DNA from: Thiomicrospira pelophila DSM 1534
Lineage (GTDB): Bacteria; Pseudomonadota; Gammaproteobacteria; Thiomicrospirales; Thiomicrospiraceae
Direction: 5' to 3'
Assembly (NCBI RefSeq): GCF_000711195.1
Contig: NZ_JOMR01000001.1
Coordinates: 744,001 to 808,000, forward strand
DNA length: 64,000 nucleotides
Shown here: piece by piece, positions 1 through 64,000 of the stretch
How positions within the stretch are numbered: the first letter of the stretch is position 1
Layout of the letters: every line of letters starts with the position of its first letter
Made by a program: the position numbers and the translations under genes
Notes under the pieces: model-generated
What the model saw: the letters and a program-made list of their open reading frames with translations, nothing else
What the model was told of the DNA's origin: nothing
Databases searched by the model: none

Positions 1-459
1 GAGCAGGATGGCATGTTTGGTTACTGGGTGGGTGGCACCGAAGCTAGCGCTGCAGCCGATCATATTGACTCTTTGATTCAGCAAGGGGGCTCATATTCTT
101 ATGCAGGCCACCTTTTAGGTGAGGTTCTCGTTAATGAATCGGTTGAAGACATTAGCGCTAGTAGCTTAGGCTTGGAGTTTAACTTTGCTACAGGTGCCAT
201 TAATGGGCATGTTTCGTTTAGTTCAGCGAGTACGGATTGGAATATGATGATTGATTCAGGTTATGTTGAATCTGGTGGATTTAGTGTGAGTACATCGGGT
301 GATGTTAATCAAGAATCTGCGTTTGCTTACGGTTATATGGACGGCAAATTCTTTGGTAAAGAAGCTAATTCAGTAGGTGGGATTTTTAGTTTTGGAACTG
401 AGGGGCAGTCGTTGGATTACTATGAAGCCAATGGTGTCTTTAAGGCGGTTAAGCCGTGA
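1..459 (+). CDS. Transferrin-binding-protein-like beta-barrel protein, C-terminal part (5' truncated)
   Basis: The reading frame is open from the first base of the window, so this is the C-terminal end of a longer protein. The visible part is rich in Gly, Ser and aromatic residues in alternating beta-strand style. Near the end it carries GKFFGKEANSVGGIFSF, which resembles the G-x-F-G-x-x-A-x-x-V-G-G-x-F signature of TbpB-type lipoprotein barrels, a domain that also ends many FecR-domain proteins. The stop overlaps the next gene by 4 bases (GTGA), so the two are translationally coupled. The next gene is a Slam-like outer-membrane protein, a family that moves TbpB-like lipoproteins to the cell surface, so a substrate-translocator pair is plausible. 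Whether the missing N-terminus has a FecR domain or a lipobox cannot be seen. Confidence 0.6.
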   Translation, partial: EQDGMFGYWVGGTEASAAADHIDSLIQQGGSYSYAGHLLGEVLVNESVEDISASSLGLEFNFATGAINGHVSFSSASTDWNMMIDSGYVESGGFSVSTSGDVNQESAFAYGYMDGKFFGKEANSVGGIFSFGTEGQSLDYYEANGVFKAVKP

Positions 460-1814
460 TTAAGTTTTTCATTCAATCATTTGTGGTTTTAAATCTTTGC
501 GGCTTTCCGTTATATGTCTCTAGTAGCGAACAAGATACTAATTCGCAAACTCAAGCTGCCTTAAAAACCGATTTTGAAACAGCAAAGTCCTTGTTCGATC
601 ATGGGCAGTTTAATCAAGCTTATGTGGCATTTGAGGGCTTATTAAATCGAGCACCATCCAATGCTTTGGTTAATTTTTATTTTGCGATGAGCGCGGCCGC
701 TTTAAAGCGAACAGATCAAGCCATTGCCGCATTTGATCGGGTGTTAATGCTGAACCCGCAAAGTGTGCGCACGCGTTTAGAGTTGGCGAAACTTTATTTT
801 GAAATGGGTGAGTATGCATTGGCACATGCCGAGTTGGATAGGGCGTTGAGCACCAACTTACCAGATAAGGTACGTCAAAATGTGATCGATTTTAAAGCGC
901 GTATTGATAAGCAACAATCCAAACATTCTCATGCTACCACACTGGTTTTTACCTTAGGTTATGATTCTAATGTGAACAACGATATTGGTGCAGGTAATAA
1001 CTTTGCATTGGACGGTTTTGGTGGCTTAGAACTGTCGGGCAATGCCGAAGCCGAAGATTATGGGTTTGGTCAAACGCTGGTTTACAATCACGGCTATGAT
1101 TTAGGCGAGCGTGGAGCTTGGACGCTTAATAGTCAGTTTGTCGGGTTTAATCGCCTTAATAAGGATTATTCACAAAATAATGTGACATATTTTGGTGCTC
1201 TGACGGCTCCCAGTTATCAACATGATATTTATAAAGTAGCGTTTCCACTTGAGGTGGATCGAGTGTTTGTGGATGGCGAAGACTATCTTTCTAATGCTTC
1301 GTTAGGGGCGAGTTTAGAGCAACTCCTGTCCGCCAATCAAACCTTAGCGGCGGCTTATAAATTACGTTCGATGCAGTATGATGGCGACAATGCAGTTCGA
1401 GATGCTTGGTCGAATATCTATTCAATGAGTTATCGACATGCGATTGGTGAAAAGCCGTTGGTGTTAGCCGCAAATTTTAGCTATGAAAATCGTCAACAAG
1501 CAAAAAATGCGGCTTCGGATCCGGCTTCTTTAACCGAAAAAATATTCAAGTTAAACGTCAACAAAGTATTAAGCGCACGCTGGCGTTTAATGGCTGGAGC
1601 TTCGTTTACCAATACTGACTATCAACAAGAAACTGCCTTGTTTGCAAATAAACGCTCTGACCGAATTACCCGTTTTGACTTGGGCGGCCAGTATCAGCTT
1701 AACCGTGTTTCTCTGGTGAGTGCGAATCTAAGTCAGGCTTTCCACAAATCAAACCAAGGCCCTTACGAGTTTAATAAAACCCAGGCCAATCTAAATTACA
1801 TTTACCGGTTTTAG
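456..1814 (+). CDS. TPR plus beta-barrel outer-membrane protein, Slam / DUF560-like
   Basis: This 452-residue protein starts with a hydrophobic signal segment (about residues 1-24). TPR-like helices follow at about 35-150. The rest, from about residue 160, looks like an outer-membrane beta-barrel. The barrel opens with GYDSNVNND, typical of the surface lipoprotein assembly modifier (Slam, DUF560) family, and the protein ends in Tyr-Arg-Phe, as expected for a Bam substrate. The GTG start overlaps the preceding stop by 4 bases. Known Slam proteins translocate TbpB-like lipoproteins across the outer membrane, and the upstream gene product has such a barrel. Similar TPR-barrel genes also sit beside CHASE2 cyclases, as here, so a sensory role is possible. 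The family call is fairly sure; the substrate is inferred. Confidence 0.65.
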   Translation: MIKFFIQSFVVLNLCGFPLYVSSSEQDTNSQTQAALKTDFETAKSLFDHGQFNQAYVAFEGLLNRAPSNALVNFYFAMSAAALKRTDQAIAAFDRVLMLNPQSVRTRLELAKLYFEMGEYALAHAELDRALSTNLPDKVRQNVIDFKARIDKQQSKHSHATTLVFTLGYDSNVNNDIGAGNNFALDGFGGLELSGNAEAEDYGFGQTLVYNHGYDLGERGAWTLNSQFVGFNRLNKDYSQNNVTYFGALTAPSYQHDIYKVAFPLEVDRVFVDGEDYLSNASLGASLEQLLSANQTLAAAYKLRSMQYDGDNAVRDAWSNIYSMSYRHAIGEKPLVLAANFSYENRQQAKNAASDPASLTEKIFKLNVNKVLSARWRLMAGASFTNTDYQQETALFANKRSDRITRFDLGGQYQLNRVSLVSANLSQAFHKSNQGPYEFNKTQANLNYIYRF

Positions 1815-1816
1815 AT

Positions 1817-3970
1817 ATGACCAGGGTCATTATCCAAGTTGTTTTGACCTTGAGTGTGTTACTGGCGAGTTTATACATCACGCTTTATGCTCCTCACCTG
1901 CAAGAACCCTTCGAATTAAAAATCAAAGATCAAATGATGATCTGGCGTGGCGAATTGCCAGCTGATCCGGCGATTGTGATTATTGATATTGATGAACAGA
2001 GCTTAAAAGAAATCGGTCAATGGCCTTGGCCACGCGACCAGGTTTCGGCTTTGTTGAAAGGTTTAGCGGATTTGGATGTTGGTATGATTGGGCTGGACGT
2101 GGTGTTTGCCGAAGCCGATAACAGTTCGCCCAAACGTGTGTTCGAACGTTTGGGGATGCAAGCGGAAAACTTGCCAGACTTCGATGCTATGTTGGCGCAG
2201 GCCGTAGCCGAAACGCCTACTATTTTAGGTTATGTGTTTATCCAAAATCCTGATCCCGTTGCTCCAGGCGACGCGCCACGTTCTCAAGCCATCATTGTCG
2301 AGCGCGACAAGCCTGATGCGTCCTATTTGTTTAAACCCTATCGTACGGTTTTGAATATTCCGGAAGTTCAAAATAGCGCTTATTCAAGCGGTTATTTCAA
2401 TACGATTCCGGATACCGATGGGGTGGTGCGCAGTGTGCCCTTAGTGATGGAATATGACGGCATGCTGTTTCCGGCTTTGAGCCTGGAGATGATGCGCATT
2501 ATTTTGGGTGAGAATCGCTTAACTATTCAGTATGAAAATAATGGAGTCGAGTCGGTTTATATTGGCGATTTACGAATCCCCACCGATACGCATGGCCGCT
2601 TATTGTTAAGTTTCCGCGGCGAGTCATATCGTTATGAGTATATTTCGGCGACGGACATTATTCATGGTCGTATTCCGGCCGAACAAGTGGCTGGCAAAAT
2701 CGCTTTGGTAGGTACGTCGGCGGCGGGTTTGTTAGATTTGCGTGCGACGCCATTTGATAACGTCTATCCGGGCGTCGAGGTGCATGCGACCGCGCTCGAC
2801 AATATATTAAATCAGGAATTTATTGCCAAGCCCATGTGGGTGTTGGGGGCGGATTTTCTGAGCATCGTATTTTTGAGCTTGGTGGTCGGTGCGATGCTGA
2901 TTTGGCTGGGCTCGGTTGCCGGTTTTCTAGTCGGCGCTAGTTTGTTCTTTGGTATTGGTTTTGGGCATTACTATGCGTTTACCCAGCAGGGTTTATTGCT
3001 AAACACCGTCATGCCGATGTTTGTGTTGGTTGGTTTATTCCTACTGGGCATCGTGGTGAATTACTTTTATGAATCCCAACAAAAAGCCCGCATTAAAAAC
3101 CGATTCGCCCAAAAAGTTTCGGCGGCGGTGGTGGAAGAGCTCATCAATCATCCCGATAATTTGGTTTTGGAAGGTCGCGAGCAAGAAGTCACGATTTTCT
3201 TTAGCGATATACGCGGGTTTACCCACTTGTCGGAAAATATGGGGTCGGCGCAGGCGTTAATTAAATTGCTTAATCGGTATATGACGCCGATGGTGGAGGT
3301 GATTACACGCTATCAGGGCACGGTGGATAAATTTATTGGTGACGCGATTATGGCCTATTGGAACGCGCCCTTGCCGATAGAGCAACATGCTGATCAAGCC
3401 CTAAAAGCCGCGATCGAACAAATTTTTGCTTTGGATGCCTTAAATCAGCAGCTAACCCAAGAGGGCTTACCCAACCTGAAAATTGGCATAGGCTTAAACA
3501 CTGGCTTGTCAGTGGTGGGTGAAATGGGTTCAATAGGCCGATCTGATTATACGGTGATCGGCGATCCCGTAAACTTAGCCTCACGAGCTGAGGGATTAAG
3601 TAAACCCTATGGCGCGCAAATCGTACTGACTGAGTTTACACTCGCGGCATTACAAGATCCGCAACAATATAAAATTCGATTTTTAGATAAAGTTAGAGTG
3701 AAAGGCAAAACGCAACCGGTTTCGGTGTATGAGTGTTTGGGCGATAAGCACCAGGCCTGGTATGATTATCAAGAACCCGAGGCGCAACGTTATAATCAAG
3801 CACAAGACGCTTACCACCAGGCCTGCTTTGATGAGGCTTTAAGGTTATTTGAAGCCTTGCAAAATGATTACCCGCAAACGCTTTATGCGATGTACGTTGA
3901 ACGGTGTCAGCATTATATTGAGAATACGCCGTCTGATTTTGACGGCGTATTCACCTTGAGCAATAAGTAA
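1817..3970 (+). CDS. CHASE2-domain class III adenylate/guanylate cyclase
   Basis: This is a 717-residue membrane sensor that should make a cyclic nucleotide (probably cAMP) in response to a periplasmic signal. It has an N-terminal membrane segment (about 5-22), a periplasmic CHASE2 domain (about 35-335, with VIIDIDEQSLKEIGQWPWPR), three hydrophobic helices (about 340-415) and a class III cyclase domain (about 450-640). The cyclase has the first metal-binding Asp in FFSDIRGF near residue 460 and DKFIGDAIMAYW near 504, the usual substrate and second metal region. A short TPR-like tail follows. The start is 2 bases after the upstream stop, so it belongs to the same operon. The next gene encodes a candidate cyclic-nucleotide phosphodiesterase. 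ATP versus GTP specificity cannot be settled by reading. Confidence 0.9.
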   Translation: MTRVIIQVVLTLSVLLASLYITLYAPHLQEPFELKIKDQMMIWRGELPADPAIVIIDIDEQSLKEIGQWPWPRDQVSALLKGLADLDVGMIGLDVVFAEADNSSPKRVFERLGMQAENLPDFDAMLAQAVAETPTILGYVFIQNPDPVAPGDAPRSQAIIVERDKPDASYLFKPYRTVLNIPEVQNSAYSSGYFNTIPDTDGVVRSVPLVMEYDGMLFPALSLEMMRIILGENRLTIQYENNGVESVYIGDLRIPTDTHGRLLLSFRGESYRYEYISATDIIHGRIPAEQVAGKIALVGTSAAGLLDLRATPFDNVYPGVEVHATALDNILNQEFIAKPMWVLGADFLSIVFLSLVVGAMLIWLGSVAGFLVGASLFFGIGFGHYYAFTQQGLLLNTVMPMFVLVGLFLLGIVVNYFYESQQKARIKNRFAQKVSAAVVEELINHPDNLVLEGREQEVTIFFSDIRGFTHLSENMGSAQALIKLLNRYMTPMVEVITRYQGTVDKFIGDAIMAYWNAPLPIEQHADQALKAAIEQIFALDALNQQLTQEGLPNLKIGIGLNTGLSVVGEMGSIGRSDYTVIGDPVNLASRAEGLSKPYGAQIVLTEFTLAALQDPQQYKIRFLDKVRVKGKTQPVSVYECLGDKHQAWYDYQEPEAQRYNQAQDAYHQACFDEALRLFEALQNDYPQTLYAMYVERCQHYIENTPSDFDGVFTLSNK
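3751..3760. repeat. CCAGGCCTGG palindrome, copy 1
   Basis: Perfect decamer flanked by A and T (12-mer form). It lies in the 3' part of the cyclase gene and is read as Gln-Ala-Trp. A decayed copy, CCAGGCCTGC, lies at 3817-3826 in the same gene. Confidence 0.95.
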
Positions 3971-3988
3971 TTAAGAGGCTTGAACTAT

Positions 3989-6367
3989 ATGCATAGCATT
4001 CGTTTTTTAGGCGCACACGGCAGTCGGACAGCGTCTTCTCAGCCCACCTGCATTCAAGTGTCGGATACGACCCTGATAGACGCGGGTAATATCTTGAATG
4101 GTTTGGGCGATGAGGCTCGGTTAGTGGAGCGCATTTTCTTAACTCATGCGCATCTAGACCATATTTTAGATTTAGGTTTTTGGCTAGATCATTATTTTGC
4201 AATCCGTCAAAAATCACTGCAAGTGTTCGCACTACCCGAAACCTTAGCGGCGCTTAAACAGCATGTGTTTAATGGTGTAATTTGGCCGGATTTTTCAAAT
4301 ATTCGATTAATCGAATCGGATGCGTTTGCGCTTGAGTTTGTGCCGATCGAGCTTAATAAACGCTATGAAATAGAACCAGGCCTGGTGCTGACGCCGATCA
4401 ATGCCCATCACACGCAAGGTAGTTGCGGTTATGTGATCGAGCATGCCGATCAAGCTTTGGTCTTTGGCGGCGATGGCTATTGTAACCCCGATATTTGGCC
4501 GCTGATTAATGCCAATCCAGCGATAAGATCGGTGGTGTTGGATGTCTCGTTTCCAAATCGTTTATCACAGCTTGCGAATGCCAGTCAGCACTTAACCCCT
4601 AAGTTGCTTGCGCAAGAGTTGTTAAACTTGAAACGGCATGATGTTCAAATCTATGTTTTTCATTTAAAACCCGCTTATCTAGATGAGATTCATTCGGAAC
4701 TTAACGCCATTGGATTATCCAGCCAAAATATCCTAAACGAAGGCGACCAGATTCAACTCGATACTGGGGCGATAGTCAAACACTATGAGCCAGTTAATCA
4801 GGCCGAGCAAGTTGAAAAGCTGAATCGAATTGGGGTCGCATTATCGGCTGAAAAAAATATCAATCACCTGTTAGAAATGATTGTCAGCGAAGCCAAAAAC
4901 CTGACGGGTGCGGATGGTGGAACCCTGTATTTATTAAAAAATCATCAGCTGCATTTTACGGTCGCGCAAACGGACTCGCTAGGAATAAAAATGGGAGGCA
5001 CTGGCGATCCAATAAGCTGGCCGCCGTTGCCTTTGGTTTTAGACGATGGGCGCGAAAATAAAAAAATGGTAGCGGCTACTTGTGCGCTTGAAGATCGAGT
5101 CATTAATATCGAAGACGTGTATCAGGCCGAAGGTTTTTCGTTTGATGGTACCAAAAAGTTTGATCAGGGCACCGGTTACCGCTCTCAGTCCATGCTAGTG
5201 ATTCCGTTGCGCAATTTTGAGCAAAAAGTCATTGGCGTTTTGCAGTTGTTAAACAAGCAGGATGTCGATCTAACAACGGTTAGTTTTTCTGAACAAGACG
5301 AAGCGGTGACCTTGTCATTAGCGTCCCAAGCCGCGGTGGCCTTAACCAATGCACAATTAATTGATGACTTGGAAAACTTGCTCGAATCTTTCTTAAACAG
5401 CATTATTTATACGATGGGGCGCAAGTCACCTTATACGGCGGGTCATATCACCCGTATGGTGGCGTTGAGCGAATTATTGGCAGATGCGATTCATCATGAC
5501 CAGCACACTTATGCGACTAAAGCTTATACCGGTGAACAAACCAAACAAATCAAGTTAGCCGCCCTGATGCACGATATTGGCAAACTGGCTACGCCTGAAA
5601 CGGTGATGGATAAAGCGACCAAGTTGGATGGGCATTTTGATCGGATTGAGTTGGTGGAACAGCGGGCTTTGCATATTCGAGCCGAAATGGAAAAAAATGC
5701 GCTGCGGATGCAGCTCAATTATCCAGTGCGTCAGGCCGAGATTGAAACCGAACTTTTGAGCCATTTAAATCAATTGGAACAAGGTTTAGCACTTGTAAGA
5801 AAAAGTAATATGGGCGGTGAGTTTTTGCCAGATGAGCAAGCTGCAGCGATTCAAAAATTGGCGGACGAACCTTTTCAAATTGGTGGTCAAAGTCTGGCGC
5901 TGATTACACCTGAAGAAGCTTATTGTTTAGTGGTGCAAAAAGGCACCTTAACCAACGAAGAACGTTTGATTATCAATGAACATGCCGAAATTGGCTTAGA
6001 AGTTTTGAAGCAGTTGCCTTTCCCTGAAAAGTATAAAGATATCCCGCATATTGCTGGGGCGCACCACGAAAAAATAAATGGTAAAGGCTATCCACTGGGC
6101 TTAAGAGGTGGTGAGATTTCATTTGAAGCCCGTATTTTAGCGGTGGCGGATGTGTTTGAAGCCCTGACGGCACATGACCGACCTTACAAAAAAGCTAACC
6201 CCTTATCGGTGGCGATGAAGATTTTATATTTCATGGCCAAAGATGATGACTTGGATCGAGGGTTGGTGAAGTTTTTCTATCAGTCGGGGCTTTACTTGGA
6301 ATACGCACAGCGTCATCTACCCGCGGAACTAATAGATGAGGTAAAAGTCGATTTTTCCGATTTATAG
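3989..6367 (+). CDS. Metallo-beta-lactamase-fold phosphodiesterase / GAF / HD-GYP fusion
   Basis: This 792-residue cytoplasmic protein joins three modules. Residues about 1-260 are a metallo-beta-lactamase fold with THAHLDH near 49-56, which also resembles the class II cyclic-nucleotide phosphodiesterase signature. Residues about 275-450 are a GAF domain. Residues about 460-780 are an HD-GYP domain with HDIGK near 528 and HHEKINGKGYP near 692, the c-di-GMP phosphodiesterase signature; a long insertion separates the two motifs. The ATG at 3989 is chosen because AAGAGG (3973-3978) stands 10 bases before it, while the in-frame TTG at 3980 is too close. The gene follows the cyclase by 18 bases. 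It may degrade the cyclase product and c-di-GMP; both activities are inferred from motifs. Confidence 0.85.
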   Translation: MHSIRFLGAHGSRTASSQPTCIQVSDTTLIDAGNILNGLGDEARLVERIFLTHAHLDHILDLGFWLDHYFAIRQKSLQVFALPETLAALKQHVFNGVIWPDFSNIRLIESDAFALEFVPIELNKRYEIEPGLVLTPINAHHTQGSCGYVIEHADQALVFGGDGYCNPDIWPLINANPAIRSVVLDVSFPNRLSQLANASQHLTPKLLAQELLNLKRHDVQIYVFHLKPAYLDEIHSELNAIGLSSQNILNEGDQIQLDTGAIVKHYEPVNQAEQVEKLNRIGVALSAEKNINHLLEMIVSEAKNLTGADGGTLYLLKNHQLHFTVAQTDSLGIKMGGTGDPISWPPLPLVLDDGRENKKMVAATCALEDRVINIEDVYQAEGFSFDGTKKFDQGTGYRSQSMLVIPLRNFEQKVIGVLQLLNKQDVDLTTVSFSEQDEAVTLSLASQAAVALTNAQLIDDLENLLESFLNSIIYTMGRKSPYTAGHITRMVALSELLADAIHHDQHTYATKAYTGEQTKQIKLAALMHDIGKLATPETVMDKATKLDGHFDRIELVEQRALHIRAEMEKNALRMQLNYPVRQAEIETELLSHLNQLEQGLALVRKSNMGGEFLPDEQAAAIQKLADEPFQIGGQSLALITPEEAYCLVVQKGTLTNEERLIINEHAEIGLEVLKQLPFPEKYKDIPHIAGAHHEKINGKGYPLGLRGGEISFEARILAVADVFEALTAHDRPYKKANPLSVAMKILYFMAKDDDLDRGLVKFFYQSGLYLEYAQRHLPAELIDEVKVDFSDL
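4376..4385. repeat. CCAGGCCTGG palindrome, copy 2
   Basis: 12-mer form, in the phosphodiesterase fusion gene. It is read as Pro-Gly-Leu-Val, inside the metallo-beta-lactamase module. Confidence 0.95.
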
Positions 6368-6390
6368 AAAGTTAAACTTTAGGCTTGTTT

Positions 6391-6428
6391 TTTAATCCAA
6401 ACCACCAGGCCTGGTGGTTTGGATTAAA
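6391..6428. terminator. Bidirectional terminator, perfect 38-bp inverted repeat built on the palindrome
   Basis: TTTAATCCAAACCACCAGG is followed directly by its exact reverse complement. It lies between two convergent genes, 23 bases after the plus-strand stop, and overlaps the last codons of the minus-strand gene. A-rich and T-rich ends flank the stem. The centre is the CCAGGCCTGG palindrome, so the repeat doubles as a terminator stem. As there is no separate loop, the RNA would need to open the central bases to form a hairpin. Confidence 0.75.
6405..6414. repeat. CCAGGCCTGG palindrome, copy 3 (intergenic)
   Basis: 12-mer form at the exact centre of the 38-bp terminator palindrome between convergent genes. 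Confidence 0.95.
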
Positions 6429-8433
6429 TCGGTGTTAAAGCCAACGCGAGGATAGGATTATCATAGCCGTCGCTGGTTTTGTACTCACGATAGCCCTGTG
6501 TCATTTGATAACCTACTACATAGTTTTTCCCGTTAATTTTCCAGCCAAGCGTACCAGTTTTTCCGGCTTCAAATGCCAACAATTCGTTTGGTAAATCCAT
6601 GACCAGGCCTGGTGCAAAGTCTGGGTGACTACAGGCGATCAAAATACCGTTAAGTTGCACAAACATGCTAAACGAGGCTTGTTGTATTTCTTTAATTTGG
6701 TATTTGGGTTCGGTATCTTTTAGCATGGCTTCAAATTGAGGTTCACTGTCAAATACCAAAGCAATGCCGCCGACGTTTTTTTGTATATTGTGCCAATCTT
6801 TAACTGCAGCATGGTAAATATAAGTGGGGCGGTTATTGTAGAGTTTGGTTTGCTCAAACTCCGACACCGTATAGCTTTGCGTGCTATTTAATAACAAACA
6901 GGCCTGGCTGTCGCGAACCTGACCTAGCGAATGACCGACCAGTTCAGACTGTGCCGGATCGGAAATTGCTAAAACCATGCCCTTACGGTCATATAGGATG
7001 ATATTGGTATAGACGGTATACAGGGAGTTGATGTACTTTAATATGCGGTGGAGTTCAGCTTCTTGTTCACCGTTTAAGGCTTCCCCTTGATCGTGCAAAG
7101 AAAGCATTTGGCGAAAGGTGGAGTTAAGTGCCCACCAACGACAGTCGTTAGCACGTTCATATAGGTTTCGATCCATAATTTCAGCGGCTAGCGTGCCACT
7201 AAAGCGAACTTTGTCTTGTATGGTATCAATGAGGACGTCATGGATATGATGAATGAAATCATGAAAAATCTCGGCAATATTCCGGCTGATATCCTGAAAG
7301 CTATCTAGGATGGGCAAAAAGGATTGTACATCCTTTTTTAGCGAGGTAATTTTTCCATTCAAAATCACGATCAACAATAAGGTGCTGACTTTAAGATTGG
7401 TCTGCTCTAGATCTTTTAAATACACTGGGGATTCGGGCGAGATTTTTAAGCCAATTGATTGGCTATTAGTTTTTTCAGCAAATGCGATCTGGTTGTCCAC
7501 TCGGATTTGGCTAAACCAAGGTAACCCCATAAAGCCTTCATAGCCTTTCGCTTGCGCATAAAACTGCAATTGGTTGTCCTGGCTAATAGGTTTTTCGCTT
7601 AAGATGGGCGGGCTAGTTTTTTGGCCGACTGGGTGAGTTTTAGGGCAATCAGAGGCCAGTACTTCACCGTGTTCATCTTTCAACAGAATTTCGTAAGCCG
7701 CATCTTGACTATTTAATATGTCAAAAATTAAGTCCATTTCTTGGGTAAAGCGAAAACTTAAACAAAGCACGCCAATGGTTTTGGTTTCGCGACCGTGCTG
7801 TTTTTGAATGCGTTTTGCATAAATTAGACTTTTGCCGTGTTGCGGGAAAATATCGCTATGGCGATAGATCTCAATATAATCTTCTTTGCCAATTAAGGCC
7901 TCTTGAATTAATGGATCTTGACTATGTTGTGCTTGATTGTTTGGGTTAAGCTTGGCTGCCACATCGCCATTAGGTTTCAGTAACACTATGTCATCGTATA
8001 CGCTGTATTTGGCAACATATTCTTCGAGTCGATTTTGAATAAAGTTCTGTTGACTGGCATCGGGTTGAGATTCGGCCATAAAGTTGACCAAATCATCATC
8101 GGTCGCTAAAAAGCCGACATCGGCGGTGCGCTCAAATAGGTTTCGATTGATCATATCAATGGTGGCTTGGGCTTTGAGCATCACCTCGCTGTTTGCTTGA
8201 TTTAGGTAACGAGTAATCAAGGCTTCAATCATCATATCGCGTAACTGTTGAAATTCTTTTTGGGTTTCAACAATTGACACCAATAGCTGAGGGTCCATTT
8301 TTTCATTGTTAATTTTGCCGACCATCGCGACGGTCGTCCACCAAAGATCTTGTTCTTCGAGTTGGCTTAAGTAGCGTTTTACTTCAGGCAAGTACTGGGT
8401 GTAGAGTTTTAGTTCTTTAATATTTTGTTGCAT
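6424..8433 (-). CDS. Soluble protein with two Cache-like sensor modules
   Basis: This 669-residue protein has no clear signal peptide or membrane helix, although Cache sensors are normally extracytoplasmic. It appears to be an internal duplication. RNLFERTADVGFLATDD (about 97-113) and RNLYERANDCRWWALN (about 423-438) each open a Cache-like stretch with a VLLKPNGDV or ILYDRKGMV strand. A further sensor-like segment closes the protein (about 580-669). No kinase, GGDEF, EAL, HAMP or chemoreceptor signalling domain is visible. The gene lies downstream of an EAL-protein gene on the same strand (63 bases apart), so they probably share a transcript. It may be a sensory partner of that phosphodiesterase. 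The ligand and output are unknown. Confidence 0.6.
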   Translation of the reverse strand: MQQNIKELKLYTQYLPEVKRYLSQLEEQDLWWTTVAMVGKINNEKMDPQLLVSIVETQKEFQQLRDMMIEALITRYLNQANSEVMLKAQATIDMINRNLFERTADVGFLATDDDLVNFMAESQPDASQQNFIQNRLEEYVAKYSVYDDIVLLKPNGDVAAKLNPNNQAQHSQDPLIQEALIGKEDYIEIYRHSDIFPQHGKSLIYAKRIQKQHGRETKTIGVLCLSFRFTQEMDLIFDILNSQDAAYEILLKDEHGEVLASDCPKTHPVGQKTSPPILSEKPISQDNQLQFYAQAKGYEGFMGLPWFSQIRVDNQIAFAEKTNSQSIGLKISPESPVYLKDLEQTNLKVSTLLLIVILNGKITSLKKDVQSFLPILDSFQDISRNIAEIFHDFIHHIHDVLIDTIQDKVRFSGTLAAEIMDRNLYERANDCRWWALNSTFRQMLSLHDQGEALNGEQEAELHRILKYINSLYTVYTNIILYDRKGMVLAISDPAQSELVGHSLGQVRDSQACLLLNSTQSYTVSEFEQTKLYNNRPTYIYHAAVKDWHNIQKNVGGIALVFDSEPQFEAMLKDTEPKYQIKEIQQASFSMFVQLNGILIACSHPDFAPGLVMDLPNELLAFEAGKTGTLGWKINGKNYVVGYQMTQGYREYKTSDGYDNPILALALTPI
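6603..6612. repeat. CCAGGCCTGG palindrome, copy 4
   Basis: 12-mer form in the double-Cache gene, read on the minus strand as Pro-Gly-Leu-Val. A near copy, ACAGGCCTGG at 6898-6907, reads Gln-Ala-Cys in the same gene. Confidence 0.95.
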
Positions 8434-8496
8434 AGCAGAATCTCATCGTCGTATTTTTTTATTTTGTCACCGGTTTGGTCGGCAACGATTTTGGTT

Positions 8497-9684
8497 TTAT
8501 TCACTTAAGTAATGTGCGTTGATATCAACGCATAATACGTTTTTCTCTTCGGAAAAGGGTCGACACAGAGCTTTTGACAAGGTGATATTTAAATTGGCAT
8601 TAGGTAGCCCAATGTAGGGCGAAGAGAGCTGTACTTGATCGGGCTGGTCCATCGCATTGCGAAAGTAAGCGCGCCTCGCCCAAAGTGCCCCATCGCTACG
8701 TGTTAAAGGTGCGTAACGCATGGAGGTGTCTTGGATCACATGTTCAGAGATCAGGCTTTCAACGATTTGAACGCCTTCACTGTTGAGCAAGTAAACCCGC
8801 TCAACAGCGGTATGCTGGAGTATTTCGGCCGTCGCGGTTTGAAAATCAATGCCTTGAGAAACAGCAATTGAAGTTTCAAGTAACATGTTTTTTAGCGAGA
8901 CCTTCTTTTGGGTGTGCAGTCGTTGGCGCTCGCCCAAACTGTACAAACTATGGTGGTGTAGCATTTGTAGCTCATTCAACAACCAGGCCTGGTCGTGATG
9001 CCCGAGTGGGGAGGGTTTTGCAAATAGATAACCCTGCGCTAAATCCGCATCCGAATCGAGTGCTAACAAAGCATCGTCTTGGGTTTCAACGCCTTCGATT
9101 ATAATCAGTGCGCCCGTTTCGCGCAGCAATGCAACACAACGTGCCAGCCAGCGTTGGCGTCCTGGGTTATTACGCGCATTGACTAACATTGAACGATCCA
9201 GTTTGACAATATTAGGCTTAAGCTCCCACATGCGGTCAAAGTTGGAGTGGCCCGTGCCAAAATCATCAATCGCAATTAAAAAACCGGCATTTCGATAGTA
9301 ATGCACAAATTCTTTGAGTTGTTCACCATCTTTGGCCGCATCTTCGAGTATTTCCAATACGATATTTTGGGGTTGCAAACCTTGCCTGGCCAAACGATTC
9401 GTGATGAGTTCGGCGCGCTGATTTTGTGGGTTAATTGTATCGCTACTTAGATTTAAGAATAACCACTGGTCTTGGCGTTGAATCGGTGCGAAGTGTTTGA
9501 GGTGGTTGGCTAAGCACAAGCGGTCGAATTGCTCAGCTCGTCCTTGTTGGCGCGCGTGCTCAAACGCTTCTAACGGCGGGCAAAACTCGCCATTGGATCG
9601 TTTGGCGCGCAACAAAGCCTCATAGCCAACAACGCGTCGGTGTGCCAAGCTAATAATGGGTTGATAATGAGTTGAAATAGACAT
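8497..9684 (-). CDS. EAL-domain c-di-GMP phosphodiesterase with C-terminal sensor-like domain
   Basis: This 395-residue cytoplasmic protein should hydrolyse c-di-GMP. The EAL domain occupies about residues 1-245 and keeps the expected active-site residues: E22 (in YEALLR), N78, E111, the pair D140-D141 in DDFGTG, K161, E197 in EGVET and Q217 in QGYLFAKP. The C-terminal 130 residues look like a small Cache/PAS-type domain (VERVYLLNSEGVQIVES), so the usual sensor-first order is reversed. It is the first gene of a minus-strand pair with the double-Cache protein. Together with the nearby HD-GYP protein, two candidate c-di-GMP-degrading enzymes lie within 6 kb, and no GGDEF synthase is visible. 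Confidence 0.9.
   Translation of the reverse strand: MSISTHYQPIISLAHRRVVGYEALLRAKRSNGEFCPPLEAFEHARQQGRAEQFDRLCLANHLKHFAPIQRQDQWLFLNLSSDTINPQNQRAELITNRLARQGLQPQNIVLEILEDAAKDGEQLKEFVHYYRNAGFLIAIDDFGTGHSNFDRMWELKPNIVKLDRSMLVNARNNPGRQRWLARCVALLRETGALIIIEGVETQDDALLALDSDADLAQGYLFAKPSPLGHHDQAWLLNELQMLHHHSLYSLGERQRLHTQKKVSLKNMLLETSIAVSQGIDFQTATAEILQHTAVERVYLLNSEGVQIVESLISEHVIQDTSMRYAPLTRSDGALWARRAYFRNAMDQPDQVQLSSPYIGLPNANLNITLSKALCRPFSEEKNVLCVDINAHYLSE
8983..8992. repeat. CCAGGCCTGG palindrome, copy 5
   Basis: 12-mer form in the EAL gene just after the EAL domain. It is read on the minus strand as Gln-Ala-Trp (residues 232-234). Confidence 0.95.
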
Positions 9685-9830
9685 TAAAGTTAAAATTCTG
9701 CTTATTAATAATTTTTATACATAAGCATGCTGCGTGGTAACTTTAAAAAAATATCGCTATATCAGGTGGTTAACTAATGATTGGCCGTTTATTAAAGGCG
9801 CTGATGAGGCGGGATATACGTTAATGGTTC

Positions 9831-9857
9831 AAAAGTGGTGCAGTGTGCACCACTTTT
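9831..9857 (-). terminator. Rho-independent terminator of trxB
   Basis: AAAAGTGGTGCA and its exact complement TGCACCACTTTT surround a 3-base loop. Read on the minus strand, the stem runs into a T tract shortly after the trxB stop. The rest of the 180-base gap (9685-9830) shows nothing else that I can support. Confidence 0.85.
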
Positions 9858-9863
9858 TTAGGA

Positions 9864-10979
<1,116 letters not shown>

Positions 10980-11028
10980 TCAAGTGAGCTTGGCAAAAGT
11001 GCTTGCTTGTCTTGTCTTATAAATAGGT

Positions 11029-13506
11029 ATGGTTTTGAATTTGATTAAATCAGCGGATAAGGATAACAGCCTCGACGATGCGGATGTGACGAAACCATCT
11101 TCGCGTTGGACATGGCTGTTAAAAGATTTGGTATTGCTAAGTTGTATAGGCTTGGCGTTTTTCTTGTTTATTATTCTTTATAGCTATCATCCAGATGATC
11201 CGGGCTTTCAAATGGCACGCTCGGTTGAGGCTTTCAATAATTACGGCGGCGCGAGTGGCGCGTGGCTGTCTTCATTAATTTTGTATTTGTTTGGGGTATT
11301 CGGTTTTGCTTGGCCATTTGGTATTTTGCTAGCCGGTTGGGTGACCTTAAAAATTCGCTCATCTACTGAGTTTGACTGGGCGCGTTTTGGGCTAAGCATG
11401 TTCGGCTTATTAATATTGGTGTTCTCTGGCGCGTCGATGGCTAGCCTATATTTGCACCCGGATAGTTGGGTTGTGAGTCTGCCGTATTATTCGGGCGGTG
11501 TACTGGGTTATGAGTTAAGTTTGTGGTTGGTTGAGGGGATCGATTTATTAGCCACCACTTTGTTCTTTTTGGTGATGTTCGCATTGGGCTTTAGCATGCT
11601 TATCGGCCAATCGTGGCTAACCATTTGTGATGTAACTGGGCGCCAGGCCTGGCGCTTGATTAGCTTTATCCATAAAAATGCCAAGAAACATGTGGTGCAT
11701 TCAGAACAGTTTAAAAACGTATTAAGTCGAATAGATTTGAAAAAAGAAACTCAAAGTCTGCCGAACTCACAAACGGTGAGACCCGTGGTTGAGCAGAGAG
11801 CTGATATGAGTGCGCGCATTGAAGAAAAACGTGCCAAATTATTTGATTCGTTTAGTAAGCCGGCTCAAGCGAAAATGCCGGTTGAAGCTTCCCCTAGCCA
11901 AATTGAACAGACCCAACAGGCTACCGCAGGGGGGGCAGCAACGAACGTTCAGGTTCATGCGCCTTACAAATCAGACTCGTCTTCTTATGTACCTGAGGCG
12001 CAGCATGCCGAATTGCCAAGTTTGGATTTATTAGATCCAGCACCGGTTTATGAAGACAGCTTTTCTGAAGACGACTTGAAAGAAATGTCGGGCTTATTGG
12101 AAACGCGTTTGCAAGAATTTGGTGTCACGGCAACGGTCGAAGCGGTGTTGCCGGGGCCCGTCGTCACGCGTTTTGAAATTATGCCAGCCGCGGGTGTGAA
12201 GGTCAGTCAGATTTCGAACCTGGCAAAAGATTTAGCGCGTGCATTGGCAGTTAAGTCAGTGCGTGTGGTGGATATTATTCCGGGCAAACCCTTTGTGGGG
12301 ATTGAGATTCCGAACGAGAAACGTGAAATTGTCGGCTTCCGCGACATTTTATCGTCAGAGGTTTTCCAAAAGAGTAAATCGCCTTTGACGATGGGGTTGG
12401 GTAAAGATATTGCCGGTAATCCTGTGATTGCTGACTTAGCTAAAATGCCGCATTTATTAGTTGCGGGTACCACCGGTTCGGGTAAATCGGTGGGTGTGAA
12501 TAGCATGATTTTAAGCTTGCTTTATAAAAGCCGAGCCGATGAAGTGCGCTTAATTATGGTGGACCCGAAGATGTTGGAATTGTCGGTTTACGAAGACATT
12601 CCGCACTTGTTAACGCCGGTTGTTACCGATATGAGTGATGCAGCCAATGCGTTGCGTTGGTGCGTGTTTGAAATGGATCGGCGTTATCAACTAATGGCCA
12701 AATTGGGCGTTAGAAATGTGGCTGGTTTTAATGAAAAAGTTCAAGCGGCGATTGATGCGGGTGAACCCATTATTGATCCGCTTTATCAGCAAGCCGTCAC
12801 CAAGGGAATGGAGCTGTCGGACGCACCGCCTACCTTAACGCCTTTGCCTTATATTGTGGTGGTGATAGACGAATTTGCTGACATGATCATGGTGGTGGGT
12901 AAAAAGGTGGAGGAGCTGATCGCGCGACTCGCACAAAAAGCGCGTGCTTCGGGGATTCATTTAATTTTGGCGACCCAGCGTCCGTCCGTAAACGTAATCA
13001 CAGGTTTGATTAAAGCTAACATTCCGACGCGTATGTCATTCCAAGTGTCATCTAAAATTGATTCACGTACTATTTTGGATCAAATGGGGGCGGAGCAGTT
13101 GTTGGGGATGGGCGATATGTTGTATTTGCCGCCCGGCACCGCCGCGCCTGATCGAGTCCATGGTGCGTTTGTCTCTGACGATGAAGTTCACCGCGTGGTG
13201 GATTTTATTAAACAGCAGGGCGCACCACAATACTTAGAGGCGATCACGCGAGACCCTGATTCAATGAATGCTGAATCGGGTAGTAACGCGGCCGATCCGA
13301 GTGATGCCGAGCAAGATGTGATTTATGATGAAGCGGTTGAGTTTGTTGTGCAAGCTGGGCGCGTGTCGATATCATCTGTTCAGCGTCGCTTTAAAATTGG
13401 TTATAACCGCGCGGCTAGAATCGTCGAGGCAATGGAAGCCGCCGGCGTGGTATCGACTATGCAGGCGAACGGCAACCGCGAAGTGCTGGTGCCCAAACAC
13501 GATTAA
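11029..13506 (+). CDS. ftsK: DNA translocase FtsK
   Basis: This 825-residue septal DNA pump clears the chromosome terminus and activates XerCD recombination. The N-terminal membrane domain (about 30-200) has four or more helices. A short, Gln- and Pro-containing linker (about 215-335) follows, much shorter than in E. coli. The motor carries Walker A GTTGSGKS near 480-488 and Walker [10 protein letters not shown] near 611. The C-terminal gamma winged helix (about 755-820, [19 protein letters not shown]) recognises KOPS sites. The ATG at 11029 has AGG only one base upstream, so the in-frame TTG at 11035 could be the true start. No clear promoter was recognised in the 208 bases between trxB and this gene. 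Confidence 0.96.
11643..11652. repeat. CCAGGCCTGG palindrome, copy 6
   Basis: Decamer flanked by G and C instead of A and T, still a 12-base palindrome. It is read in ftsK as Gln-Ala-Trp, just after the last membrane helix. Confidence 0.95.
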
Positions 13507-13537
13507 ACCGAATCAAGCCAAACAAGTAGGAAAACAC

Positions 13538-14152
13538 ATGCTAAAAAAATTATATCTAGTCGGCGGTTTGCTTGTCGCACTACCAGGCCTGGTGCTTGCC
13601 AATACGCAGCCGTTGCATAGCTTTATTGATCATCTAAAAAGCTATTCGGCGGAGTTTGTGCAGGAGCGTGAAGAAGACGCATTTTTCCGGGTTGAGCGTG
13701 CAAAAGGTACATTTGATTTAGATCGTCCAGGCAAAATGCGTTGGGATTATCACAGCCCGGAAGAGCAACATATTATTGTCGATGGTTCGCATTTGTGGGT
13801 TTATGATTTGGAATTAGACCAGGTTTCGGTGAGACCGATTGCAGACATTCAAGGGGATATTCCTTTGGCTTGGTTATTGTTTGATGAACCGGTTGAAAAA
13901 GCCTATCGAATTATCCCAGCAGGGAATCGCAATAATATGACCTGGTATAACTTGCAACCTCGTTCGGCTACCTATTTTCAAAGTATCGAAATTGGTCTAC
14001 GTGATGGCGTGATGCAAGAAGTTTGGATGTATCAGAGTGCCGATAACATCACTAAAGTTAAGTTCAAAAATATTCGCCTGAACGAGGGTGTTTCACCGCG
14101 TGCGTTTCAATTTACGCCGCCCCAGGGCGCGGATGTTGTAGGGCGCATGTAA
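13538..14152 (+). CDS. lolA: Outer-membrane lipoprotein carrier protein LolA
   Basis: This 204-residue periplasmic chaperone carries lipoproteins from LolCDE to LolB. The start at 13538 gives a clean signal peptide (MLKKLYLVGGLLVALPGLVLA, cleavage before Asn-Thr) and has an AGGA ribosome site; the open frame upstream is only ftsK read in another frame. The mature part has the LolA pattern: SYSAEFVQE, GTFDLDRPGKMRWDY, WVYDLELDQVSVRPI and a C-terminal FQFTPPQGADVV. It sits between ftsK and rarA, the standard gammaproteobacterial order. A palindrome copy supplies Pro-Gly-Leu-Val inside the signal peptide. Confidence 0.95.
   Translation: MLKKLYLVGGLLVALPGLVLANTQPLHSFIDHLKSYSAEFVQEREEDAFFRVERAKGTFDLDRPGKMRWDYHSPEEQHIIVDGSHLWVYDLELDQVSVRPIADIQGDIPLAWLLFDEPVEKAYRIIPAGNRNNMTWYNLQPRSATYFQSIEIGLRDGVMQEVWMYQSADNITKVKFKNIRLNEGVSPRAFQFTPPQGADVVGRM
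13583..13592. repeat. CCAGGCCTGG palindrome, copy 7
   Basis: 12-mer form in the LolA signal peptide, read as Pro-Gly-Leu-Val in the hydrophobic core next to the cleavage site. Confidence 0.95.
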
Positions 14153-14158
14153 GGATTT

Positions 14159-15496
14159 ATGATGGCTTATCAGCCCCTTTCAGATCGTTTACGTCCACAA
14201 ACATTAGCCGACTTCGTCGGACAACGTCATTTATTAGGCGAAAACCGCGCCTTGTCACGCGTATTTGCTTCGCAACATTTGCATTCAATGATTTTTTGGG
14301 GGCCGCCCGGTACAGGTAAAACGACCTTGGCGCGCTTAATTGCTCAGCAATCGGATTTGCAATTTATTAGTTTGTCAGCCGTTTTGGATGGCGTAAAAGA
14401 AGTGCGTAAAGCGGTGGATCAGGCTCAGATACACCGCGAACAATTTCAACAGGGAACCCTATTATTTGTAGATGAAGTTCATCGTTTTAATAAATCGCAA
14501 CAGGATGCGTTTTTGCCTTATGTCGAAGATGGCACATTTGTATTTATTGGCGCCACCACTGAAAATCCTTCGTTTGAATTGAATAATGCTTTGCTGTCGC
14601 GCGCGCGCGTTTATGTTTTACGCTCGTTGGATGAGGAAGATTTAAAATTAGTTTTGCAGCGTGCGCAAGCCTTGGTTTCTGAAGATTTAGGTGAGAACTT
14701 AATAATAGAAGCTGCCGCCGCCGAAATTTTAATTCAAGCCGCCGATGGTGATGCGCGTCGTTTACTCAACTTTGTCGAGCAGGCAACTGATTTTGCGGAG
14801 CCCAATATTGATGCGCAAACTCAATCACCAGGCCTGGTGCTGACGCCGCAAGCTTGCAAAGAAGTGGTCCAAGCCGGTATTCGGCGCTTTGATAAAGGCG
14901 GCGAAGCCTTCTATGATCAAATTTCGGCGTTGCATAAGTCGGTACGCGGTTCCGATCCTGACGCGGCTTTGTATTGGTTGGTTCGTATGCTCGATGGGGG
15001 CGTGGATGCCCGTTATTTAGCCAGACGTTTGGTACGTATGGCGAGCGAGGAAATTGGCAATGCCGACCCGCGCGCACTTGATGTCGCCATCAATGCCGCA
15101 CAAGCTTATGAGCGCTTAGGCTCACCAGAAGGTGATTTAGCCCTAGCGCAAGCGGCGACTTATTTAGCGGTTGCTCCTAAATCGAATGCGGTTTATATGG
15201 CTTATAAAGCGGCTTTGAAAGATATTAAGAAACATGGTTCAGATGAGGTACCGTTACACCTGCGCAATGCGCCTACCAAACTAATGCAATCGATGGACTA
15301 TGGGCAAGGTTATCGGTATGCCCACGATGAACCGGATGCTTATGCCGCGGGTGAATGTTATTTCCCTCATTCAATGGTGGAACGCGAATATTACCAGCCA
15401 GTCGAACGTGGTCTGGAAATAAAAATTGCCGCCAAAATGGCGCACTTAAAACAGCTAGATCAGCAGGCTGAAAATAAGCGGAGACAAGACTCATGA
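14159..15496 (+). CDS. rarA: Replication-associated recombination protein A (AAA+ ATPase)
   Basis: This 445-residue RarA/MgsA/WRNIP1-family ATPase acts at stalled replication forks. It shows Walker A GPPGTGKT near residues 47-54, Walker B LLFVDEVHRFNKSQQD near 100-115, sensor GATTENPSFE and the C-terminal MgsA tetramerisation region (HKSVRGSDPDAALYW, YPHSMVEREYY-like end). Two start codons lie in tandem (14159 and 14162). AAGGA at 14151-14155 is better spaced for the second, so the first Met may be absent. It follows lolA by 6 bases and overlaps crcB by 4. Confidence 0.95.
   Translation: MMAYQPLSDRLRPQTLADFVGQRHLLGENRALSRVFASQHLHSMIFWGPPGTGKTTLARLIAQQSDLQFISLSAVLDGVKEVRKAVDQAQIHREQFQQGTLLFVDEVHRFNKSQQDAFLPYVEDGTFVFIGATTENPSFELNNALLSRARVYVLRSLDEEDLKLVLQRAQALVSEDLGENLIIEAAAAEILIQAADGDARRLLNFVEQATDFAEPNIDAQTQSPGLVLTPQACKEVVQAGIRRFDKGGEAFYDQISALHKSVRGSDPDAALYWLVRMLDGGVDARYLARRLVRMASEEIGNADPRALDVAINAAQAYERLGSPEGDLALAQAATYLAVAPKSNAVYMAYKAALKDIKKHGSDEVPLHLRNAPTKLMQSMDYGQGYRYAHDEPDAYAAGECYFPHSMVEREYYQPVERGLEIKIAAKMAHLKQLDQQAENKRRQDS
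14828..14837. repeat. CCAGGCCTGG palindrome, copy 8
   Basis: Extended CACCAGGCCTGGTG form in rarA, read as Pro-Gly-Leu-Val in a variable loop. Confidence 0.95.
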
Positions 15497-15876
15497 CTTT
15501 TTGGTTGGCGATTGCATTGGGCGGGGCTTTGGGTGCTGTTAGTCGTTTTGCTTTATCACATCAAACCTATATATGGTTAGGGCGTGATTTTGCATGGGGG
15601 ACTTTAGCCGTCAATCTTATCGGTTCATTTATGATAGGCCTGCTGACCATTTTACTAATCAACAAATTCGCAGTATCCGCTGAATGGCGTGCATTCTTAA
15701 TTGTTGGTTTTTTAGGCTCTTTTACCACTTTTTCAACCTTTTCATTTGAGACCATGCAATATATTCAAGTCGGTGAGTTAAACAAAGCCATGTTGAATAT
15801 TGCTTTGAGCGTAGCGGGGTGCTTGATCGCGGTTTGGATCGGTTTGGTCGCGGGTAAACAGTTTTTAGTTGAATAG
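15493..15876 (+). CDS. crcB: Fluoride ion channel CrcB/Fluc
   Basis: This 127-residue inner-membrane protein has four helices and exports fluoride as an antiparallel dimer. Family motifs are present: GGALGAVSRF at the N-terminus, TLAVNLIGSFMIG near residues 37-49 and GFLGSFTTFSTFSFE near 76-90, which holds the channel Phe, Thr and Ser residues. It overlaps the rarA stop by 4 bases (ATGA) and precedes serS by 28 bases, so it is an internal operon gene. No fluoride riboswitch can lie upstream, because that sequence is rarA coding DNA. Confidence 0.95.
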   Translation: MTFWLAIALGGALGAVSRFALSHQTYIWLGRDFAWGTLAVNLIGSFMIGLLTILLINKFAVSAEWRAFLIVGFLGSFTTFSTFSFETMQYIQVGELNKAMLNIALSVAGCLIAVWIGLVAGKQFLVE

Positions 15877-15886
15877 ATAGATTTAG

Positions 15887-17194
<1,308 letters not shown>

Positions 17195-17224
17195 GCGAAA
17201 TTTTGTAAAAAATGGCTGGAAGGC

Positions 17225-17252
17225 TTGCAAAGCCTGAGCAAATCTTTATAAT
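17225..17252 (+). promoter_or_regulatory. Sigma-70 promoter for tRNA-Ser
   Basis: TTGCAA (17225-17230) and a perfect TATAAT (17247-17252) are 16 bases apart and end 16 bases before the mature tRNA. A GC-rich discriminator (CCGCTCC-like) follows, as at stringently controlled tRNA promoters. Confidence 0.8.
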
Positions 17253-17268
17253 ACCGCTCCATCAACCC

Positions 17269-17359
17269 GGTGGAATGGCAGAGCGGTTGAATGCGGCAGT
17301 CTTGAAAACTGTTGTAGGTTTGTAGCCTACCCGGGGTTCGAATCCCTGTTCCACCGCCA
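17269..17359 (+). tRNA. tRNA-Ser (anticodon UGA)
   Basis: This 91-base tRNA has a 7-bp acceptor stem (GGTGGAA with TTCCACC), a G discriminator and an encoded CCA. The anticodon loop CTTGAAA, closed by CAGT/ACTG, gives anticodon TGA, which reads UCA and UCG-type serine codons. A long class II variable arm (TAGGTTTGTAGCCTA, self-complementary) and a T arm with GGTTCGAATCC are present. These features identify it as serine rather than leucine. It lies directly downstream of serS and has its own promoter and terminator. Confidence 0.98.
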
Positions 17360-17366
17360 TATTGAT

Positions 17367-17394
17367 AAAGCCCGACTTAGTTCGGGCTTTTTTA
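17367..17394 (+). terminator. Rho-independent terminator of tRNA-Ser
   Basis: AAAGCCCGA and TCGGGCTTT surround a 6-base loop and are followed by a run of T. It lies 8 bases after the encoded CCA. Confidence 0.92.
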
Positions 17395-17573
17395 TTGCCT
17401 AAATTCTGGAAAAAGCCGATTTATAGGCTTTTAGACCAAACCCTCCAACTCTCCTCTTGTAGCTCATTAACGCCCATATCATTCATTTGTGAGTACTAAA
17501 TTTGTGACATTCTTGCGCTCATAATTTTTTTTATCTCACCTGTATTTTAATAAATATTAATATTAGTCTTGCC

Positions 17574-17610
17574 AAATTTAACTAAATAGTTAAACTATTT
17601 AGTTAAATTT
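17574..17610. promoter_or_regulatory. 37-bp palindromic operator upstream of the TetR gene
   Basis: AAATTTAACTAAATAGTT, one central A, then the exact reverse complement. It ends 15 bases before the TetR-family start codon. Each half contains AACTAAATAGTT-like dyads, so two repressor dimers could bind. It lies in a 230-base AT-rich gap (17395-17625) that holds no other gene. Autoregulation of the TetR-RND operon is the likely purpose. Read as RNA it could also form a strong hairpin, but no T tract follows. Confidence 0.8.
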
Positions 17611-17625
17611 AAGAGGTCATGAATT

Positions 17626-18231
17626 TTGAATAAAAATTACGGTAAAACGGCATTGAAAATCTTGGATTGCGCGACGGACATCTTCGCTGAGAAAGGGTTT
17701 GAAGGCACGATTATGGATGAGTTAGCCGAACATTGTGGCGTCAATAAGGCGAGTATCTACTATCACTTTAATGATAAGGCCAGCTTGTATGAGGTTTGCA
17801 TGACTCGGCTTTTTAAAAAAGTGGTGGATCAAGTGATCTTGCAGGTCGCTCAGTGTGATGGGGTAGAGGAAAAACTAAAAACCTTTGTTTACGAGTTTGC
17901 CAAAGGGGCTTACAGCCATAAACAAATGCCGGCTACTTTAATGCGAGAAATCGCGGCGGCGGGTAAAAATATGCCGGTACCAGCACGCCAGCAAATGCAG
18001 CGTCTGCTTGCCACACTAAAAGAGATCTTAATTGAAGGTGAAAAGCAGGGCGTTTTCCGTAGCGTCGATCCATTAATGATCCATTTTATGATTATTGGCA
18101 GTTTGAGTTTTCACATTACGAGTGAGCCGATGCGCTTAGCCATTCAGACTGAATCCAAAACGGATCCGAGTTTGGATGAAGCCATTGGTCATGTTTCAGA
18201 ATTGATTTATCACGCTTTATTAAGTAATTAG
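17626..18231 (+). CDS. TetR/AcrR-family transcriptional regulator
   Basis: This 201-residue repressor-type protein has an N-terminal helix-turn-helix (about residues 22-50: GTIMDELAEHCGVNKASIYYHFNDK) and a helical ligand-binding C-terminal domain. The TTG start at 17626 is chosen because AGAGG (17612-17616) lies 9 bases upstream; the ATG at 17618 runs into a stop after four codons. It is the first gene of a five-gene run, and the 37-bp palindrome in front of it is the probable operator. The inducer is unknown. Confidence 0.9.
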   Translation: MNKNYGKTALKILDCATDIFAEKGFEGTIMDELAEHCGVNKASIYYHFNDKASLYEVCMTRLFKKVVDQVILQVAQCDGVEEKLKTFVYEFAKGAYSHKQMPATLMREIAAAGKNMPVPARQQMQRLLATLKEILIEGEKQGVFRSVDPLMIHFMIIGSLSFHITSEPMRLAIQTESKTDPSLDEAIGHVSELIYHALLSN

Positions 18232-18241
18232 GGGATAAAAA

Positions 18242-20710
18242 ATGAGAAACCTAATGTTAAAAATGGAGGCTCGCTTAGGTCGTTTGGGTGCTTTCATTGC
18301 TTATGCACCGAAACGATTTATCGCGTTTAGCTTGTTATTTGTATTGGCCTTAGCCGTCAACCTGCCAAAAACCACCGTAGATACGTCAACGGAAGGGTTT
18401 TTGCACGAAACTGACTCGGTTCGAGTGATTTATGACCAGTTTCGGGATGAGTTTGGGCGTGATGAAAAAATTGTAGTCGCGATTAAGTCTGAAGATGTTT
18501 TTCAGCTTGATAACTTAGAAAAACTGCGGGAGTTACACCAGCGTTTAGCTGATGAGGTGCCTTATTTATACGATATCAGCTCATTAATTAATGCACGTAA
18601 TACCATTGGAGAAAATGACAGTCTGCTGGTGGATGATTTAATGGTGGACTGGCCACAATCTCAGCAACAGGCTGACCAAATAAAAGCACGTGCTTTAGCC
18701 AACCCCATGTATCGCAATATATTAATTAATGACGCGGCTGAGTTTACGGTTATTGTGTTGGAGTCAAATACCTATAGTAGTTTAGGTCAGAGCGAACTGA
18801 CAAATGAAGCCGATATTTTGGCCGATGAATTATCAGGGTTTGACCAGGTTACTGAGACGGTCGAAAACACAAGTCGGGCGTTTATTACCGACAAAGAAAA
18901 TAGTGAAATGGTTAAAAAAGTGGCCGAAGTTGTGGCGGACTTTAATCAACCCGGTTTTGAGATTTATGTCGCTGGTTCGCCTTCTGTTACGGCTTTTCTT
19001 AAAAGTTCTATTATGAGTGACATGCGCAAATTTATTGCCATGATTATTATTGCCATTGCGATTGTGCTGGCTTTGCTTTTTAGACGTGTTTCTGGCGTGT
19101 TGCTGCCTTTGCTTACGGTATTTTTAGCCGTTATCAGCACCATGGGGTTAATGGCTTTAACTGGCACGCCTGTAAAAGTAATGACGCAGGTTTTACCTTC
19201 CTTTTTATTGGCCGTCGGGGTAGGGGCCTCCATCCATGTATTAGCTATTTTTTATAAAAAGTTTGATCAAACCGGTGATAAAGCTCAGGCCTTAAGTTAT
19301 ACCCTTGAGCATTCCGGCGTGGCTATCATTATGACCTCTTTAACCACGGCGGCCGGTATGGCGTCTTTTGTACCTTCAAGTGTTGCACCTGTGTCCGATT
19401 TAGGTCTATTTGCTTTTGCAGGGGTCTTGATTGCGTTGGTGTTTACCTTGATTTTTTTACCGGCCATGTTGATGGTGCTGAAGATCAAACAAAAAACCTA
19501 TCAGCGTAACGATGATCATCACGATACATTGGATAAATGGTTAAAAGGTGTCGCCGCCATTTCGCAAAACCATGCCAAAAAAATAGTCGCGTTTTCTATG
19601 GTGCTGATGTTGGGATCGATTGCGATTGCGACCCAAATTGGTTATTCACACAATCCGTTGGAATGGTTTCCAGAGGAACACCCAACACGGATCGCGACTG
19701 AAACCATAGATAAAGAAATGCGTGGCACGGTGTCGCTAGAGCTGGTGATTGATACCGGGCGTCCAAGTGGTTTGTACGATGTGAGTTTATTGCAGGCAAT
19801 CGAGAAAACCACCGCTCAATTAGAAGCCATAGATCACCCCGAATATTTTGTGGGCAAAGCCGTCAGTGTGGTGGATGTGATTAAAGAAATTCATCAAGCA
19901 CTCAACAATAATGATCCAAACTTTCACGCACTGCCTGGTAGCGCAGATTTAGTTGCACAAGAAATTTTACTATTTGAGAACTCAGGCTCGGATGATCTGC
20001 AAGATTTTGTTGATAGCCAGCTGTCTAAAGCGCGCATTACTGTTAAAGCGCCTTGGATTGATGCGTTTGAATACCATAAATTATTGCAAACCACCGCACA
20101 GTTGCTGGAGGAAAACTTTGATAGTTCGGTACACATTACGACCACAGGGATGATTAATTTGTTACTTGAAACTACCACCGCTGCGATTCAGAGTGCAGGG
20201 GTGAGTTATATGATTGCCTTTGGTGTTATCGGCTTAATGCTGGTTTTATTGTTATCAAGTTTCAAGCTTGGTTTATTGGCGATGATTCCGAATAGCTTGC
20301 CTGTACTGTTTGTACTTGGGGTTATGGTGGTGTTCGACTGGCCTTTGGATCTATTTACCATGCTAATCGGTGCCATCGTGTTAGGGATTGCGGTTGATGA
20401 CATTGTGCACTTTATGCATAACTTCCGTCGTTATCACCTACAAGGTTATTCAACACGTGTTGCGGTTGAAATGACGTTAACCACTACCGGCCGCGCCATG
20501 ATGATTACCACGGTGGTATTGGTGATTGGCTTTATGTTGTATATGTTCGCCAATATGAACAACTTGTTTCTATTTGGTTTATTGACGGCGGTTGCGTTCG
20601 CAATCGCTCTGCTGGCTGTTTTCTTCTTAGCTCCGGCTTTAATGGCGCTGGTTTATCCAGACCATCAAACCAAAAAATCGAATCTTGTTTCTAAAAAAAT
20701 ATCAAATTGA
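18242..20710 (+). CDS. RND-superfamily exporter (MMPL/COG1033 type)
   Basis: This 822-residue inner-membrane protein has a tandem architecture. A membrane helix (about 25-42) and a periplasmic domain are followed by about five helices (255-420). A second helix (about 455-475), periplasmic domain and helix set (about 640-815) repeat the pattern. It lacks the extended hydrophilic domains of AcrB and has no membrane-fusion partner nearby, so it fits the single-component hydrophobe or lipid exporters related to MMPL proteins. It follows the TetR gene by 10 bases. Downstream genes encode periplasmic LolA-like and outer-membrane proteins that could complete an envelope route. The substrate is unknown. 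Confidence 0.85.
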   Translation: MRNLMLKMEARLGRLGAFIAYAPKRFIAFSLLFVLALAVNLPKTTVDTSTEGFLHETDSVRVIYDQFRDEFGRDEKIVVAIKSEDVFQLDNLEKLRELHQRLADEVPYLYDISSLINARNTIGENDSLLVDDLMVDWPQSQQQADQIKARALANPMYRNILINDAAEFTVIVLESNTYSSLGQSELTNEADILADELSGFDQVTETVENTSRAFITDKENSEMVKKVAEVVADFNQPGFEIYVAGSPSVTAFLKSSIMSDMRKFIAMIIIAIAIVLALLFRRVSGVLLPLLTVFLAVISTMGLMALTGTPVKVMTQVLPSFLLAVGVGASIHVLAIFYKKFDQTGDKAQALSYTLEHSGVAIIMTSLTTAAGMASFVPSSVAPVSDLGLFAFAGVLIALVFTLIFLPAMLMVLKIKQKTYQRNDDHHDTLDKWLKGVAAISQNHAKKIVAFSMVLMLGSIAIATQIGYSHNPLEWFPEEHPTRIATETIDKEMRGTVSLELVIDTGRPSGLYDVSLLQAIEKTTAQLEAIDHPEYFVGKAVSVVDVIKEIHQALNNNDPNFHALPGSADLVAQEILLFENSGSDDLQDFVDSQLSKARITVKAPWIDAFEYHKLLQTTAQLLEENFDSSVHITTTGMINLLLETTTAAIQSAGVSYMIAFGVIGLMLVLLLSSFKLGLLAMIPNSLPVLFVLGVMVVFDWPLDLFTMLIGAIVLGIAVDDIVHFMHNFRRYHLQGYSTRVAVEMTLTTTGRAMMITTVVLVIGFMLYMFANMNNLFLFGLLTAVAFAIALLAVFFLAPALMALVYPDHQTKKSNLVSKKISN

Positions 20711-20720
20711 GGTGATAAAA

Positions 20721-21179
20721 ATGAAATCTTTAAGTATCAAGTCATTTTGGAAAGGGATTTTAATAGCCAGCCTTACTAGCACAAGCGGTTTAGCTTTAGG
20801 GCAAGAAACGGATGCGCGAGAAGTTATTTGGCTAAGTGGAGCCGAGCGCGCGGCTTTAATGAGTGAAATGCGACTGTTTTTAAGCACCAGTCAGCAAATA
20901 TTAGAGGCCACCCTTGCAGAAGATATGACAAAGGTGGAAACCTTAGCCAGACCGGTAGGCGTGAAGTTAATGAAAGATACGCCAGCGAGTTTAAAAGATA
21001 AGCTGCCGGCGGGGTTTACTCAGTTAGGCCCACAACCACAAGCGCATTTAGGGTTTGAGAATATTGCGGATGAAGCCTCGGGTTTGGGTGATCAAACCAT
21101 CATTTTGCAACAACTGGCTGATTTGCAAAAAAGCTGTGTGGCTTGTCATGCGCAATACCAAATTAAAGTGAGGGATTAA
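20721..21179 (+). CDS. Cytochrome c'-like periplasmic c-type cytochrome
   Basis: This 152-residue protein has a signal peptide (about 1-25) and a single haem-binding motif C139-V-A-C142-H143 close to the C-terminus. Helical segments precede it, as in four-helix cytochrome c' / c556 proteins. The start at 20721 follows GAGGTG (20709-20714); the longer frame overlaps the RND gene and adds no signal sequence. It sits inside the TetR-RND operon, where a haem protein is unexpected. It might handle a redox or nitric-oxide-like ligand related to the inducer. This is inference. Confidence 0.8.
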   Translation: MKSLSIKSFWKGILIASLTSTSGLALGQETDAREVIWLSGAERAALMSEMRLFLSTSQQILEATLAEDMTKVETLARPVGVKLMKDTPASLKDKLPAGFTQLGPQPQAHLGFENIADEASGLGDQTIILQQLADLQKSCVACHAQYQIKVRD

Positions 21180-21181
21180 TA

Positions 21182-21982
21182 ATGAGAAACTGGACTAAAA
21201 CGATCGGGTTAAGTTTGTGCATGGGGATGTTTTTTACCCCCGGGTTGGCGCTGGCCTATACGGCAGATGAAGTGGCGCAAGCGGTTGATGCACGTGATGA
21301 TGGCGACAATGGTAGCGCTGTGATTCAAATGACTTTGATTGATCGCCAAGGCAATAAACGTGTGCGAACTATGAATAAGTTCGAGAAGGACTTTGGTGAA
21401 GATACACATAGTGTGATCTTTTTCTCAGATCCAAGTGATGTTCGAAATACCGCGTTTTTAACTTTCGACTATGCGGATTCATCTAAGGATGATGATCAAT
21501 GGCTATACTTGCCCGCTTTGCGTAATACTAAACGTATTGTCAGCAGTGATAAAAGTAGCAGTTTTATGGGGTCTGATTTTTCTTATGCGGATATGACCTC
21601 ACGTGCGATAGAGGACTATAGTTATAAAATTGCAAAAGAAGATGAGGTGAATGGAAACGAAGTTTGGATTATGGAAGCGGTGCCTAAGACTGAAAAAGTT
21701 CGTCGTGAGACGGGGTACGACAAATCTTACATGTTTGTGCGCAAAGATAACTTTGTGGTGATTAGGGCGATTCACTTTCAAACCGATGGCAAGCGTAAGT
21801 ACATGGATGTAAAAGAGCTTGAAAAAATCGAAGGTATTTGGGTGCCAACCTTAATCGAGATGCGCACAACCAAAGATAAGATCACCTTGCATACCACCTT
21901 GATGAGTTTTAGAGATGTTAAGTTTAACCAAGACTTTGATGAGAGCTTTTTCTCTGTTCGACGAATTGAGCGTGGCTTATAA
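21182..21982 (+). CDS. LolA-like outer-membrane lipoprotein-sorting family protein
   Basis: This 266-residue periplasmic protein has a signal peptide ending near ALA-YTADE. The mature part fits the COG2834-like family of RND-linked proteins, with ADSSKDDDQWLYLPALRNTKRI, SFMGSDFSYADM and a long beta-rich C-terminal half. The fold is probably a LolA/LolB half-barrel that holds a hydrophobic ligand. It starts 3 bases after the cytochrome gene and ends 2 bases before the DUF1302 gene. With the RND exporter and the outer-membrane protein it could form an export chain for a lipid-like molecule. Confidence 0.8.
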   Translation: MRNWTKTIGLSLCMGMFFTPGLALAYTADEVAQAVDARDDGDNGSAVIQMTLIDRQGNKRVRTMNKFEKDFGEDTHSVIFFSDPSDVRNTAFLTFDYADSSKDDDQWLYLPALRNTKRIVSSDKSSSFMGSDFSYADMTSRAIEDYSYKIAKEDEVNGNEVWIMEAVPKTEKVRRETGYDKSYMFVRKDNFVVIRAIHFQTDGKRKYMDVKELEKIEGIWVPTLIEMRTTKDKITLHTTLMSFRDVKFNQDFDESFFSVRRIERGL

Positions 21983-21983
21983 A

Positions 21984-23414
21984 ATGCGTTTTAGGTCACC
22001 AATCTACGCCCTAGGGATCGGGGTTTTATTAACCCTGTCGATGAATGGCGCTTGGGCAAACAGCGAATTAGATGATGCATTAGGCGGATTTGATGAATCT
22101 GCAGAAGCGAAAAATGATTTAGGTGAAGCGTTACAAGGGTTTGACTCCTCCGATCTATCTAGTGCTAAATCAACCCCGAGCTCAAGTTCTCCTAGCTGGT
22201 TGAACCTACGGACAATGCTAGGGGTGAACAGTCAGTTTACAACCGCGCATTCGGCGCCACCGCAAAATGAAGTGGATTGGCGGGGGCTACAGCAGTTACA
22301 GCTTAAAACCCGAATTGAAGCGGATGCGGACTTACCCAATAGCTGGAAAGCCAAATTGGGCGTTAACGCCAATTATGATGTGGTTTACCATTTAAATGAC
22401 CGAGATTCTTATCCTAAAGAGGTTTTAAAAACCCAAGAATCTGAATCCGAAATCTTTGAAGCTTATGTCACCGGTTCCTTAACCGATCAAGTGGACTTGA
22501 AAGTGGGGCGTCAAATCGAGGTTTGGGGTAAATCGGATAGCATACGTATCACAGATGTCATTAACCCGTTGGATAATCGACAACCAGGCCTGGTAGATAT
22601 AGAAGATTTACGTTTACCTATCTTTGCAAGCAAGATGACAGCTTATTCATCAAACTGGGCGTTTTCATTATTGGCTTTGCATGAGCAGCGTCCACCAAAA
22701 GAACCAGCGATCAACGGAGAGTTTTTACCATTAGAGGCTTTTCCATTTCCGCCTGGATTCAAATTTCCAGAAGTGGATAGCCAAAAGTCGGATTATGAAA
22801 CCACGTTTGCGGCTTCAGCGGAGGGACGATTTAGTGGTTGGGATTTATCGCTTTATGCCGCTCGTGTCCAAGACAGTCGTTGGCATTTTACTGACAATAA
22901 AACCGCACGAGACTATGGTTTGATAAATATGGTTGGGGCGGCGGCTAACTTTTCGTTTGGCGGCGGATTAATAAAAACCGAGGTCGCCTATTTGTCGGAT
23001 TTACGTTACAACACCACTACTGATAAAAAACATCGCATAGATTGGTTACTGGGTTATGACTATATGTCGATACCGGATTGGACGTTATCGATTGAAGTGG
23101 CCGATCGATATATCCAAAATTATGAGCCTAAAATGGGCGATTTACCTGATGCCGTTGAAGAGCATAATTGGCAAACGGCAGGCCGGGTTAGTTACAGCTT
23201 TGATCGAGATCGAGCGCAACTGAGTTATTTGGTTTCATTGCTTGGAGAAGCCGGACAGCAGGGCGGTTTTCAGCGTTTGTGGTTAGACTATGATTATAGT
23301 GATCATATCAATTTAACCTTTGGCTATATTGATTATCTCGGTGGCGATCATTCTTTGTGGGAGGCGATGAAAAACAATGATCGAGTTTACGTCGGTCTTG
23401 ATTACTACTTTTAA
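21984..23414 (+). CDS. DUF1302-family outer-membrane beta-barrel protein
   Basis: This 476-residue protein has a signal peptide ending ANG/GAWA-NSELDD. A short Asp/Ser-rich linker (about 27-70) leads into a beta-barrel that ends in Asp-Tyr-Tyr-Phe, the usual Bam C-terminal signal. The stretch VDLKVGRQIEVWGKSDSIRITDVINPLDNRQPG matches the conserved DUF1302 core. The start at 21984 is chosen over the longer frame inside the LolA-like gene, since it yields the signal peptide. It is the last gene of the TetR-RND run. The palindrome supplies Pro-Gly-Leu-Val next to the conserved NPLDNR segment. Confidence 0.8.
   Translation: MRFRSPIYALGIGVLLTLSMNGAWANSELDDALGGFDESAEAKNDLGEALQGFDSSDLSSAKSTPSSSSPSWLNLRTMLGVNSQFTTAHSAPPQNEVDWRGLQQLQLKTRIEADADLPNSWKAKLGVNANYDVVYHLNDRDSYPKEVLKTQESESEIFEAYVTGSLTDQVDLKVGRQIEVWGKSDSIRITDVINPLDNRQPGLVDIEDLRLPIFASKMTAYSSNWAFSLLALHEQRPPKEPAINGEFLPLEAFPFPPGFKFPEVDSQKSDYETTFAASAEGRFSGWDLSLYAARVQDSRWHFTDNKTARDYGLINMVGAAANFSFGGGLIKTEVAYLSDLRYNTTTDKKHRIDWLLGYDYMSIPDWTLSIEVADRYIQNYEPKMGDLPDAVEEHNWQTAGRVSYSFDRDRAQLSYLVSLLGEAGQQGGFQRLWLDYDYSDHINLTFGYIDYLGGDHSLWEAMKNNDRVYVGLDYYF
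22584..22593. repeat. CCAGGCCTGG palindrome, copy 9
   Basis: 12-mer form in the DUF1302 gene, read as Pro-Gly-Leu-Val. It is the only copy in the accessory operon and the first after a 7.7-kb gap. Confidence 0.95.
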
Positions 23415-23440
23415 TTGTTTATAAGATAGTTTACAGATTA

Positions 23441-23486
23441 AAAGGCCTTATCAGTCTGCATCTGAAAAACAAACTGGTAAGGCTTT
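23441..23486. terminator. Possible bidirectional terminator
   Basis: AAAGGCCTTATCAGT and ACTGGTAAGGCTTT pair with one bulge and one mismatch across an 17-base loop, between convergent genes. It is weaker than the other terminators here. Confidence 0.4.
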
Positions 23487-23499
23487 AGCGCGTCAAAGA

Positions 23500-24642
23500 T
23501 TAAGCCGTTTTGTGGACAGCTTTGAGTTCTTTCAGGTGTTTTGAAAAATCCCTTTCCTTGTCTGGCGATGGGCCGAGTGGATCAGCTGTCGGAGTTTGAC
23601 CGAGAAGTACTTGCATGCTGCCGGTTACGCAATGTCCTAGGGTTTCGACATCGTAGCCACCGCCAAGCGATAGGCTTAAACGACCGTCACATAATTCTTG
23701 AGCTGTTTGTTTCAAGCGGTTAACCAGCTGGTTGTATCCATCCACACTTACAAGGTGTTGAGCAAGCGGATCGCGCCAGTGTCCATCGTAACCAGCAAAT
23801 ACAATAATATGTTGTGGTTTAAAAGCTTTTAATTTTGGATAAATAATTTCGTTAAAGGCTTTGAGGTAGGTTTTATCGCCGGCATCACGAAGAAATGGGC
23901 AGTTAACATTCGTGCCTTTCGCTTCGCCTTCACCAACCCATTCCATGCCGCCAGTCAATGGCCAGTAGGGATGTTGGTGAATGGACACGGCCATAATGCT
24001 TGGGTCGTTAATGGTCATGTCTTGTGTGCCGTTGCCATGATGCACATCGAAATCAACAATCGCGACACGTTTTATGCCACGATATTGCTGCAACGCTCTG
24101 GCGGCGATAACATCGGAGTTGAAGATACAAAAGCCCATTGCTTTGTCTTTTAAAGCATGGTGTCCTGGTGGTCTGAGTAGAGCAAAACCATTGTCCACTT
24201 TACGGTCATATACGGCTAAGTTCAGCTCAATCGCGGCACCAGCGGCGGTTCTAGCGGCATCAAATGAAGCGGCATTAATGTAAGTGTCTTCGTGATAGGG
24301 ATCGTAATAGCCGACATGAGTTTGACTGAGGTGTTCGATTTCGTCGATATAAGTTTGACTGTGCGCCCATCGGAGTTCTTCATTTTTGGCCATACGTGCA
24401 GCGACTGGGCTAAGTTGATTCCAAAGGTCGCGCTTTTCTAATGCACGATCAATAGCAATTAGGCGTTCGGCGCTCTCAGGATGACCTTTCATTGTATGCT
24501 TTAAAAATAGATCATCTAGCACGACTCCAGTGCTGTTTGTAGCAGAGAATGTTGTGTTAGCCCAGCTTAAGCCACTGTATGAGGCAGTAGTGGTCGCCCC
24601 TAGTGCGAGTAATTTTTGTATAAACTGTCTGCGGCCATTCAT
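23500..24642 (-). CDS. Tat-exported histone-deacetylase-family (arginase-fold) amidohydrolase
   Basis: This 380-residue zinc deacetylase belongs to the HDAC / acetoin-utilisation / acetylpolyamine amidohydrolase superfamily. The N-terminus MNGRRQFIQKLLALGATTTA carries a twin-arginine motif and a hydrophobic stretch, which suggests folded export by Tat. The catalytic features are visible: RPPGHHALKDKAMGFC near 160-175 with the His pair, DFDVHHGNGTQ near 197 with zinc-binding Asp and His, AGYDGH near 284 with the second zinc Asp, and a Tyr in the SLGGGYD loop. The substrate is unknown; acetylated polyamines or cell-wall amides are possible for a periplasmic enzyme. No obvious operon partner is present. 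Confidence 0.85.
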   Translation of the reverse strand: MNGRRQFIQKLLALGATTTASYSGLSWANTTFSATNSTGVVLDDLFLKHTMKGHPESAERLIAIDRALEKRDLWNQLSPVAARMAKNEELRWAHSQTYIDEIEHLSQTHVGYYDPYHEDTYINAASFDAARTAAGAAIELNLAVYDRKVDNGFALLRPPGHHALKDKAMGFCIFNSDVIAARALQQYRGIKRVAIVDFDVHHGNGTQDMTINDPSIMAVSIHQHPYWPLTGGMEWVGEGEAKGTNVNCPFLRDAGDKTYLKAFNEIIYPKLKAFKPQHIIVFAGYDGHWRDPLAQHLVSVDGYNQLVNRLKQTAQELCDGRLSLSLGGGYDVETLGHCVTGSMQVLLGQTPTADPLGPSPDKERDFSKHLKELKAVHKTA

Positions 24643-24735
24643 GTTGTTATCCTGTGTTTTTATGAGTATCAGTTAAAAAATACACGCGCTTACAGATTTT
24701 ATTGTGAAAGGAATAAGGTTTTTGTGAGGGACGAT

Positions 24736-25167
24736 TTAAGCTCTATACCAAATTTTCAGATGCGTTTTGCTGGCTTGATAACGCTTATAAAGTTCAGCTA
24801 GTTCGTTGGGCAATTGGGTTGGGTTTTGAGGCTGAAAGTTTAATGTTTGATAGAAATGCTCAAGATTAGGTTGCGCAAACGCATAACAAGGTGCGCCTAG
24901 TGATTTAAGTGCAAACTCTATCAATTGCGTTGCCAAATGTTTTTGACGATACTCGGGTAGAATGTAAAGCCCTCTTAACCACCAGGCCTGGTGGTGTTGA
25001 ATGAAGCGCGCCACACCGATTATACTTTCGGACTTTAAAACTAAAAATACACGGTCGCTTTGTAGAGGTGTGCTGAGTTTGGTTTGTTTATGAAAACGCT
25101 TAACTAAGCCCCAGCTGAGAGTGTCGGCTATTTTAAATTGATAGGTGCTGTGTAGTGATTGATTCAC
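24736..25167 (-). CDS. GNAT-family N-acetyltransferase
   Basis: This roughly 143-residue protein carries the GNAT core: strand IIGVARFIQ, then LRGLYILPEYRQKHLATQLIEFAL, which includes the acetyl-CoA loop Arg-Gln-Lys-His-Leu-Ala, and YQTLNFQPQN near the end. The open frame runs to 25302, but the first 45 codons overlap the TapT gene and look unlike a GNAT N-terminus. The GTG at 25167 is therefore preferred, with GGAA about 8 bases upstream. It is divergent from tapT and the two coding ends overlap by 13 bases. The acceptor substrate is unknown. Confidence 0.75.
   Translation of the reverse strand: MNQSLHSTYQFKIADTLSWGLVKRFHKQTKLSTPLQSDRVFLVLKSESIIGVARFIQHHQAWWLRGLYILPEYRQKHLATQLIEFALKSLGAPCYAFAQPNLEHFYQTLNFQPQNPTQLPNELAELYKRYQASKTHLKIWYRA
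24982..24991. repeat. CCAGGCCTGG palindrome, copy 10
   Basis: Extended ACCACCAGGCCTGGTGGT (18-base palindrome) in the GNAT gene, read on the minus strand as Gln-Ala-Trp. Confidence 0.95.
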
Positions 25168-25784
25168 CGCTTGATTCCAATAAAAATGTAGGCACAAAAC
25201 GTGCGGTTTGTAAGCAATGTATGCGCGCCCAGCGTGCTTGTATTTGCAGTTTGGTGCGACTGGTTTCGCATCAAATTGGTTTGGGTATTTTACAGCACCC
25301 ATCCGAAGTTAAACAGGCCAAGGGCACGGCTAAGCTGGCGAGTTTGTGTTTAGAGAACTGTCGGATATGGGTGAGTGAGCAGGTAGATGACTTGCCGGAA
25401 TTGCAGGTCTGGTTGTCACAAAAGCCGACTTATTTATTGTATCCCCAACAAGCACCAGGCCTGGTGGTATCGACTGAGGAATTGGCGAAACAATTTAAGC
25501 CAGAATCGTTTCAAGTGCTTTTGCTGGATGGTACTTGGCGCAAGACGCATAAGATATTGCAGTTAAATCCGATGCTTCAGGCGTTACCAAGGCTGGTTTT
25601 GTCAGATCTTAGTCCGACCGATTATAAGATCCGAAAATCAAATCGGGTGGACAGTTTGTCTACTCTTGAAGCTATATATTACTTACTGACGCAACTTGAA
25701 AAGGGTCGAAACTTTGACGATCTAAAGCACAGTTTTGATGCATTTGTGAGTCAACGTGCGCAGTTTATGTCATATCACGACTGA
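25155..25784 (+). CDS. tapT: DTW-domain tRNA-uridine aminocarboxypropyltransferase
   Basis: This 209-residue cytosolic enzyme transfers the aminocarboxypropyl group of S-adenosylmethionine to a uridine of tRNA (acp3U). An N-terminal Cys cluster (CKQCMRAQRACIC) probably binds zinc. The DTW-type motif appears as LLLDGTWRKTHK near residues 124-135. YKIRKSNRVDSLSTLEA matches the conserved C-terminal segment. The GTG start follows AGGTG (25143-25147). TapT (YfiP) is the characterised E. coli family member for position 47; the family match is firm but the exact tRNA position is inferred. Confidence 0.85.
   Translation: MIDSPLDSNKNVGTKRAVCKQCMRAQRACICSLVRLVSHQIGLGILQHPSEVKQAKGTAKLASLCLENCRIWVSEQVDDLPELQVWLSQKPTYLLYPQQAPGLVVSTEELAKQFKPESFQVLLLDGTWRKTHKILQLNPMLQALPRLVLSDLSPTDYKIRKSNRVDSLSTLEAIYYLLTQLEKGRNFDDLKHSFDAFVSQRAQFMSYHD
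25455..25464. repeat. CCAGGCCTGG palindrome, copy 11
   Basis: Extended CACCAGGCCTGGTG form in tapT, read as Pro-Gly-Leu-Val. It lies 464 bases from copy 10 on the opposite-strand neighbour. Confidence 0.95.
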
Positions 25785-25858
25785 TATATTGAGTTTTCGA
25801 CATATCCCATAATATTTGTTATTGTTAAAAAATTCATGAAAGTAAAGAGGGATGGCGT

Positions 25859-26788
25859 GTGAAGAAGTTGACTGGGTTTATCATGGTTTTAGTGATATTG
25901 ATGCCAATGTTAGCCAAGAGTGTTTGGGCAAACAATAACTATACAGCGGATCAGCCGCAACCTAACGTGCAAGATGATCATGCTGTGGCCGTGATCGAAG
26001 GCTTAGAAGAACCCATGTATTCAGCGTTTATTGAGCGTTATATTTTGGATGAACTTAAACAATTGCGTATTGATATGGCGAATCAACGTGTAGAAATCGT
26101 GCGCGAAGTGGTGGATCGTGAAATGACGGTCGCCGATCGGTCGCTGGGTTATGCCACCAACACGGTGACGTATTTTTTCTATTTGATCCTCGGTGTGAGT
26201 ACCGTTTTGGTTTGGGTGGGTTGGACATCTATCCGAGATATTAAAGAGCGTGTTCACAGTTTGGCAGAACAAAAAGTCACGAAACTGGTGACGCAGTACG
26301 AAGCCCGTTTGCGTGCGATGGAGCACTTGATTGAAGATAAAACCCAAAGTATTGATTCAAACAAGGAGCAGATAGAACGTACGCAAGAATTGCACGCGCT
26401 TTGGTTGCGCGCTGAGCAAGAACACTCGGCGGCAAATAAGGTCAAAATTTATGACCAAATTTTGGTGATTGACCCCACCAGTGTCGAAGCTTATACCTAT
26501 AAAGCGGATGCGGTATTGGAAATGGATGAACCGCGTTGGGCGATTAACTTGTGTCATCAAGCCTTGCAACTAGATCCGGAAAACGCGTTTGCTTTCTTCC
26601 AGTTGGGTTGTGCTTATGCCCAGTTAGAACAGTATGAAGAAGCAGTACGTTTCTTAACTCAAACCCTGAGTTATTCAGAAACCTACCGAGAAGAAATTGA
26701 GTCGGATCCGTTATTGGCGGGTTTAAGACAGCAACCGATTTACCAAAATTTAATAACCGATAAGGTATTGGAAAAATCGGTTGTATAA
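25859..26788 (+). CDS. Membrane-anchored TPR protein
   Basis: This 309-residue protein has a signal-peptide-like N-terminus (about 1-25, ending VWA-NNN). A periplasmic-looking segment follows, then one strong membrane helix (about 102-122, TYFFYLILGVSTVLVWVGW). A coiled coil (about 125-180) and TPR units (about 185-285, with AYTYKADAVLEMDEPRWAINLCHQALQLDPENAFAFFQLGCAY) make up the cytoplasmic part. The GTG at 25859 follows AGAGGG by 8 bases; the ATG at 25852 is out of frame. It stands alone and its partner is unknown. Similar single-helix TPR proteins act as assembly scaffolds. Confidence 0.7.
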   Translation: MKKLTGFIMVLVILMPMLAKSVWANNNYTADQPQPNVQDDHAVAVIEGLEEPMYSAFIERYILDELKQLRIDMANQRVEIVREVVDREMTVADRSLGYATNTVTYFFYLILGVSTVLVWVGWTSIRDIKERVHSLAEQKVTKLVTQYEARLRAMEHLIEDKTQSIDSNKEQIERTQELHALWLRAEQEHSAANKVKIYDQILVIDPTSVEAYTYKADAVLEMDEPRWAINLCHQALQLDPENAFAFFQLGCAYAQLEQYEEAVRFLTQTLSYSETYREEIESDPLLAGLRQQPIYQNLITDKVLEKSVV

Positions 26789-26813
26789 GTCAGGTCGTTT
26801 TTTTGGTTTAAGC

Positions 26814-28160
26814 CTAGATTAAAACGATTGTCGCCAAGCCTAGGAAGACAAAAAAGCCTAATGAATCGGTGACGGTCGTAATCATTAAGCCGGTGGCTAA
26901 AGCTGGGTCAATATCCATGCGTTTTAAAATAAGTGGAATCAAAACCCCCGCGATGGCCGCCGCTACTAGGTTAATTAACATGGCGGCGCCAAAAATCAGA
27001 CTTAAATCAATTTGCTGCAAAATAATGTAGGCCCCAATCGCGGTCAGAACAGCCCAGGTAACGCCGTTCAATAACCCAACAATCCCTTCTTTCATTAACA
27101 AGGCTCGGCTGTTGCTAGAGACCAGTTTGCCGGTCGCTAGGGCTCGAATCGCCACGGTAGAGGTTTGTGTGCCAGCTACGCCACCCATGCTCGCGACCAT
27201 CGGCATCATAATCGCTAGGGCAACAATTTGATCTAACGTGGCTTCGAAGAAGCTAATCACAAAGGCGGCGAATGAGGCTGTAAGCAAATTAATGCCTAGC
27301 CAAAAGGTGCGGCGTTTGGCGGTACGCGGTGCGGGGGCGAAAATATCGTCCTCGTCATCCAAGCCCGCGCTTTTCATTTGGGTGTACTCGGCTTCCTCAC
27401 GAATAATATCAACCACGTCATCGATGGTGATACGACCCAAGATTTGGTTTTTATCATCCAGTACAGCGGCTGAAATCAAATCGTGAACCTCAAACATACG
27501 CGCGACTTCTTTGGTTGAAAGTAGCGCATTAACTGTGGGTTCAGTATCTTCAACCAATTCTGAGACTAGTGTGTCGCCATCTTTGGTGAGAATATGGTTG
27601 AGCTTTAATGTGCCCATATAACGCCCATCGCGATCCCGCACAAATAGGTTAACCATCGATTTGGGGAGTTCGGATTGTTTGCGCAAATAACGTAGTACAA
27701 CGTCCAAAGTAATATCAGCTCGCACGGCCACAAAATCGGTGCTCATGATGCCGCCAGCACTGTCTTCCGGGAAGCTCAGTGCCATTTCAACCGCAGTACG
27801 ATCCTCTTCGGTCAGGGCTTCAAGAAAAGTTTGTTTTTCTTCATCTGGTAGAGACTGGGCAATAACCGCAATGTCATCGGTTTCAAGGTCTTCCGCAATT
27901 TCGACAATCTGTTCAGTTTCTAGCTGGTCGAGTAGGGCGGAACGTACTTCGTCATTAGTATGACCAAGAATGTCGCCTTGTTTATCCGGGTCAACAAATT
28001 GCCAAATGATATTACGTAGCTTGGGGGGCGTGGCTTCGAGGACATCCGCGATATCTTCGGCCGCCATCGTCTCTAGGAAGTAGCGAATACTAGCTTCATC
28101 TTCCTGTTTGGAGGCGTCGATGAGTTGATCGGTGAGTTTGATGTCGTCGTATTCAGTCAT
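26814..28160 (-). CDS. mgtE: Magnesium transporter MgtE
   Basis: This 448-residue Mg2+ channel has the full family layout: helical MgtE N domain (about 5-120), a CBS pair (about 130-250) that senses cytosolic Mg2+, a connecting helix and five membrane helices (about 285-448) with GVAGTQTSTVAIRALATG. The Met at 28160 is chosen because AAGGAA precedes it; the upstream extension lacks a ribosome site. It converges on the TPR-protein gene with a 25-base gap, in which no strong terminator is seen. Confidence 0.95.
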   Translation of the reverse strand: MTEYDDIKLTDQLIDASKQEDEASIRYFLETMAAEDIADVLEATPPKLRNIIWQFVDPDKQGDILGHTNDEVRSALLDQLETEQIVEIAEDLETDDIAVIAQSLPDEEKQTFLEALTEEDRTAVEMALSFPEDSAGGIMSTDFVAVRADITLDVVLRYLRKQSELPKSMVNLFVRDRDGRYMGTLKLNHILTKDGDTLVSELVEDTEPTVNALLSTKEVARMFEVHDLISAAVLDDKNQILGRITIDDVVDIIREEAEYTQMKSAGLDDEDDIFAPAPRTAKRRTFWLGINLLTASFAAFVISFFEATLDQIVALAIMMPMVASMGGVAGTQTSTVAIRALATGKLVSSNSRALLMKEGIVGLLNGVTWAVLTAIGAYIILQQIDLSLIFGAAMLINLVAAAIAGVLIPLILKRMDIDPALATGLMITTVTDSLGFFVFLGLATIVLI

Positions 28161-28285
28161 GCTGGTTCCTTGTGCTGGTGAACTTATTATAAAGGCCATG
28201 AGTGAGATATGCTTATGAAAAGCATGACCGTTTGATATAAAAAATATTTGGAGGGTTGAAGGGGAGCTAGAGCTTTAAAAAGCAA

Positions 28286-28315
28286 AACAAAAAAGAGCGC
28301 ATAAAGCGCTCTTTT
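28286..28315 (-). terminator. Rho-independent terminator after hpf
   Basis: AAAAGAGCGC, five bases, then GCGCTCTTTT. Read on the minus strand it is followed by TTTTGTTTT. It lies 24 bases past the hpf stop and ends the lpt-hpf transcript. Confidence 0.88.
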
Positions 28316-28339
28316 ATTAACATGGGTAGAAGGAGGAAA

Positions 28340-28672
28340 TTATTCTTCGTCCGTTAGCATGTTTTTAACACCACCTGACTTTTGGTGGTGGTTGCCAATT
28401 TTTTCTTTATGTTTGATAATTTGGCGGTCCAGCTTGTCAACCAAGCCATCAATTGAAGCATACATATCTTGTGTTTCGTTTTGTGCAAACAAATCTTGAC
28501 CAGAAACGTGTACCGTAGCCTCAGCTTTTTGACCTTGTTTTTCAACCGTCAAAATCACATGAACATTTGTAACGTGGTCAAAATGACGCTCTAGCTTAGT
28601 CAATTTTTCTTGAACGTAATCGCGTAGCGCATCGGTTAGGTCAACATGGTGACCTGTAATGTTAATTTGCAT
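28340..28672 (-). CDS. hpf: Ribosome hibernation-promoting factor (short form)
   Basis: This 110-residue protein binds the 30S decoding centre and stabilises inactive 100S ribosomes in stationary phase. The start MQINITGHHVDLTDALRDYV and the segments VILTVEKQGQKAEATVHV and DMYASIDGLVDKLDRQI are typical of HPF/YfiA. It lacks the C-terminal dimerisation domain of long HPF. AAGGAG stands before the ATG. It follows lptB by 150 bases on the same strand. In E. coli rpoN lies between lptB and hpf; here it does not. Confidence 0.95.
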   Translation of the reverse strand: MQINITGHHVDLTDALRDYVQEKLTKLERHFDHVTNVHVILTVEKQGQKAEATVHVSGQDLFAQNETQDMYASIDGLVDKLDRQIIKHKEKIGNHHQKSGGVKNMLTDEE

Positions 28673-28822
28673 TCCCGACTCCTTTTATATTATGTGTGGA
28701 ATTTTGTCAAAATAGGACTTTAAAACTTGATTTCAGTATAGCACATTCGATTTAAATGGAAGTCTAGTGTTGTTTGGATTTGCGCTTGGTAGACTGATCG
28801 TTTCTAGTTGGCCTTAAGCCGA

Positions 28823-29548
28823 CTAAGCTCGGAAATTTTCACCTAAATAAACACGGCGCACATCTGGATGGTTCAGTACGACTTGGGGTTCACCTTGGGC
28901 TAGAATTGTACCGGCATGAAGGATGTAGGCTTGATCACACACTCCTAAGGTTTCTCGCACATTGTGGTCAGTAATCAGAACACCGATTTGTTTGTCTCTT
29001 AAGTGTTGAATGATGTTTTGAATTTCTTTGACTGAAATCGGATCAACCCCCGCAAAAGGCTCGTCAAGCAGAATGAACTTGGGTTCCATCGCCAGCGCAC
29101 GTGCTATTTCTACACGTCGGCGCTCACCGCCGGACAAGGCTTGACCTGGCTGGTTAATAATATGAGTTATTTGCAGGTCTTCGAGTAGGTGTTGGAGTTT
29201 TTCTTCACGTTGGTGTGAATCTAATTCTGGCCGCATTTCCAGAATGGCTAAGATATTATCTTTTACACTGAGTTTACGGAAAATCGACGCTTCTTGAGGC
29301 AAATAGCCAATCCCCAATTTTGCGCGTTGGTCAATGGTCAGCTGGCTGATATCACGCTCATCTAAAAATATTTGCCCCTGGTCATGCTGCACTAAGCCGG
29401 TCATCATATAGAAGGTGGTGGTTTTCCCGGCGCCGTTGGGTCCTAGTAAACCAACTACTTGACCACTGTATACATCAATATCGACCGAGGTGACAACCTT
29501 GTATTTTTTATAGCTTTTGGCCAGCCCACGAGCGAAGAAATGTGCCAT
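28823..29548 (-). CDS. lptB: LPS export ABC transporter ATPase LptB
   Basis: This 241-residue ATPase drives LptFG in lifting lipopolysaccharide from the inner membrane. It has Walker A GPNGAGKTT (36-44), signature LSGGERRRVEIARAL near 140, Walker B FILLDEPFAGVDP and the switch His in ITDHNVRE. It starts where the lptA stop ends (1-base overlap), so the two are coupled. LptF and LptG are not in the window, as is usual. Confidence 0.97.
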   Translation of the reverse strand: MAHFFARGLAKSYKKYKVVTSVDIDVYSGQVVGLLGPNGAGKTTTFYMMTGLVQHDQGQIFLDERDISQLTIDQRAKLGIGYLPQEASIFRKLSVKDNILAILEMRPELDSHQREEKLQHLLEDLQITHIINQPGQALSGGERRRVEIARALAMEPKFILLDEPFAGVDPISVKEIQNIIQHLRDKQIGVLITDHNVRETLGVCDQAYILHAGTILAQGEPQVVLNHPDVRRVYLGENFRA

Positions 29549-30087
29549 TAGTCTTCTCCCTCGGTTGGCGAGGATTCTGTGCTTGGTGTGATGGTCATTT
29601 TGATGCGTCCAGCTTCTTTGTCGGTTTGACCAGCGTTTAGGGTTTGAGCGTTCATATCATAAACCAGTTTTGGGCCTTCAATTTTATGTGCGCCTTCTTG
29701 TTCCAAGTAAGCTTGGCCAATGAGTTCCACCTGTCGACTTTGGTTTAAGTAAATAATGGTATCGGCTTTACCTTTGATCCAAGCATTTTCCTCGACTAAA
29801 AAACGTTTAAATGTCGCCGGGCTACCCGTTGTGGTGATTTTTTGTACTTGACGATCCGGGTGTTGAATTTCGAGACGGTCGCCGGTTAAGGTTAAGCTGC
29901 CTTGAGTTGCAACCACTTGGCCGCTATAAATAGTTAAGCCTTGTTGGTCTTGTGCATCTAACTCGTTAGCTTCAATGTCAATAGGTAAGGTTGTTTCATC
30001 ATTGGTTTGGGTTTGCCCCCAGCTGCTAACAGATAAACCTATTAAAAATGAAGCAACAACTGAGCGCATGGCATAGTTAAGGAACAT
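29548..30087 (-). CDS. lptA: LPS transport periplasmic protein LptA
   Basis: This 179-residue periplasmic bridge protein carries LPS between LptC and LptD. It has a signal peptide (about 7-25, SFLIGLSVSSWG) and the OstA beta-jellyroll with PIDIEANELDAQDQQGLTIYSGQVVATQGSLTLTGDRLEI. The ATG at 30087 overlaps the lptC stop by 11 bases. The in-frame Met at 30069 gives a tighter signal peptide and may be the true start; neither has a strong ribosome site. Confidence 0.93.
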   Translation of the reverse strand: MFLNYAMRSVVASFLIGLSVSSWGQTQTNDETTLPIDIEANELDAQDQQGLTIYSGQVVATQGSLTLTGDRLEIQHPDRQVQKITTTGSPATFKRFLVEENAWIKGKADTIIYLNQSRQVELIGQAYLEQEGAHKIEGPKLVYDMNAQTLNAGQTDKEAGRIKMTITPSTESSPTEGED

Positions 30088-30625
30088 AGCGTGTTTTAAC
30101 CTCAGAAAGCAGTTGGGTGTGGTTGGTTTTTAAGTCGGCAACCAAGCCAACGCCGGTTGTGATTTGATTTTGACTTTCTATTTTAACCAATAACGGGCTG
30201 CTTAGCTGGTCATTGGTCTGGTTATAAATTAACAGTTCGGTTAGCAAACGCTGGTTTTGACTGGCATCTTCATTATGACGATTAACAATCACATTGCCTT
30301 TAAACTCGAACCGAGTTTGGTTGTGGATTTCTAAATGCGCACTATCAAGGCGCACAAGTTGTTCGGCTTCTTGTAGAACCAACTGGGGTTGTTCAATAAA
30401 CACCTTTTCACTTTGTTTGCGCATGAACTCAGCTTGCAAAAATTGTTGTTGGTTGGGTTGATTACGGTTGATTTGCCAGCTTTGTGATTGGCTTATTTGC
30501 CAGTCGTCTTGCTCAATAGCGCTCACTGGAGATTTATTGTCGTTACGCTCTTGGTTGTTGACTAGGATAACCAAGGCCATCAGTCCAAGCAGTAGACTGA
30601 AAATAAATGAACGCTTCTTAAACAT
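30077..30625 (-). CDS. lptC: LPS export protein LptC
   Basis: This 182-residue bitopic inner-membrane protein receives LPS from LptB2FG and passes it to LptA. It has an N-terminal membrane helix (about 8-24, FIFSLLLGLMALVILV) and a periplasmic jellyroll. Sequence identity within this family is low, so the call rests on size, topology and its place between kdsC and lptA. Confidence 0.9.
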   Translation of the reverse strand: MFKKRSFIFSLLLGLMALVILVNNQERNDNKSPVSAIEQDDWQISQSQSWQINRNQPNQQQFLQAEFMRKQSEKVFIEQPQLVLQEAEQLVRLDSAHLEIHNQTRFEFKGNVIVNRHNEDASQNQRLLTELLIYNQTNDQLSSPLLVKIESQNQITTGVGLVADLKTNHTQLLSEVKTRYVP

Positions 30626-30633
30626 GAAAGGAC

Positions 30634-31158
30634 TTATCTTAAGTAAAAGTCTAGTTGAGTTTGCCAGGTATCTTGTGATTGCATGATAAATTCACAAAGC
30701 TCACGTACAGCACCTCGGCCACCATTAAAATTACTCACAAAGTCGACGCGTTTGATTACTTCAGGATCGCTATCTTTTGGGCAGCTAGCGAGTCCGACTC
30801 GCGTCAAAATCGGTAAATCTAAGATATCGTCACCCATATAAGCGACTTGGTCTAACTCGATATTAATTGAACCTATTAAAGCTTCAAACGTTGGCAACTT
30901 ATCGGGAACACCCTGGTACAAATGTTTGACCTTTAAATCTTGCATACGTTTTTCGACCAGTTTAGATTTACGGCCGGTAATAATGCCAATTTCAATCCCG
31001 CTTTTTTGGATTAACACCATAGCGTGGCCATCACGTGTATAAAAAGCTTTATATTCCTGACCGTCATCACCGTAAATTAGGCGGTTATCGGTCAGAACGC
31101 CGTCTACATCTAGTAACAGTAGTTTTATTTTTTTTGCTTTGCTTTGTAAAGAATCCAT
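30634..31158 (-). CDS. kdsC: 3-deoxy-D-manno-octulosonate 8-phosphate phosphatase
   Basis: This 174-residue HAD phosphatase makes Kdo for the LPS inner core. The nucleophile motif is D17-V-D19-GVLTDNRL, followed by GIITGRKS and the metal-binding MGDDILDLPIL near 110-120. It is C0-capped and tetrameric in known members. It precedes lptC by 8 bases. The isomerase kdsD, usually just upstream, is missing here; the antiporter gene comes directly before it. Confidence 0.96.
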   Translation of the reverse strand: MDSLQSKAKKIKLLLLDVDGVLTDNRLIYGDDGQEYKAFYTRDGHAMVLIQKSGIEIGIITGRKSKLVEKRMQDLKVKHLYQGVPDKLPTFEALIGSINIELDQVAYMGDDILDLPILTRVGLASCPKDSDPEVIKRVDFVSNFNGGRGAVRELCEFIMQSQDTWQTQLDFYLR

Positions 31159-31175
31159 ATTTATAAGCTTTTTGG

Positions 31176-32162
31176 TTATGAGACTGTGTTGAAGTATAAC
31201 AAAGTTAGGTAGCCAACAAATAAGGCCAGCAGTAAAAAGCCTTCAATTCGAGAGATAGCCGCATTACCTTTACGCGGCAAAGCGACCAGTAACATAGCAA
31301 CGGTGAAGGCCAACATAATTGGGTAGTCGCGCTGTAATACATCCATATCAATTAATGAAGGTGCAAGAATTGACGGCACAGCTAACACCGCTAATATGTT
31401 AAATAGATTAGAGCCTAGAATGTTGCCGATGAGCATATCCACTTCATTTTTTAACGCAGCAGTAATGGCGGCGGCTAGTTCAGGCAGACTTGTTCCAATT
31501 GCAATGATGGTTAAGCCAATAATTAAGTCGGGTACTTCAAAGTACTCAGCGATTTCGACGGCACCCCATACCATCATGCGGGCGCTGATCATCAATAAAA
31601 CCAAGCCACCAAATAGGTACACTAATGCTTTTACCTTAGAGAGTTTAGGAAGTGAGCCGAGTTCTTGATTTATTTCTTCGGCTAATGGGTCCCCGGACGC
31701 AATGTTTTTATTGGAGCGAACCATCCAAACAAGAATGCCGATAAGGGTAGACAGTAGAATAATGCCATCAATCACCCCCAGGTGATGATCTAGCAACAAG
31801 GCCAGGCCAAAAGCCGTAATGAATAGTAGGATCGGAAACTCGCGTCTTAATACCGAAGATTTTACGACCAGTGGCGCAATTAACGCGGTTATACCTAAAA
31901 CTAAACCGATATTGGTAATATTGGATCCGACCGCGTTACCAATCGCCAGGCCTGGGTTACCTTCTAGTGAAGCCATTACGGCTACTATCATTTCAGGACT
32001 TGATGTACCAAAGCCAATAATAACGACCCCAATGATGAGGGGCGAGACTTTGTAGCGTAAGGCCGTACTGGCGGCGCCTTCAATAAAGACATCAGAACTC
32101 CAGACTAAAAGGGCTAAACCTATAATAAGTAAGGCACTGGGTAGGATTAATGTTGTCGACAT
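31176..32162 (-). CDS. Calcium/sodium antiporter, YrbG family
   Basis: This 328-residue inner-membrane CaCA-family exchanger has two inverted halves of about five helices each. The two alpha-repeats are visible as GFGTSSPEMIVAVMASLEGNPGLAIGNAVGSNITNIGL and IAIGTSLPELAAAITAALKNEVDMLIGNILGSNLFNIL, with the ion-coordinating Glu and Asn residues. It heads the minus-strand LPS operon and is divergent from the Mla operon, as in E. coli. The palindrome lies in the first alpha-repeat and supplies Pro-Gly-Leu-Ala. Confidence 0.93.
   Translation of the reverse strand: MSTTLILPSALLIIGLALLVWSSDVFIEGAASTALRYKVSPLIIGVVIIGFGTSSPEMIVAVMASLEGNPGLAIGNAVGSNITNIGLVLGITALIAPLVVKSSVLRREFPILLFITAFGLALLLDHHLGVIDGIILLSTLIGILVWMVRSNKNIASGDPLAEEINQELGSLPKLSKVKALVYLFGGLVLLMISARMMVWGAVEIAEYFEVPDLIIGLTIIAIGTSLPELAAAITAALKNEVDMLIGNILGSNLFNILAVLAVPSILAPSLIDMDVLQRDYPIMLAFTVAMLLVALPRKGNAAISRIEGFLLLALFVGYLTLLYFNTVS
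31946..31955. repeat. CCAGGCCTGG palindrome, copy 12
   Basis: Decamer with non-standard flanks (G and G). It is read on the minus strand as Pro-Gly-Leu-Ala in the conserved alpha-repeat of the antiporter. Confidence 0.95.
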
Positions 32163-32205
32163 GGCGGGTTACTCGCTATAGACTAGTTTTCAAAATTTGG
32201 TCGAC

Positions 32206-32246
32206 ATTATACAATCTTGTCGGTTCGGATAAAAAAAATTTATGAT
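32206..32246. promoter_or_regulatory. Divergent promoter region between the LPS and Mla operons
   Basis: On the plus strand TTGTCG (32217-32222) and TATGAT (32241-32246) are 18 bases apart. On the minus strand a TATAAT (32211-32206) faces the antiporter gene, with only a poor -35. A small inverted repeat, CGACCTA / TAGGTCG (32262-32284), follows and could be an operator or leader hairpin. Confidence 0.45.
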
Positions 32247-32332
32247 ACCTTCAGCTTTTTTCGACCTAGGCTGTATTTAGGTCGGATTTTGTTAAATTTA
32301 TGTGTTTTAGTTAGGTGGTGGGTAACAAAGTT

Positions 32333-32938
32333 ATGCTTAAAAATATGTCGATAGGCGTCGATGATTGGCAGCGCCCAGAATTGATTGAGTATTATTATCC
32401 TGAAAGTCTGCCCGTCGAATGGCGATTTGATTATTATTTAAATGAATATCGCAGCGCACTGATTGCACAAACTGAGTGGGTGGCTTGGAGTGATTTGGAT
32501 TTTGACGAGTTACAGGTGGCGTATCGGCTTGAAAGTGCTTTGTATTTGCGAATTGATGATAAGCAGCTTGTTCCGGAGTCTCATCTGGCCAATTTGTTAG
32601 TGGTTTTAGGTGATTGGGTGGCAGGTTTTGTTGTGTTCGATGAGAGTTGGTCAGCGGGTGATAAACGCTTTCATGGTCGTCCAGTCACTTGGGTAGCAGA
32701 TCATCAGGCCTGGTCGGGGTGGCATTGGTCATTCGCCGGAAAGGTTTTGTCTGGCGAACCTTGTGGTTGGGTGGATGAGTTGGATTCGAATCCTAAGTTA
32801 AGAGCACAAATGCTGCGCAGTTTCGCGGCGAGCTTGGTGGATAAAAAACTAACGGTGCCCTTTTTTGTTGGCGGCGAATCCATTAAGATGGACGATTTAC
32901 AGCAACTTAAGTCCCTGGCTGAGTTGCTGGGTTATTAA
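32333..32938 (+). CDS. Uncharacterised protein with weak DUF72-like N-terminus
   Basis: This roughly 201-residue soluble protein is very rich in Trp. It begins IGVDDWQRPELIEYYYPESLPVEWRFDYYLNEY, which recalls the start of DUF72 (YecE) TIM-barrel proteins (an IG-x-x-x-W opening, then YYP and a Tyr-rich helix). The rest is not recognised. It lies between the divergent promoter and mlaF, where the classical cluster has no gene, and ends 29 bases before mlaF. The start is uncertain: ATG 32333 and 32345 or GTG 32315/32318 are possible. A near-palindrome TCAGGCCTGG at 32704 encodes Gln-Ala-Trp. No function is assigned. Confidence 0.6.
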   Translation: MLKNMSIGVDDWQRPELIEYYYPESLPVEWRFDYYLNEYRSALIAQTEWVAWSDLDFDELQVAYRLESALYLRIDDKQLVPESHLANLLVVLGDWVAGFVVFDESWSAGDKRFHGRPVTWVADHQAWSGWHWSFAGKVLSGEPCGWVDELDSNPKLRAQMLRSFAASLVDKKLTVPFFVGGESIKMDDLQQLKSLAELLGY

Positions 32939-32967
32939 CGGAATTTCAGCTTGGATTCGAACTTATT

Positions 32968-33756
32968 ATGCAAAGCATGCCATTGATTGAAATCGAAAAT
33001 TTGAGCTTTTATCGAGGTGATCGAAAGATTTTCGATAATCTGAGCCTGCAAATTCCGCGCGGCCAAATTACGGCGATTATGGGGCCCAGTGGCACAGGTA
33101 AAACTACTTTGCTAAAGCTTATCGTGGGTCAACTAAAACCCAGCTCAGGGCGTATCTTGATTGATGGTCAAGATGTTAATAATCTAAGTCGCAATGTCTT
33201 GTATAAGCTTAGACAACAAATGGGAATGCTGTTTCAAACGGGCGCATTGCTAACCGATCTAAATGTGTTTGAAAATGTAGCTTTTCCTTTACGTGAGCAT
33301 TTCAAGTTGCCCGAACCATTGATTTCTAATTTAGTGCGTATGAAGCTTGAGGCGGTGGGTTTGCGAGGTGCGCATGCTTTAATGCCGGCTGAGTTGTCCG
33401 GAGGTATGGCGCGCCGAGTGGCGCTTGCCCGCGCGTTTGTACTGGACCCACAAATGTTATTTTATGATGAACCTTTTGTTGGTCAAGACCCTATAACAAT
33501 GGGGGTGTTGGTGTCTTTGATTCAGAAATTGAATGCCAGTTTGAGTTTAACCAGTATTATTGTGTCGCATGATGTGAATGAAGTCTTATCCATTGCCGAA
33601 TTTGCTTGTGTGCTGTCAGAAGGTCGAATTGTGGCGCAAGGCACACCGAAAGAGTTGCAGCAGTCGGACTCAGATTATGTTCAGCAGTTTTTACAAGGTT
33701 TGCCGGATGGTCCAGTACCGATGCATTATCCGGTTGAACCTTGGGGTGTAAGATAA
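32968..33756 (+). CDS. mlaF: Phospholipid ABC transporter ATPase MlaF
   Basis: This 262-residue ATPase belongs to the MlaFEDB complex, which keeps the outer membrane asymmetric by moving phospholipids. Walker A is GPSGTGKTT (39-47), the signature is ELSGGMARRVALARA, and Walker B is MLFYDEPFVGQDP. QTGALLTDLNVFENVAFPL is the family-specific Q-loop region. It opens the mlaFEDCB operon. The ATGs at 32968 and 32977 are both possible starts. Confidence 0.96.
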   Translation: MQSMPLIEIENLSFYRGDRKIFDNLSLQIPRGQITAIMGPSGTGKTTLLKLIVGQLKPSSGRILIDGQDVNNLSRNVLYKLRQQMGMLFQTGALLTDLNVFENVAFPLREHFKLPEPLISNLVRMKLEAVGLRGAHALMPAELSGGMARRVALARAFVLDPQMLFYDEPFVGQDPITMGVLVSLIQKLNASLSLTSIIVSHDVNEVLSIAEFACVLSEGRIVAQGTPKELQQSDSDYVQQFLQGLPDGPVPMHYPVEPWGVR

Positions 33757-34556
33757 TGAAGACTTCGATGATGCATACAGCCACACGGTCTATTGCTTGG
33801 TTGGGAAGCATAACTTTAGGGTTTCTACAGAGTCTAGGTAAGCGTGCTTTTTTTGTTTGGGCCGTTATTCCCGCTTTACCTTATAGTGTTTGGCGAATTC
33901 GATTGCTAATGAAGCAGGTTTATTTCGCCGGTGTGTTATCACTGCCGATTATATTAACTGCCGGTTTATTTGTGGGTATGGTGCTTGGCTTGCAAGGACA
34001 TCATATTTTAACGACCTATAATTCGGAAGAAGCGGTTGGCACCATGACCGCTTTATCTTTAATTCGTGAATTGGGGCCGGTGGTTGCGGCACTCTTGTTT
34101 GCCGGGCGTGCGGGTTCGGCTTTGACGGCTGAGGTAGGTTTGATGAAATCTACCGAACAGCTTTCGGCACTCGAAATGATGGCGGTGGATCCAATGAAAT
34201 TTGTGATCGCGCCTCGAATCCTAGCCAGTATTATTGCCTTGCCAATGTTGGCGATGATTTTTATCGCGATGGGTGTGTTTGGCGGTTACGTTGTTTCGGT
34301 CGGTTGGTTAGGCGTGGATGACGGCGCGTTTTGGGCGCAGATGTCCGAGCAAGTGGATTGGCAAGATGACGTGATGAATGGTTTGATTAAAGCCATCGTA
34401 TTTGGGGTTTTAATTGCCATTATTGCGCTGTATGAAGGTTATGAGTCCGTGCCCACATCGGAAGGCGTGAGTCGCGCGACGACTCGTTCGGTGGTGCATG
34501 CGTCACTTGTGGTATTGGGTGTGGATTTTATTTTGACATCGTTGATGTTTACTTAG
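33756..34556 (+). CDS. mlaE: Phospholipid ABC transporter permease MlaE
   Basis: This 266-residue permease has five or six membrane helices and the MlaE pattern GLFVGMVLGLQGHHIL, LIRELGPVVAALLFAGRAGSALTAEVGLMKSTEQLSALEMM. The ATG at 33756 overlaps the mlaF TAA by one base, and GGGGTG (33743-33748) fits as its ribosome site. It forms the core of the Mla importer/exporter with MlaD. Confidence 0.96.
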   Translation: MKTSMMHTATRSIAWLGSITLGFLQSLGKRAFFVWAVIPALPYSVWRIRLLMKQVYFAGVLSLPIILTAGLFVGMVLGLQGHHILTTYNSEEAVGTMTALSLIRELGPVVAALLFAGRAGSALTAEVGLMKSTEQLSALEMMAVDPMKFVIAPRILASIIALPMLAMIFIAMGVFGGYVVSVGWLGVDDGAFWAQMSEQVDWQDDVMNGLIKAIVFGVLIAIIALYEGYESVPTSEGVSRATTRSVVHASLVVLGVDFILTSLMFT

Positions 34557-34565
34557 GGAAAGATT

Positions 34566-35036
34566 ATGACTCGTCAAGTTAAAGCAGAAATTGGAGTGGG
34601 ATTATTGGTGTTGATGACGCTGATATCCATGGTGTTTATTGCGTTAAAAGTGAGTAATTTTAACGCAATGCAAGATCGCCCGAGTTATCAACTTGAAGCC
34701 CTGTTTAGTAATGTCGGCGGTTTGACCGTGCGTGCCCCAGTTAAAATAAGTGGTGTAACGATAGGTCGAGTCGGCGAGATCAGTATTGACCCGGTCAGTT
34801 ATCGAGCTAAGGTAGTGATGGATATTTATAATGAGTATGATGACTTGCCGATGGACTCATCGGCTTCAATCTTAACATCGGGTCTGCTCGGCAGTCAGTA
34901 TGTCGGGATTGAGATAGGGGGGGATGAACGAGTTTTAGCGGACGGTGGTCGCTTTGGCTATACTCAGTCGGCCTTAGTGCTTGAGAATTTAATTGGTCGT
35001 CTGATGGTAAGTCTAACCGAAGGTGGTGATAAATGA
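34566..35036 (+). CDS. mlaD: Phospholipid-binding MCE protein MlaD
   Basis: This 156-residue protein is anchored by one N-terminal helix (about 8-28) and has a single MCE domain (about 38-120: LEALFSNVGGLTVRAPVKISGVTIGRVGEI). The domain forms a hexameric hydrophobic pore in the periplasm. It overlaps mlaC by 4 bases (ATGA). Confidence 0.95.
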   Translation: MTRQVKAEIGVGLLVLMTLISMVFIALKVSNFNAMQDRPSYQLEALFSNVGGLTVRAPVKISGVTIGRVGEISIDPVSYRAKVVMDIYNEYDDLPMDSSASILTSGLLGSQYVGIEIGGDERVLADGGRFGYTQSALVLENLIGRLMVSLTEGGDK

Positions 35037-35674
35037 GGCTGTGGAAAACACAAATAATAACGGCATTATTCGGGCTTGCTTTGGGAGCGGGGTTCGCGAT
35101 AGCCGATCCGATTAAGCTTAACCAGCAAGATCCTCAAGAGATGGTGGTAGGCTTGTCGACCTCCGTTTTAGACGAAATTAAGGCGCGCGCTGATGAGTTG
35201 TCGGACAACCCCAGTGCCATTCGCCAGTTTGCAGATCAGAATATTTTGCCTTATGTCGATACGGCTCGTATGGCGCGTTATGTGGTTGGACGTTATTGGC
35301 GCACGGCAAGTGAACAGCAGCAGCAGGATTTTGTTGAACAATTTACTTTAACCATGATGCGCTCTTACTCACAAAGTATTTTAAAGTTGAATGTGCGTTC
35401 CATTGATGTAGCTAAGCCTTTGCCAGATGGTGAAAATCGGGTAATCGTTTCTACTAAGGTTACCCAGGACGACGGCTCAACCGCAGAAGTGACTTATCGC
35501 ATTTTCAAAGAAGCCAGTAGCGGAAAATGGCTGATTTATGATGTCGTAGTGGAGAACATTAGTTTGTTAGTTAATTTCCGTCAATCCTATGCGACCGACA
35601 TAGAGCGTCGTGGGTTTGATGAGGTGATCGTAGCGATGAAAGAACGGAATAAGTCATTTAATGAAGTGGATTAA
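35033..35674 (+). CDS. mlaC: Periplasmic phospholipid carrier MlaC
   Basis: This 213-residue protein has a signal peptide (about 1-24, ending AIA-DPIK) and the Tgt2/MlaC fold: FADQNILPYVDTARMARYVVGRYWRTASEQQQQDFVEQF and VTYRIFKEASSGKWLIYDVVVENISLLVNFRQSY. It shuttles lipids between MlaD and the outer-membrane MlaA-porin complex; mlaA is not in the window. It overlaps mlaB by 14 bases. Confidence 0.95.
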   Translation: MRLWKTQIITALFGLALGAGFAIADPIKLNQQDPQEMVVGLSTSVLDEIKARADELSDNPSAIRQFADQNILPYVDTARMARYVVGRYWRTASEQQQQDFVEQFTLTMMRSYSQSILKLNVRSIDVAKPLPDGENRVIVSTKVTQDDGSTAEVTYRIFKEASSGKWLIYDVVVENISLLVNFRQSYATDIERRGFDEVIVAMKERNKSFNEVD

Positions 35675-35954
35675 CCAGACATCGGAAGGTCGTTTAATAT
35701 TCAAAAAGGCTTTGATGCTTTCTAATTTATCTGAAGTCTGGGCTGAGCTAGCATCAATTAACATGTTAGATGTTATGACGCTTGATATGGCCGAAGTGTC
35801 GCAGATTGATAGTGCCGGAATTGCATTGTTGCTTGACTTGCAACAGCGTGGTTCGGCTCGCTTAGTGTTGGCTAGTCCACCGGCTTCATTACAAACCTTA
35901 TTAAGCTTATATAACTTAACCGAAATATTACCCATTGCCAAGGAGACAGCATGA
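35661..35954 (+). CDS. mlaB: STAS-domain protein MlaB
   Basis: This 97-residue cytoplasmic STAS protein binds and stabilises MlaF. The core MTLDMAEVSQIDSAGIALLLDLQQRG holds the conserved Asp-Ser at the helix start. Size and position at the end of the mla genes agree with the family. It overlaps the next gene by 4 bases, so the downstream ABC pair is coupled to the Mla operon. Confidence 0.9.
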   Translation: MKWINQTSEGRLIFKKALMLSNLSEVWAELASINMLDVMTLDMAEVSQIDSAGIALLLDLQQRGSARLVLASPPASLQTLLSLYNLTEILPIAKETA

Positions 35955-36874
35955 GTGGAGCGGTAAAATTTGAACAGGTCTCAAAACAGTTCGGAGACTT
36001 GCAAGCCCTCAATAATGTCAGTTTTGAAGTGGAAGAAGGCAGTTTTTTTGGTTTGCTTGGACCGAATGGTGCAGGTAAGTCAACACTTATTAATGCCATG
36101 TCGAGTTTAGTGACGCCCAGCTCTGGCCGAATTTCAGTAATGGGGCATGATGTTATTCGTGATTATCGTCAAGCGCGACGTGCGCTAGGCTTGGTGCCAC
36201 AAGAGCTTATATCTGATCCGTTTTTCTCAATTCGTGAACTCTTGCGTGTGCAGTCGGGTTATTTTGGTTTGCACGGAAAGGCTCAGTGGGCATGGGTGGA
36301 TGAGTTGCTTGAACGTTTGGCCTTGAGTGAAAAAGCCAATGCCGAAACTCAGCAGCTTTCTGGGGGTATGAAACGTCGTGTGTTAATTGCGATGGCGCTT
36401 GTACACAAGCCACAAGTACTGGTTTTAGACGAGCCGACGGCTGGGGTAGATGTTGATCTGCGGCGCACTCTTTGGGAGTTTGCGCGTGAATTGCACTCTG
36501 CAGGACACACGATTATTTTGACCACGCATTATTTAGAAGAAGCGGAGGCCTTGTGTGATCGGGTTGCGATTATGCAAAAGGGTGAGGTGAAAGCCTTAGA
36601 GCAAACCCAAGCTTTATTGGCCCGCCATCCTTATCGTTATTTGCGCATCACTTTGCCGGAGCATAATCCGAAAACCATCAGCTTAACCAGCGAGCTTCAG
36701 TTGCGTTTGGTCGAGCGTGAAGCTACCGCCTGCTTGTTTCGAGTCGAAAAAAATATTTCGATGGAGACTATTTTGGGTTGGCTACAGGAAAATGGTTTGA
36801 ATATCAAAGATCTGAGTACTCGTGATGCGTCACTTGAAGAAGTGTTTTTAGATTTAACGGAGGTGAAAGCATGA
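35951..36874 (+). CDS. ABC-2 type exporter ATPase (YadG/NodI-like)
   Basis: This 307-residue ATPase has Walker A GPNGAGKST near residues 37-45, the signature QLSGGMKRRVLIAMAL near 137, Walker B VLVLDEPTAGVD and an extended C-terminal region of about 80 residues, as in DrrA/YadG/NodI proteins. It pairs with the next gene, overlapping it by 4 bases. In E. coli yadGH lies elsewhere; here the pair is built into the Mla-ibaG-murA run. The substrate is unknown, but an envelope lipid or polysaccharide is plausible from context. Confidence 0.88.
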   Translation: MSGAVKFEQVSKQFGDLQALNNVSFEVEEGSFFGLLGPNGAGKSTLINAMSSLVTPSSGRISVMGHDVIRDYRQARRALGLVPQELISDPFFSIRELLRVQSGYFGLHGKAQWAWVDELLERLALSEKANAETQQLSGGMKRRVLIAMALVHKPQVLVLDEPTAGVDVDLRRTLWEFARELHSAGHTIILTTHYLEEAEALCDRVAIMQKGEVKALEQTQALLARHPYRYLRITLPEHNPKTISLTSELQLRLVEREATACLFRVEKNISMETILGWLQENGLNIKDLSTRDASLEEVFLDLTEVKA

Positions 36875-37632
36875 ATTGGTACGGATGTTGGGCTTTCTTT
36901 GTAAAAGAAGTGCGTCGATTTTACTCCGTGGTCGTGCAAACCGTTTTTGCTCCCGTGGTTTCAACGCTGTTATTTCTATTGATTTTTGGACAAGTTATTG
37001 AGGCCCGTATTGATGCGTTTTCAGGCTTAACTTACAGTCAATTCCTCATACCAGGCCTGGTGATGATGGCGATTTTGCAGAACGCGTTTTCTAATTCGTC
37101 TTCGAGTATTATTCAATCAAAAATGTACGGTAATTTGACGTTTGTGTTGGTGAGTCCGATTTCGCCGCTTGAGTTGTATATAGCATTTATTGCAGCCTCT
37201 GTATTGCGTGGTTTAGCCGTTGGTTTGGGCGTGTTAGTAGTCGGCTGGATCTGGTTTGATTTGCAATGGTACTCGGTTAGCTGGGTGGTGTTATTTGCCG
37301 TATTAAGTGCGGCTTTAATGGGCGGTGTCGGATTAATCGCCGGTATTTTGTCTGAAAAATACGATCACTTGGCCGCTTTTCAGAACTTCATTATTATTCC
37401 TTTGACCTTTTTAAGTGGCGTGTTTTATTCGATTCATGCCTTGCCTGAGTTCTGGCAAACCATGTCACACTTCAATCCATTCTTTTATATGGTAGACGGA
37501 TTTCGTTACGGGTTTTATGCCAGTTCAGACGTTTCTGTTTATTTAAGCTTAGCGGTTACTCTGGCCTTTTTGTTGGTAGTCACCGTGATAAATCTGATTT
37601 TATTGCTGAAAGGCGTTAAAATACGCCACTAA
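36871..37632 (+). CDS. ABC-2 type exporter permease (YadH-like)
   Basis: This 253-residue permease has six membrane helices. It carries the ABC-2 family segments FGQVIEARIDAFSGLTYSQFLIPGLVMMAILQNAFSNSSSSII and FLSGVFYSIHALPEFWQTMSHFNPFFYMVDGFRYGFY. It forms a half-transporter with the preceding ATPase. The Pro-Gly-Leu-Val encoded by the palindrome falls in the conserved FL-x-PGL motif, which many family members have anyway. Confidence 0.9.
   Translation: MNWYGCWAFFVKEVRRFYSVVVQTVFAPVVSTLLFLLIFGQVIEARIDAFSGLTYSQFLIPGLVMMAILQNAFSNSSSSIIQSKMYGNLTFVLVSPISPLELYIAFIAASVLRGLAVGLGVLVVGWIWFDLQWYSVSWVVLFAVLSAALMGGVGLIAGILSEKYDHLAAFQNFIIIPLTFLSGVFYSIHALPEFWQTMSHFNPFFYMVDGFRYGFYASSDVSVYLSLAVTLAFLLVVTVINLILLLKGVKIRH
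37051..37060. repeat. CCAGGCCTGG palindrome, copy 13
   Basis: 12-mer form in the ABC-2 permease, read as Pro-Gly-Leu-Val in a naturally conserved Pro-Gly-Leu position. Confidence 0.95.
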
Positions 37633-37651
37633 AAAATTGGGTATCAAATCT

Positions 37652-37873
37652 ATGTCTCCTGAAAAAATTCAACAAATGATTCATGACGCCTTACCTGGCA
37701 GTCAGGTCAAGATGTCCGGTGCGGACTGTAATTTTAGTATCGAAGTCACGAGTGACGCGTTTGTGGGCTTGCCTCCATTAAAACGTCATCGCTTGGTTAA
37801 CGATATTTTTAAAACTCAGCTTGAAAATGGTGAACTACACGCACTTTCAATTAAAACCCACGCACCTGAGTAA
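37652..37873 (+). CDS. ibaG: BolA-family protein IbaG
   Basis: This 73-residue BolA-like protein is a partner of monothiol glutaredoxin in iron-sulfur trafficking. MSPEKIQQMIHDALPGSQVKMSGADCNFSIEVTSDAFVGLPPLKRHRLVNDIF contains the conserved Cys and the C-terminal RH-x-LV motif (His ligand). The ATG at 37652 is preferred to the TTG at 37637, which adds five residues not seen in the family. It lies between the ABC permease and murA, matching the conserved mla-ibaG-murA order. Confidence 0.93.
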   Translation: MSPEKIQQMIHDALPGSQVKMSGADCNFSIEVTSDAFVGLPPLKRHRLVNDIFKTQLENGELHALSIKTHAPE

Positions 37874-37878
37874 GTTGA

Positions 37879-39141
37879 ATGGATAAATTAGTCATACAAG
37901 GTCAGGCGGTATTAAATGGTGAAGTCGAAATTTCGGGCTCAAAAAATGCCGCGTTACCAATATTAATGGGGGCTTTGCTGGCCGAAACCCCTGTAACCTT
38001 ATCGAATGTGCCTCATTTGCGTGATGTCACCACCACTATCCAGTTGCTTGCGACCATGGGTACAGAAGTCATGATGGATGAGCGTATGAACATTACGCTC
38101 GATTCTTCACATATTCATACCAAAGAAGCCCCTTTTGATTTGGTGAAAACTATGCGTGCGTCTATTTTGGCGATGGGGCCATTGTTGTCGCGCTTCGGTG
38201 AAGCGAAGGTGGCATTGCCAGGCGGTTGTGCGATAGGCTCGCGCCCGGTTAATATCCATATTGATGGCATGATGAAAATGGGTGCGGATATTCACATTGA
38301 AGACGGTTTTATCATTGCCAAGGCCGAAGCCGGTTTAAAAGGTGCGGATATTGATATGCATCCAGTCACGGTCACCGGCACAGAGAACTTGATTATGGCC
38401 GCTGTTTTGGCGAAAGGCACCACGATTTTACGCAATTCCGCTTGTGAACCTGAAGTTGAGGATTTAGCTAACTTCTTAAATGCAATGGGTGCCAAAATTA
38501 AGGGCGCAGGCTCGCCTACGATTACGATTGAAGGCGTGTCGAAATTACAAGGCGTACCTTACCGTGTGATCCCTGACCGTATTGAAGCCGGTACTTATTT
38601 GGCTGCGGCCGCTGTAACACAAGGTTGTGTCACCGTGACGCAGGTTGAACCTCAGCATTTAAGATCCGTGCTGGAGAAGTTTGAAGAGGCGGGGGCGTTG
38701 ATTACGGAAACGGAATCTACGATTACATTGGATATGCGAGGACGTGAATTAAAAGCCGTTGATATTGTGACGCATCCTTATCCGAATTTCCCGACCGATA
38801 TGCAAGCTCAGTTTTTAGTGATGAACTGTTTGGCGATAGGCGAAGCTAAAGTCAAAGAAACCATTTTTGAGAATCGTTATATGCATGTGGCTGAACTCAT
38901 TAAGATGGGAGCCGACATTGAGCTAGATGGAAATGTCGCGAAAACCAAAGGTCAAGCCAAATTCCATGGCGCGGAAGTGGTCGCCACCGATTTAAGGGCC
39001 TCGGCTTGCTTAATCATAGCCGCACTAGTAGCGGAAGGCGCAACCGTGGTTAATAAAATTTATCATATTGACCGCGGCTATGAACGTATTGAAGAAAAAT
39101 TCCACCGCTTAGGCGCCAATATTCAGCGTTTAAGTTCTTGA
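37879..39141 (+). CDS. murA: UDP-N-acetylglucosamine 1-carboxyvinyltransferase
   Basis: This 420-residue enzyme performs the first committed step of peptidoglycan synthesis, adding enolpyruvate to UDP-GlcNAc. The fosfomycin-target Cys is about residue 117, in [16 protein letters not shown]. The substrate-binding [16 protein letters not shown] at the N-terminus, FPTDMQAQF and [15 protein letters not shown] are intact. It starts 5 bases after ibaG and precedes hisG by 10 bases. Confidence 0.98.
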
Positions 39142-39151
39142 GGTTTAGATT

Positions 39152-39784
39152 ATGAAACAGACATTAACGATCGCGCTGTCAAAAGGCCGAATCTTTAAAG
39201 ATACTTTGCCCTTATTAAAAGCCGCTGGCATTGAGCCTTTAGATGATCCAGAAACCAGTCGCAAGTTGATTCTGGAAACCACTCAGCCGAATGTACGTTT
39301 ATTAGTGGTGCGCACAACCGATGCACCTACTTATGTGGCTTATGGTGCGGCCGATATTGGGGTGGCAGGCAAAGATGTATTGATGGAGGCTCCATCGGAT
39401 AATCTGTATGAGTTACTGGATTTGCAAATTGCCAAGTGTCGTTTAATGGTGGCCGGTCCAGAACAGGAAGGCCCGCATGGACATCGTTTAAAGATTGCCA
39501 CCAAATATGTGAACTCAGCGCGGGCTTATTACGCACAAAAAGGCCAGCAAGTCGATTTAATTAAGCTTTATGGTTCGATGGAGTTGGCACCTTTAATTGG
39601 CTTAGCCGACCGTATTGTGGATTTGGTCGACACCGGTAACACACTGAAAGCTAACCATCTTAAACCGCTGGAACATATTGCGGATATTAGTTCGCGTTTA
39701 ATTGTTAACCAACATGCATATAAGACCAAGTTTGCGCAGATTCAAGAAATCGTGGAACAGTTCAAAACTGTAATAGGAAAATAA
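39152..39784 (+). CDS. hisG: ATP phosphoribosyltransferase, short form
   Basis: This 210-residue enzyme catalyses the first step of histidine synthesis. It shows [29 protein letters not shown] and the PRPP loop [14 protein letters not shown]. At 210 residues it is the short form, which lacks the C-terminal regulatory domain and needs HisZ for activity and feedback control. hisZ is not in this window. The murA-hisG-hisD-hisC order is common in Gammaproteobacteria outside the enterics. Confidence 0.97.
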
Positions 39785-39786
39785 TT

Positions 39787-41103
39787 ATGTCAGACTCAGC
39801 CATTAATATTCGCCGTTTAGATGCTAATGCATCGGGTTTTAAACAAGAGCTAAATCGTTTATTGGATTGGGAAGGGGTCTCAGATGACCGCGTTAACAAT
39901 GTTGTAAAAGAAGTATTGCATCGGGTTAAGACCGAAGGTGATAAAGCCTTGTTGGAGTATACCGCTAAGTTTGATCGATTAGACTTGAAAACCGGCGCGG
40001 AGCTTGAGATTTCTCAGGAGCGCCTACAGCAAGCCTTAATCAATATTCCAAAAGAACAACGTGATGCATTGGAATTGGCGACGAAGCGTGTTCGACTTTA
40101 CCATGAGCGTCAGAAAAGTGAATCTTGGTCTTACACTGAAGAAGACGGCACCATGCTGGGCCAGCAGGTTACCTGTTTGGACCGGGTTGGTTTGTATGTT
40201 CCAGGCGGTAAAGCAGCTTATCCTTCATCGGTAATTATGAACGCGGTGCCAGCTAAAGTTGCGGGTGTACCTGAGTTGATAATGGTCGTGCCGACACCAG
40301 ATGGCGAAGTGAATGAAATGGTATTGGCCGCCGCAGCGATTTGTGGCGTAGATCGTGTATTCTGTGTGGGTGGCGCTCAAGCCGTAGCGGCCTTGGCTTA
40401 TGGCACCGAAACTATTCCACCGGTTGATAAGGTGGTGGGTCCAGGTAATATTTATGTAGCTACGGCCAAACGTATGGTATTTGGTACGGTTGGGATTGAT
40501 ATGATTGCTGGGCCGTCCGAAATTTTAGTCGTCTGTGATGGTGAAACCGATCCAGATTGGATTGCGGTAGATTTGTTCTCACAAGCGGAGCATGATGAAG
40601 ATGCTCAGTCGATTTTAGTAACGCCGGATGCGGACTTTGCCGATAAAGTAGTCGCCAGCATGAATCGTTTATTACCGACCATGCCGCGTCAGAAAATTAT
40701 TCGCACCGCTTTAGAAGCGCGTGGTGCCGTGATTGTGGTGGACGATATGGCTCAAGCGGTTGAAATGATTAATTTTATTGCACCTGAGCACCTGGAGTTG
40801 TCGGTCGACAATCCGCAGGCCTTATTGCCAAAAATTCGCCATGCAGGTGCCATTTTTATGGGGCGCTATACTGCTGAAGCCTTAGGTGACTACTGTGCCG
40901 GTCCAAACCATGTATTGCCAACGTCTCGTACTGCACGTTTTTCATCGCCATTAGGTGTATATGATTTCCAGAAGCGTTCAAGCTTAATAATGTGCTCGGC
41001 CGACGGCGCGAGCGTTCTGGGTGAAGTGGCCGGAATTTTAGCGGATGGTGAAGGCTTGCAAGCACATGCTGCTTCAGCGCGTTTCCGCCTGAAAAAATCA
41101 TAA
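39787..41103 (+). CDS. hisD: Histidinol dehydrogenase
   Basis: This 438-residue zinc enzyme oxidises histidinol to histidine in two NAD-dependent steps. It has [20 protein letters not shown], the NAD/zinc region [42 protein letters not shown] and APEHLEL, and it ends ARFRLKK. It follows hisG by 2 bases. Confidence 0.98.
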
Positions 41104-41128
41104 TAAAACCTTAAGAGATACGGAACCT

Positions 41129-42214
41129 ATGGACGTGAAAAACTGGATTGAGCGTTGGGTTCGGCCTGAAATTCGAGACATTAAGGCTTATCATGTTCAG
41201 CCCGCGGCGAATATGATAAAGCTGGATGCAATGGAAAACCCTTATGGTTGGCCACCCGAAATGCAATCGGCATGGATTGAGCGCACTCGTTATCAAGCCT
41301 TTAATCGCTACCCAGATCCAACAGCAGAGTCCTTGCGTCATATATTAATGCAAGAATTGGCTTTGTCAGACGATCAAGCAATGGTATTTGGTAATGGCTC
41401 GGATGAGTTAATTCAGATCATAATGATGGCGTTATCTCAACCAGGTCGTAGTGTGATGTCGCCGGTTCCGACCTTTGTCATGTATGAGATGATTGCTAAG
41501 TTTGTAGGTTTGCAATTTCATGGCGTGACACTCCAATCAAATTTTGAGTTAGATTTGCCCGCTTTTTTAAACGCGATGCAGCAGCATCAACCTGCTGTTG
41601 TGTTTTTAGCCTACCCCAATAACCCAACCGGCAATGCCTTTTCCCGTCAAGATATAGAGCAGATTATTCAACAAGCACCAGGCCTGGTGGTGTTGGATGA
41701 AGCCTATAACGCGTTCGCCGATGATAGTTTTATTGGCGATATTCAACATTACCCTAACTTAATTGTGATGCGCACGGTTTCCAAACAAGGTTTAGCCGGC
41801 TTCCGTTTGGGCTACATGATTGGTCACCAGGCCTGGATGACTGAGTTTGATAAGGTTCGCTTGCCGTATAACATTAATGTGGTCACTCAAATGGGCGTGA
41901 CCTTTGCCTTGGAAAATAGCGATGTGTTAAGGCAGCAAGCTGAGCAAATTAAGCAAGATCGAACCATTTTAATGCAAACACTCTCCGAATTTTCAGAATT
42001 GAAAGTGTTTGACTCACAAGCTAACTTTGTCACTCTACGGGTGCCTAATGGACAAGCTAATCGTATTTTTGATGGGTTGAAACAAGACGGGGTGCTGATT
42101 AAAAACCTGTCGCCCATGGGTGGCTTGTTGACGGATTGTTTGCGCGTCACGGTCGGAACCCCAAATGAAAATCAAGCATTTTTGAATAGTTTTTCGCATC
42201 ATTTAAAAGCCTAA
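41129..42214 (+). CDS. hisC: Histidinol-phosphate aminotransferase
   Basis: This 361-residue PLP aminotransferase makes histidinol phosphate. The PLP Lys is K219 in MRTVSKQGLAGFRLGYMIG, with VFLAYPNNPTGNAF and VLDEAYNAF upstream. The N-terminus MDVKNWIERWVRPEIRDIKAY is typical of HisC. It carries two palindrome copies 149 bases apart, one in each coding frame. It follows hisD by 25 bases. Confidence 0.97.
   Translation: MDVKNWIERWVRPEIRDIKAYHVQPAANMIKLDAMENPYGWPPEMQSAWIERTRYQAFNRYPDPTAESLRHILMQELALSDDQAMVFGNGSDELIQIIMMALSQPGRSVMSPVPTFVMYEMIAKFVGLQFHGVTLQSNFELDLPAFLNAMQQHQPAVVFLAYPNNPTGNAFSRQDIEQIIQQAPGLVVLDEAYNAFADDSFIGDIQHYPNLIVMRTVSKQGLAGFRLGYMIGHQAWMTEFDKVRLPYNINVVTQMGVTFALENSDVLRQQAEQIKQDRTILMQTLSEFSELKVFDSQANFVTLRVPNGQANRIFDGLKQDGVLIKNLSPMGGLLTDCLRVTVGTPNENQAFLNSFSHHLKA
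41678..41687. repeat. CCAGGCCTGG palindrome, copy 14
   Basis: Extended CACCAGGCCTGGTG form in hisC, read as Pro-Gly-Leu-Val just before the conserved LDEAY. Confidence 0.95.
41827..41836. repeat. CCAGGCCTGG palindrome, copy 15
   Basis: Second copy in hisC, flanked by A and A, read as Gln-Ala-Trp shortly after the PLP lysine. Confidence 0.95.
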
Positions 42215-42229
42215 ATCTGTGAGGGTTTC

Positions 42230-42970
42230 ATGCTAAGAAATGAGTTGGTAGCACATTTACATCAATTATTAGAGGTCGATCAGTACCAAGACTATGCACC
42301 GAATGGGTTGCAAGTGGAGGGCCCTGAGCAGATAAACAAAATTGTAATGGGCGTGACAGCGACTCAAGCACTGATTGAAGCGGCGATCGATCGCCAAGCG
42401 GATGCGATTATCGTTCATCACGGTTATTTCTGGAAAAATGAACCTCAAGCTATTACGGGTATGAAATTTCAGCGCATTAAAAAACTGATCCAAAATAACC
42501 TGAATTTATTCGCTTACCATTTGCCCTTAGATGGCCATGCCAAATATGGTAACAATGCTCAGCTGGGTAAGCTGTGGCAGTTAGAAGATATTACGCCAGC
42601 ACCAGGCCTGGTACGGTTGGGACGCTTGAGTAACCCTATGTCAATAGAAGAATTTAAACATAGGGTTAGTGAAACCTTAGCACGCGAGCCTTTGCATCTG
42701 CCGGGTGGTCCAGAACAGATTAAGACTGTTGCCTGGTGTAGCGGTGGCGCACAAGGTTATATTCAACAAGCCGTAGATTGGCAGGCTGACGTTTATATTA
42801 GTGGAGAAGTGTCAGAGCAGACTACGCATATTGCCAGTGAATCAGGTATTCATTATTTGGCTGCAGGACACCATGCGACTGAAACCTGGGGTGTGAAAGC
42901 CTTAGGTGAGTACCTTCAAAATAAATTTGGTATTGAGTGCCAATTTGTAGACTGTGTTAACCCGGTTTAA
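42230..42970 (+). CDS. Nif3-like dinuclear metal-centre protein (YbgI type)
   Basis: This 246-residue protein has the Nif3/YbgI fold, which places two metal ions inside a hexameric ring. Metal ligands appear in IIVHHGYFWKNE, FAYHLPLDGH and the C-terminal AAGHHATETWGVKALGEYL. YbgI is best known as a possible GTP cyclohydrolase I type 2 homologue; its true reaction is unsettled. It starts 15 bases after hisC. The 163 bases after it hold the petA leader. Confidence 0.9.
   Translation: MLRNELVAHLHQLLEVDQYQDYAPNGLQVEGPEQINKIVMGVTATQALIEAAIDRQADAIIVHHGYFWKNEPQAITGMKFQRIKKLIQNNLNLFAYHLPLDGHAKYGNNAQLGKLWQLEDITPAPGLVRLGRLSNPMSIEEFKHRVSETLAREPLHLPGGPEQIKTVAWCSGGAQGYIQQAVDWQADVYISGEVSEQTTHIASESGIHYLAAGHHATETWGVKALGEYLQNKFGIECQFVDCVNPV
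42602..42611. repeat. CCAGGCCTGG palindrome, copy 16
   Basis: 12-mer form in the Nif3-like gene, read as Pro-Gly-Leu-Val. The next copy lies 7.6 kb away, beyond petABC and radA. Confidence 0.95.
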
Positions 42971-43054
42971 CTAGAAATAATCTGAGAAAAAATCCCCGAG
43001 TATTCAAACGAATTATTGGGTTAAAATGTGCAATATCGATAAAAGTTATTTATG

Positions 43055-43080
43055 CTGGTATAAACATTTATATATACCAG
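43055..43080. promoter_or_regulatory. Inverted repeat in the petABC upstream region
   Basis: CTGGTATA and TATACCAG surround a 10-base AT-rich centre, about 55 bases before the petA start. The spacing of the two arms (26 bases overall) suits a dimeric regulator. No convincing -35/-10 pair was found around it. Confidence 0.4.
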
Positions 43081-43133
43081 TTCACGAGGCGGTTCTGTAG
43101 AATAGAGCCCTATTTTTGAGCCATGAGGAAGTC

Positions 43134-43754
43134 ATGACTATGTCTGAAACGAAAACGATAGAAACGGTGAACATAAAGCGCCGTCAAGTATTGGCTGGTG
43201 CAACAGGGGTTGTGGGTGCCGTGGGTGCGGCATTTGTAGCCGTACCTTTTTTAGGTTCTTGGCAACCCAGTGAAAAAGCAAAAGCGGCCGGTGCTCCGGT
43301 TGATGCGGATATTAGTGGGCTACAACCCGGTCAGATGATGACTTTAAGCTGGCGTGGTAAGCCAGTTTGGATTGTGCGCCGTACTCCGGAAATGCTAGAA
43401 CGTTTAACGACTTTAGACGAATTGCTGCGAGATCCAGATTCCGTTGCTTCTATTCAACCAGACTATTGTCAAAACCCTTCACGTGCGCTCAAACCTGAAT
43501 ATCTTGTAGTCGTTGGGATTTGTACGCATCTGGGTTGTGCGCCTTTATATCGTCCGGCCGTAAATTCGACAGATATGGCGGAAGATTGGCGAGGTGGATT
43601 TTTCTGCCCTTGCCATGGTTCGAGCTTTGATTTAGCGGGTCGTGTGTTCCGTTCGGTGCCAGCACCGACCAACTTAGAAATTCCACCTTATATGTATTTG
43701 TCAGAAACACATATTCGAGTAGGTGAAGATGCGGAATCAGGAGGGCAAGCCTAA
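43134..43754 (+). CDS. petA: Ubiquinol-cytochrome c reductase Rieske iron-sulfur subunit
   Basis: This subunit of about 206 residues passes electrons from ubiquinol to cytochrome c1. The N-terminus KRRQVLAGATGVVGAVGAAF is a Tat-type signal anchor. The [2Fe-2S] ligands are in CTHLGC and CPCHGSSF, both complete. GAGGAA (43125-43130) lies before two candidate ATGs (43134 and 43140). It overlaps petB by one base and opens the petABC operon. Confidence 0.96.
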   Translation: MTMSETKTIETVNIKRRQVLAGATGVVGAVGAAFVAVPFLGSWQPSEKAKAAGAPVDADISGLQPGQMMTLSWRGKPVWIVRRTPEMLERLTTLDELLRDPDSVASIQPDYCQNPSRALKPEYLVVVGICTHLGCAPLYRPAVNSTDMAEDWRGGFFCPCHGSSFDLAGRVFRSVPAPTNLEIPPYMYLSETHIRVGEDAESGGQA

Positions 43755-44992
43755 TGTCTGACAAAAATACAAATCAAGCCGCGCCTGGTGGCATGTTGAA
43801 ATGGTTGGATGATCGTTATCCTTTGATCAGCACCTGGAATGAGCATGTCGCTCAATACTACGCACCAAAAAATTTCAATTTTTGGTATTTCTTTGGTTCT
43901 TTTGCCTTGTTGGTGATGGTGATTCAATTTATCACTGGTATATGGTTAACCATGTCCTATAAGCCTTCAGCGGATGATGCGTTTAACTCGATTGAATACA
44001 TTATGCGAGATGTAGAGTGGGGGTGGCTGATTCGATACATGCATACCACAGGGGCTTCGGCCTTCTTTTTAGTGGTCTATTTGCACATGACTCGCGCATT
44101 ACTCTATGGTTCTTACAAACAGCCACGTGAGTTAGTCTGGCTAATCGGGATGTTGATTTTTGTAGTGTTAATGGCTGAAGCCTTCATGGGGTATATGTTG
44201 CCATGGGGTCAGATGTCTTATTGGGGGGCACAAGTCATTATTTCACTGTTTAGTGCGATTCCATTAGTGGGGCCGGATTTGGCATTATGGATTCGTGGTG
44301 ACTACATTATTTCAGACGCAACTCTAAACCGTTTCTTTGCATTGCATGTGATTGCCTTGCCTTTGGTGTTAGTCTTATTGGTCTTTATGCATATCGTTGC
44401 ATTACACAAAGTGGGTTCAAACAACCCGGACGGTGTTGAGATCAAAAAGCATAAAGATTCACAAGGTTTACCTTTGGATGGGGTTCCATTTCATCCGTAT
44501 TACACCGTAAAAGATTCGTTTGGTGCGACCGCCTTCCTGATTTTGTTTGCAGTGGTGGTGTTCTATATGCCAGAGGGCGGTGGTTATTTTATAGAGGCGC
44601 CGAACTTTGAGCCAGCTGATCCTTTAAAAACACCGGATCATATTGCGCCAGTCTGGTACTTTACGCCTTTCTATGCGATCTTACGTGCAATTCCAGATAA
44701 ATTCCTAGGTGTTGTTGCGATGGGGGCTTCGATTGCCGTATTGTTTGCGATGCCTTGGTTAGACCGCTGTAAAGTACGTTCCATTCGTTACCGTGGCTAT
44801 TCTTATAAGCTCTTATTAACCATGTTTGCAATTAGCTTTGTGGTGCTAGGCGTATTAGGTGCTTTACCATCGACAGCGCTTTATACAAAACTAGCGCAAA
44901 TATTTACGATCTTGTATTTTGCTTTCTTCATTTTGCTGCCTTATACCTCAGCGTATGAAAAAACCAAACCTGTACCAGAGAGGACAACTTAA
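43754..44992 (+). CDS. petB: Cytochrome b of the bc1 complex
   Basis: This 412-residue protein has eight membrane helices and carries the two b haems and the quinone sites. The haem ligands lie in GWLIRYMHTTGASAFFLVVYLHMTRALLYG (helix B) and ALHVIALPLVLVLLVFMHIVALHKVGSNNPDG (helix D). The Qo motif is read as APVWYFTPFYAILRAIPDK, where the PEWY motif of many homologues appears as Pro-Val-Trp-Tyr. It is full length and not split into b6 and subunit IV. Confidence 0.97.
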   Translation: MSDKNTNQAAPGGMLKWLDDRYPLISTWNEHVAQYYAPKNFNFWYFFGSFALLVMVIQFITGIWLTMSYKPSADDAFNSIEYIMRDVEWGWLIRYMHTTGASAFFLVVYLHMTRALLYGSYKQPRELVWLIGMLIFVVLMAEAFMGYMLPWGQMSYWGAQVIISLFSAIPLVGPDLALWIRGDYIISDATLNRFFALHVIALPLVLVLLVFMHIVALHKVGSNNPDGVEIKKHKDSQGLPLDGVPFHPYYTVKDSFGATAFLILFAVVVFYMPEGGGYFIEAPNFEPADPLKTPDHIAPVWYFTPFYAILRAIPDKFLGVVAMGASIAVLFAMPWLDRCKVRSIRYRGYSYKLLLTMFAISFVVLGVLGALPSTALYTKLAQIFTILYFAFFILLPYTSAYEKTKPVPERTT

Positions 44993-45678
44993 TGATGACA
45001 TCATTTTTAAGCAGACTGAGTTTAGTGATAGCGGCAATGGTGTTTCCTGTTAGCTTAGTGCTAGCGGCGGCGTCTTATAATATAGAGCTTGAAGCAGCCA
45101 ATAATGACATTCGAGATAAAGAGTCATTACAGCGTGGTGCCGTTCACTTTGCGAATTATTGTATGGCCTGTCACTCCGCTCAATACATGCGTTACAACCG
45201 TGTAGCTCGTGACTTGGGTTGGACGGATGAAGAGGTGGTTGAAAAACTAGCTTTTGGTCAGCGTTTACCAGTTGATCACATGATGAGCTTTATGGAAGAC
45301 GGTGTGTCAGAAAGCAAGTTTGGTATTGAGGCTCCCGATCTATCGTTGATGGCGCGTTTAAAAGGTAACGATTACATTTATACTTTTTTACGTGGTTACT
45401 ACCTGGAGAATGAAGGTGTTTGGGAACCGGGTAACTGGAACAATAAGGTATTGGAGGGTACTTCCATGCCAAATGTTCTAGAGTCGTTCCAGAAGCACTC
45501 TAGCCCAGAAGAGTATGAGCAAGTGACGCGTGATTTAGTTAACTTCTTAGATTATATTGCTGAACCCAATAAAGTAGAACGTTGGGATCTAGGTTGGAAG
45601 GTTATTTTATTCTTACTTGTATTATTGCTTCTAACCTATCTTCTCAAAAGAGAATATTGGCGAGATGTGAAGCATTAA
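44992..45678 (+). CDS. petC: Cytochrome c1
   Basis: This 228-residue protein has a signal peptide (about 1-25). It binds haem through CMACH in FANYCMACHSAQYMRYNR near residues 58-62. A Met ligand candidate lies in EGTSMPNVLE, and a C-terminal membrane anchor (about 202-219) holds it in the inner membrane. It starts at the petB stop (ATGATG, 1-base overlap) and completes the three-subunit bacterial bc1 complex. Confidence 0.96.
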   Translation: MMTSFLSRLSLVIAAMVFPVSLVLAAASYNIELEAANNDIRDKESLQRGAVHFANYCMACHSAQYMRYNRVARDLGWTDEEVVEKLAFGQRLPVDHMMSFMEDGVSESKFGIEAPDLSLMARLKGNDYIYTFLRGYYLENEGVWEPGNWNNKVLEGTSMPNVLESFQKHSSPEEYEQVTRDLVNFLDYIAEPNKVERWDLGWKVILFLLVLLLLTYLLKREYWRDVKH

Positions 45679-45679
45679 G

Positions 45680-45712
45680 AAAGGCCCGCTAGAGCGGGCC
45701 TTTTTATTTTGA
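45680..45712 (+). terminator. Rho-independent terminator of petABC
   Basis: AAAGGCCCGCT, two bases, then AGCGGGCCTTT and a T-rich run. It starts two bases after the petC stop codon and separates petABC from radA. Confidence 0.92.
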
Positions 45713-45743
45713 CAGCAAAACACTGAGTCTTTAAGGATTGAGT

Positions 45744-47108
45744 ATGGCGAAAGCAAAATCAGTATTTGTTTGTACGGACTGTGGCGCCGAGCACACTAAG
45801 TGGCAAGGCCAGTGCATGGAATGCGGTGCTTGGAATACGCTTAAAGAGCTTAAAATTTCAACGTCTAGCAAGTCAGCTTCGCGTTCTGTTCAAGGGTATA
45901 GTGGTAGCCAATCGAATCAAGTATTGTCAGTCAACGATATAGAGTTGGGCGAAGTACCACGTTTTTCGACCGGCATTTCAGAGCTGGATCGTGTGCTAGG
46001 TGGCGGAATCGTACCTGGATCGGTGGTGTTAATTGGTGGTGATCCAGGGGTGGGCAAATCCTCGATTTTGTTGCAGGTCATGTGTGGTTTGAGTCAGGCT
46101 ATTCCAGCGCTCTATGTAACTGGTGAAGAATCTCTACAACAAGTCGTCATGCGCGCGAAGCGTATGCAGCTGCCGGAAGATCATTTACGTTTATTGGCGG
46201 AAACGGAAGTGGAGCAAATAATTCGTTTTGCGCAACAAGAGTCGCCCAAGGTGATGGTAGTGGATTCGATTCAGACCATGCAGCTAGCTGAAGTTGGGAC
46301 GGCGGCCGGAGGGGTAACTCAGGTGAGAGAATCGGCCGCCTATCTAACACGCTTTGCGAAACAAAATAATATTGCAGTATTCCTGGTTGGGCATGTAACA
46401 AAATCCGGTGAAGTGGCTGGCCCTCGTGTGCTGGAGCATATTGTGGATAGTGTTTTATTTTTAGAGGGTCAATCTGATAGCCGCTTTAGAACTTTAAGGG
46501 CGATAAAAAACCGCTTTGGTGCAGTGAATGAGTTGGGCGTATTTGCCATGACTGAGTTAGGGCTAAAACAGGTTAAAAATCCTTCAGCTATTTTCTTATC
46601 GCGTGCCAATGAACCCGCACCCGGTTCGGTAGTAATGGTGATTTGGGAGGGCTCGCGCCCTTTGTTGGTAGAAATTCAAGCCTTAGTGGATGAGTCACCT
46701 TATGGCAGTCCGCGTCGTGTAAGTGTGGGGTTGGACTCAAATCGAATTGCAATGTTGTTAGCTGTTATGCATCGTCATGGCGGTATACAAGCGGCTGACC
46801 AGGATGTTTATGTGAATGTGGTGGGCGGGATTAAAGTATCGGAAACCAGTGCAGATTTAGCTTTATTGGTGGCGATTCTATCCAGTATGCGCAATAAACC
46901 ACTCGATCAGGATTTAATTGTATTTGGTGAAGTTGGTTTGGCAGGCGAGATCCGGCCAGTTCCAAGTGGTCAAGAGCGCATTTTTGAAGCCGGTAAGCAC
47001 GGATTTAAACGGGCGATTGTTCCTATGGCGAATATCCCAAAAGGCGGGGTTGCAGGTATGGAATTGATCGGGGTACATAATTTAGCGCAAGCTTTAGATC
47101 AATTATGA
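45744..47108 (+). CDS. radA: DNA repair protein RadA
   Basis: This 454-residue branch-migration ATPase works with RecA. It has an N-terminal four-Cys zinc finger (CTDCGAEHTKWQGQCMECG), Walker A GGDPGVGKS near 92-100, the RadA-specific KNRFG motif and a C-terminal Lon-like domain (ADQDVYVNVVGGIKVSETSADLALLVAILSS). The ATG at 45744 follows AAGGA (45733-45737); the TTG at 45738 is too close to it. The serine and lysine of the Lon catalytic dyad are not evident, as usual for RadA. Confidence 0.97.
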   Translation: MAKAKSVFVCTDCGAEHTKWQGQCMECGAWNTLKELKISTSSKSASRSVQGYSGSQSNQVLSVNDIELGEVPRFSTGISELDRVLGGGIVPGSVVLIGGDPGVGKSSILLQVMCGLSQAIPALYVTGEESLQQVVMRAKRMQLPEDHLRLLAETEVEQIIRFAQQESPKVMVVDSIQTMQLAEVGTAAGGVTQVRESAAYLTRFAKQNNIAVFLVGHVTKSGEVAGPRVLEHIVDSVLFLEGQSDSRFRTLRAIKNRFGAVNELGVFAMTELGLKQVKNPSAIFLSRANEPAPGSVVMVIWEGSRPLLVEIQALVDESPYGSPRRVSVGLDSNRIAMLLAVMHRHGGIQAADQDVYVNVVGGIKVSETSADLALLVAILSSMRNKPLDQDLIVFGEVGLAGEIRPVPSGQERIFEAGKHGFKRAIVPMANIPKGGVAGMELIGVHNLAQALDQL

Positions 47109-47187
47109 ATGGATTGTGTAAAAGACCTTCCACTTATCAAGACCAATAGGCTAGAATAAATTTCAATTTGTTTTTAAGAGATATGCC

Positions 47188-49422
47188 ATGCCTGCCAACT
47201 CGGCTTTAAACGAACTTTATGCCAACTCGCCTTTGGCCGTCGCCTTGGCTGTTTGCAATGATGAGTCGCACTGGCGTATCAGCTGGCAAAATCAAACCGC
47301 CCACTCGCTATGGGGGCATTATGACCTCAACTTAGATCTAGAACTGAAGTTACAACTATTAAGCGCGATGCAGCGTAACGGTGTTTCGACTTTTCAGCAT
47401 GCTTTAAAAGGTTGGGTAGAAGCTTGTCACTTTACGTTGGTGCATTATAAAAATGGAATTCTAATCCAATTTATGATGTCGGGGGCTCATACAGAAAGTT
47501 TTAATCCAGAATGTGCAGAAGATCAGATATACCGAACGGTATCAGATGCGGCGGGTTTGGGTTTGCTGGATTGGGACTTAAAACAAGATTTGATCCGTTA
47601 CAGTGATCGGTTTTATCAAATGTGTGACATTTCACCGGTTGAACTGGGTCAGACAAAAGTCAAATTTATGGCGCGTGTCCATCCTCAAGATAGGGTTCGG
47701 GTAGAAGATGCCTTGTTTGCGCACCTTGAGGCACGTTGGCCATTCAATGTAACGTTCCGCTTTAAGACTTCTAGCCAAAGTTTTGTCTGGATGCAAATGA
47801 CTGGGCAAGCCAGCTGGCAAACAGAGACTAATCAAGCGTACCGTTTAATGGGATCGGTTCGCGATGTTTCAGACGCTAAGCGATTAGAACAGACGGTTAG
47901 GCAGCGGGAGGCTTTAATTGAGCAAGTTTTAGATGCGCTTCCTATCAGTATCTACGTTAAAGATGCTCAAGGATGTTTCCGTTTTTACAGCAAGCAAACC
48001 GAACAGATAACCGGAGTTGAACGCAATCGTGCGATTGGTCGCACCGATTTCGAGGTGTTTCCTATTGATTTAGCGCGTAAGTTTGTGGATGATGATCGAC
48101 AGGCCAAACAAGGTGGCAAGTTGATTGTGTCGGAAGAACAACTAACCCTAATGGGTCAAACACGCTGGCTGCTAACTGGCCGTGGCCCAATCCATATTCA
48201 GCGTCCGGACCAAGCCCCTGAAATTTGGATATTAGGATTCGCGCTGGACATTACAGACCGGCGAGAAATGGAGCAAGTGTTAGAGCAGGCGCGTCAAGAG
48301 GCCGAATCAGCGGCCAATGCCAAGTCTGAGTTTTTGTCAGTAATGAGTCATGAAATTCGCACGCCATTAAATGCCGTAATTGGCATGTCGGGTTTATTGT
48401 TAGACCAAGAGTTGGACTCGGAGCAGAAGAGCCAAGCTGAAATGATTCAGCGCTCTGGTCAACATTTACTTCACTTAGTCAACGATATTCTGGACTTTAA
48501 TAAGTTAGAAGCGGGTCGGGTTGAATTAGAACATCAGGCTTTCGATTTAAATCAACTGATTGATACCGTTATTGAAATGGTTAAACCTAGTGCCGAAGCT
48601 AAGGACGTAGAGTTGTTGGTTGATAAGCAACCAGACCTGATGACTCATATAAAAGGCGATCCGGCGCGATTACGTCAGGTTTTGCTTAACCTGCTGGGTA
48701 ACGCAATTAAATTTACTGAAAAAGGTTCGGTCACCTTAAAAGTAATCGCTGTTGACCATCGAATCCGTTTTGAGGTCAAGGACACAGGTATTGGCATTGC
48801 GGAGGATAAATTACAGCGATTATTTGATGCTTTTACTCAAGCTGATGCGTCTACTAGCCGAAAATATGGGGGGACAGGGCTGGGCTTGTCCATCAGTAAA
48901 AAATTGGCTCAAGCGATGCACGGAGACATCGGTGCACGTAGTCGATTAGGGGTTGGCAGTTGTTTTTGGTTTGAAGTACCTTGTGAGCGCGCAAACCCAG
49001 ATGAACTTGAGTCAGAAATCGGTCAGTCTGATTACCTGAAACAACATTCATTATCAATTCTAGTGGCTGAAGATAACCCATCTAATCAGCTTTTAATTCA
49101 AGCAATTCTTACCAAATTAAATCATCGAACAGTCTTAGCTGAAAATGGACTGGAAGTGCTAGCACAGCTGAATAAGCCAGGCTCAAAGTTCGATTTAATT
49201 CTAATGGATATGCAAATGCCAGAAATGGATGGCTTAGAGGCCACGCAGAAGATTCGCAATCACGAAAACCAAAACGTGGCTTGTATTCCGATTATTGCTT
49301 TAACCGCGAACGCGATGTTTGGCGATCGTGAAAAAGTTATCTCCGCTGGCATGAATGATTATTTAAGTAAGCCAATAGATGTCGAAGCACTTCAAAGGGT
49401 TCTCTGGCGTTGGAGCCGTTAA
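47188..49422 (+). CDS. Hybrid sensor histidine kinase (PAS-PAS-HisKA-HATPase-REC)
   Basis: This 744-residue protein has no membrane segments and is cytosolic. An N-terminal region of unknown fold (about 1-105) precedes two PAS domains (about 110-225 and 240-355). The phosphoacceptor His is about residue 388 in MSHEIRTPLNAVIGMSG. The HATPase has NLLGNAIKFT, DTGIGI and GGTGLGLSIS. The receiver has EDNPSN and the acceptor Asp near 674 in LILMDMQMPEMDG. No DNA-binding or Hpt partner lies nearby, so the downstream target is unknown. The bases between radA and this gene (47109-47187) show no clear promoter. Confidence 0.92.
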   Translation: MPANSALNELYANSPLAVALAVCNDESHWRISWQNQTAHSLWGHYDLNLDLELKLQLLSAMQRNGVSTFQHALKGWVEACHFTLVHYKNGILIQFMMSGAHTESFNPECAEDQIYRTVSDAAGLGLLDWDLKQDLIRYSDRFYQMCDISPVELGQTKVKFMARVHPQDRVRVEDALFAHLEARWPFNVTFRFKTSSQSFVWMQMTGQASWQTETNQAYRLMGSVRDVSDAKRLEQTVRQREALIEQVLDALPISIYVKDAQGCFRFYSKQTEQITGVERNRAIGRTDFEVFPIDLARKFVDDDRQAKQGGKLIVSEEQLTLMGQTRWLLTGRGPIHIQRPDQAPEIWILGFALDITDRREMEQVLEQARQEAESAANAKSEFLSVMSHEIRTPLNAVIGMSGLLLDQELDSEQKSQAEMIQRSGQHLLHLVNDILDFNKLEAGRVELEHQAFDLNQLIDTVIEMVKPSAEAKDVELLVDKQPDLMTHIKGDPARLRQVLLNLLGNAIKFTEKGSVTLKVIAVDHRIRFEVKDTGIGIAEDKLQRLFDAFTQADASTSRKYGGTGLGLSISKKLAQAMHGDIGARSRLGVGSCFWFEVPCERANPDELESEIGQSDYLKQHSLSILVAEDNPSNQLLIQAILTKLNHRTVLAENGLEVLAQLNKPGSKFDLILMDMQMPEMDGLEATQKIRNHENQNVACIPIIALTANAMFGDREKVISAGMNDYLSKPIDVEALQRVLWRWSR

Positions 49423-49461
49423 AGACAGTTTTGTTTGAGAAGACTTTTTATAGTTAACGAA

Positions 49462-50271
49462 TTACTGCTGAGTCTGAATCCACTCATGCCACAAGGAAAG
49501 CGTACTTTGATTAATCGCGGCTACGGCTGAACGCTTGCCGATTTTATTTTGAAAAACCGCTTCAGCGTCTAAGCTGCAACTGGCTCCTCCAGCCTCTTCT
49601 AATATTAACCAGCCCGCTGCATAATCCCATAAGCTTTGATTGCCATGCAGGTAAATCTGACCGCGCCCTGCAGCAATCCAGCACCAATCTAAAGCTACCG
49701 AGCCAAAGCTACGTTGCGAGGCGTATGGCGCTTGGGTGGCTAATACGGTGGCTAAGGGAGCGTCTAAGCGTTTAAAGTCGATAATCCCTACACAGCGTTT
49801 TAAAGGCGGGGTAATTTGGGGACTGTTGAGTGGTTGATCATTGAGTTCAGCACCTAATCCTACGCGGGCACTGAATAATTCATCTCTAGCCGGATCATAT
49901 ACCAGACCCGCTACCGGTTTTCCAGCAATCAACAAAGCGAGAGATACGCTAAAAAAAGGTATATGATTTGCAAAATTAGTGGTGCCATCTACAGGGTCTA
50001 GAACCCAGCAGCCATTGGGATGATCTAGTGCCGCCTGCTGTATTTCTAAAGATGATTCTTCACCTAGTAAAGCAAATTCAGGCCACTCGCGTTTAAGCAG
50101 TTGGGTTACTTGTTGTTGCATGGATGTATCCGCCTCAGTAAGCAAGGAACCGTCTTTTTTAACTTCATAACCTATTTGGTTAAACCGGCTCATTACTTCT
50201 TGCTTGGCTAGGCTTACAATGGCTTGTTTGAGGCCTGACCAGGCCTGGTTGTCGACAAATGGGTGGGACAT
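49462..50271 (-). CDS. Inositol monophosphatase family protein (SuhB-like)
   Basis: This 269-residue Mg2+-dependent phosphatase has the family motifs GEESSL near 70, DPVDGTTNFANHIPFFSVSLAL near 92-113 and WDYAAGWLILEEAGG near 217-231. These supply all three metal sites. Size and the WDYAAG motif fit inositol monophosphatase/SuhB better than CysQ, but SuhB is usually next to other genes, so the symbol is left open. It follows the CorB-like gene on the same strand by 12 bases. A palindrome lies in codons 8-10. Confidence 0.85.
   Translation of the reverse strand: MSHPFVDNQAWSGLKQAIVSLAKQEVMSRFNQIGYEVKKDGSLLTEADTSMQQQVTQLLKREWPEFALLGEESSLEIQQAALDHPNGCWVLDPVDGTTNFANHIPFFSVSLALLIAGKPVAGLVYDPARDELFSARVGLGAELNDQPLNSPQITPPLKRCVGIIDFKRLDAPLATVLATQAPYASQRSFGSVALDWCWIAAGRGQIYLHGNQSLWDYAAGWLILEEAGGASCSLDAEAVFQNKIGKRSAVAAINQSTLSLWHEWIQTQQ
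50239..50248. repeat. CCAGGCCTGG palindrome, copy 17
   Basis: 12-mer form near the 5' end of the phosphatase gene, read on the minus strand as Gln-Ala-Trp. An AGGCCTGA half-match sits 8 bases away at 50231. Confidence 0.95.
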
Positions 50272-50283
50272 AAAGCGCCGCCT

Positions 50284-51570
50284 TTAGTTTGTTTTGTTTC
50301 GGTTGGTATCAATTAAACTGAGTTTGATTTTATCAATTGCGTTTTGAGATACATCTAAAACCTCAAGGCTATATTCACCAATCCGAATGCAAGTGCCCGC
50401 CGCCGGCAAAGTTTCTAAATGTTCTTGAATTAAACCATTTAGTGTTTTGGGGCCATCCGTGGGTAGGTCGAGAAAATAATCTTTGTTTAGGTCACGAATA
50501 AATTCGGCCGCATCTACGGTCATGGAGCCATCTGCATGGATTGCAACATGTTCAGACAGCTTTGCATTGGCGTCCGTTGAAAGCTTGCCCACAATTTCTT
50601 CTAGCAAATCTTCAAGTGTTAGTAAGCCTTGCAGCTCGCCGTACTCATCAACGATTAATGCCATGCGTCGCTTGTTTTTATGGAAGTTAGCTAACTGAGT
50701 GTTTAGCGGCGTGGTTTCTGGCACGTAGTAAGCCGGTCTTGCTAATTTGATGATATCTTTTAGAGTGATTCCAGGTTTCATTAGAGTCGGCAATGCACGG
50801 CGTAAATTGAGTATGCCAACTAAATCTGCATCAAACGTGCCGCGATATAAAGGAACTCGAGTATATGAGGAGTTTTGAATTGACTTTAAGAAGTCTTCAA
50901 ATGGTTGATCCACATCTACACCATAGATTTCTTGCTTTGGGATCATCACGTCTTCAACCGTGACGCTTTCTAAGCGTAAAATACTGGTTAACATGTCTCG
51001 ATATTGTTGTGGTAATTGACCCGTTGATTCATCAATTAAGGTCTGAAGTTCTTCATGGCTTAAAGAATGGTCAGCTTGGATTTTATTGACATGTATGCCA
51101 AACAAACGTAAAAAGCCATTCGCAAAAATATTCACAAACCAAACAATCGGACTGAATATTTTGAGCATTGGGTCAAGGATATAAGCCATTGGGAAAGCGA
51201 TTTTTTCTGGATATAAAGCGGCGACTGTTTTTGGTGCCACTTCAGAAAAAATTAAGATCAAGAGGGTTAATAGACCGGCGGCGATCGCAATACCGGCTTC
51301 ACCCATTAAGCGCAACGCAATAATGGTTGCGATGGATGAAGCGAAAATATTCACAAAGTTGTTGCCAAGCAAAATCACACCTAATAAACGGTCAGGCTTT
51401 TCAAGTAGCTTTTGGGCTTTGATGGCGGCACTGTGACCACTGTTCGCTTTATGCTTTAAGCGATAACGGTTGAGCGACATAAGGGCGGTTTCGGAACTTG
51501 AAAAAAGCGCCGATAAAACCATCATTAGAAATAAAATAAAGAATAACAAGGATAGAGGGATGTCGTTCAA
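50284..51570 (-). CDS. CNNM/CorB-type membrane protein (DUF21-CBS-CorC_HlyC)
   Basis: This 428-residue protein has an N-terminal DUF21 membrane domain (about 1-185, three or four helices, SALFSSSETALMSLNRYRLKHKA), a CBS pair (about 200-330, VEDVMIPKQEIYGVD and MALIVDEYGELQGLLTLEDLLEEIVG) and a C-terminal transporter-associated domain. The family includes CorB/YfjD and Mg2+ transport proteins. E. coli yfjD also lies near ypjD and ffh, so the context matches. Whether it moves Mg2+ is not proven. Confidence 0.92.
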   Translation of the reverse strand: MNDIPLSLLFFILFLMMVLSALFSSSETALMSLNRYRLKHKANSGHSAAIKAQKLLEKPDRLLGVILLGNNFVNIFASSIATIIALRLMGEAGIAIAAGLLTLLILIFSEVAPKTVAALYPEKIAFPMAYILDPMLKIFSPIVWFVNIFANGFLRLFGIHVNKIQADHSLSHEELQTLIDESTGQLPQQYRDMLTSILRLESVTVEDVMIPKQEIYGVDVDQPFEDFLKSIQNSSYTRVPLYRGTFDADLVGILNLRRALPTLMKPGITLKDIIKLARPAYYVPETTPLNTQLANFHKNKRRMALIVDEYGELQGLLTLEDLLEEIVGKLSTDANAKLSEHVAIHADGSMTVDAAEFIRDLNKDYFLDLPTDGPKTLNGLIQEHLETLPAAGTCIRIGEYSLEVLDVSQNAIDKIKLSLIDTNRNKTN

Positions 51571-51655
51571 AGTATTACCATTAAGTTTGAAAACAAGATT
51601 GGGATTATAACGAATTTTATAATCGAATGCATACTTAGGGTGTTCAGTCTAGTGC

Positions 51656-52450
51656 TTAAGCGTTAACTAGACCATAAACTGCCTGGGTGCCAATGTAACT
51701 GATAATCAAGAAACTATAGGCCCAGATGGTATAGCGCGCGGCTTTTTGGCCGCGCCAGCCAAATTGAAAGTGCCCCCACAAAAACAGGCTGTAGGTTAGC
51801 CACGCCAGTATCGAAAAGAAGGTTTTGTGCGCGATGTTTTGACTAAAAAAGTTATCAATAAAGTAAGCACCACTAAAAATTGCAAAGGTCAGAATCACAT
51901 AACCCAAAACAACTAATTGAATTAATGTTTTCTCCATGACTTGCAAAGGCGGCAAGGCGCGAATTAAGTTCGATAAGTTGCGACGCTGAAAGCGACGCTC
52001 TTGGGCAGAAAAAAGCACCGCTTGGGCGGTCGCTAAACCAAGAACACTGTAGGCAAAAATTGAAATAATGACATGAAAGCCAAGCGTATAATCAATGGGG
52101 TGAAAGTCACCGATAAACTGTGGGAATAACGTCACCATCGCGGCCAGTGGAAAAATAAAAATGCCTAAGGCTTCGGTGTGCTTGTTCAAATTAATGATAA
52201 GTAGGGCAAACACCCCGATCCAGCCAATTAAGGATAAGCCATTACCAAAACTAAAAATCATTGATTCCGGAGTAAACAAAGTCAGTGTTAAGGAAATGGT
52301 ATGTAGCACTAGTGCAAAAGTCGCCACGCCCAAAATCGGGCGGCGCAAAGAGCGAGAGGTGGTTTGGGTGTCGCGAATGCAGCGCAATAGATAATAGGTG
52401 CTCATTAAATAAAGCAAACTCGCCATAAGGGCGCTAAGGCTACTGATCAT
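51656..52450 (-). CDS. YpjD/CcsA-like inner-membrane protein
   Basis: This 264-residue protein has eight predicted membrane helices and belongs to the cytochrome c assembly (CcsA/HemX/YpjD) superfamily. It has the conserved His in HVIISIFAYSVLGLATAQAVLF and a late HKTFFSILAWLTYSLFLWGHFQFGWRGQKA motif that resembles the haem-handling region. The start MISSLSALM is chosen because AAGGAA lies upstream; the longer frame begins in the ffh promoter region. It is divergent from ffh, the usual arrangement. Its function in E. coli is unsettled. Confidence 0.88.
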   Translation of the reverse strand: MISSLSALMASLLYLMSTYYLLRCIRDTQTTSRSLRRPILGVATFALVLHTISLTLTLFTPESMIFSFGNGLSLIGWIGVFALLIINLNKHTEALGIFIFPLAAMVTLFPQFIGDFHPIDYTLGFHVIISIFAYSVLGLATAQAVLFSAQERRFQRRNLSNLIRALPPLQVMEKTLIQLVVLGYVILTFAIFSGAYFIDNFFSQNIAHKTFFSILAWLTYSLFLWGHFQFGWRGQKAARYTIWAYSFLIISYIGTQAVYGLVNA

Positions 52451-52535
52451 GCAAATTCCTTGTTTGTGACAGGGGTTCTTAGCATGCTGGACAGAGGCTA
52501 GCAATGCAAAGGTCTCGAAAAATCATCATATCCGC

Positions 52536-52541
52536 TATAAT
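52536..52541 (+). promoter_or_regulatory. Likely -10 element of the ffh promoter
   Basis: A perfect TATAAT sits at the centre of the 13-base palindrome CGCTATAATAGCG, 105 bases before ffh. The region about 17 bases upstream (TCTCGA) is a poor -35. Confidence 0.5.
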
Positions 52542-52578
52542 AGCGAAATTAAAAGTTATTGAGAAGGATTTCTCATAA

Positions 52579-52653
52579 ATGGACCGTCAAATAACACACC
52601 CTAAGCCAACTTTACCAACTTGGCTTAGAACATTGGAGAATCGTTATGTTTGA
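52579..52653 (+). CDS. Candidate 24-residue leader peptide upstream of ffh
   Basis: An ATG at 52579 opens a 24-codon frame (MDRQITHPKPTLPTWLRTLE, then NRYV) that ends at a TGA overlapping the first codons of ffh by 8 bases. AAGGA (52564-52568) stands 10 bases upstream. A hairpin, CTAAGCCAA (52601-52609) with TTGGCTTAG (52620-52628), lies inside the frame just before the ffh ribosome site. Translation through it could open the hairpin and couple to ffh. It is short and may be chance. Confidence 0.35.
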   Translation: MDRQITHPKPTLPTWLRTLENRYV

Positions 52654-54022
52654 TAATTTATCGGATCGTTTGGCGAAGACGCTGAAAACCATTCGCGGTC
52701 AAGGTCGCCTGACAGAAGATAATATTAAGGACGCCCTAAGGGATGTTCGCCGTGCGTTGCTAGAAGCGGACGTTGCCCTGCCTGTAGTAAAAAGCTTTAT
52801 TAATAAGGTACAAGAGCGCGCCTTAGGGCAAGAGGTTTCACTAGCCTTAAACCCAGGACAAGCCTTTGTTAAAGTGGTGCGTGAGCAACTGGCCGAAACC
52901 ATGGGGCAAGAAGTTGAGCCGCTTAACTTTAGTGTGGAGCCACCTGCGGTGATTATGGTAGCGGGTTTGCAAGGGGCAGGTAAAACCACATCGGTCGCTA
53001 AGTTGGCGCGCTGGTTAAAAGAGCGTGAGAAGAAAAAAGTTATGGTCGTGTCCGCCGACGTGTATCGTCCAGCCGCGATTAAGCAGTTAGAAACGCTGGC
53101 TCAACAAGTGGGAGTGGTTTTCTCACCATCTAGTGCGGATCAAAAGCCGGTTGATATCGTAGAGCGGGCGCGAGCCGAAGCCAAAAAACAATTTATGGAT
53201 GTGTTACTGGTGGATACCGCTGGTCGTATGCATGTTGATGAAGGCATGATGACCGAAATAAAGGCCTTACATCAAGCGATTAAGCCGATCGAAACCTTGT
53301 TTGTAGTGGATGCCATGACAGGTCAAGATGCCGCTAATACAGCTAAAGCTTTCCATGATGCTTTGCCTTTAACTGGCGTAATTTTGACCAAAACTGATGG
53401 TGATGCACGAGGTGGTGCAGCATTATCAATTCGTGAAGTAACTGGCAAGCCCATTAAATTTATTGGTGCGGGAGAAAAAACTGAAGCGTTGGAGCTTTTC
53501 CATCCAGATCGTATGGCCGGTCGTATTTTGGGGATGGGTGATGTTTTAAGCTTGATTGAAGAAGCCGAAACCAAAATCGATCAAAAAAAGGCACAAGCCT
53601 TTGCACAAAAAATCCAAAAAACCGGTCAATTTGATTTGGAAGACTTTCGTCAACAGTTGCAACAAATCCAAGGTATGGGTGGGATTGGTGGTTTGATGGG
53701 TAAATTACCCGGAATGGGGCAGCTCAAAAACCAAATGCAAGAAGGTGTAGCGGAGAAAGAGTTTAAACGTTTAGAAGCGATTATTAACTCCATGACGCCA
53801 AAAGAACGCGCTTATCCTACTCTGCTAAAAGGTTCGCGTAAGCGTCGAATCGCCGCGGGTTCGGGCACGCAGGTTCAAGACGTTAATAAATTACTCAAGC
53901 AGTTTGAGCAAATGCAGAAAATGATGAAAAAAGTCTCAAAAGGCGGCATGAAAAACATGATGCGGGGCATGGCCGGAAAATTACCACCTGGAATGGGTGG
54001 TATTGGCGGAATGCCAAGATAA
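52646..54022 (+). CDS. ffh: Signal recognition particle GTPase Ffh
   Basis: This 458-residue protein binds 4.5S RNA and signal sequences and targets membrane proteins to FtsY. The N-domain (about 1-90) is followed by the G-domain, with GLQGAGKTTSVAKLARWL near 107-124, DTAGRMHVDE and TKTDGDARGG. The Met-rich M-domain (about 300-458) ends GGMKNMMRGMAGKLPPGMGG. The full length is normal. The leader holds a hairpin and a small overlapping frame. Confidence 0.98.
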   Translation: MFDNLSDRLAKTLKTIRGQGRLTEDNIKDALRDVRRALLEADVALPVVKSFINKVQERALGQEVSLALNPGQAFVKVVREQLAETMGQEVEPLNFSVEPPAVIMVAGLQGAGKTTSVAKLARWLKEREKKKVMVVSADVYRPAAIKQLETLAQQVGVVFSPSSADQKPVDIVERARAEAKKQFMDVLLVDTAGRMHVDEGMMTEIKALHQAIKPIETLFVVDAMTGQDAANTAKAFHDALPLTGVILTKTDGDARGGAALSIREVTGKPIKFIGAGEKTEALELFHPDRMAGRILGMGDVLSLIEEAETKIDQKKAQAFAQKIQKTGQFDLEDFRQQLQQIQGMGGIGGLMGKLPGMGQLKNQMQEGVAEKEFKRLEAIINSMTPKERAYPTLLKGSRKRRIAAGSGTQVQDVNKLLKQFEQMQKMMKKVSKGGMKNMMRGMAGKLPPGMGGIGGMPR

Positions 54023-54072
54023 CCAACTTGGTCGTATGACTAGAGGCGTATTTAGCAAGCCTAATAAAAACT

Positions 54073-54101
54073 TTGCTTAACATTAAGCGCGCGTGTATAA
54101 T
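54073..54101 (+). promoter_or_regulatory. Sigma-70 promoter for the rpsP operon
   Basis: TTGCTT (54073-54078) and a perfect TATAAT (54096-54101) are 17 bases apart. The -10 lies between the arms GCGCGTG and CACGCGC of a short inverted repeat, which could also serve as weak termination of ffh. About 125 bases of leader precede rpsP. Confidence 0.75.
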
Positions 54102-54133
54102 CACGCGCTTACTTGATGCGCCTAAAATCGTGT

Positions 54134-54200
54134 CAACCCATCACCAGGCCTGGTTCTGGTGACTGTAAACTAGAAGAATTTGTTGATGGGGTTTCCTGTC
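54134..54200 (+). promoter_or_regulatory. Structured leader of rpsP with nested inverted repeats
   Basis: An outer pairing, CAACCCATCA (about 54134-54143) with TGATGGGGTT (about 54184-54194, one bulge), encloses an inner stem TCACCAG / CTGGTGA whose 5' arm contains the palindrome. The fold would bring the ribosome site region close to a long helix. This may regulate S16 operon translation; I cannot compute stability. Confidence 0.4.
54144..54153. repeat. CCAGGCCTGG palindrome, copy 18 (intergenic)
   Basis: 12-mer form in the rpsP 5' leader, 43 bases downstream of the -10 element. Confidence 0.95.
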
Positions 54201-54230
54201 ATCGCCTGATTAACCATAAGGAGATACACA

Positions 54231-54467
54231 ATGGTTGTAGTTCGTTTAGCACGTGGTGGCTCAAAAAAGCGCCCGTTTTATAAGTTAGTAGTAGCGGATC
54301 GCCGTGTTGCGGCAACCGGTCGCTTTATTGAGCAAGTTGGTTTTTATAACCCTAGCGCCCGTGGCAACGAAGAAACTCTTCGTGTTGATCAGGCGAGAGT
54401 GGATCACTGGGTTGCTCAAGGCGCTCAAATGAGTGATCGCGTTAAAAGCATTCTAAAGAAAGCTTAA
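54231..54467 (+). CDS. rpsP: Small-subunit ribosomal protein S16
   Basis: This 78-residue protein of the 30S body begins [25 protein letters not shown], the diagnostic bS16 N-terminus. It has a normal length. AAGGAGA precedes the ATG. It opens the classic rpsP-rimM-trmD-rplS operon. Confidence 0.99.
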
Positions 54468-54485
54468 GAATTTTCGGTCGATTTA

Positions 54486-55010
54486 ATGAAACCAGATAAA
54501 CTCATTATCGGCCGAATTAATGGCGTGTATGGCGTCAAAGGCTGGGTTAAAGTGTATTCACATACAGACCCAGTCGGTAACATTTTAAGTTACCAGCCCT
54601 GGTTGGTAAAACGCCAGGGACAATGGGTGGAGATGCAAGTTATCGACTCCCATGCACCGCAAGGTGGCAAGGCCATAGTGGCTCATTTGAAAGGCATCGA
54701 TTCGCGTGAATTAGCACGGGATTTGATGGGATCTGATATCGCTGTAATGCGTGATCAGTTCCCCGAAGATGACGATGGTTTTTATTGGACAGACTTAATT
54801 GGCTGCGATGTTAAAAATCAACAAGGTGAGCAGCTGGGTCGAGTTACTGATTTAGTTGAGACAGGCGCACATGATGTGTTGCGTGTCAAAGGTGAGCGAA
54901 GCCATTTAATTCCGTTTGTGTTCGACAACTACATTTTGGATGTGGATTTAGAACAACAGCAGATTTTAGTTAATTGGCAAGCGGATCAATATGAAGAGGA
55001 TGATCAGTAA
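54486..55010 (+). CDS. rimM: Ribosome maturation factor RimM
   Basis: This 174-residue protein helps the 30S head mature by binding S19. It has the N-terminal RimM beta-barrel (IIGRINGVYGVKGWVKVYSHTDP) and the C-terminal PRC barrel (FYWTDLIGCDVKNQQGEQLGRVTDLVETGAHDVLRV). A near-palindrome, ACCAGCCCTGGT (about 54592-54603), lies in the gene. It is 18 bases from rpsP. Confidence 0.98.
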   Translation: MKPDKLIIGRINGVYGVKGWVKVYSHTDPVGNILSYQPWLVKRQGQWVEMQVIDSHAPQGGKAIVAHLKGIDSRELARDLMGSDIAVMRDQFPEDDDGFYWTDLIGCDVKNQQGEQLGRVTDLVETGAHDVLRVKGERSHLIPFVFDNYILDVDLEQQQILVNWQADQYEEDDQ

Positions 55011-55013
55011 AGC

Positions 55014-55766
55014 ATGCGTTTTGATGTGATTACGCTGTTTTCTGACATGTTTAATGCGATTACGCAGCAAGGTATAAGTCGGCGGGCATTTCAAAAAGAG
55101 CTAGTTGATCTGCACTTTTGGAATCCGCGTGATTTTACGCATGATCGGCATAAAACCGTAGATGATCGCCCTTATGGTGGGGGGCCGGGTATGTTAATGA
55201 TGTACCAGCCTCTTAAAGACACCTTTGATGCGTTAGATCAAACGCTCAAACAATCGCAGCCAGATGCAAAAACGCATGTGGTTTATTTGTCTCCACAAGG
55301 CCAACCCTTAACACAAGCGAAAGTGGAAGAGTTGGTTGAGCGTCCACAAGTAACCTTACTATGTGGGCGCTACGAAGGCATTGATGAACGTTTGATTGAG
55401 CAATGTGTTGATGAAGAAATTTGTGTTGGCGATTTTATTGTAAGTGGCGGAGAGCTACCTGCGATGATGTTAATGGATGCCATGATACGCCTGTTGCCAG
55501 GCGCACTTGGTCATTCGCAGTCGGCTCAACAAGATTCTTTTTCGGACGGGTTGCTTGATTGTCCACACTATACGCGTCCAGAGTCGGTGGACGGCATGCT
55601 GGTTCCAAGTGTTTTATTGGAAGGACATCATGCCAAAATCGACGAATGGCGCGAGCGGCAAAAATGGTTACGCACCCATGCACGTCGACCAGATTTGATA
55701 GAAAAATTGGCACTAACCTCTGAGCAACGCCAAAAACTGGATGCTTGGCTCAAGTTGGTTGAATAG
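55014..55766 (+). CDS. trmD: tRNA (guanine-37-N1)-methyltransferase TrmD
   Basis: This 250-residue SPOUT enzyme methylates G37 and prevents frameshifting. The trefoil-knot S-adenosylmethionine site is seen in [26 protein letters not shown] and [17 protein letters not shown]. The C-terminal tRNA-binding part, [22 protein letters not shown], is intact. It begins 3 bases after rimM. Confidence 0.99.
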
Positions 55767-55820
55767 CAATTTTGAAGTGAAAACACGAGAAACACTTCAA
55801 AGAATATGGAGAGCTTTAAG

Positions 55821-56165
55821 ATGAGCGATATCATCAAGCGAATTGAAACGGAACAAATGACGAAAGAAATTCCAGCATTTGCACCGGGTGACACAGTAGT
55901 TGTACAGGTTAAAGTACAGGAAGGTACAAACGTACGTTTGCAGGCTTATGAAGGCGTTGTAATTGCAAAACGTAACCGTGGTTTAAACTCGGCTTTTACT
56001 GTGCGTAAGATTTCACACGGTGTCGGTGTTGAGCGTACTTTTCAGACATATAGTCCACTTGTTGAGAGTATTGCTGTTAAGCGTCGTGGTGCGGTACGTC
56101 GTGCGAAACTTTACTACCTACGTGAATTGTCAGGTCGTGCGGCTCGTATTAAAGAAAAATTATAA
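55821..56165 (+). CDS. rplS: Large-subunit ribosomal protein L19
   Basis: This 114-residue protein sits at the subunit interface. It has [19 protein letters not shown] and [29 protein letters not shown]. The ATG at 55821 follows GGAG (55808-55811) by 9 bases; the upstream ATG at 55806 would place the ribosome site inside the gene. It ends the rpsP operon. Confidence 0.98.
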
Positions 56166-56189
56166 TAGTTTCTTTAAACAAGACGTCAT

Positions 56190-56218
56190 AAAAAAACCGC
56201 CGAAAGGCGGTTTTTTTG
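56190..56218 (+). terminator. Rho-independent terminator of the rpsP operon
   Basis: AAAAAACCGCC, a GAAA tetraloop, then GGCGGTTTTTTT. The GNRA-type loop and T run make it strong. It also has an A tract on the 5' side and could act on the minus strand. Confidence 0.95.
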
Positions 56219-56268
56219 TTTTAAGCCTTACGCATATCAAATCAATGTATAAGGTTGGGCTGTTGGGT

Positions 56269-57306
56269 TTATTTGTCAATAATCCAAAGTTGACCAAACC
56301 AGTACCAACGGCCTTGGCCCGCAGGTGCGGTGCAGGCATAACGATCACGGGGTGGTTTAAGAGCTTGTTTTGCTTTAACCATGATCTCAGTTTCTGAGCG
56401 CCAATCCATGCTTAAGTGTTGGCCAAGGCTATTAAAGCAATTTAATTGCTTAACCGGTTTGCTTAATTTAAGAGTAAGCTCCGGTGGGTTGGTTTGAATT
56501 AATGGATCGCTAGGGCTTTGGTGGCGAATAGGGAGAGGGAGCGTGTTAACTTTTAGAGCGAAATCCTCAATCTTGGCAAAATTAACAGCCATTGGGAAAC
56601 GGTTGAGTGCCCGTCGATCGGAGTTTTTATCCACCGCACCGGATACTTGCGACATGCTCACATAACCCATTTCGGCAATTAAGTTTGCGGCACTTTCACT
56701 GTACTCACCATAAGGATAGGCAAATAGCTTTGGATTTTGGTTGGCCTGTTCACCCAGCTCTTCTTGCAAGCGTGTTTGCGTTAACGTCAGTTCGTTACGA
56801 ACGCGTTCCAACATTTGTTGTTTGGTTTCATCGTTTGATGGGCGCATTTTGGTATGAGTGTGAGTATGGTTGGCAAATTCAAAACCATCCGCTTGCATTT
56901 CGCGCATTTGATCCCAACTCATAAAATTGCCAAAACGTTTATCAATCGGCTCTGAATTAACAAAGGTTGTGATGCTCCAGCCAAGTTTTTTAAGGCGTGG
57001 ATAAGCTTCAGTATAAACACTTTTATAAGCGTCATCTGCTGTCAATATAACGGTTTTATCAGGCACATCCTGATTCGTTTGCCATTGCTGTATAAGCTTA
57101 GACAAAGGCCATACATTAAAATTATTTTGTTCTAAATAATCTAAGTGGGCTTCAAATTGATCAAGTGTCACGCTGGTGCTAGCTGGCGTGTCATCACCAA
57201 AATGATGATACATTAAAATCACAGCGGATGACTTAGCGTAACTCATGCCAGATACTAAACTGGACAGTAGTAAGATAGATGCAAGTTTATAACTTTTTTT
57301 CAGCAT
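56269..57306 (-). CDS. Exported polysaccharide deacetylase (NodB-like)
   Basis: This 345-residue protein has a signal peptide (MLKKSYKLASILLLSSLVSGMSYA) and a NodB-type carbohydrate esterase 4 domain. VILMYHHFGDD, the catalytic LTADDAYKSVYTEAYPRL (Asp pair) and FANHTHTHTKM (metal His residues) are visible, with FAYPYGEYSE later. A roughly 80-residue C-terminal beta-rich extension (about 265-345) follows. AGGA precedes the start at 57306; the longer frame crosses into the divergent gene's promoter. It may trim peptidoglycan or an exopolysaccharide. It is divergent from a Bax-like hydrolase gene. Confidence 0.85.
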   Translation of the reverse strand: MLKKSYKLASILLLSSLVSGMSYAKSSAVILMYHHFGDDTPASTSVTLDQFEAHLDYLEQNNFNVWPLSKLIQQWQTNQDVPDKTVILTADDAYKSVYTEAYPRLKKLGWSITTFVNSEPIDKRFGNFMSWDQMREMQADGFEFANHTHTHTKMRPSNDETKQQMLERVRNELTLTQTRLQEELGEQANQNPKLFAYPYGEYSESAANLIAEMGYVSMSQVSGAVDKNSDRRALNRFPMAVNFAKIEDFALKVNTLPLPIRHQSPSDPLIQTNPPELTLKLSKPVKQLNCFNSLGQHLSMDWRSETEIMVKAKQALKPPRDRYACTAPAGQGRWYWFGQLWIIDK

Positions 57307-57375
57307 GTAGATTCCTGAGTTTTGAGATAATAACCGAATTAAAGACATTATATTGTAATAACCTTGGAGGGTGTT

Positions 57376-58215
57376 TTGGAACGAGTGATTCAAATAGTTT
57401 TGGCGGGGTTAATTTTGGTTGCGATAGGGATATTTGTAAGCGAGAGTCGTCAACAGAAGCCGTTAGAACGAGCTACACAAGAACAAGGTATAAATGCCTT
57501 AGAGCAGAATCAACCAGTCGAAAAAGTAAGCTTGCCGGATTTTGCTAGTATTCAGGATGTTAATCAAAAAAAGCAGGCTTTCCAGGCGTTTTTATTACCA
57601 GCGATCCACCAGTCTAATGAACAAATTTTAGAAGAGCGTACTTTTTTGCAGGCGTTAGATTTTAACAACTTAAGCAAACCACAAGCACGGCGTTTAGCCT
57701 TGTTGGCTGACAAGTATCAGCAACCACGTAAAGCAAAACAAACTAAGGCACAATGGCGGCAGGCCTTATTAAAAAAAGTCGACATCATACCACCATCGCT
57801 TGCATTGGCTCAGGCCGCGAATGAGTCGGCTTGGGGTACCTCACGATTTGCGACGGAAGGTTTAAACTTTTATGGCCAATGGTGTTTCTCAGAAGGTTGT
57901 GGGCTCGTACCAGAGGAGCGACCTGATGGCAAAAAATATGAAGTACGTTTATTTAAGTCTCCTAGCGAATCGGTACAGGCTTATATGACTAATTTAAATG
58001 CGTTTCATACTTATCGTGATTTTCGTCAGTTGCGTTTAGATTTGCGTAACAAGAACCAAGTATTAACTGGTGAGAAGTTGGCTAAAGGTTTGTTGGCGTA
58101 TTCGCAACGTCGTGAAGAATATATTAAAGAAATTCAGGCTATGATAAGGTTTAACGATTGGCATCTTTTGGATCAAGACTGGGTGAGGTCATTAAGTGAA
58201 AACCAATATAAATAA
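57376..58215 (+). CDS. Bax-family glucosaminidase
   Basis: This 279-residue protein has an N-terminal membrane anchor (about 5-20, IQIVLAGLILVAIGIFV). A glucosaminidase-type domain (about 130-260) has ALAQAANESAWGTSRFATEGLNFYGQWCFSEGCGLVPEER, which includes the likely catalytic Glu in ANESAWG. The match is to the E. coli Bax family of peptidoglycan hydrolases. The TTG at 57376 is preferred because GGAGG (57366-57370) lies just before it. It overlaps the next gene by 20 bases. Confidence 0.85.
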   Translation: MERVIQIVLAGLILVAIGIFVSESRQQKPLERATQEQGINALEQNQPVEKVSLPDFASIQDVNQKKQAFQAFLLPAIHQSNEQILEERTFLQALDFNNLSKPQARRLALLADKYQQPRKAKQTKAQWRQALLKKVDIIPPSLALAQAANESAWGTSRFATEGLNFYGQWCFSEGCGLVPEERPDGKKYEVRLFKSPSESVQAYMTNLNAFHTYRDFRQLRLDLRNKNQVLTGEKLAKGLLAYSQRREEYIKEIQAMIRFNDWHLLDQDWVRSLSENQYK

Positions 58216-58669
58216 ACAAACGCTATCTGAGCCTGTTCTAGCTAAACAAACGTTAGGTTGGCGAGAATGGGTATCTCTGCCAGGTTTGGGTATCCAAGCT
58301 TTAAAATGCAAAGTCGATACAGGAGCGAGAACCTCCGCTTTGCATGCTTTTTCAGTCGAACCTTTTGAACGTGATGCCCAAGACTGGATAAGATTTGGGG
58401 TTCACCCGCATCAAGATGAACTGGATACCGAAGTATGGTGTGAAGCAAGAGTTAAAGATAAAAGAACAGTAACCGATTCCGGCGGTAATAAAACGGAGCG
58501 TTATTTTATTGAAACGGAACTAGTCTTGGGCGACCAGCGTTTTATGATTGACTTATCCTTAACCAGTCGCGATACAATGCGTTTTAGAATGTTGCTTGGG
58601 CGCGTAGCGATGGAAAACCGATTCCTAGTGGATGTAAGTCGCTCTTACTGCCAAAAATTGCCCAAATAA
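58196..58669 (+). CDS. rimB: RimB-type retropepsin-like (ATP-dependent zinc) protease
   Basis: This 157-residue protein has the retropepsin-like core [14 protein letters not shown] near 40-53, with the catalytic-type Asp-Thr-Gly, and [24 protein letters not shown] at the end. RimB proteases shorten the poly-glutamate tail that RimK adds to ribosomal protein S6. It starts with GTG inside the Bax-like gene and lies 44 bases before rimK, which supports the assignment. Confidence 0.88.
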
Positions 58670-58713
58670 GCGTTAAAAAATTTAGACAAAACTGTTGCTC
58701 AAGGGAGCCACGC

Positions 58714-59619
58714 ATGAAAATAGCCATTTTATCGAGAAACCGTAATCTTTACTCTACACGCCGCTTAGTCGAGGCAGCCGAGGCGCGCGGTCACGAAGTG
58801 CGTGTCATTGATGCACTGCGTTGTTATATGAATATCACTTCCCATCATCCTGAGATCCATTACAAGGGTGAGGTATTAACCGGGTTTGATGCTGTCATTC
58901 CACGTATTGGTGCATCCATTACGTTTTATGGAACGGCGGTATTGCGTCAATTTGAGATGATGGGGGTTTACCCGCTTAATGAATCGGTGGCCATTTCACG
59001 CTCGCGTGATAAGTTGCGCAGTTTGCAGCTTTTATCGAAACACGGTGTGGGTTTGCCTGTCACCAGTTTTGCGCACTCGCCAGATGATATTGATGATTTA
59101 TTAAACATTGTGGGTGGTGCACCTGCTGTTATTAAAGTGCTGGAAGGCACGCAAGGTATTGGTGTGGTATTGGCCGAAAATAAGCAAGCGGCCAAAAGTG
59201 TGATACAGGCCTTTATGGGTTTGAAAGAGCATATTTTGGTTCAAGAGTTCATTAAGGAAGCAGGTGGTTCGGATATTCGCTGCTTTGTAGTTGGTGGTAA
59301 GGTGGTTGCAGCTATGAAACGTCAGGGGCAAGATGGTGAGTTCCGATCCAATTTACACCGTGGTGGTAGTGCCGTTTTGACAAGGATTTCGCCAGAAGAA
59401 CGCGCGACGGCGTTGCGAGCTGCCAAAATTATGGGCTTGAATGTATGTGGTGTTGATATTTTGCGTTCAAACCATGGCCCAGTGGTGATGGAGGTGAACT
59501 CTTCTCCGGGTTTGGAAGGAATTGAAACCGCATCCGGTAAAGATGTAGCAGGCTTAATTATCGATTTTATAGAAAAAACCGCCAAGCCAAATAAAACCCA
59601 AACCAAGGGTAAAGGTTGA
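58714..59619 (+). CDS. rimK: Ribosomal protein S6 glutamate ligase RimK
   Basis: This 301-residue ATP-grasp ligase adds glutamates to the S6 C-terminus and can also make poly-alpha-glutamate. It shows the preATP region ([29 protein letters not shown]), the grasp loop [44 protein letters not shown] and the metal-binding [14 protein letters not shown]. It overlaps the next gene by one base. Confidence 0.96.
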
Positions 59620-60680
59620 TGTCGTCTGGCTCGCCAGCGCCAAAACGGCGCAAGAACTCGCCCATAACACTGGGCGGACAAACGATTCAGCCTGGTGAGC
59701 GTCGCACTGTCGATTTAGTGGTAGGTAAACTTTATACCCATAGCCCAATCACCATGCCGGTACAGGTGTTGTGTGGCCGCCAAGCCGGGCCAGTGATGTT
59801 TGTAAGTGCTGCGATTCATGGCGATGAACTCAATGGGGTAGAAATTATCCGTCGGCTACTTAAAGTGCCGGGTTTGCGTCAGCTTAAGGGCACCTTAATT
59901 GCCGTACCGATTGTGAACTTGCATGGGTTTATTAACCAAAGTCGTTATTTACCCGATCGTCGAGATTTAAACCGTAGCTTTCCGGGTTCTGAAAAAGGCT
60001 CATTAGCAGGGCGTGTAGCGCGTTTGTTTTTAGAGGAAATTGTAGAGCGTTCAACCCACGGTATTGATTTACATACCGGTGCAATATACCGTTCAAATTT
60101 GCCACAAATTCGCGCTAATTTAGATGATCCACAAACCCTAGATTTAGCGCGTGCATTTGGAACGCCGGTGATTCTTAACTCGGATTTGCGCGATGGCTCA
60201 TTGCGTGAAGCCGCCGCTAAAAAAGGTATACCGGTTTTATTATATGAAGCCGGCGAGGCTTTGCGATTTGACGAACTGGCAATTCGTGGTGGCGTGCAGG
60301 GTATACTTCGCGTGATGCGCCAGTTAGAAATGCTACCTAAATCACGAAAAGCACAGCCTGCTGAACCTATCATGGCACGTTCTTCGGCCTGGGTGCGTGC
60401 GCCTCAAGATGGGATTTTCCGTGCCAGTGTCAAGCAGGGGCAGCGCGTGGTCAAGGATCAAACGCTATTGGGGCGTGTCTCTGATCCGTTTGGCGAGTCA
60501 GAAGTGGAAGTTTGGTCGCCATTTAGTGGCATTATTATTGGCCAATTGCATCTACCCTTGGTGAACGAAGGTGAAGCCTTATTCCATATTGCACGTTTTT
60601 ATCGAACTGATATTGCAGCAGGTAATATTGAAACCTACCAAGAAACCCTTGAGGCTGAAACTTATCCCTATTTGGATTAA
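59619..60680 (+). CDS. Succinylglutamate desuccinylase/aspartoacylase-family (AstE-like) zinc hydrolase
   Basis: This 353-residue protein is an M14-type amidohydrolase. The zinc ligands are in AAIHGDELNGVEIIRRLL (His and Glu) and GIDLHTGAI (second His). The N-terminus is basic and the C-terminal part (about 250-350) forms a lipoyl/biotinyl-like beta sandwich (VRAPQDGIFRASVKQGQRVVKDQTLLGRVSDPFGE). ATG 59619 overlaps the rimK stop. Its constant place beside rimK and rimB suggests a role in removing or processing glutamate chains, but the substrate is unproven. Confidence 0.88.
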   Translation: MSSGSPAPKRRKNSPITLGGQTIQPGERRTVDLVVGKLYTHSPITMPVQVLCGRQAGPVMFVSAAIHGDELNGVEIIRRLLKVPGLRQLKGTLIAVPIVNLHGFINQSRYLPDRRDLNRSFPGSEKGSLAGRVARLFLEEIVERSTHGIDLHTGAIYRSNLPQIRANLDDPQTLDLARAFGTPVILNSDLRDGSLREAAAKKGIPVLLYEAGEALRFDELAIRGGVQGILRVMRQLEMLPKSRKAQPAEPIMARSSAWVRAPQDGIFRASVKQGQRVVKDQTLLGRVSDPFGESEVEVWSPFSGIIIGQLHLPLVNEGEALFHIARFYRTDIAAGNIETYQETLEAETYPYLD

Positions 60681-60683
60681 CTA

Positions 60684-60693
60684 CCAGGCCTGG
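60684..60693. repeat. CCAGGCCTGG palindrome, copy 19 (intergenic)
   Basis: 12-mer form between the AstE-like and hmuV genes, 3 bases after the stop and 50 bases before the next start. Confidence 0.95.
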
Positions 60694-60743
60694 TGGTCAG
60701 TCCTCCGCAGAAATATCTAGGGGATAATCGAGGTGTCCTAAAT

Positions 60744-61520
60744 ATGCTAGAAGCTCAATCTATTAATTATACAATTGGCAATAAGGCCATATTGAGTGAA
60801 GTATCTTTGCAGGTAAAAGCCGGTGAGATATGGGTAGTTTTAGGGCCAAATGGCGCCGGTAAGTCTAGTTTGTTAAATGTGTTATCGGGCGAACTCAACA
60901 GGTTTCAATCCCAAGTATTTCTAAATCAGCAGCCTTTAACATCATACACTTCCAGTCAATTAGCGAGATTACGTGCGGTGATGCCTCAGTCGGTTGGACT
61001 AGAGTTTGGCTTCTTGGTAAAAGAGGTGGTCGCGCTGGGTTTATTGGACACATCACGAGATAAAGTTGAAGGTTTGGTGAATCAAGCTTTGACTTTATTT
61101 GATGTCACTCACTTGGCTGAGCGTAATTATTTAACGCTGTCAGGTGGCGAAAAACAACGTACCCATTTAGCCCGTGTAATGGCGCAAGTTTTAAACCCTT
61201 TAACCTTGGCTGAAGAGCGTTTTTTGCTATTAGATGAATGCACCTCTAACCTAGATTTAGCTCATCAACAGAAGGTTTTTAAGGTGTTGAAGCAATGTGT
61301 TCGCGAGCAAAAAATGGGTGTCGTTGCTGTGTTGCATGATCTAAACTTAGCATCGCAGTTTGCGGATAAAGCCTTGTTGATGCATGAAGGGGCGGTCTAT
61401 GCGAGTGGTCGAGTTGAATCGGTGTTGACCCAGAATAATATAGAAACGGTATACCAAAGTTCGGTAGAGGTGATTGAGCGACCAGGCGCTTGGCCCATCA
61501 TTGTTCCTAACGGTTCTTAA
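60744..61520 (+). CDS. hmuV: Haem/siderophore ABC transporter ATPase, HmuV-like
   Basis: This 258-residue ATPase has Walker A GPNGAGKSSLLNVLSG near 36-51, signature LSGGEKQRTHLARV, Walker B FLLLDECTSNLDLAHQ and switch His in LHDLNLASQFADKALLM. The insertion in the Walker B approach (LNPLTLAEERFLLLDE) is typical of HmuV. The ATG at 60744 follows GAGGTG; the longer GTG frame begins inside the palindrome. No HmuT, HmuU or TonB receptor gene is adjacent, so this ATPase is an orphan in the window. Confidence 0.85.
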   Translation: MLEAQSINYTIGNKAILSEVSLQVKAGEIWVVLGPNGAGKSSLLNVLSGELNRFQSQVFLNQQPLTSYTSSQLARLRAVMPQSVGLEFGFLVKEVVALGLLDTSRDKVEGLVNQALTLFDVTHLAERNYLTLSGGEKQRTHLARVMAQVLNPLTLAEERFLLLDECTSNLDLAHQQKVFKVLKQCVREQKMGVVAVLHDLNLASQFADKALLMHEGAVYASGRVESVLTQNNIETVYQSSVEVIERPGAWPIIVPNGS

Positions 61521-61578
61521 ACAGGATGGGTGGGTTGTATTTATTAACGCACCCATGCTTGAAAAAGGCTTTGCTGAC

Positions 61579-62052
61579 TTAGTGGGGTAAAATCGGAGGT
61601 GGAGCCACTTTTGGGGTTTGTTGGTTTAGCGTCGGTGGCATTTTACCTTCAATGCGTTCATGCACTTCCATTACCATACCACTTTGTGTCACCGCGTATA
61701 GATCGTCATAAATATGTACAACCTTAAAGACCATTGGACGAATCTGAATGCCATCTTCAGACAATGGCTTACCTTTGCCCATATACATGCCACACATAGA
61801 CGAACCTACTTCAACTTTGCCTTGTGAAATTAAGTCATAATCTTTGTGGCTCAGTAAGCTAAGGGTATCTAAACGATCAAAAAACCGTTTTTTCTCAGCT
61901 TCATCCTGTTCTGCGTAATGCACACAAAGCTGTTGCGGTTTCACTTTGCTTAAGTCTTGCGGTGCTTTAAATACCTCACTTTCAGCTTGGGCAATAGACG
62001 TTAGTCCAAAACTCAGCCCCAATACGCAAGTAAGAAGAATCGATTTTTTCAT
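61579..62052 (-). CDS. Uncharacterised periplasmic protein
   Basis: This 157-residue protein has a clear signal peptide (MKKSILLTCVLGLSFGLTSIAQA, cleavage before Glu-Ser). The mature part has CVHYAEQDEAEKKRFFDRL, two Cys residues, and a Pro-rich C-terminal tail (KMPPTLNQQTPKVAPPPILPH). I do not recognise a family. It has its own promoter, so it is probably not co-transcribed with cnoX. Confidence 0.7.
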   Translation of the reverse strand: MKKSILLTCVLGLSFGLTSIAQAESEVFKAPQDLSKVKPQQLCVHYAEQDEAEKKRFFDRLDTLSLLSHKDYDLISQGKVEVGSSMCGMYMGKGKPLSEDGIQIRPMVFKVVHIYDDLYAVTQSGMVMEVHERIEGKMPPTLNQQTPKVAPPPILPH

Positions 62053-62093
62053 GTAAATAGCCTCGGTGAATGGGTGTTATTTCAGTTTTTTCT

Positions 62094-62121
62094 AATATAG
62101 TTTGGAATTGTAGCAAAACAA
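62094..62121 (-). promoter_or_regulatory. Sigma-70 promoter of the periplasmic unknown
   Basis: On the minus strand TTGTTT (62121-62116) and TATATT (62099-62094) are 16 bases apart. The -10 lies about 42 bases before the start codon. Confidence 0.5.
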
Positions 62122-62128
62122 TCGTGCA

Positions 62129-62992
62129 TTAATAAAGTAAAGTTTGGAGCTTACGGCGATAGGCTTTAACCAGGCCTGGTGCTTGCTCAGCCAACATATC
62201 AAACAGCTTGATGAGTCCTTTTTGTGCACCGCCATCGGCATAACTTCGATCAACGCTAAACAATTTAAGCAGAGTTTGCATGGCTTTTTCATATTCACGA
62301 TGCATCACCAAAATACTGGCGAATCCATAAAGTGCGGCTGGATCATTCGGATTGTCAGCCAACTTTTTTTGTAAGGTCTGAATATCATCCGTAGTTTGCA
62401 TAATTTCAGCAAAACTCAGAATCACCGACATGGGTTTGCCTTCGGTTGAATTCTTGGCTTCATCCGGTAGCTTGTTAAAAAGGTTGGTGGCTTTATCTAA
62501 ATGACCGGTTTGCAAATACATTTGCACCAAATCCAAGTGAACCTTGTGATTGAGCGGATCAAGTTGAGCCGCCTCTCCAAGTAACGCGAGCGCTTGATCC
62601 ATCTGGCCGGATACAAACGCTTGTTGCGCTTGCGCACGAATGGCATCCGACGGGCGCGCAATATGTGCATCCAATAATTCACGAAAAGCTGATTCAGGTT
62701 GGCCGCCAGTTAGTTCGGCCACCATTTCGCCTTGTTTAAAAAGTTTAAAGCTGGGCACTGAGCGCACGGCATATTGATCGGCCAACGCTGAGTGGTCATC
62801 AATATTGATCTTGGCAAGTAAAAACAAGCCGGCATACTCTTCGGCCAATTTTTCTAAAATCGGCATCACCGATTTACACGGTCCGCACCAAGGCGCCCAA
62901 AAATCGACTAATACTGGAATTTGATTTGAGTTTTCAATCACGACTTGTTGAAAGTTGTCCGCACTTACATCGGCGATTAAAGCTTGGCTCAT
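62129..62992 (-). CDS. cnoX: Thioredoxin-TPR co-chaperone (CnoX/YbbN family)
   Basis: This 287-residue protein joins an N-terminal thioredoxin domain (about 1-105) to a C-terminal TPR region (about 115-287). The active-site pair is C36-G-P-C39 in FWAPWCGPCKSVMPIL, so unlike E. coli CnoX (which lacks the first Cys) it should be redox-active. CnoX hands oxidised proteins to GroEL and DnaK. It ends in a segment read through the palindrome (Pro-Gly-Leu-Val). It lies 25 bases downstream of mutS. Confidence 0.92.
   Translation of the reverse strand: MSQALIADVSADNFQQVVIENSNQIPVLVDFWAPWCGPCKSVMPILEKLAEEYAGLFLLAKINIDDHSALADQYAVRSVPSFKLFKQGEMVAELTGGQPESAFRELLDAHIARPSDAIRAQAQQAFVSGQMDQALALLGEAAQLDPLNHKVHLDLVQMYLQTGHLDKATNLFNKLPDEAKNSTEGKPMSVILSFAEIMQTTDDIQTLQKKLADNPNDPAALYGFASILVMHREYEKAMQTLLKLFSVDRSYADGGAQKGLIKLFDMLAEQAPGLVKAYRRKLQTLLY
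62170..62179. repeat. CCAGGCCTGG palindrome, copy 20
   Basis: 12-mer form near the 3' end of cnoX, read on the minus strand as Pro-Gly-Leu-Val. Confidence 0.95.
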
Positions 62993-63017
62993 GATTTATC
63001 CTATTAATGTTCGCGCA

Positions 63018-64000
63018 TTAGCGCAGTTTTTTGAGTTCATAAAGTAAATCGAGCGCCTGTTTAGGCGTGATTTCATCGGGTGTAATATCATCAAGTTTAG
63101 TTAATATAGGGTGCGATGTGCCCGAATTAAAGAGGTCGTATTGAATTTCGGCCTCTTTTGATGTCTTGTTAGCTTGGGTTTTTGTGCGTCCTGAGCCAAG
63201 CTTGGCTTGCGCTTCTTTGTTTGTGGAGGTGGTGTTGTGGTTTTCTAAATCCTGCAGAATCTCCTTGGCACGTCCGATTACGCTTTTCGGAACTCCTGCA
63301 AGGGAGGCAACCTGTAAGCCATAGCTTTTAGACGCCGCGCCTTCTTGAACTTGATGCAGAAACACAATTTTATCGTGATGCTCAATCGCATTTAAATGGA
63401 TGTTAACTGTGTTTTTAAACTGCTCCGTCAGGCCGGTGAGCTCAAAATAATGCGTGGCAAACAAGCAATAGCCGCGCACATTTTTGGCCATATGTTCCGC
63501 AATCGCCCAAGCTAAAGCCAAGCCATCAAAGGTGGAGGTGCCGCGTCCAATTTCATCCATTAAAATCAACGACTGTTCGGTAGCATGATGCAAGATATGC
63601 GCGGTTTCAGTCATTTCAACCATAAAGGTCGAGCGGCCACTGGTTAAATCATCTGATGCGCCGATACGTGTAAATATACGATCAATTAAACCAATTTGAG
63701 CCGACTCCGCCGGTACATAGCAACCAATGTGCGCCAAGATCGCGATTAGAGCGGTTTGGCGCATAAAGGTAGATTTACCGCCCATATTCGGGCCGGTGAT
63801 AATTTGTAATCGGCGTTGGTCATCAAACACACTGTCATTTGGAATAAACGGTGTGTCAGTTAAAGCTTCTACCGTTAAATGACGACCTTGAATCACCACC
63901 AGGCCTGGTGCTTGAGTTAATTGCGGACGGGTTAAATTCAGTTGCTGAGCTTTTTGGGCAAAGTTGGTAATTACATCCAATTCAGCCAAGGCTTGCGCAC
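63018..64000 (-). CDS. mutS: DNA mismatch repair protein MutS, C-terminal part (5' end beyond the window)
   Basis: The frame is open to the window edge ([13 protein letters not shown] at the start of what is visible), so only about 327 C-terminal residues are present. This is the ATPase domain with Walker [34 protein letters not shown], Walker [19 protein letters not shown] and the helix-turn-helix dimer region ending [13 protein letters not shown]. The mismatch-recognition domain is outside. The palindrome lies at the start of the ATPase domain, in [13 protein letters not shown]. Confidence 0.97.
63899..63908. repeat. CCAGGCCTGG palindrome, copy 21
   Basis: Extended CACCAGGCCTGGTG form in mutS, read on the minus strand as Pro-Gly-Leu-Val. 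Confidence 0.95.

Follow-up and report, generated by a model that had tools for sequence, protein, structure and literature searches.

A TetR-family regulator paired with a class II cytochrome and an exchangeable exporter in Thiomicrospira pelophila and its relatives

The five-gene run and its predicted operator

We analysed a window of 64,000 nucleotides from the genome of Thiomicrospira pelophila DSM 1534 (2.1 Mb, a single contig), and positions are counted from the first letter of that window unless a locus handle is given. Five genes on the + strand, with intergenic gaps of 1 to 10 bases, occupy positions 17626 to 23414. A preliminary description had read them as one operon of TetR, RND, cytochrome, LolA-like and DUF1302 genes, which the Pfam matches, the common strand and the short gaps confirm; to its gene list we add a palindrome and a pair of promoter-like hexamers:

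17569..17596 (+), promoter-like hexamers TTGCCA-N16-TAAACT, overlapping the predicted operator
17577..17607, near-perfect palindrome of 31 bp and predicted TetR operator, with a core pattern that recurs in 17 of 62 genomes of the order
17626..18231 (+), TetR-family repressor, 201 aa, TTG start (Pfam TetR_N, 58 bits)
18242..20710 (+), MMPL/HAE3-type RND transporter, 822 aa (Pfam MMPL, 95 bits)
20721..21179 (+), c-type cytochrome of class II, with a CVACH haem site close to the C-terminus and an invariant Met in predicted helix A
21182..21982 (+), LolA_like periplasmic carrier, PF17131, 266 aa (Pfam, 183 bits)
21984..23414 (+), DUF1302 outer-membrane barrel, 476 aa from ATG 21984 (Pfam, 80 bits)

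Re-reading the sequence placed the most likely start of the cytochrome gene at ATG 20721 and that of the DUF1302 gene at ATG 21984, a longer open reading frame from 21915 overlapping the LolA_like gene. The run is flanked on its 5' side by a serine tRNA (17269-17359) with a terminator-like hairpin behind it, and on its 3' side by an oppositely oriented gene encoding a histone-deacetylase-like protein (23500-24642 (-)). A close relative of this histone-deacetylase-fold neighbour (520 bits) lies at L228 8202-9335 (-), near a TetR-cytochrome-ABC run of genome G118. Among named organisms, Thiomicrospira sp. UBA5634 has the closest relative of the operon, with the same gene run; G057, which is labelled as the same genus, has this run too.

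The RND protein scores 193 bits against the NCBIfam HAE3 model TIGR00921, under its 352-bit cut-off, and its best solved relatives by sequence comparison are of the HpnN type (5khn and 6wu0, the first of which we take to be the hopanoid transporter HpnN) and MmpL3. Its second half keeps an Asp-Asp pair (Asp719 in 76/76 and Asp720 in 75/76 aligned sequences) and its first half an invariant His, with His332 and His723 both present in 76/76. The LolA_like protein also has a weak match to DUF1329 (29 bits, covering a part of that profile), and its solved relatives by sequence are 9tp6, 4z48 and 3bk5. A separate housekeeping LolA is encoded at 13325-14152, some 3.5 kb upstream; the genome therefore has a LolA besides the LolA_like carrier, and we rejected the reading of the operon's protein as the housekeeping one. 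The model of the DUF1302 protein (pLDDT 85) is an AlgE/OprD-like barrel, matching AlgE with Z about 22 and rmsd 3.9 over 318 residues at 12% identity; FadL-type barrels were not among the best 50 rows, which excludes nothing. We found no membrane-fusion or TolC-type gene in 17626-23414, where the barrel is porin-like, and discarded an HAE1 tripartite efflux pump on this ground. The route without a typical tripartite pump proposed in the preliminary description agrees with this combination of HAE3-type permease, LolA_like carrier and AlgE/OprD-like barrel.

The closest described counterpart is AmeABCD of Castellaniella defragrans, comprising the DUF1302 protein AmeA, the DUF1329 protein AmeB, AmeC (COG4447) and the HAE3 permease AmeD (PMC6394551). 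Both cassettes combine a DUF1302 outer-membrane protein, a LolA-superfamily periplasmic protein and an HAE3/MMPL permease, the present one scoring below the TIGR00921 cut-off. The AmeB carrier of AmeABCD is a DUF1329 protein, whereas that of the Thiomicrospira operon matches PF17131 strongly and DUF1329 weakly; the Thiomicrospira operon further has a cytochrome and a TetR gene; no AmeC-like COG4447 protein was found among its five proteins, and 17626-23414 has no room for another gene. The word 'cytochrome' is absent from the accessible portion of the AmeABCD text (PMC6394551). Thalassolituus TOL_3187/TOL_3188 likewise places MMPL and LolA-like domains beside a porin, but in one protein, with induction by a hydrophobe as a feature of the Thalassolituus system and no cytochrome or TetR partner described in the accessible part of that report (PMC6304351).

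To look for the predicted operator elsewhere, we searched the 25-base core of the palindrome against 62 genomes of the order. With at most one mismatch it occurs in 17 of the 62. Sixteen of these places are at the present locus, preceding tetR or, in G012 and G028, standing between it and the RND gene; the sixteen include G011, whose contig begins just upstream and in which no tetR was found. The seventeenth is in an unrelated gene run of G033. Two TetR genomes fall beyond the one-mismatch limit, G006 with two mismatches and G029 with a degenerate site. A control pattern, the core reversed, matched between 0 and 2 times on each strand of a genome when three mismatches were allowed. Near-matches in G033, G034, G050 and G026 were set aside as one syntenic run of short same-strand open reading frames, which resembles a ribosomal-protein operon as judged by their sizes only; other near-matches have three mismatches in G014, G022 and G028 (a second site), and further ones occur in G033 and G050. 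A search of the window's own genome (G000) for further copies, as a wider regulon would have, returned a single place only. With 16 of the 17 core places at this locus, the TetR protein looks like a single-locus, self-controlling repressor. As for the promoter, both the TTG just 5' of the predicted operator and the TAAACT within it recur in several relatives, and promoter-like matches overall are not above shuffles in that region (15 found, mean 13.3).

A cytochrome with an invariant distal methionine

The cytochrome matches Cytochrom_C_2 only just over the Pfam cut-off (26.9 against 26.5 bits). Its haem site, CVACH, is a CxxCH motif placed C-terminally as in cytochrome c', and M51, A77, C140, C143 and H144 (numbering from 20718) are invariant in 25/25 aligned cytochromes. 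An EMR motif including the invariant Met is found in the cytochrome-family member of each of 40 loci from the wider class. In the family profile this Met aligns with Met7 of cytochrome b562. A structural model (pLDDT 80) points the same way: its residues 45..148 align to 1..106 of engineered cb562 chains, a range in which Met51 would fall at about residue 7 and His144 at about residue 102, assuming no gap near the ends. We take Met7 and His102 to be the haem-binding residues of b562. Many of the VIA rows for the model are presumably receptor constructs carrying engineered b562 as a fusion, and their Z scores of about 10 are below the level that the tool advises for helical bundles. Foldseek on the model returned no match at E 0.001 or below, and a PDB sequence search with the single cytochrome sequence as query gave only irrelevant matches.

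At the position where cytochrome c' has a non-ligating distal residue, this family thus has an invariant Met, and the protein would share the haem ligands of the low-spin class II cytochromes (b562/c556-like), an axial Met from helix A and a His close to the C-terminus. Because the invariant Met aligns on b562 Met7, we favour a six-coordinate electron carrier over an NO-binding cytochrome c'. The protein resembles b562 and c556 as a probable four-helix haem protein; it differs from them in its CxxCH haem site and in being encoded with TetR, exporter, nnrS or nir genes.

Regulator, cytochrome and exporter across genomes

TetR orthologs (E up to 1e-25) were found in 17 of the 62 genomes of the order. 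Their gene runs take four forms, besides one truncated run:

TetR-RND-cytochrome-LolA_like-DUF1302, n=8: G000, G057, G028, G038, G040, G044, G045, G046
TetR with RND-LolA_like-DUF1302 and no cytochrome: G012, whose cytochrome lies ~6.6 kb away beside nnrS
TetR-cytochrome-HlyD-MacB/FtsX-ABC: G029, G024
TetR-cytochrome with no recognised exporter: G005, G006, G007, G008, G015
TetR-cytochrome, cut by a contig end: G037

The run of G040 reaches a contig end within the DUF1302 gene, and in G015 a 261-aa open reading frame of no recognised family follows on the same strand. The cytochrome lies within the TetR gene run in 16/17 genomes, whereas the RND-LolA_like-DUF1302 set is at the TetR locus in 9/17, an HlyD/MacB/ABC set takes its place in 2/17, no exporter is recognised in 5/17 and the run is cut in 1/17. 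From these counts, the regulator and the cytochrome are the constant part of the locus and the exporter an exchangeable, optional part. The gene-neighbourhood survey for which the preliminary description had called therefore identifies the cytochrome as a steadier partner of TetR than the RND set. The HlyD/MacB/ABC form recurs in G118, from the sample of the wider class; these MacAB-type sets belong to a different exporter class from the RND set that they replace in G029, G024 and G118.

A close LolA_like match is present in 10 of the 62 genomes of the order, and the cytochrome lies inside 8 of the 10 close operons, G011 and G012 being those that lack it. Its place is not fixed at the middle of the operon, as the preliminary description had it: in relatives it stands after the RND, LolA_like or DUF1302 gene, before the RND gene, or divergent from tetR. 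A second cytochrome stands between LolA_like and DUF1302 in G038, G044 and G045, and these second copies form the sister clade of the first in a maximum-likelihood tree, which points to duplications. Maximum-likelihood trees of TetR and the cytochrome share small clades, with deep branches that have no resolution. Some cytochromes of the same family in the order are not near TetR, and the more distant RND-LolA_like sets L094-L096 (from G044, G030 and G028) lack a cytochrome. The cytochromes of G044 (the first), G037 and several class loci were read separately, each having been masked by a longer overlapping open reading frame; a similar cause probably left eight of the loci L097-L176 without a LolA call.

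Outside the order, the RND-LolA_like-DUF1302 core is common without TetR or cytochrome, at loci titled Sulfurimonas, Sulfurovum, Desulfobacterales and others. Among 78 such core loci with a LolA call (81 before the removal of three duplicates), five have a match to the cytochrome profile within 1.5 kb (L102, L105, L107, L163, L242), placed before RND or after DUF1302 and more distant than the Thiomicrospira kind. Cytochrome-profile matches make up 5/170 small open reading frames near the core and 0/188 far from it (one-sided p = 0.023); small haem genes generally are not enriched there (12/170 near, 9/188 far, p = 0.38, or p = 0.50 before duplicate removal). Loci L097-L101, the same places as fetched G genomes, were excluded from these near/far counts and from the cytochrome and RND alignments. 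At L163 7054-12317 (Sulfurimonas), the core is followed by genes for cytochrome b561, a class II cytochrome, FadL, a CRP-like regulator and NnrS.

At the level of the class, the cytochrome family was found in 48 of 369 genomes, at 52 places, of which 40 were fetched, with Pfam run on the genes of G313 only. At three of the 40, an AcrB-type RND gene is found no more than about 5 kb from the cytochrome. In G116 and G252, which belong to one genus, the cytochrome is divergent from a TetR gene (37-39% identity) followed by an RND gene (49% identity), and in G095 a cytochrome P460 gene (L229 6695-7195 (-)) is divergent from TetR-RND-LolA_like-DUF1302.

Nitrogen oxides as the best lead

In four of the 17 TetR genomes (G057, G006, G024, G037), nnrS is divergent from tetR with the predicted operator in the shared gap. 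The chance of this adjacency is 2e-9 if each of the 17 copies is placed at random among 2000 genes, or 7e-7 if it is counted as three events, relatedness being ignored in both figures. Presence of nnrS is likewise more frequent in TetR genomes (16/17) than in those without TetR (26/45; p = 0.006, relatedness ignored). In G011 and G012, nnrS, the cytochrome and a chemoreceptor with a NIT (nitrate/nitrite) domain form one run, and in G057 a NIT chemoreceptor directly follows DUF1302; a NIT chemoreceptor is over the cut-off in 31 of the 62 genomes of the order, near the operon set only in these three. Chemoreceptor genes adjoin the cytochrome at five more loci of the order (L072, L073, L074, L077, L079), and Pfam found no NIT domain in those of L072, L074, L077 and L079. 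In G116, an RND-nnrS run faces LolA_like-DUF1302, with the cytochrome and TetR-RND on another contig.

Among the 40 class (gammaproteobacterial) loci, nirS or haem-d1 genes lie near the cytochrome at four (P about 1.5e-4 under a rough model), one of which, L290, has only haem-d1-type genes that score well. Two others, G313 (L280 3467-5535) and G408 (L303 4926-7035), have the gene order nirJ-cytochrome-nirS, in G313 with a NorB-like gene of the COX1 family also close by; there, the cytochrome is a possible, and unusual, electron donor to cd1 nitrite reductase. No nir neighbour was found at 36 of the 40 class loci and no nnrS near the cytochrome at any of them. The genome of the window itself has its nnrS some 630 kb from the operon, and no NIT gene was found in it. 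The 62 genomes of the order gave one weak match to NirS and none to NirK over the cut-off, so no classical NO producer was found in the order, and we discarded classical denitrification there.

Several nitrogen-oxide regulators have nnrS among their core targets (PMC1274295). The operator-sharing nnrS genes resemble the NsrR, NorR, DNR and NnrR regulons in this recurring target and differ from them in the regulator, which in those regulons belongs to families other than TetR (the string 'tetr' does not appear in the text; PMC1274295). We consider nitrogen oxides the best lead offered by the gene company in relatives. The nitric-oxide link suggested in the preliminary description is sustained by this company (nnrS, NIT and nir genes) and is not supported as far as it made the cytochrome a gas binder.

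Our preferred reading, tentative and held at somewhat below even probability, is a TetR-repressed envelope-stress operon, induced by nitrogen oxides, that joins a constant cytochrome electron carrier to a variable exporter. TetR bound to the palindrome over its own promoter would block transcription, and a ligand made or accumulated under nitrite or NO stress would release it. The constant output would be the periplasmic low-spin cytochrome, with Met and His as probable haem ligands, passing electrons to a partner that handles nitrogen oxides, for which NnrS is the best candidate in the order. As the variable output, the HAE3 RND protein may extract from the inner membrane a hydrophobic compound, probably one that is damaged or toxic, which the LolA_like protein would shuttle through the periplasm and the DUF1302 barrel deliver into or through the outer membrane, the presumed direction of transport being outward. 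Counting against this reading, along with the distant nnrS and single operator place of the window's own genome, the lack of nnrS at the 40 class loci and the lack of a classical NO producer in the order, is the spread of the cytochrome family over 48 of 369 genomes, which leaves room for a general role in electron transport.

The strongest alternative, a real possibility in our judgement, is a general operon of the AmeABCD kind for efflux of hydrophobes or solvents, with the cytochrome as a generic periplasmic electron carrier under the same repressor and the nitrogen-oxide neighbours incidental. Ligands of TetR proteins are usually hydrophobic, the exporter can be swapped for a MacB-type set, AcrB-type RND genes accompany the cytochrome at three of the class loci, and nnrS is near none of the 40. 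According to the accessible parts of two reports, deletion of ameABCD lowers monoterpene tolerance (PMC6394551), and the Thalassolituus MMPL+LolA protein and adjoining porin are induced by the n-C28 alkane (PMC6304351). Against general efflux stand the persistence of TetR-cytochrome without a recognised exporter in five genomes and the nnrS genes across the operator in four.

The kinship of the RND protein with HpnN and MmpL3, together with the many Sulfurimonas, Sulfurovum and Desulfobacterales loci whose three-gene core has neither TetR nor cytochrome, would suit the trafficking of a hopanoid-like or fatty-acyl lipid into the outer membrane as routine envelope building, the cytochrome and regulator being lineage additions. 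We think this improbable: a patchy presence and a dedicated repressor are unlike a housekeeping lipid route. The version in the preliminary description, in which a five-coordinate cytochrome c' binds or scavenges NO and so reports on or detoxifies the cargo, is less probable again; the Cytochrom_C_2 match and the nnrS and P460 neighbours in relatives are what it would lead one to expect, and the invariant distal Met, on b562 Met7 by profile and by model range, is not. Chance insertion of the cytochrome gene, which the preliminary description had tied to its absence from all other instances of the operon and which could at most draw on the two close operons without it, is refuted by its presence in the other eight and by its pairing with TetR in 16 of the 17 TetR genomes, in several positions and also without an exporter.

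Returning to the preferred reading of a nitrogen-oxide-induced operon, a more specific form, which we regard as speculative and rather unlikely, is a nitrogen-oxide regulon run by TetR instead of NsrR, NorR or CRP/FNR, in which the fixed effector, a low-spin cytochrome whose family is partly associated with nirS, works with NnrS while exchangeable exporters clear nitro- or nitroso-damaged lipids or quinones. The literature searched (titles and abstract openings, with subscription journals sparsely covered) held no description of a TetR-cytochrome-exporter or TetR-nnrS regulon. To our knowledge, HAE3 RND-LolA_like-DUF1302 sets, though widespread, are almost uncharacterised, and we know of no electron partner of NnrS, for which this cytochrome is a candidate in the periplasm. 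The locus suggests a poorly known strategy against nitrogen-oxide stress, in which one TetR-controlled gene set combines a haem protein with a swappable exporter. It offers a regulator with a likely operator, a redox partner and a candidate stress, so that the inducer and the cargo become testable in cultured sulfur oxidisers.
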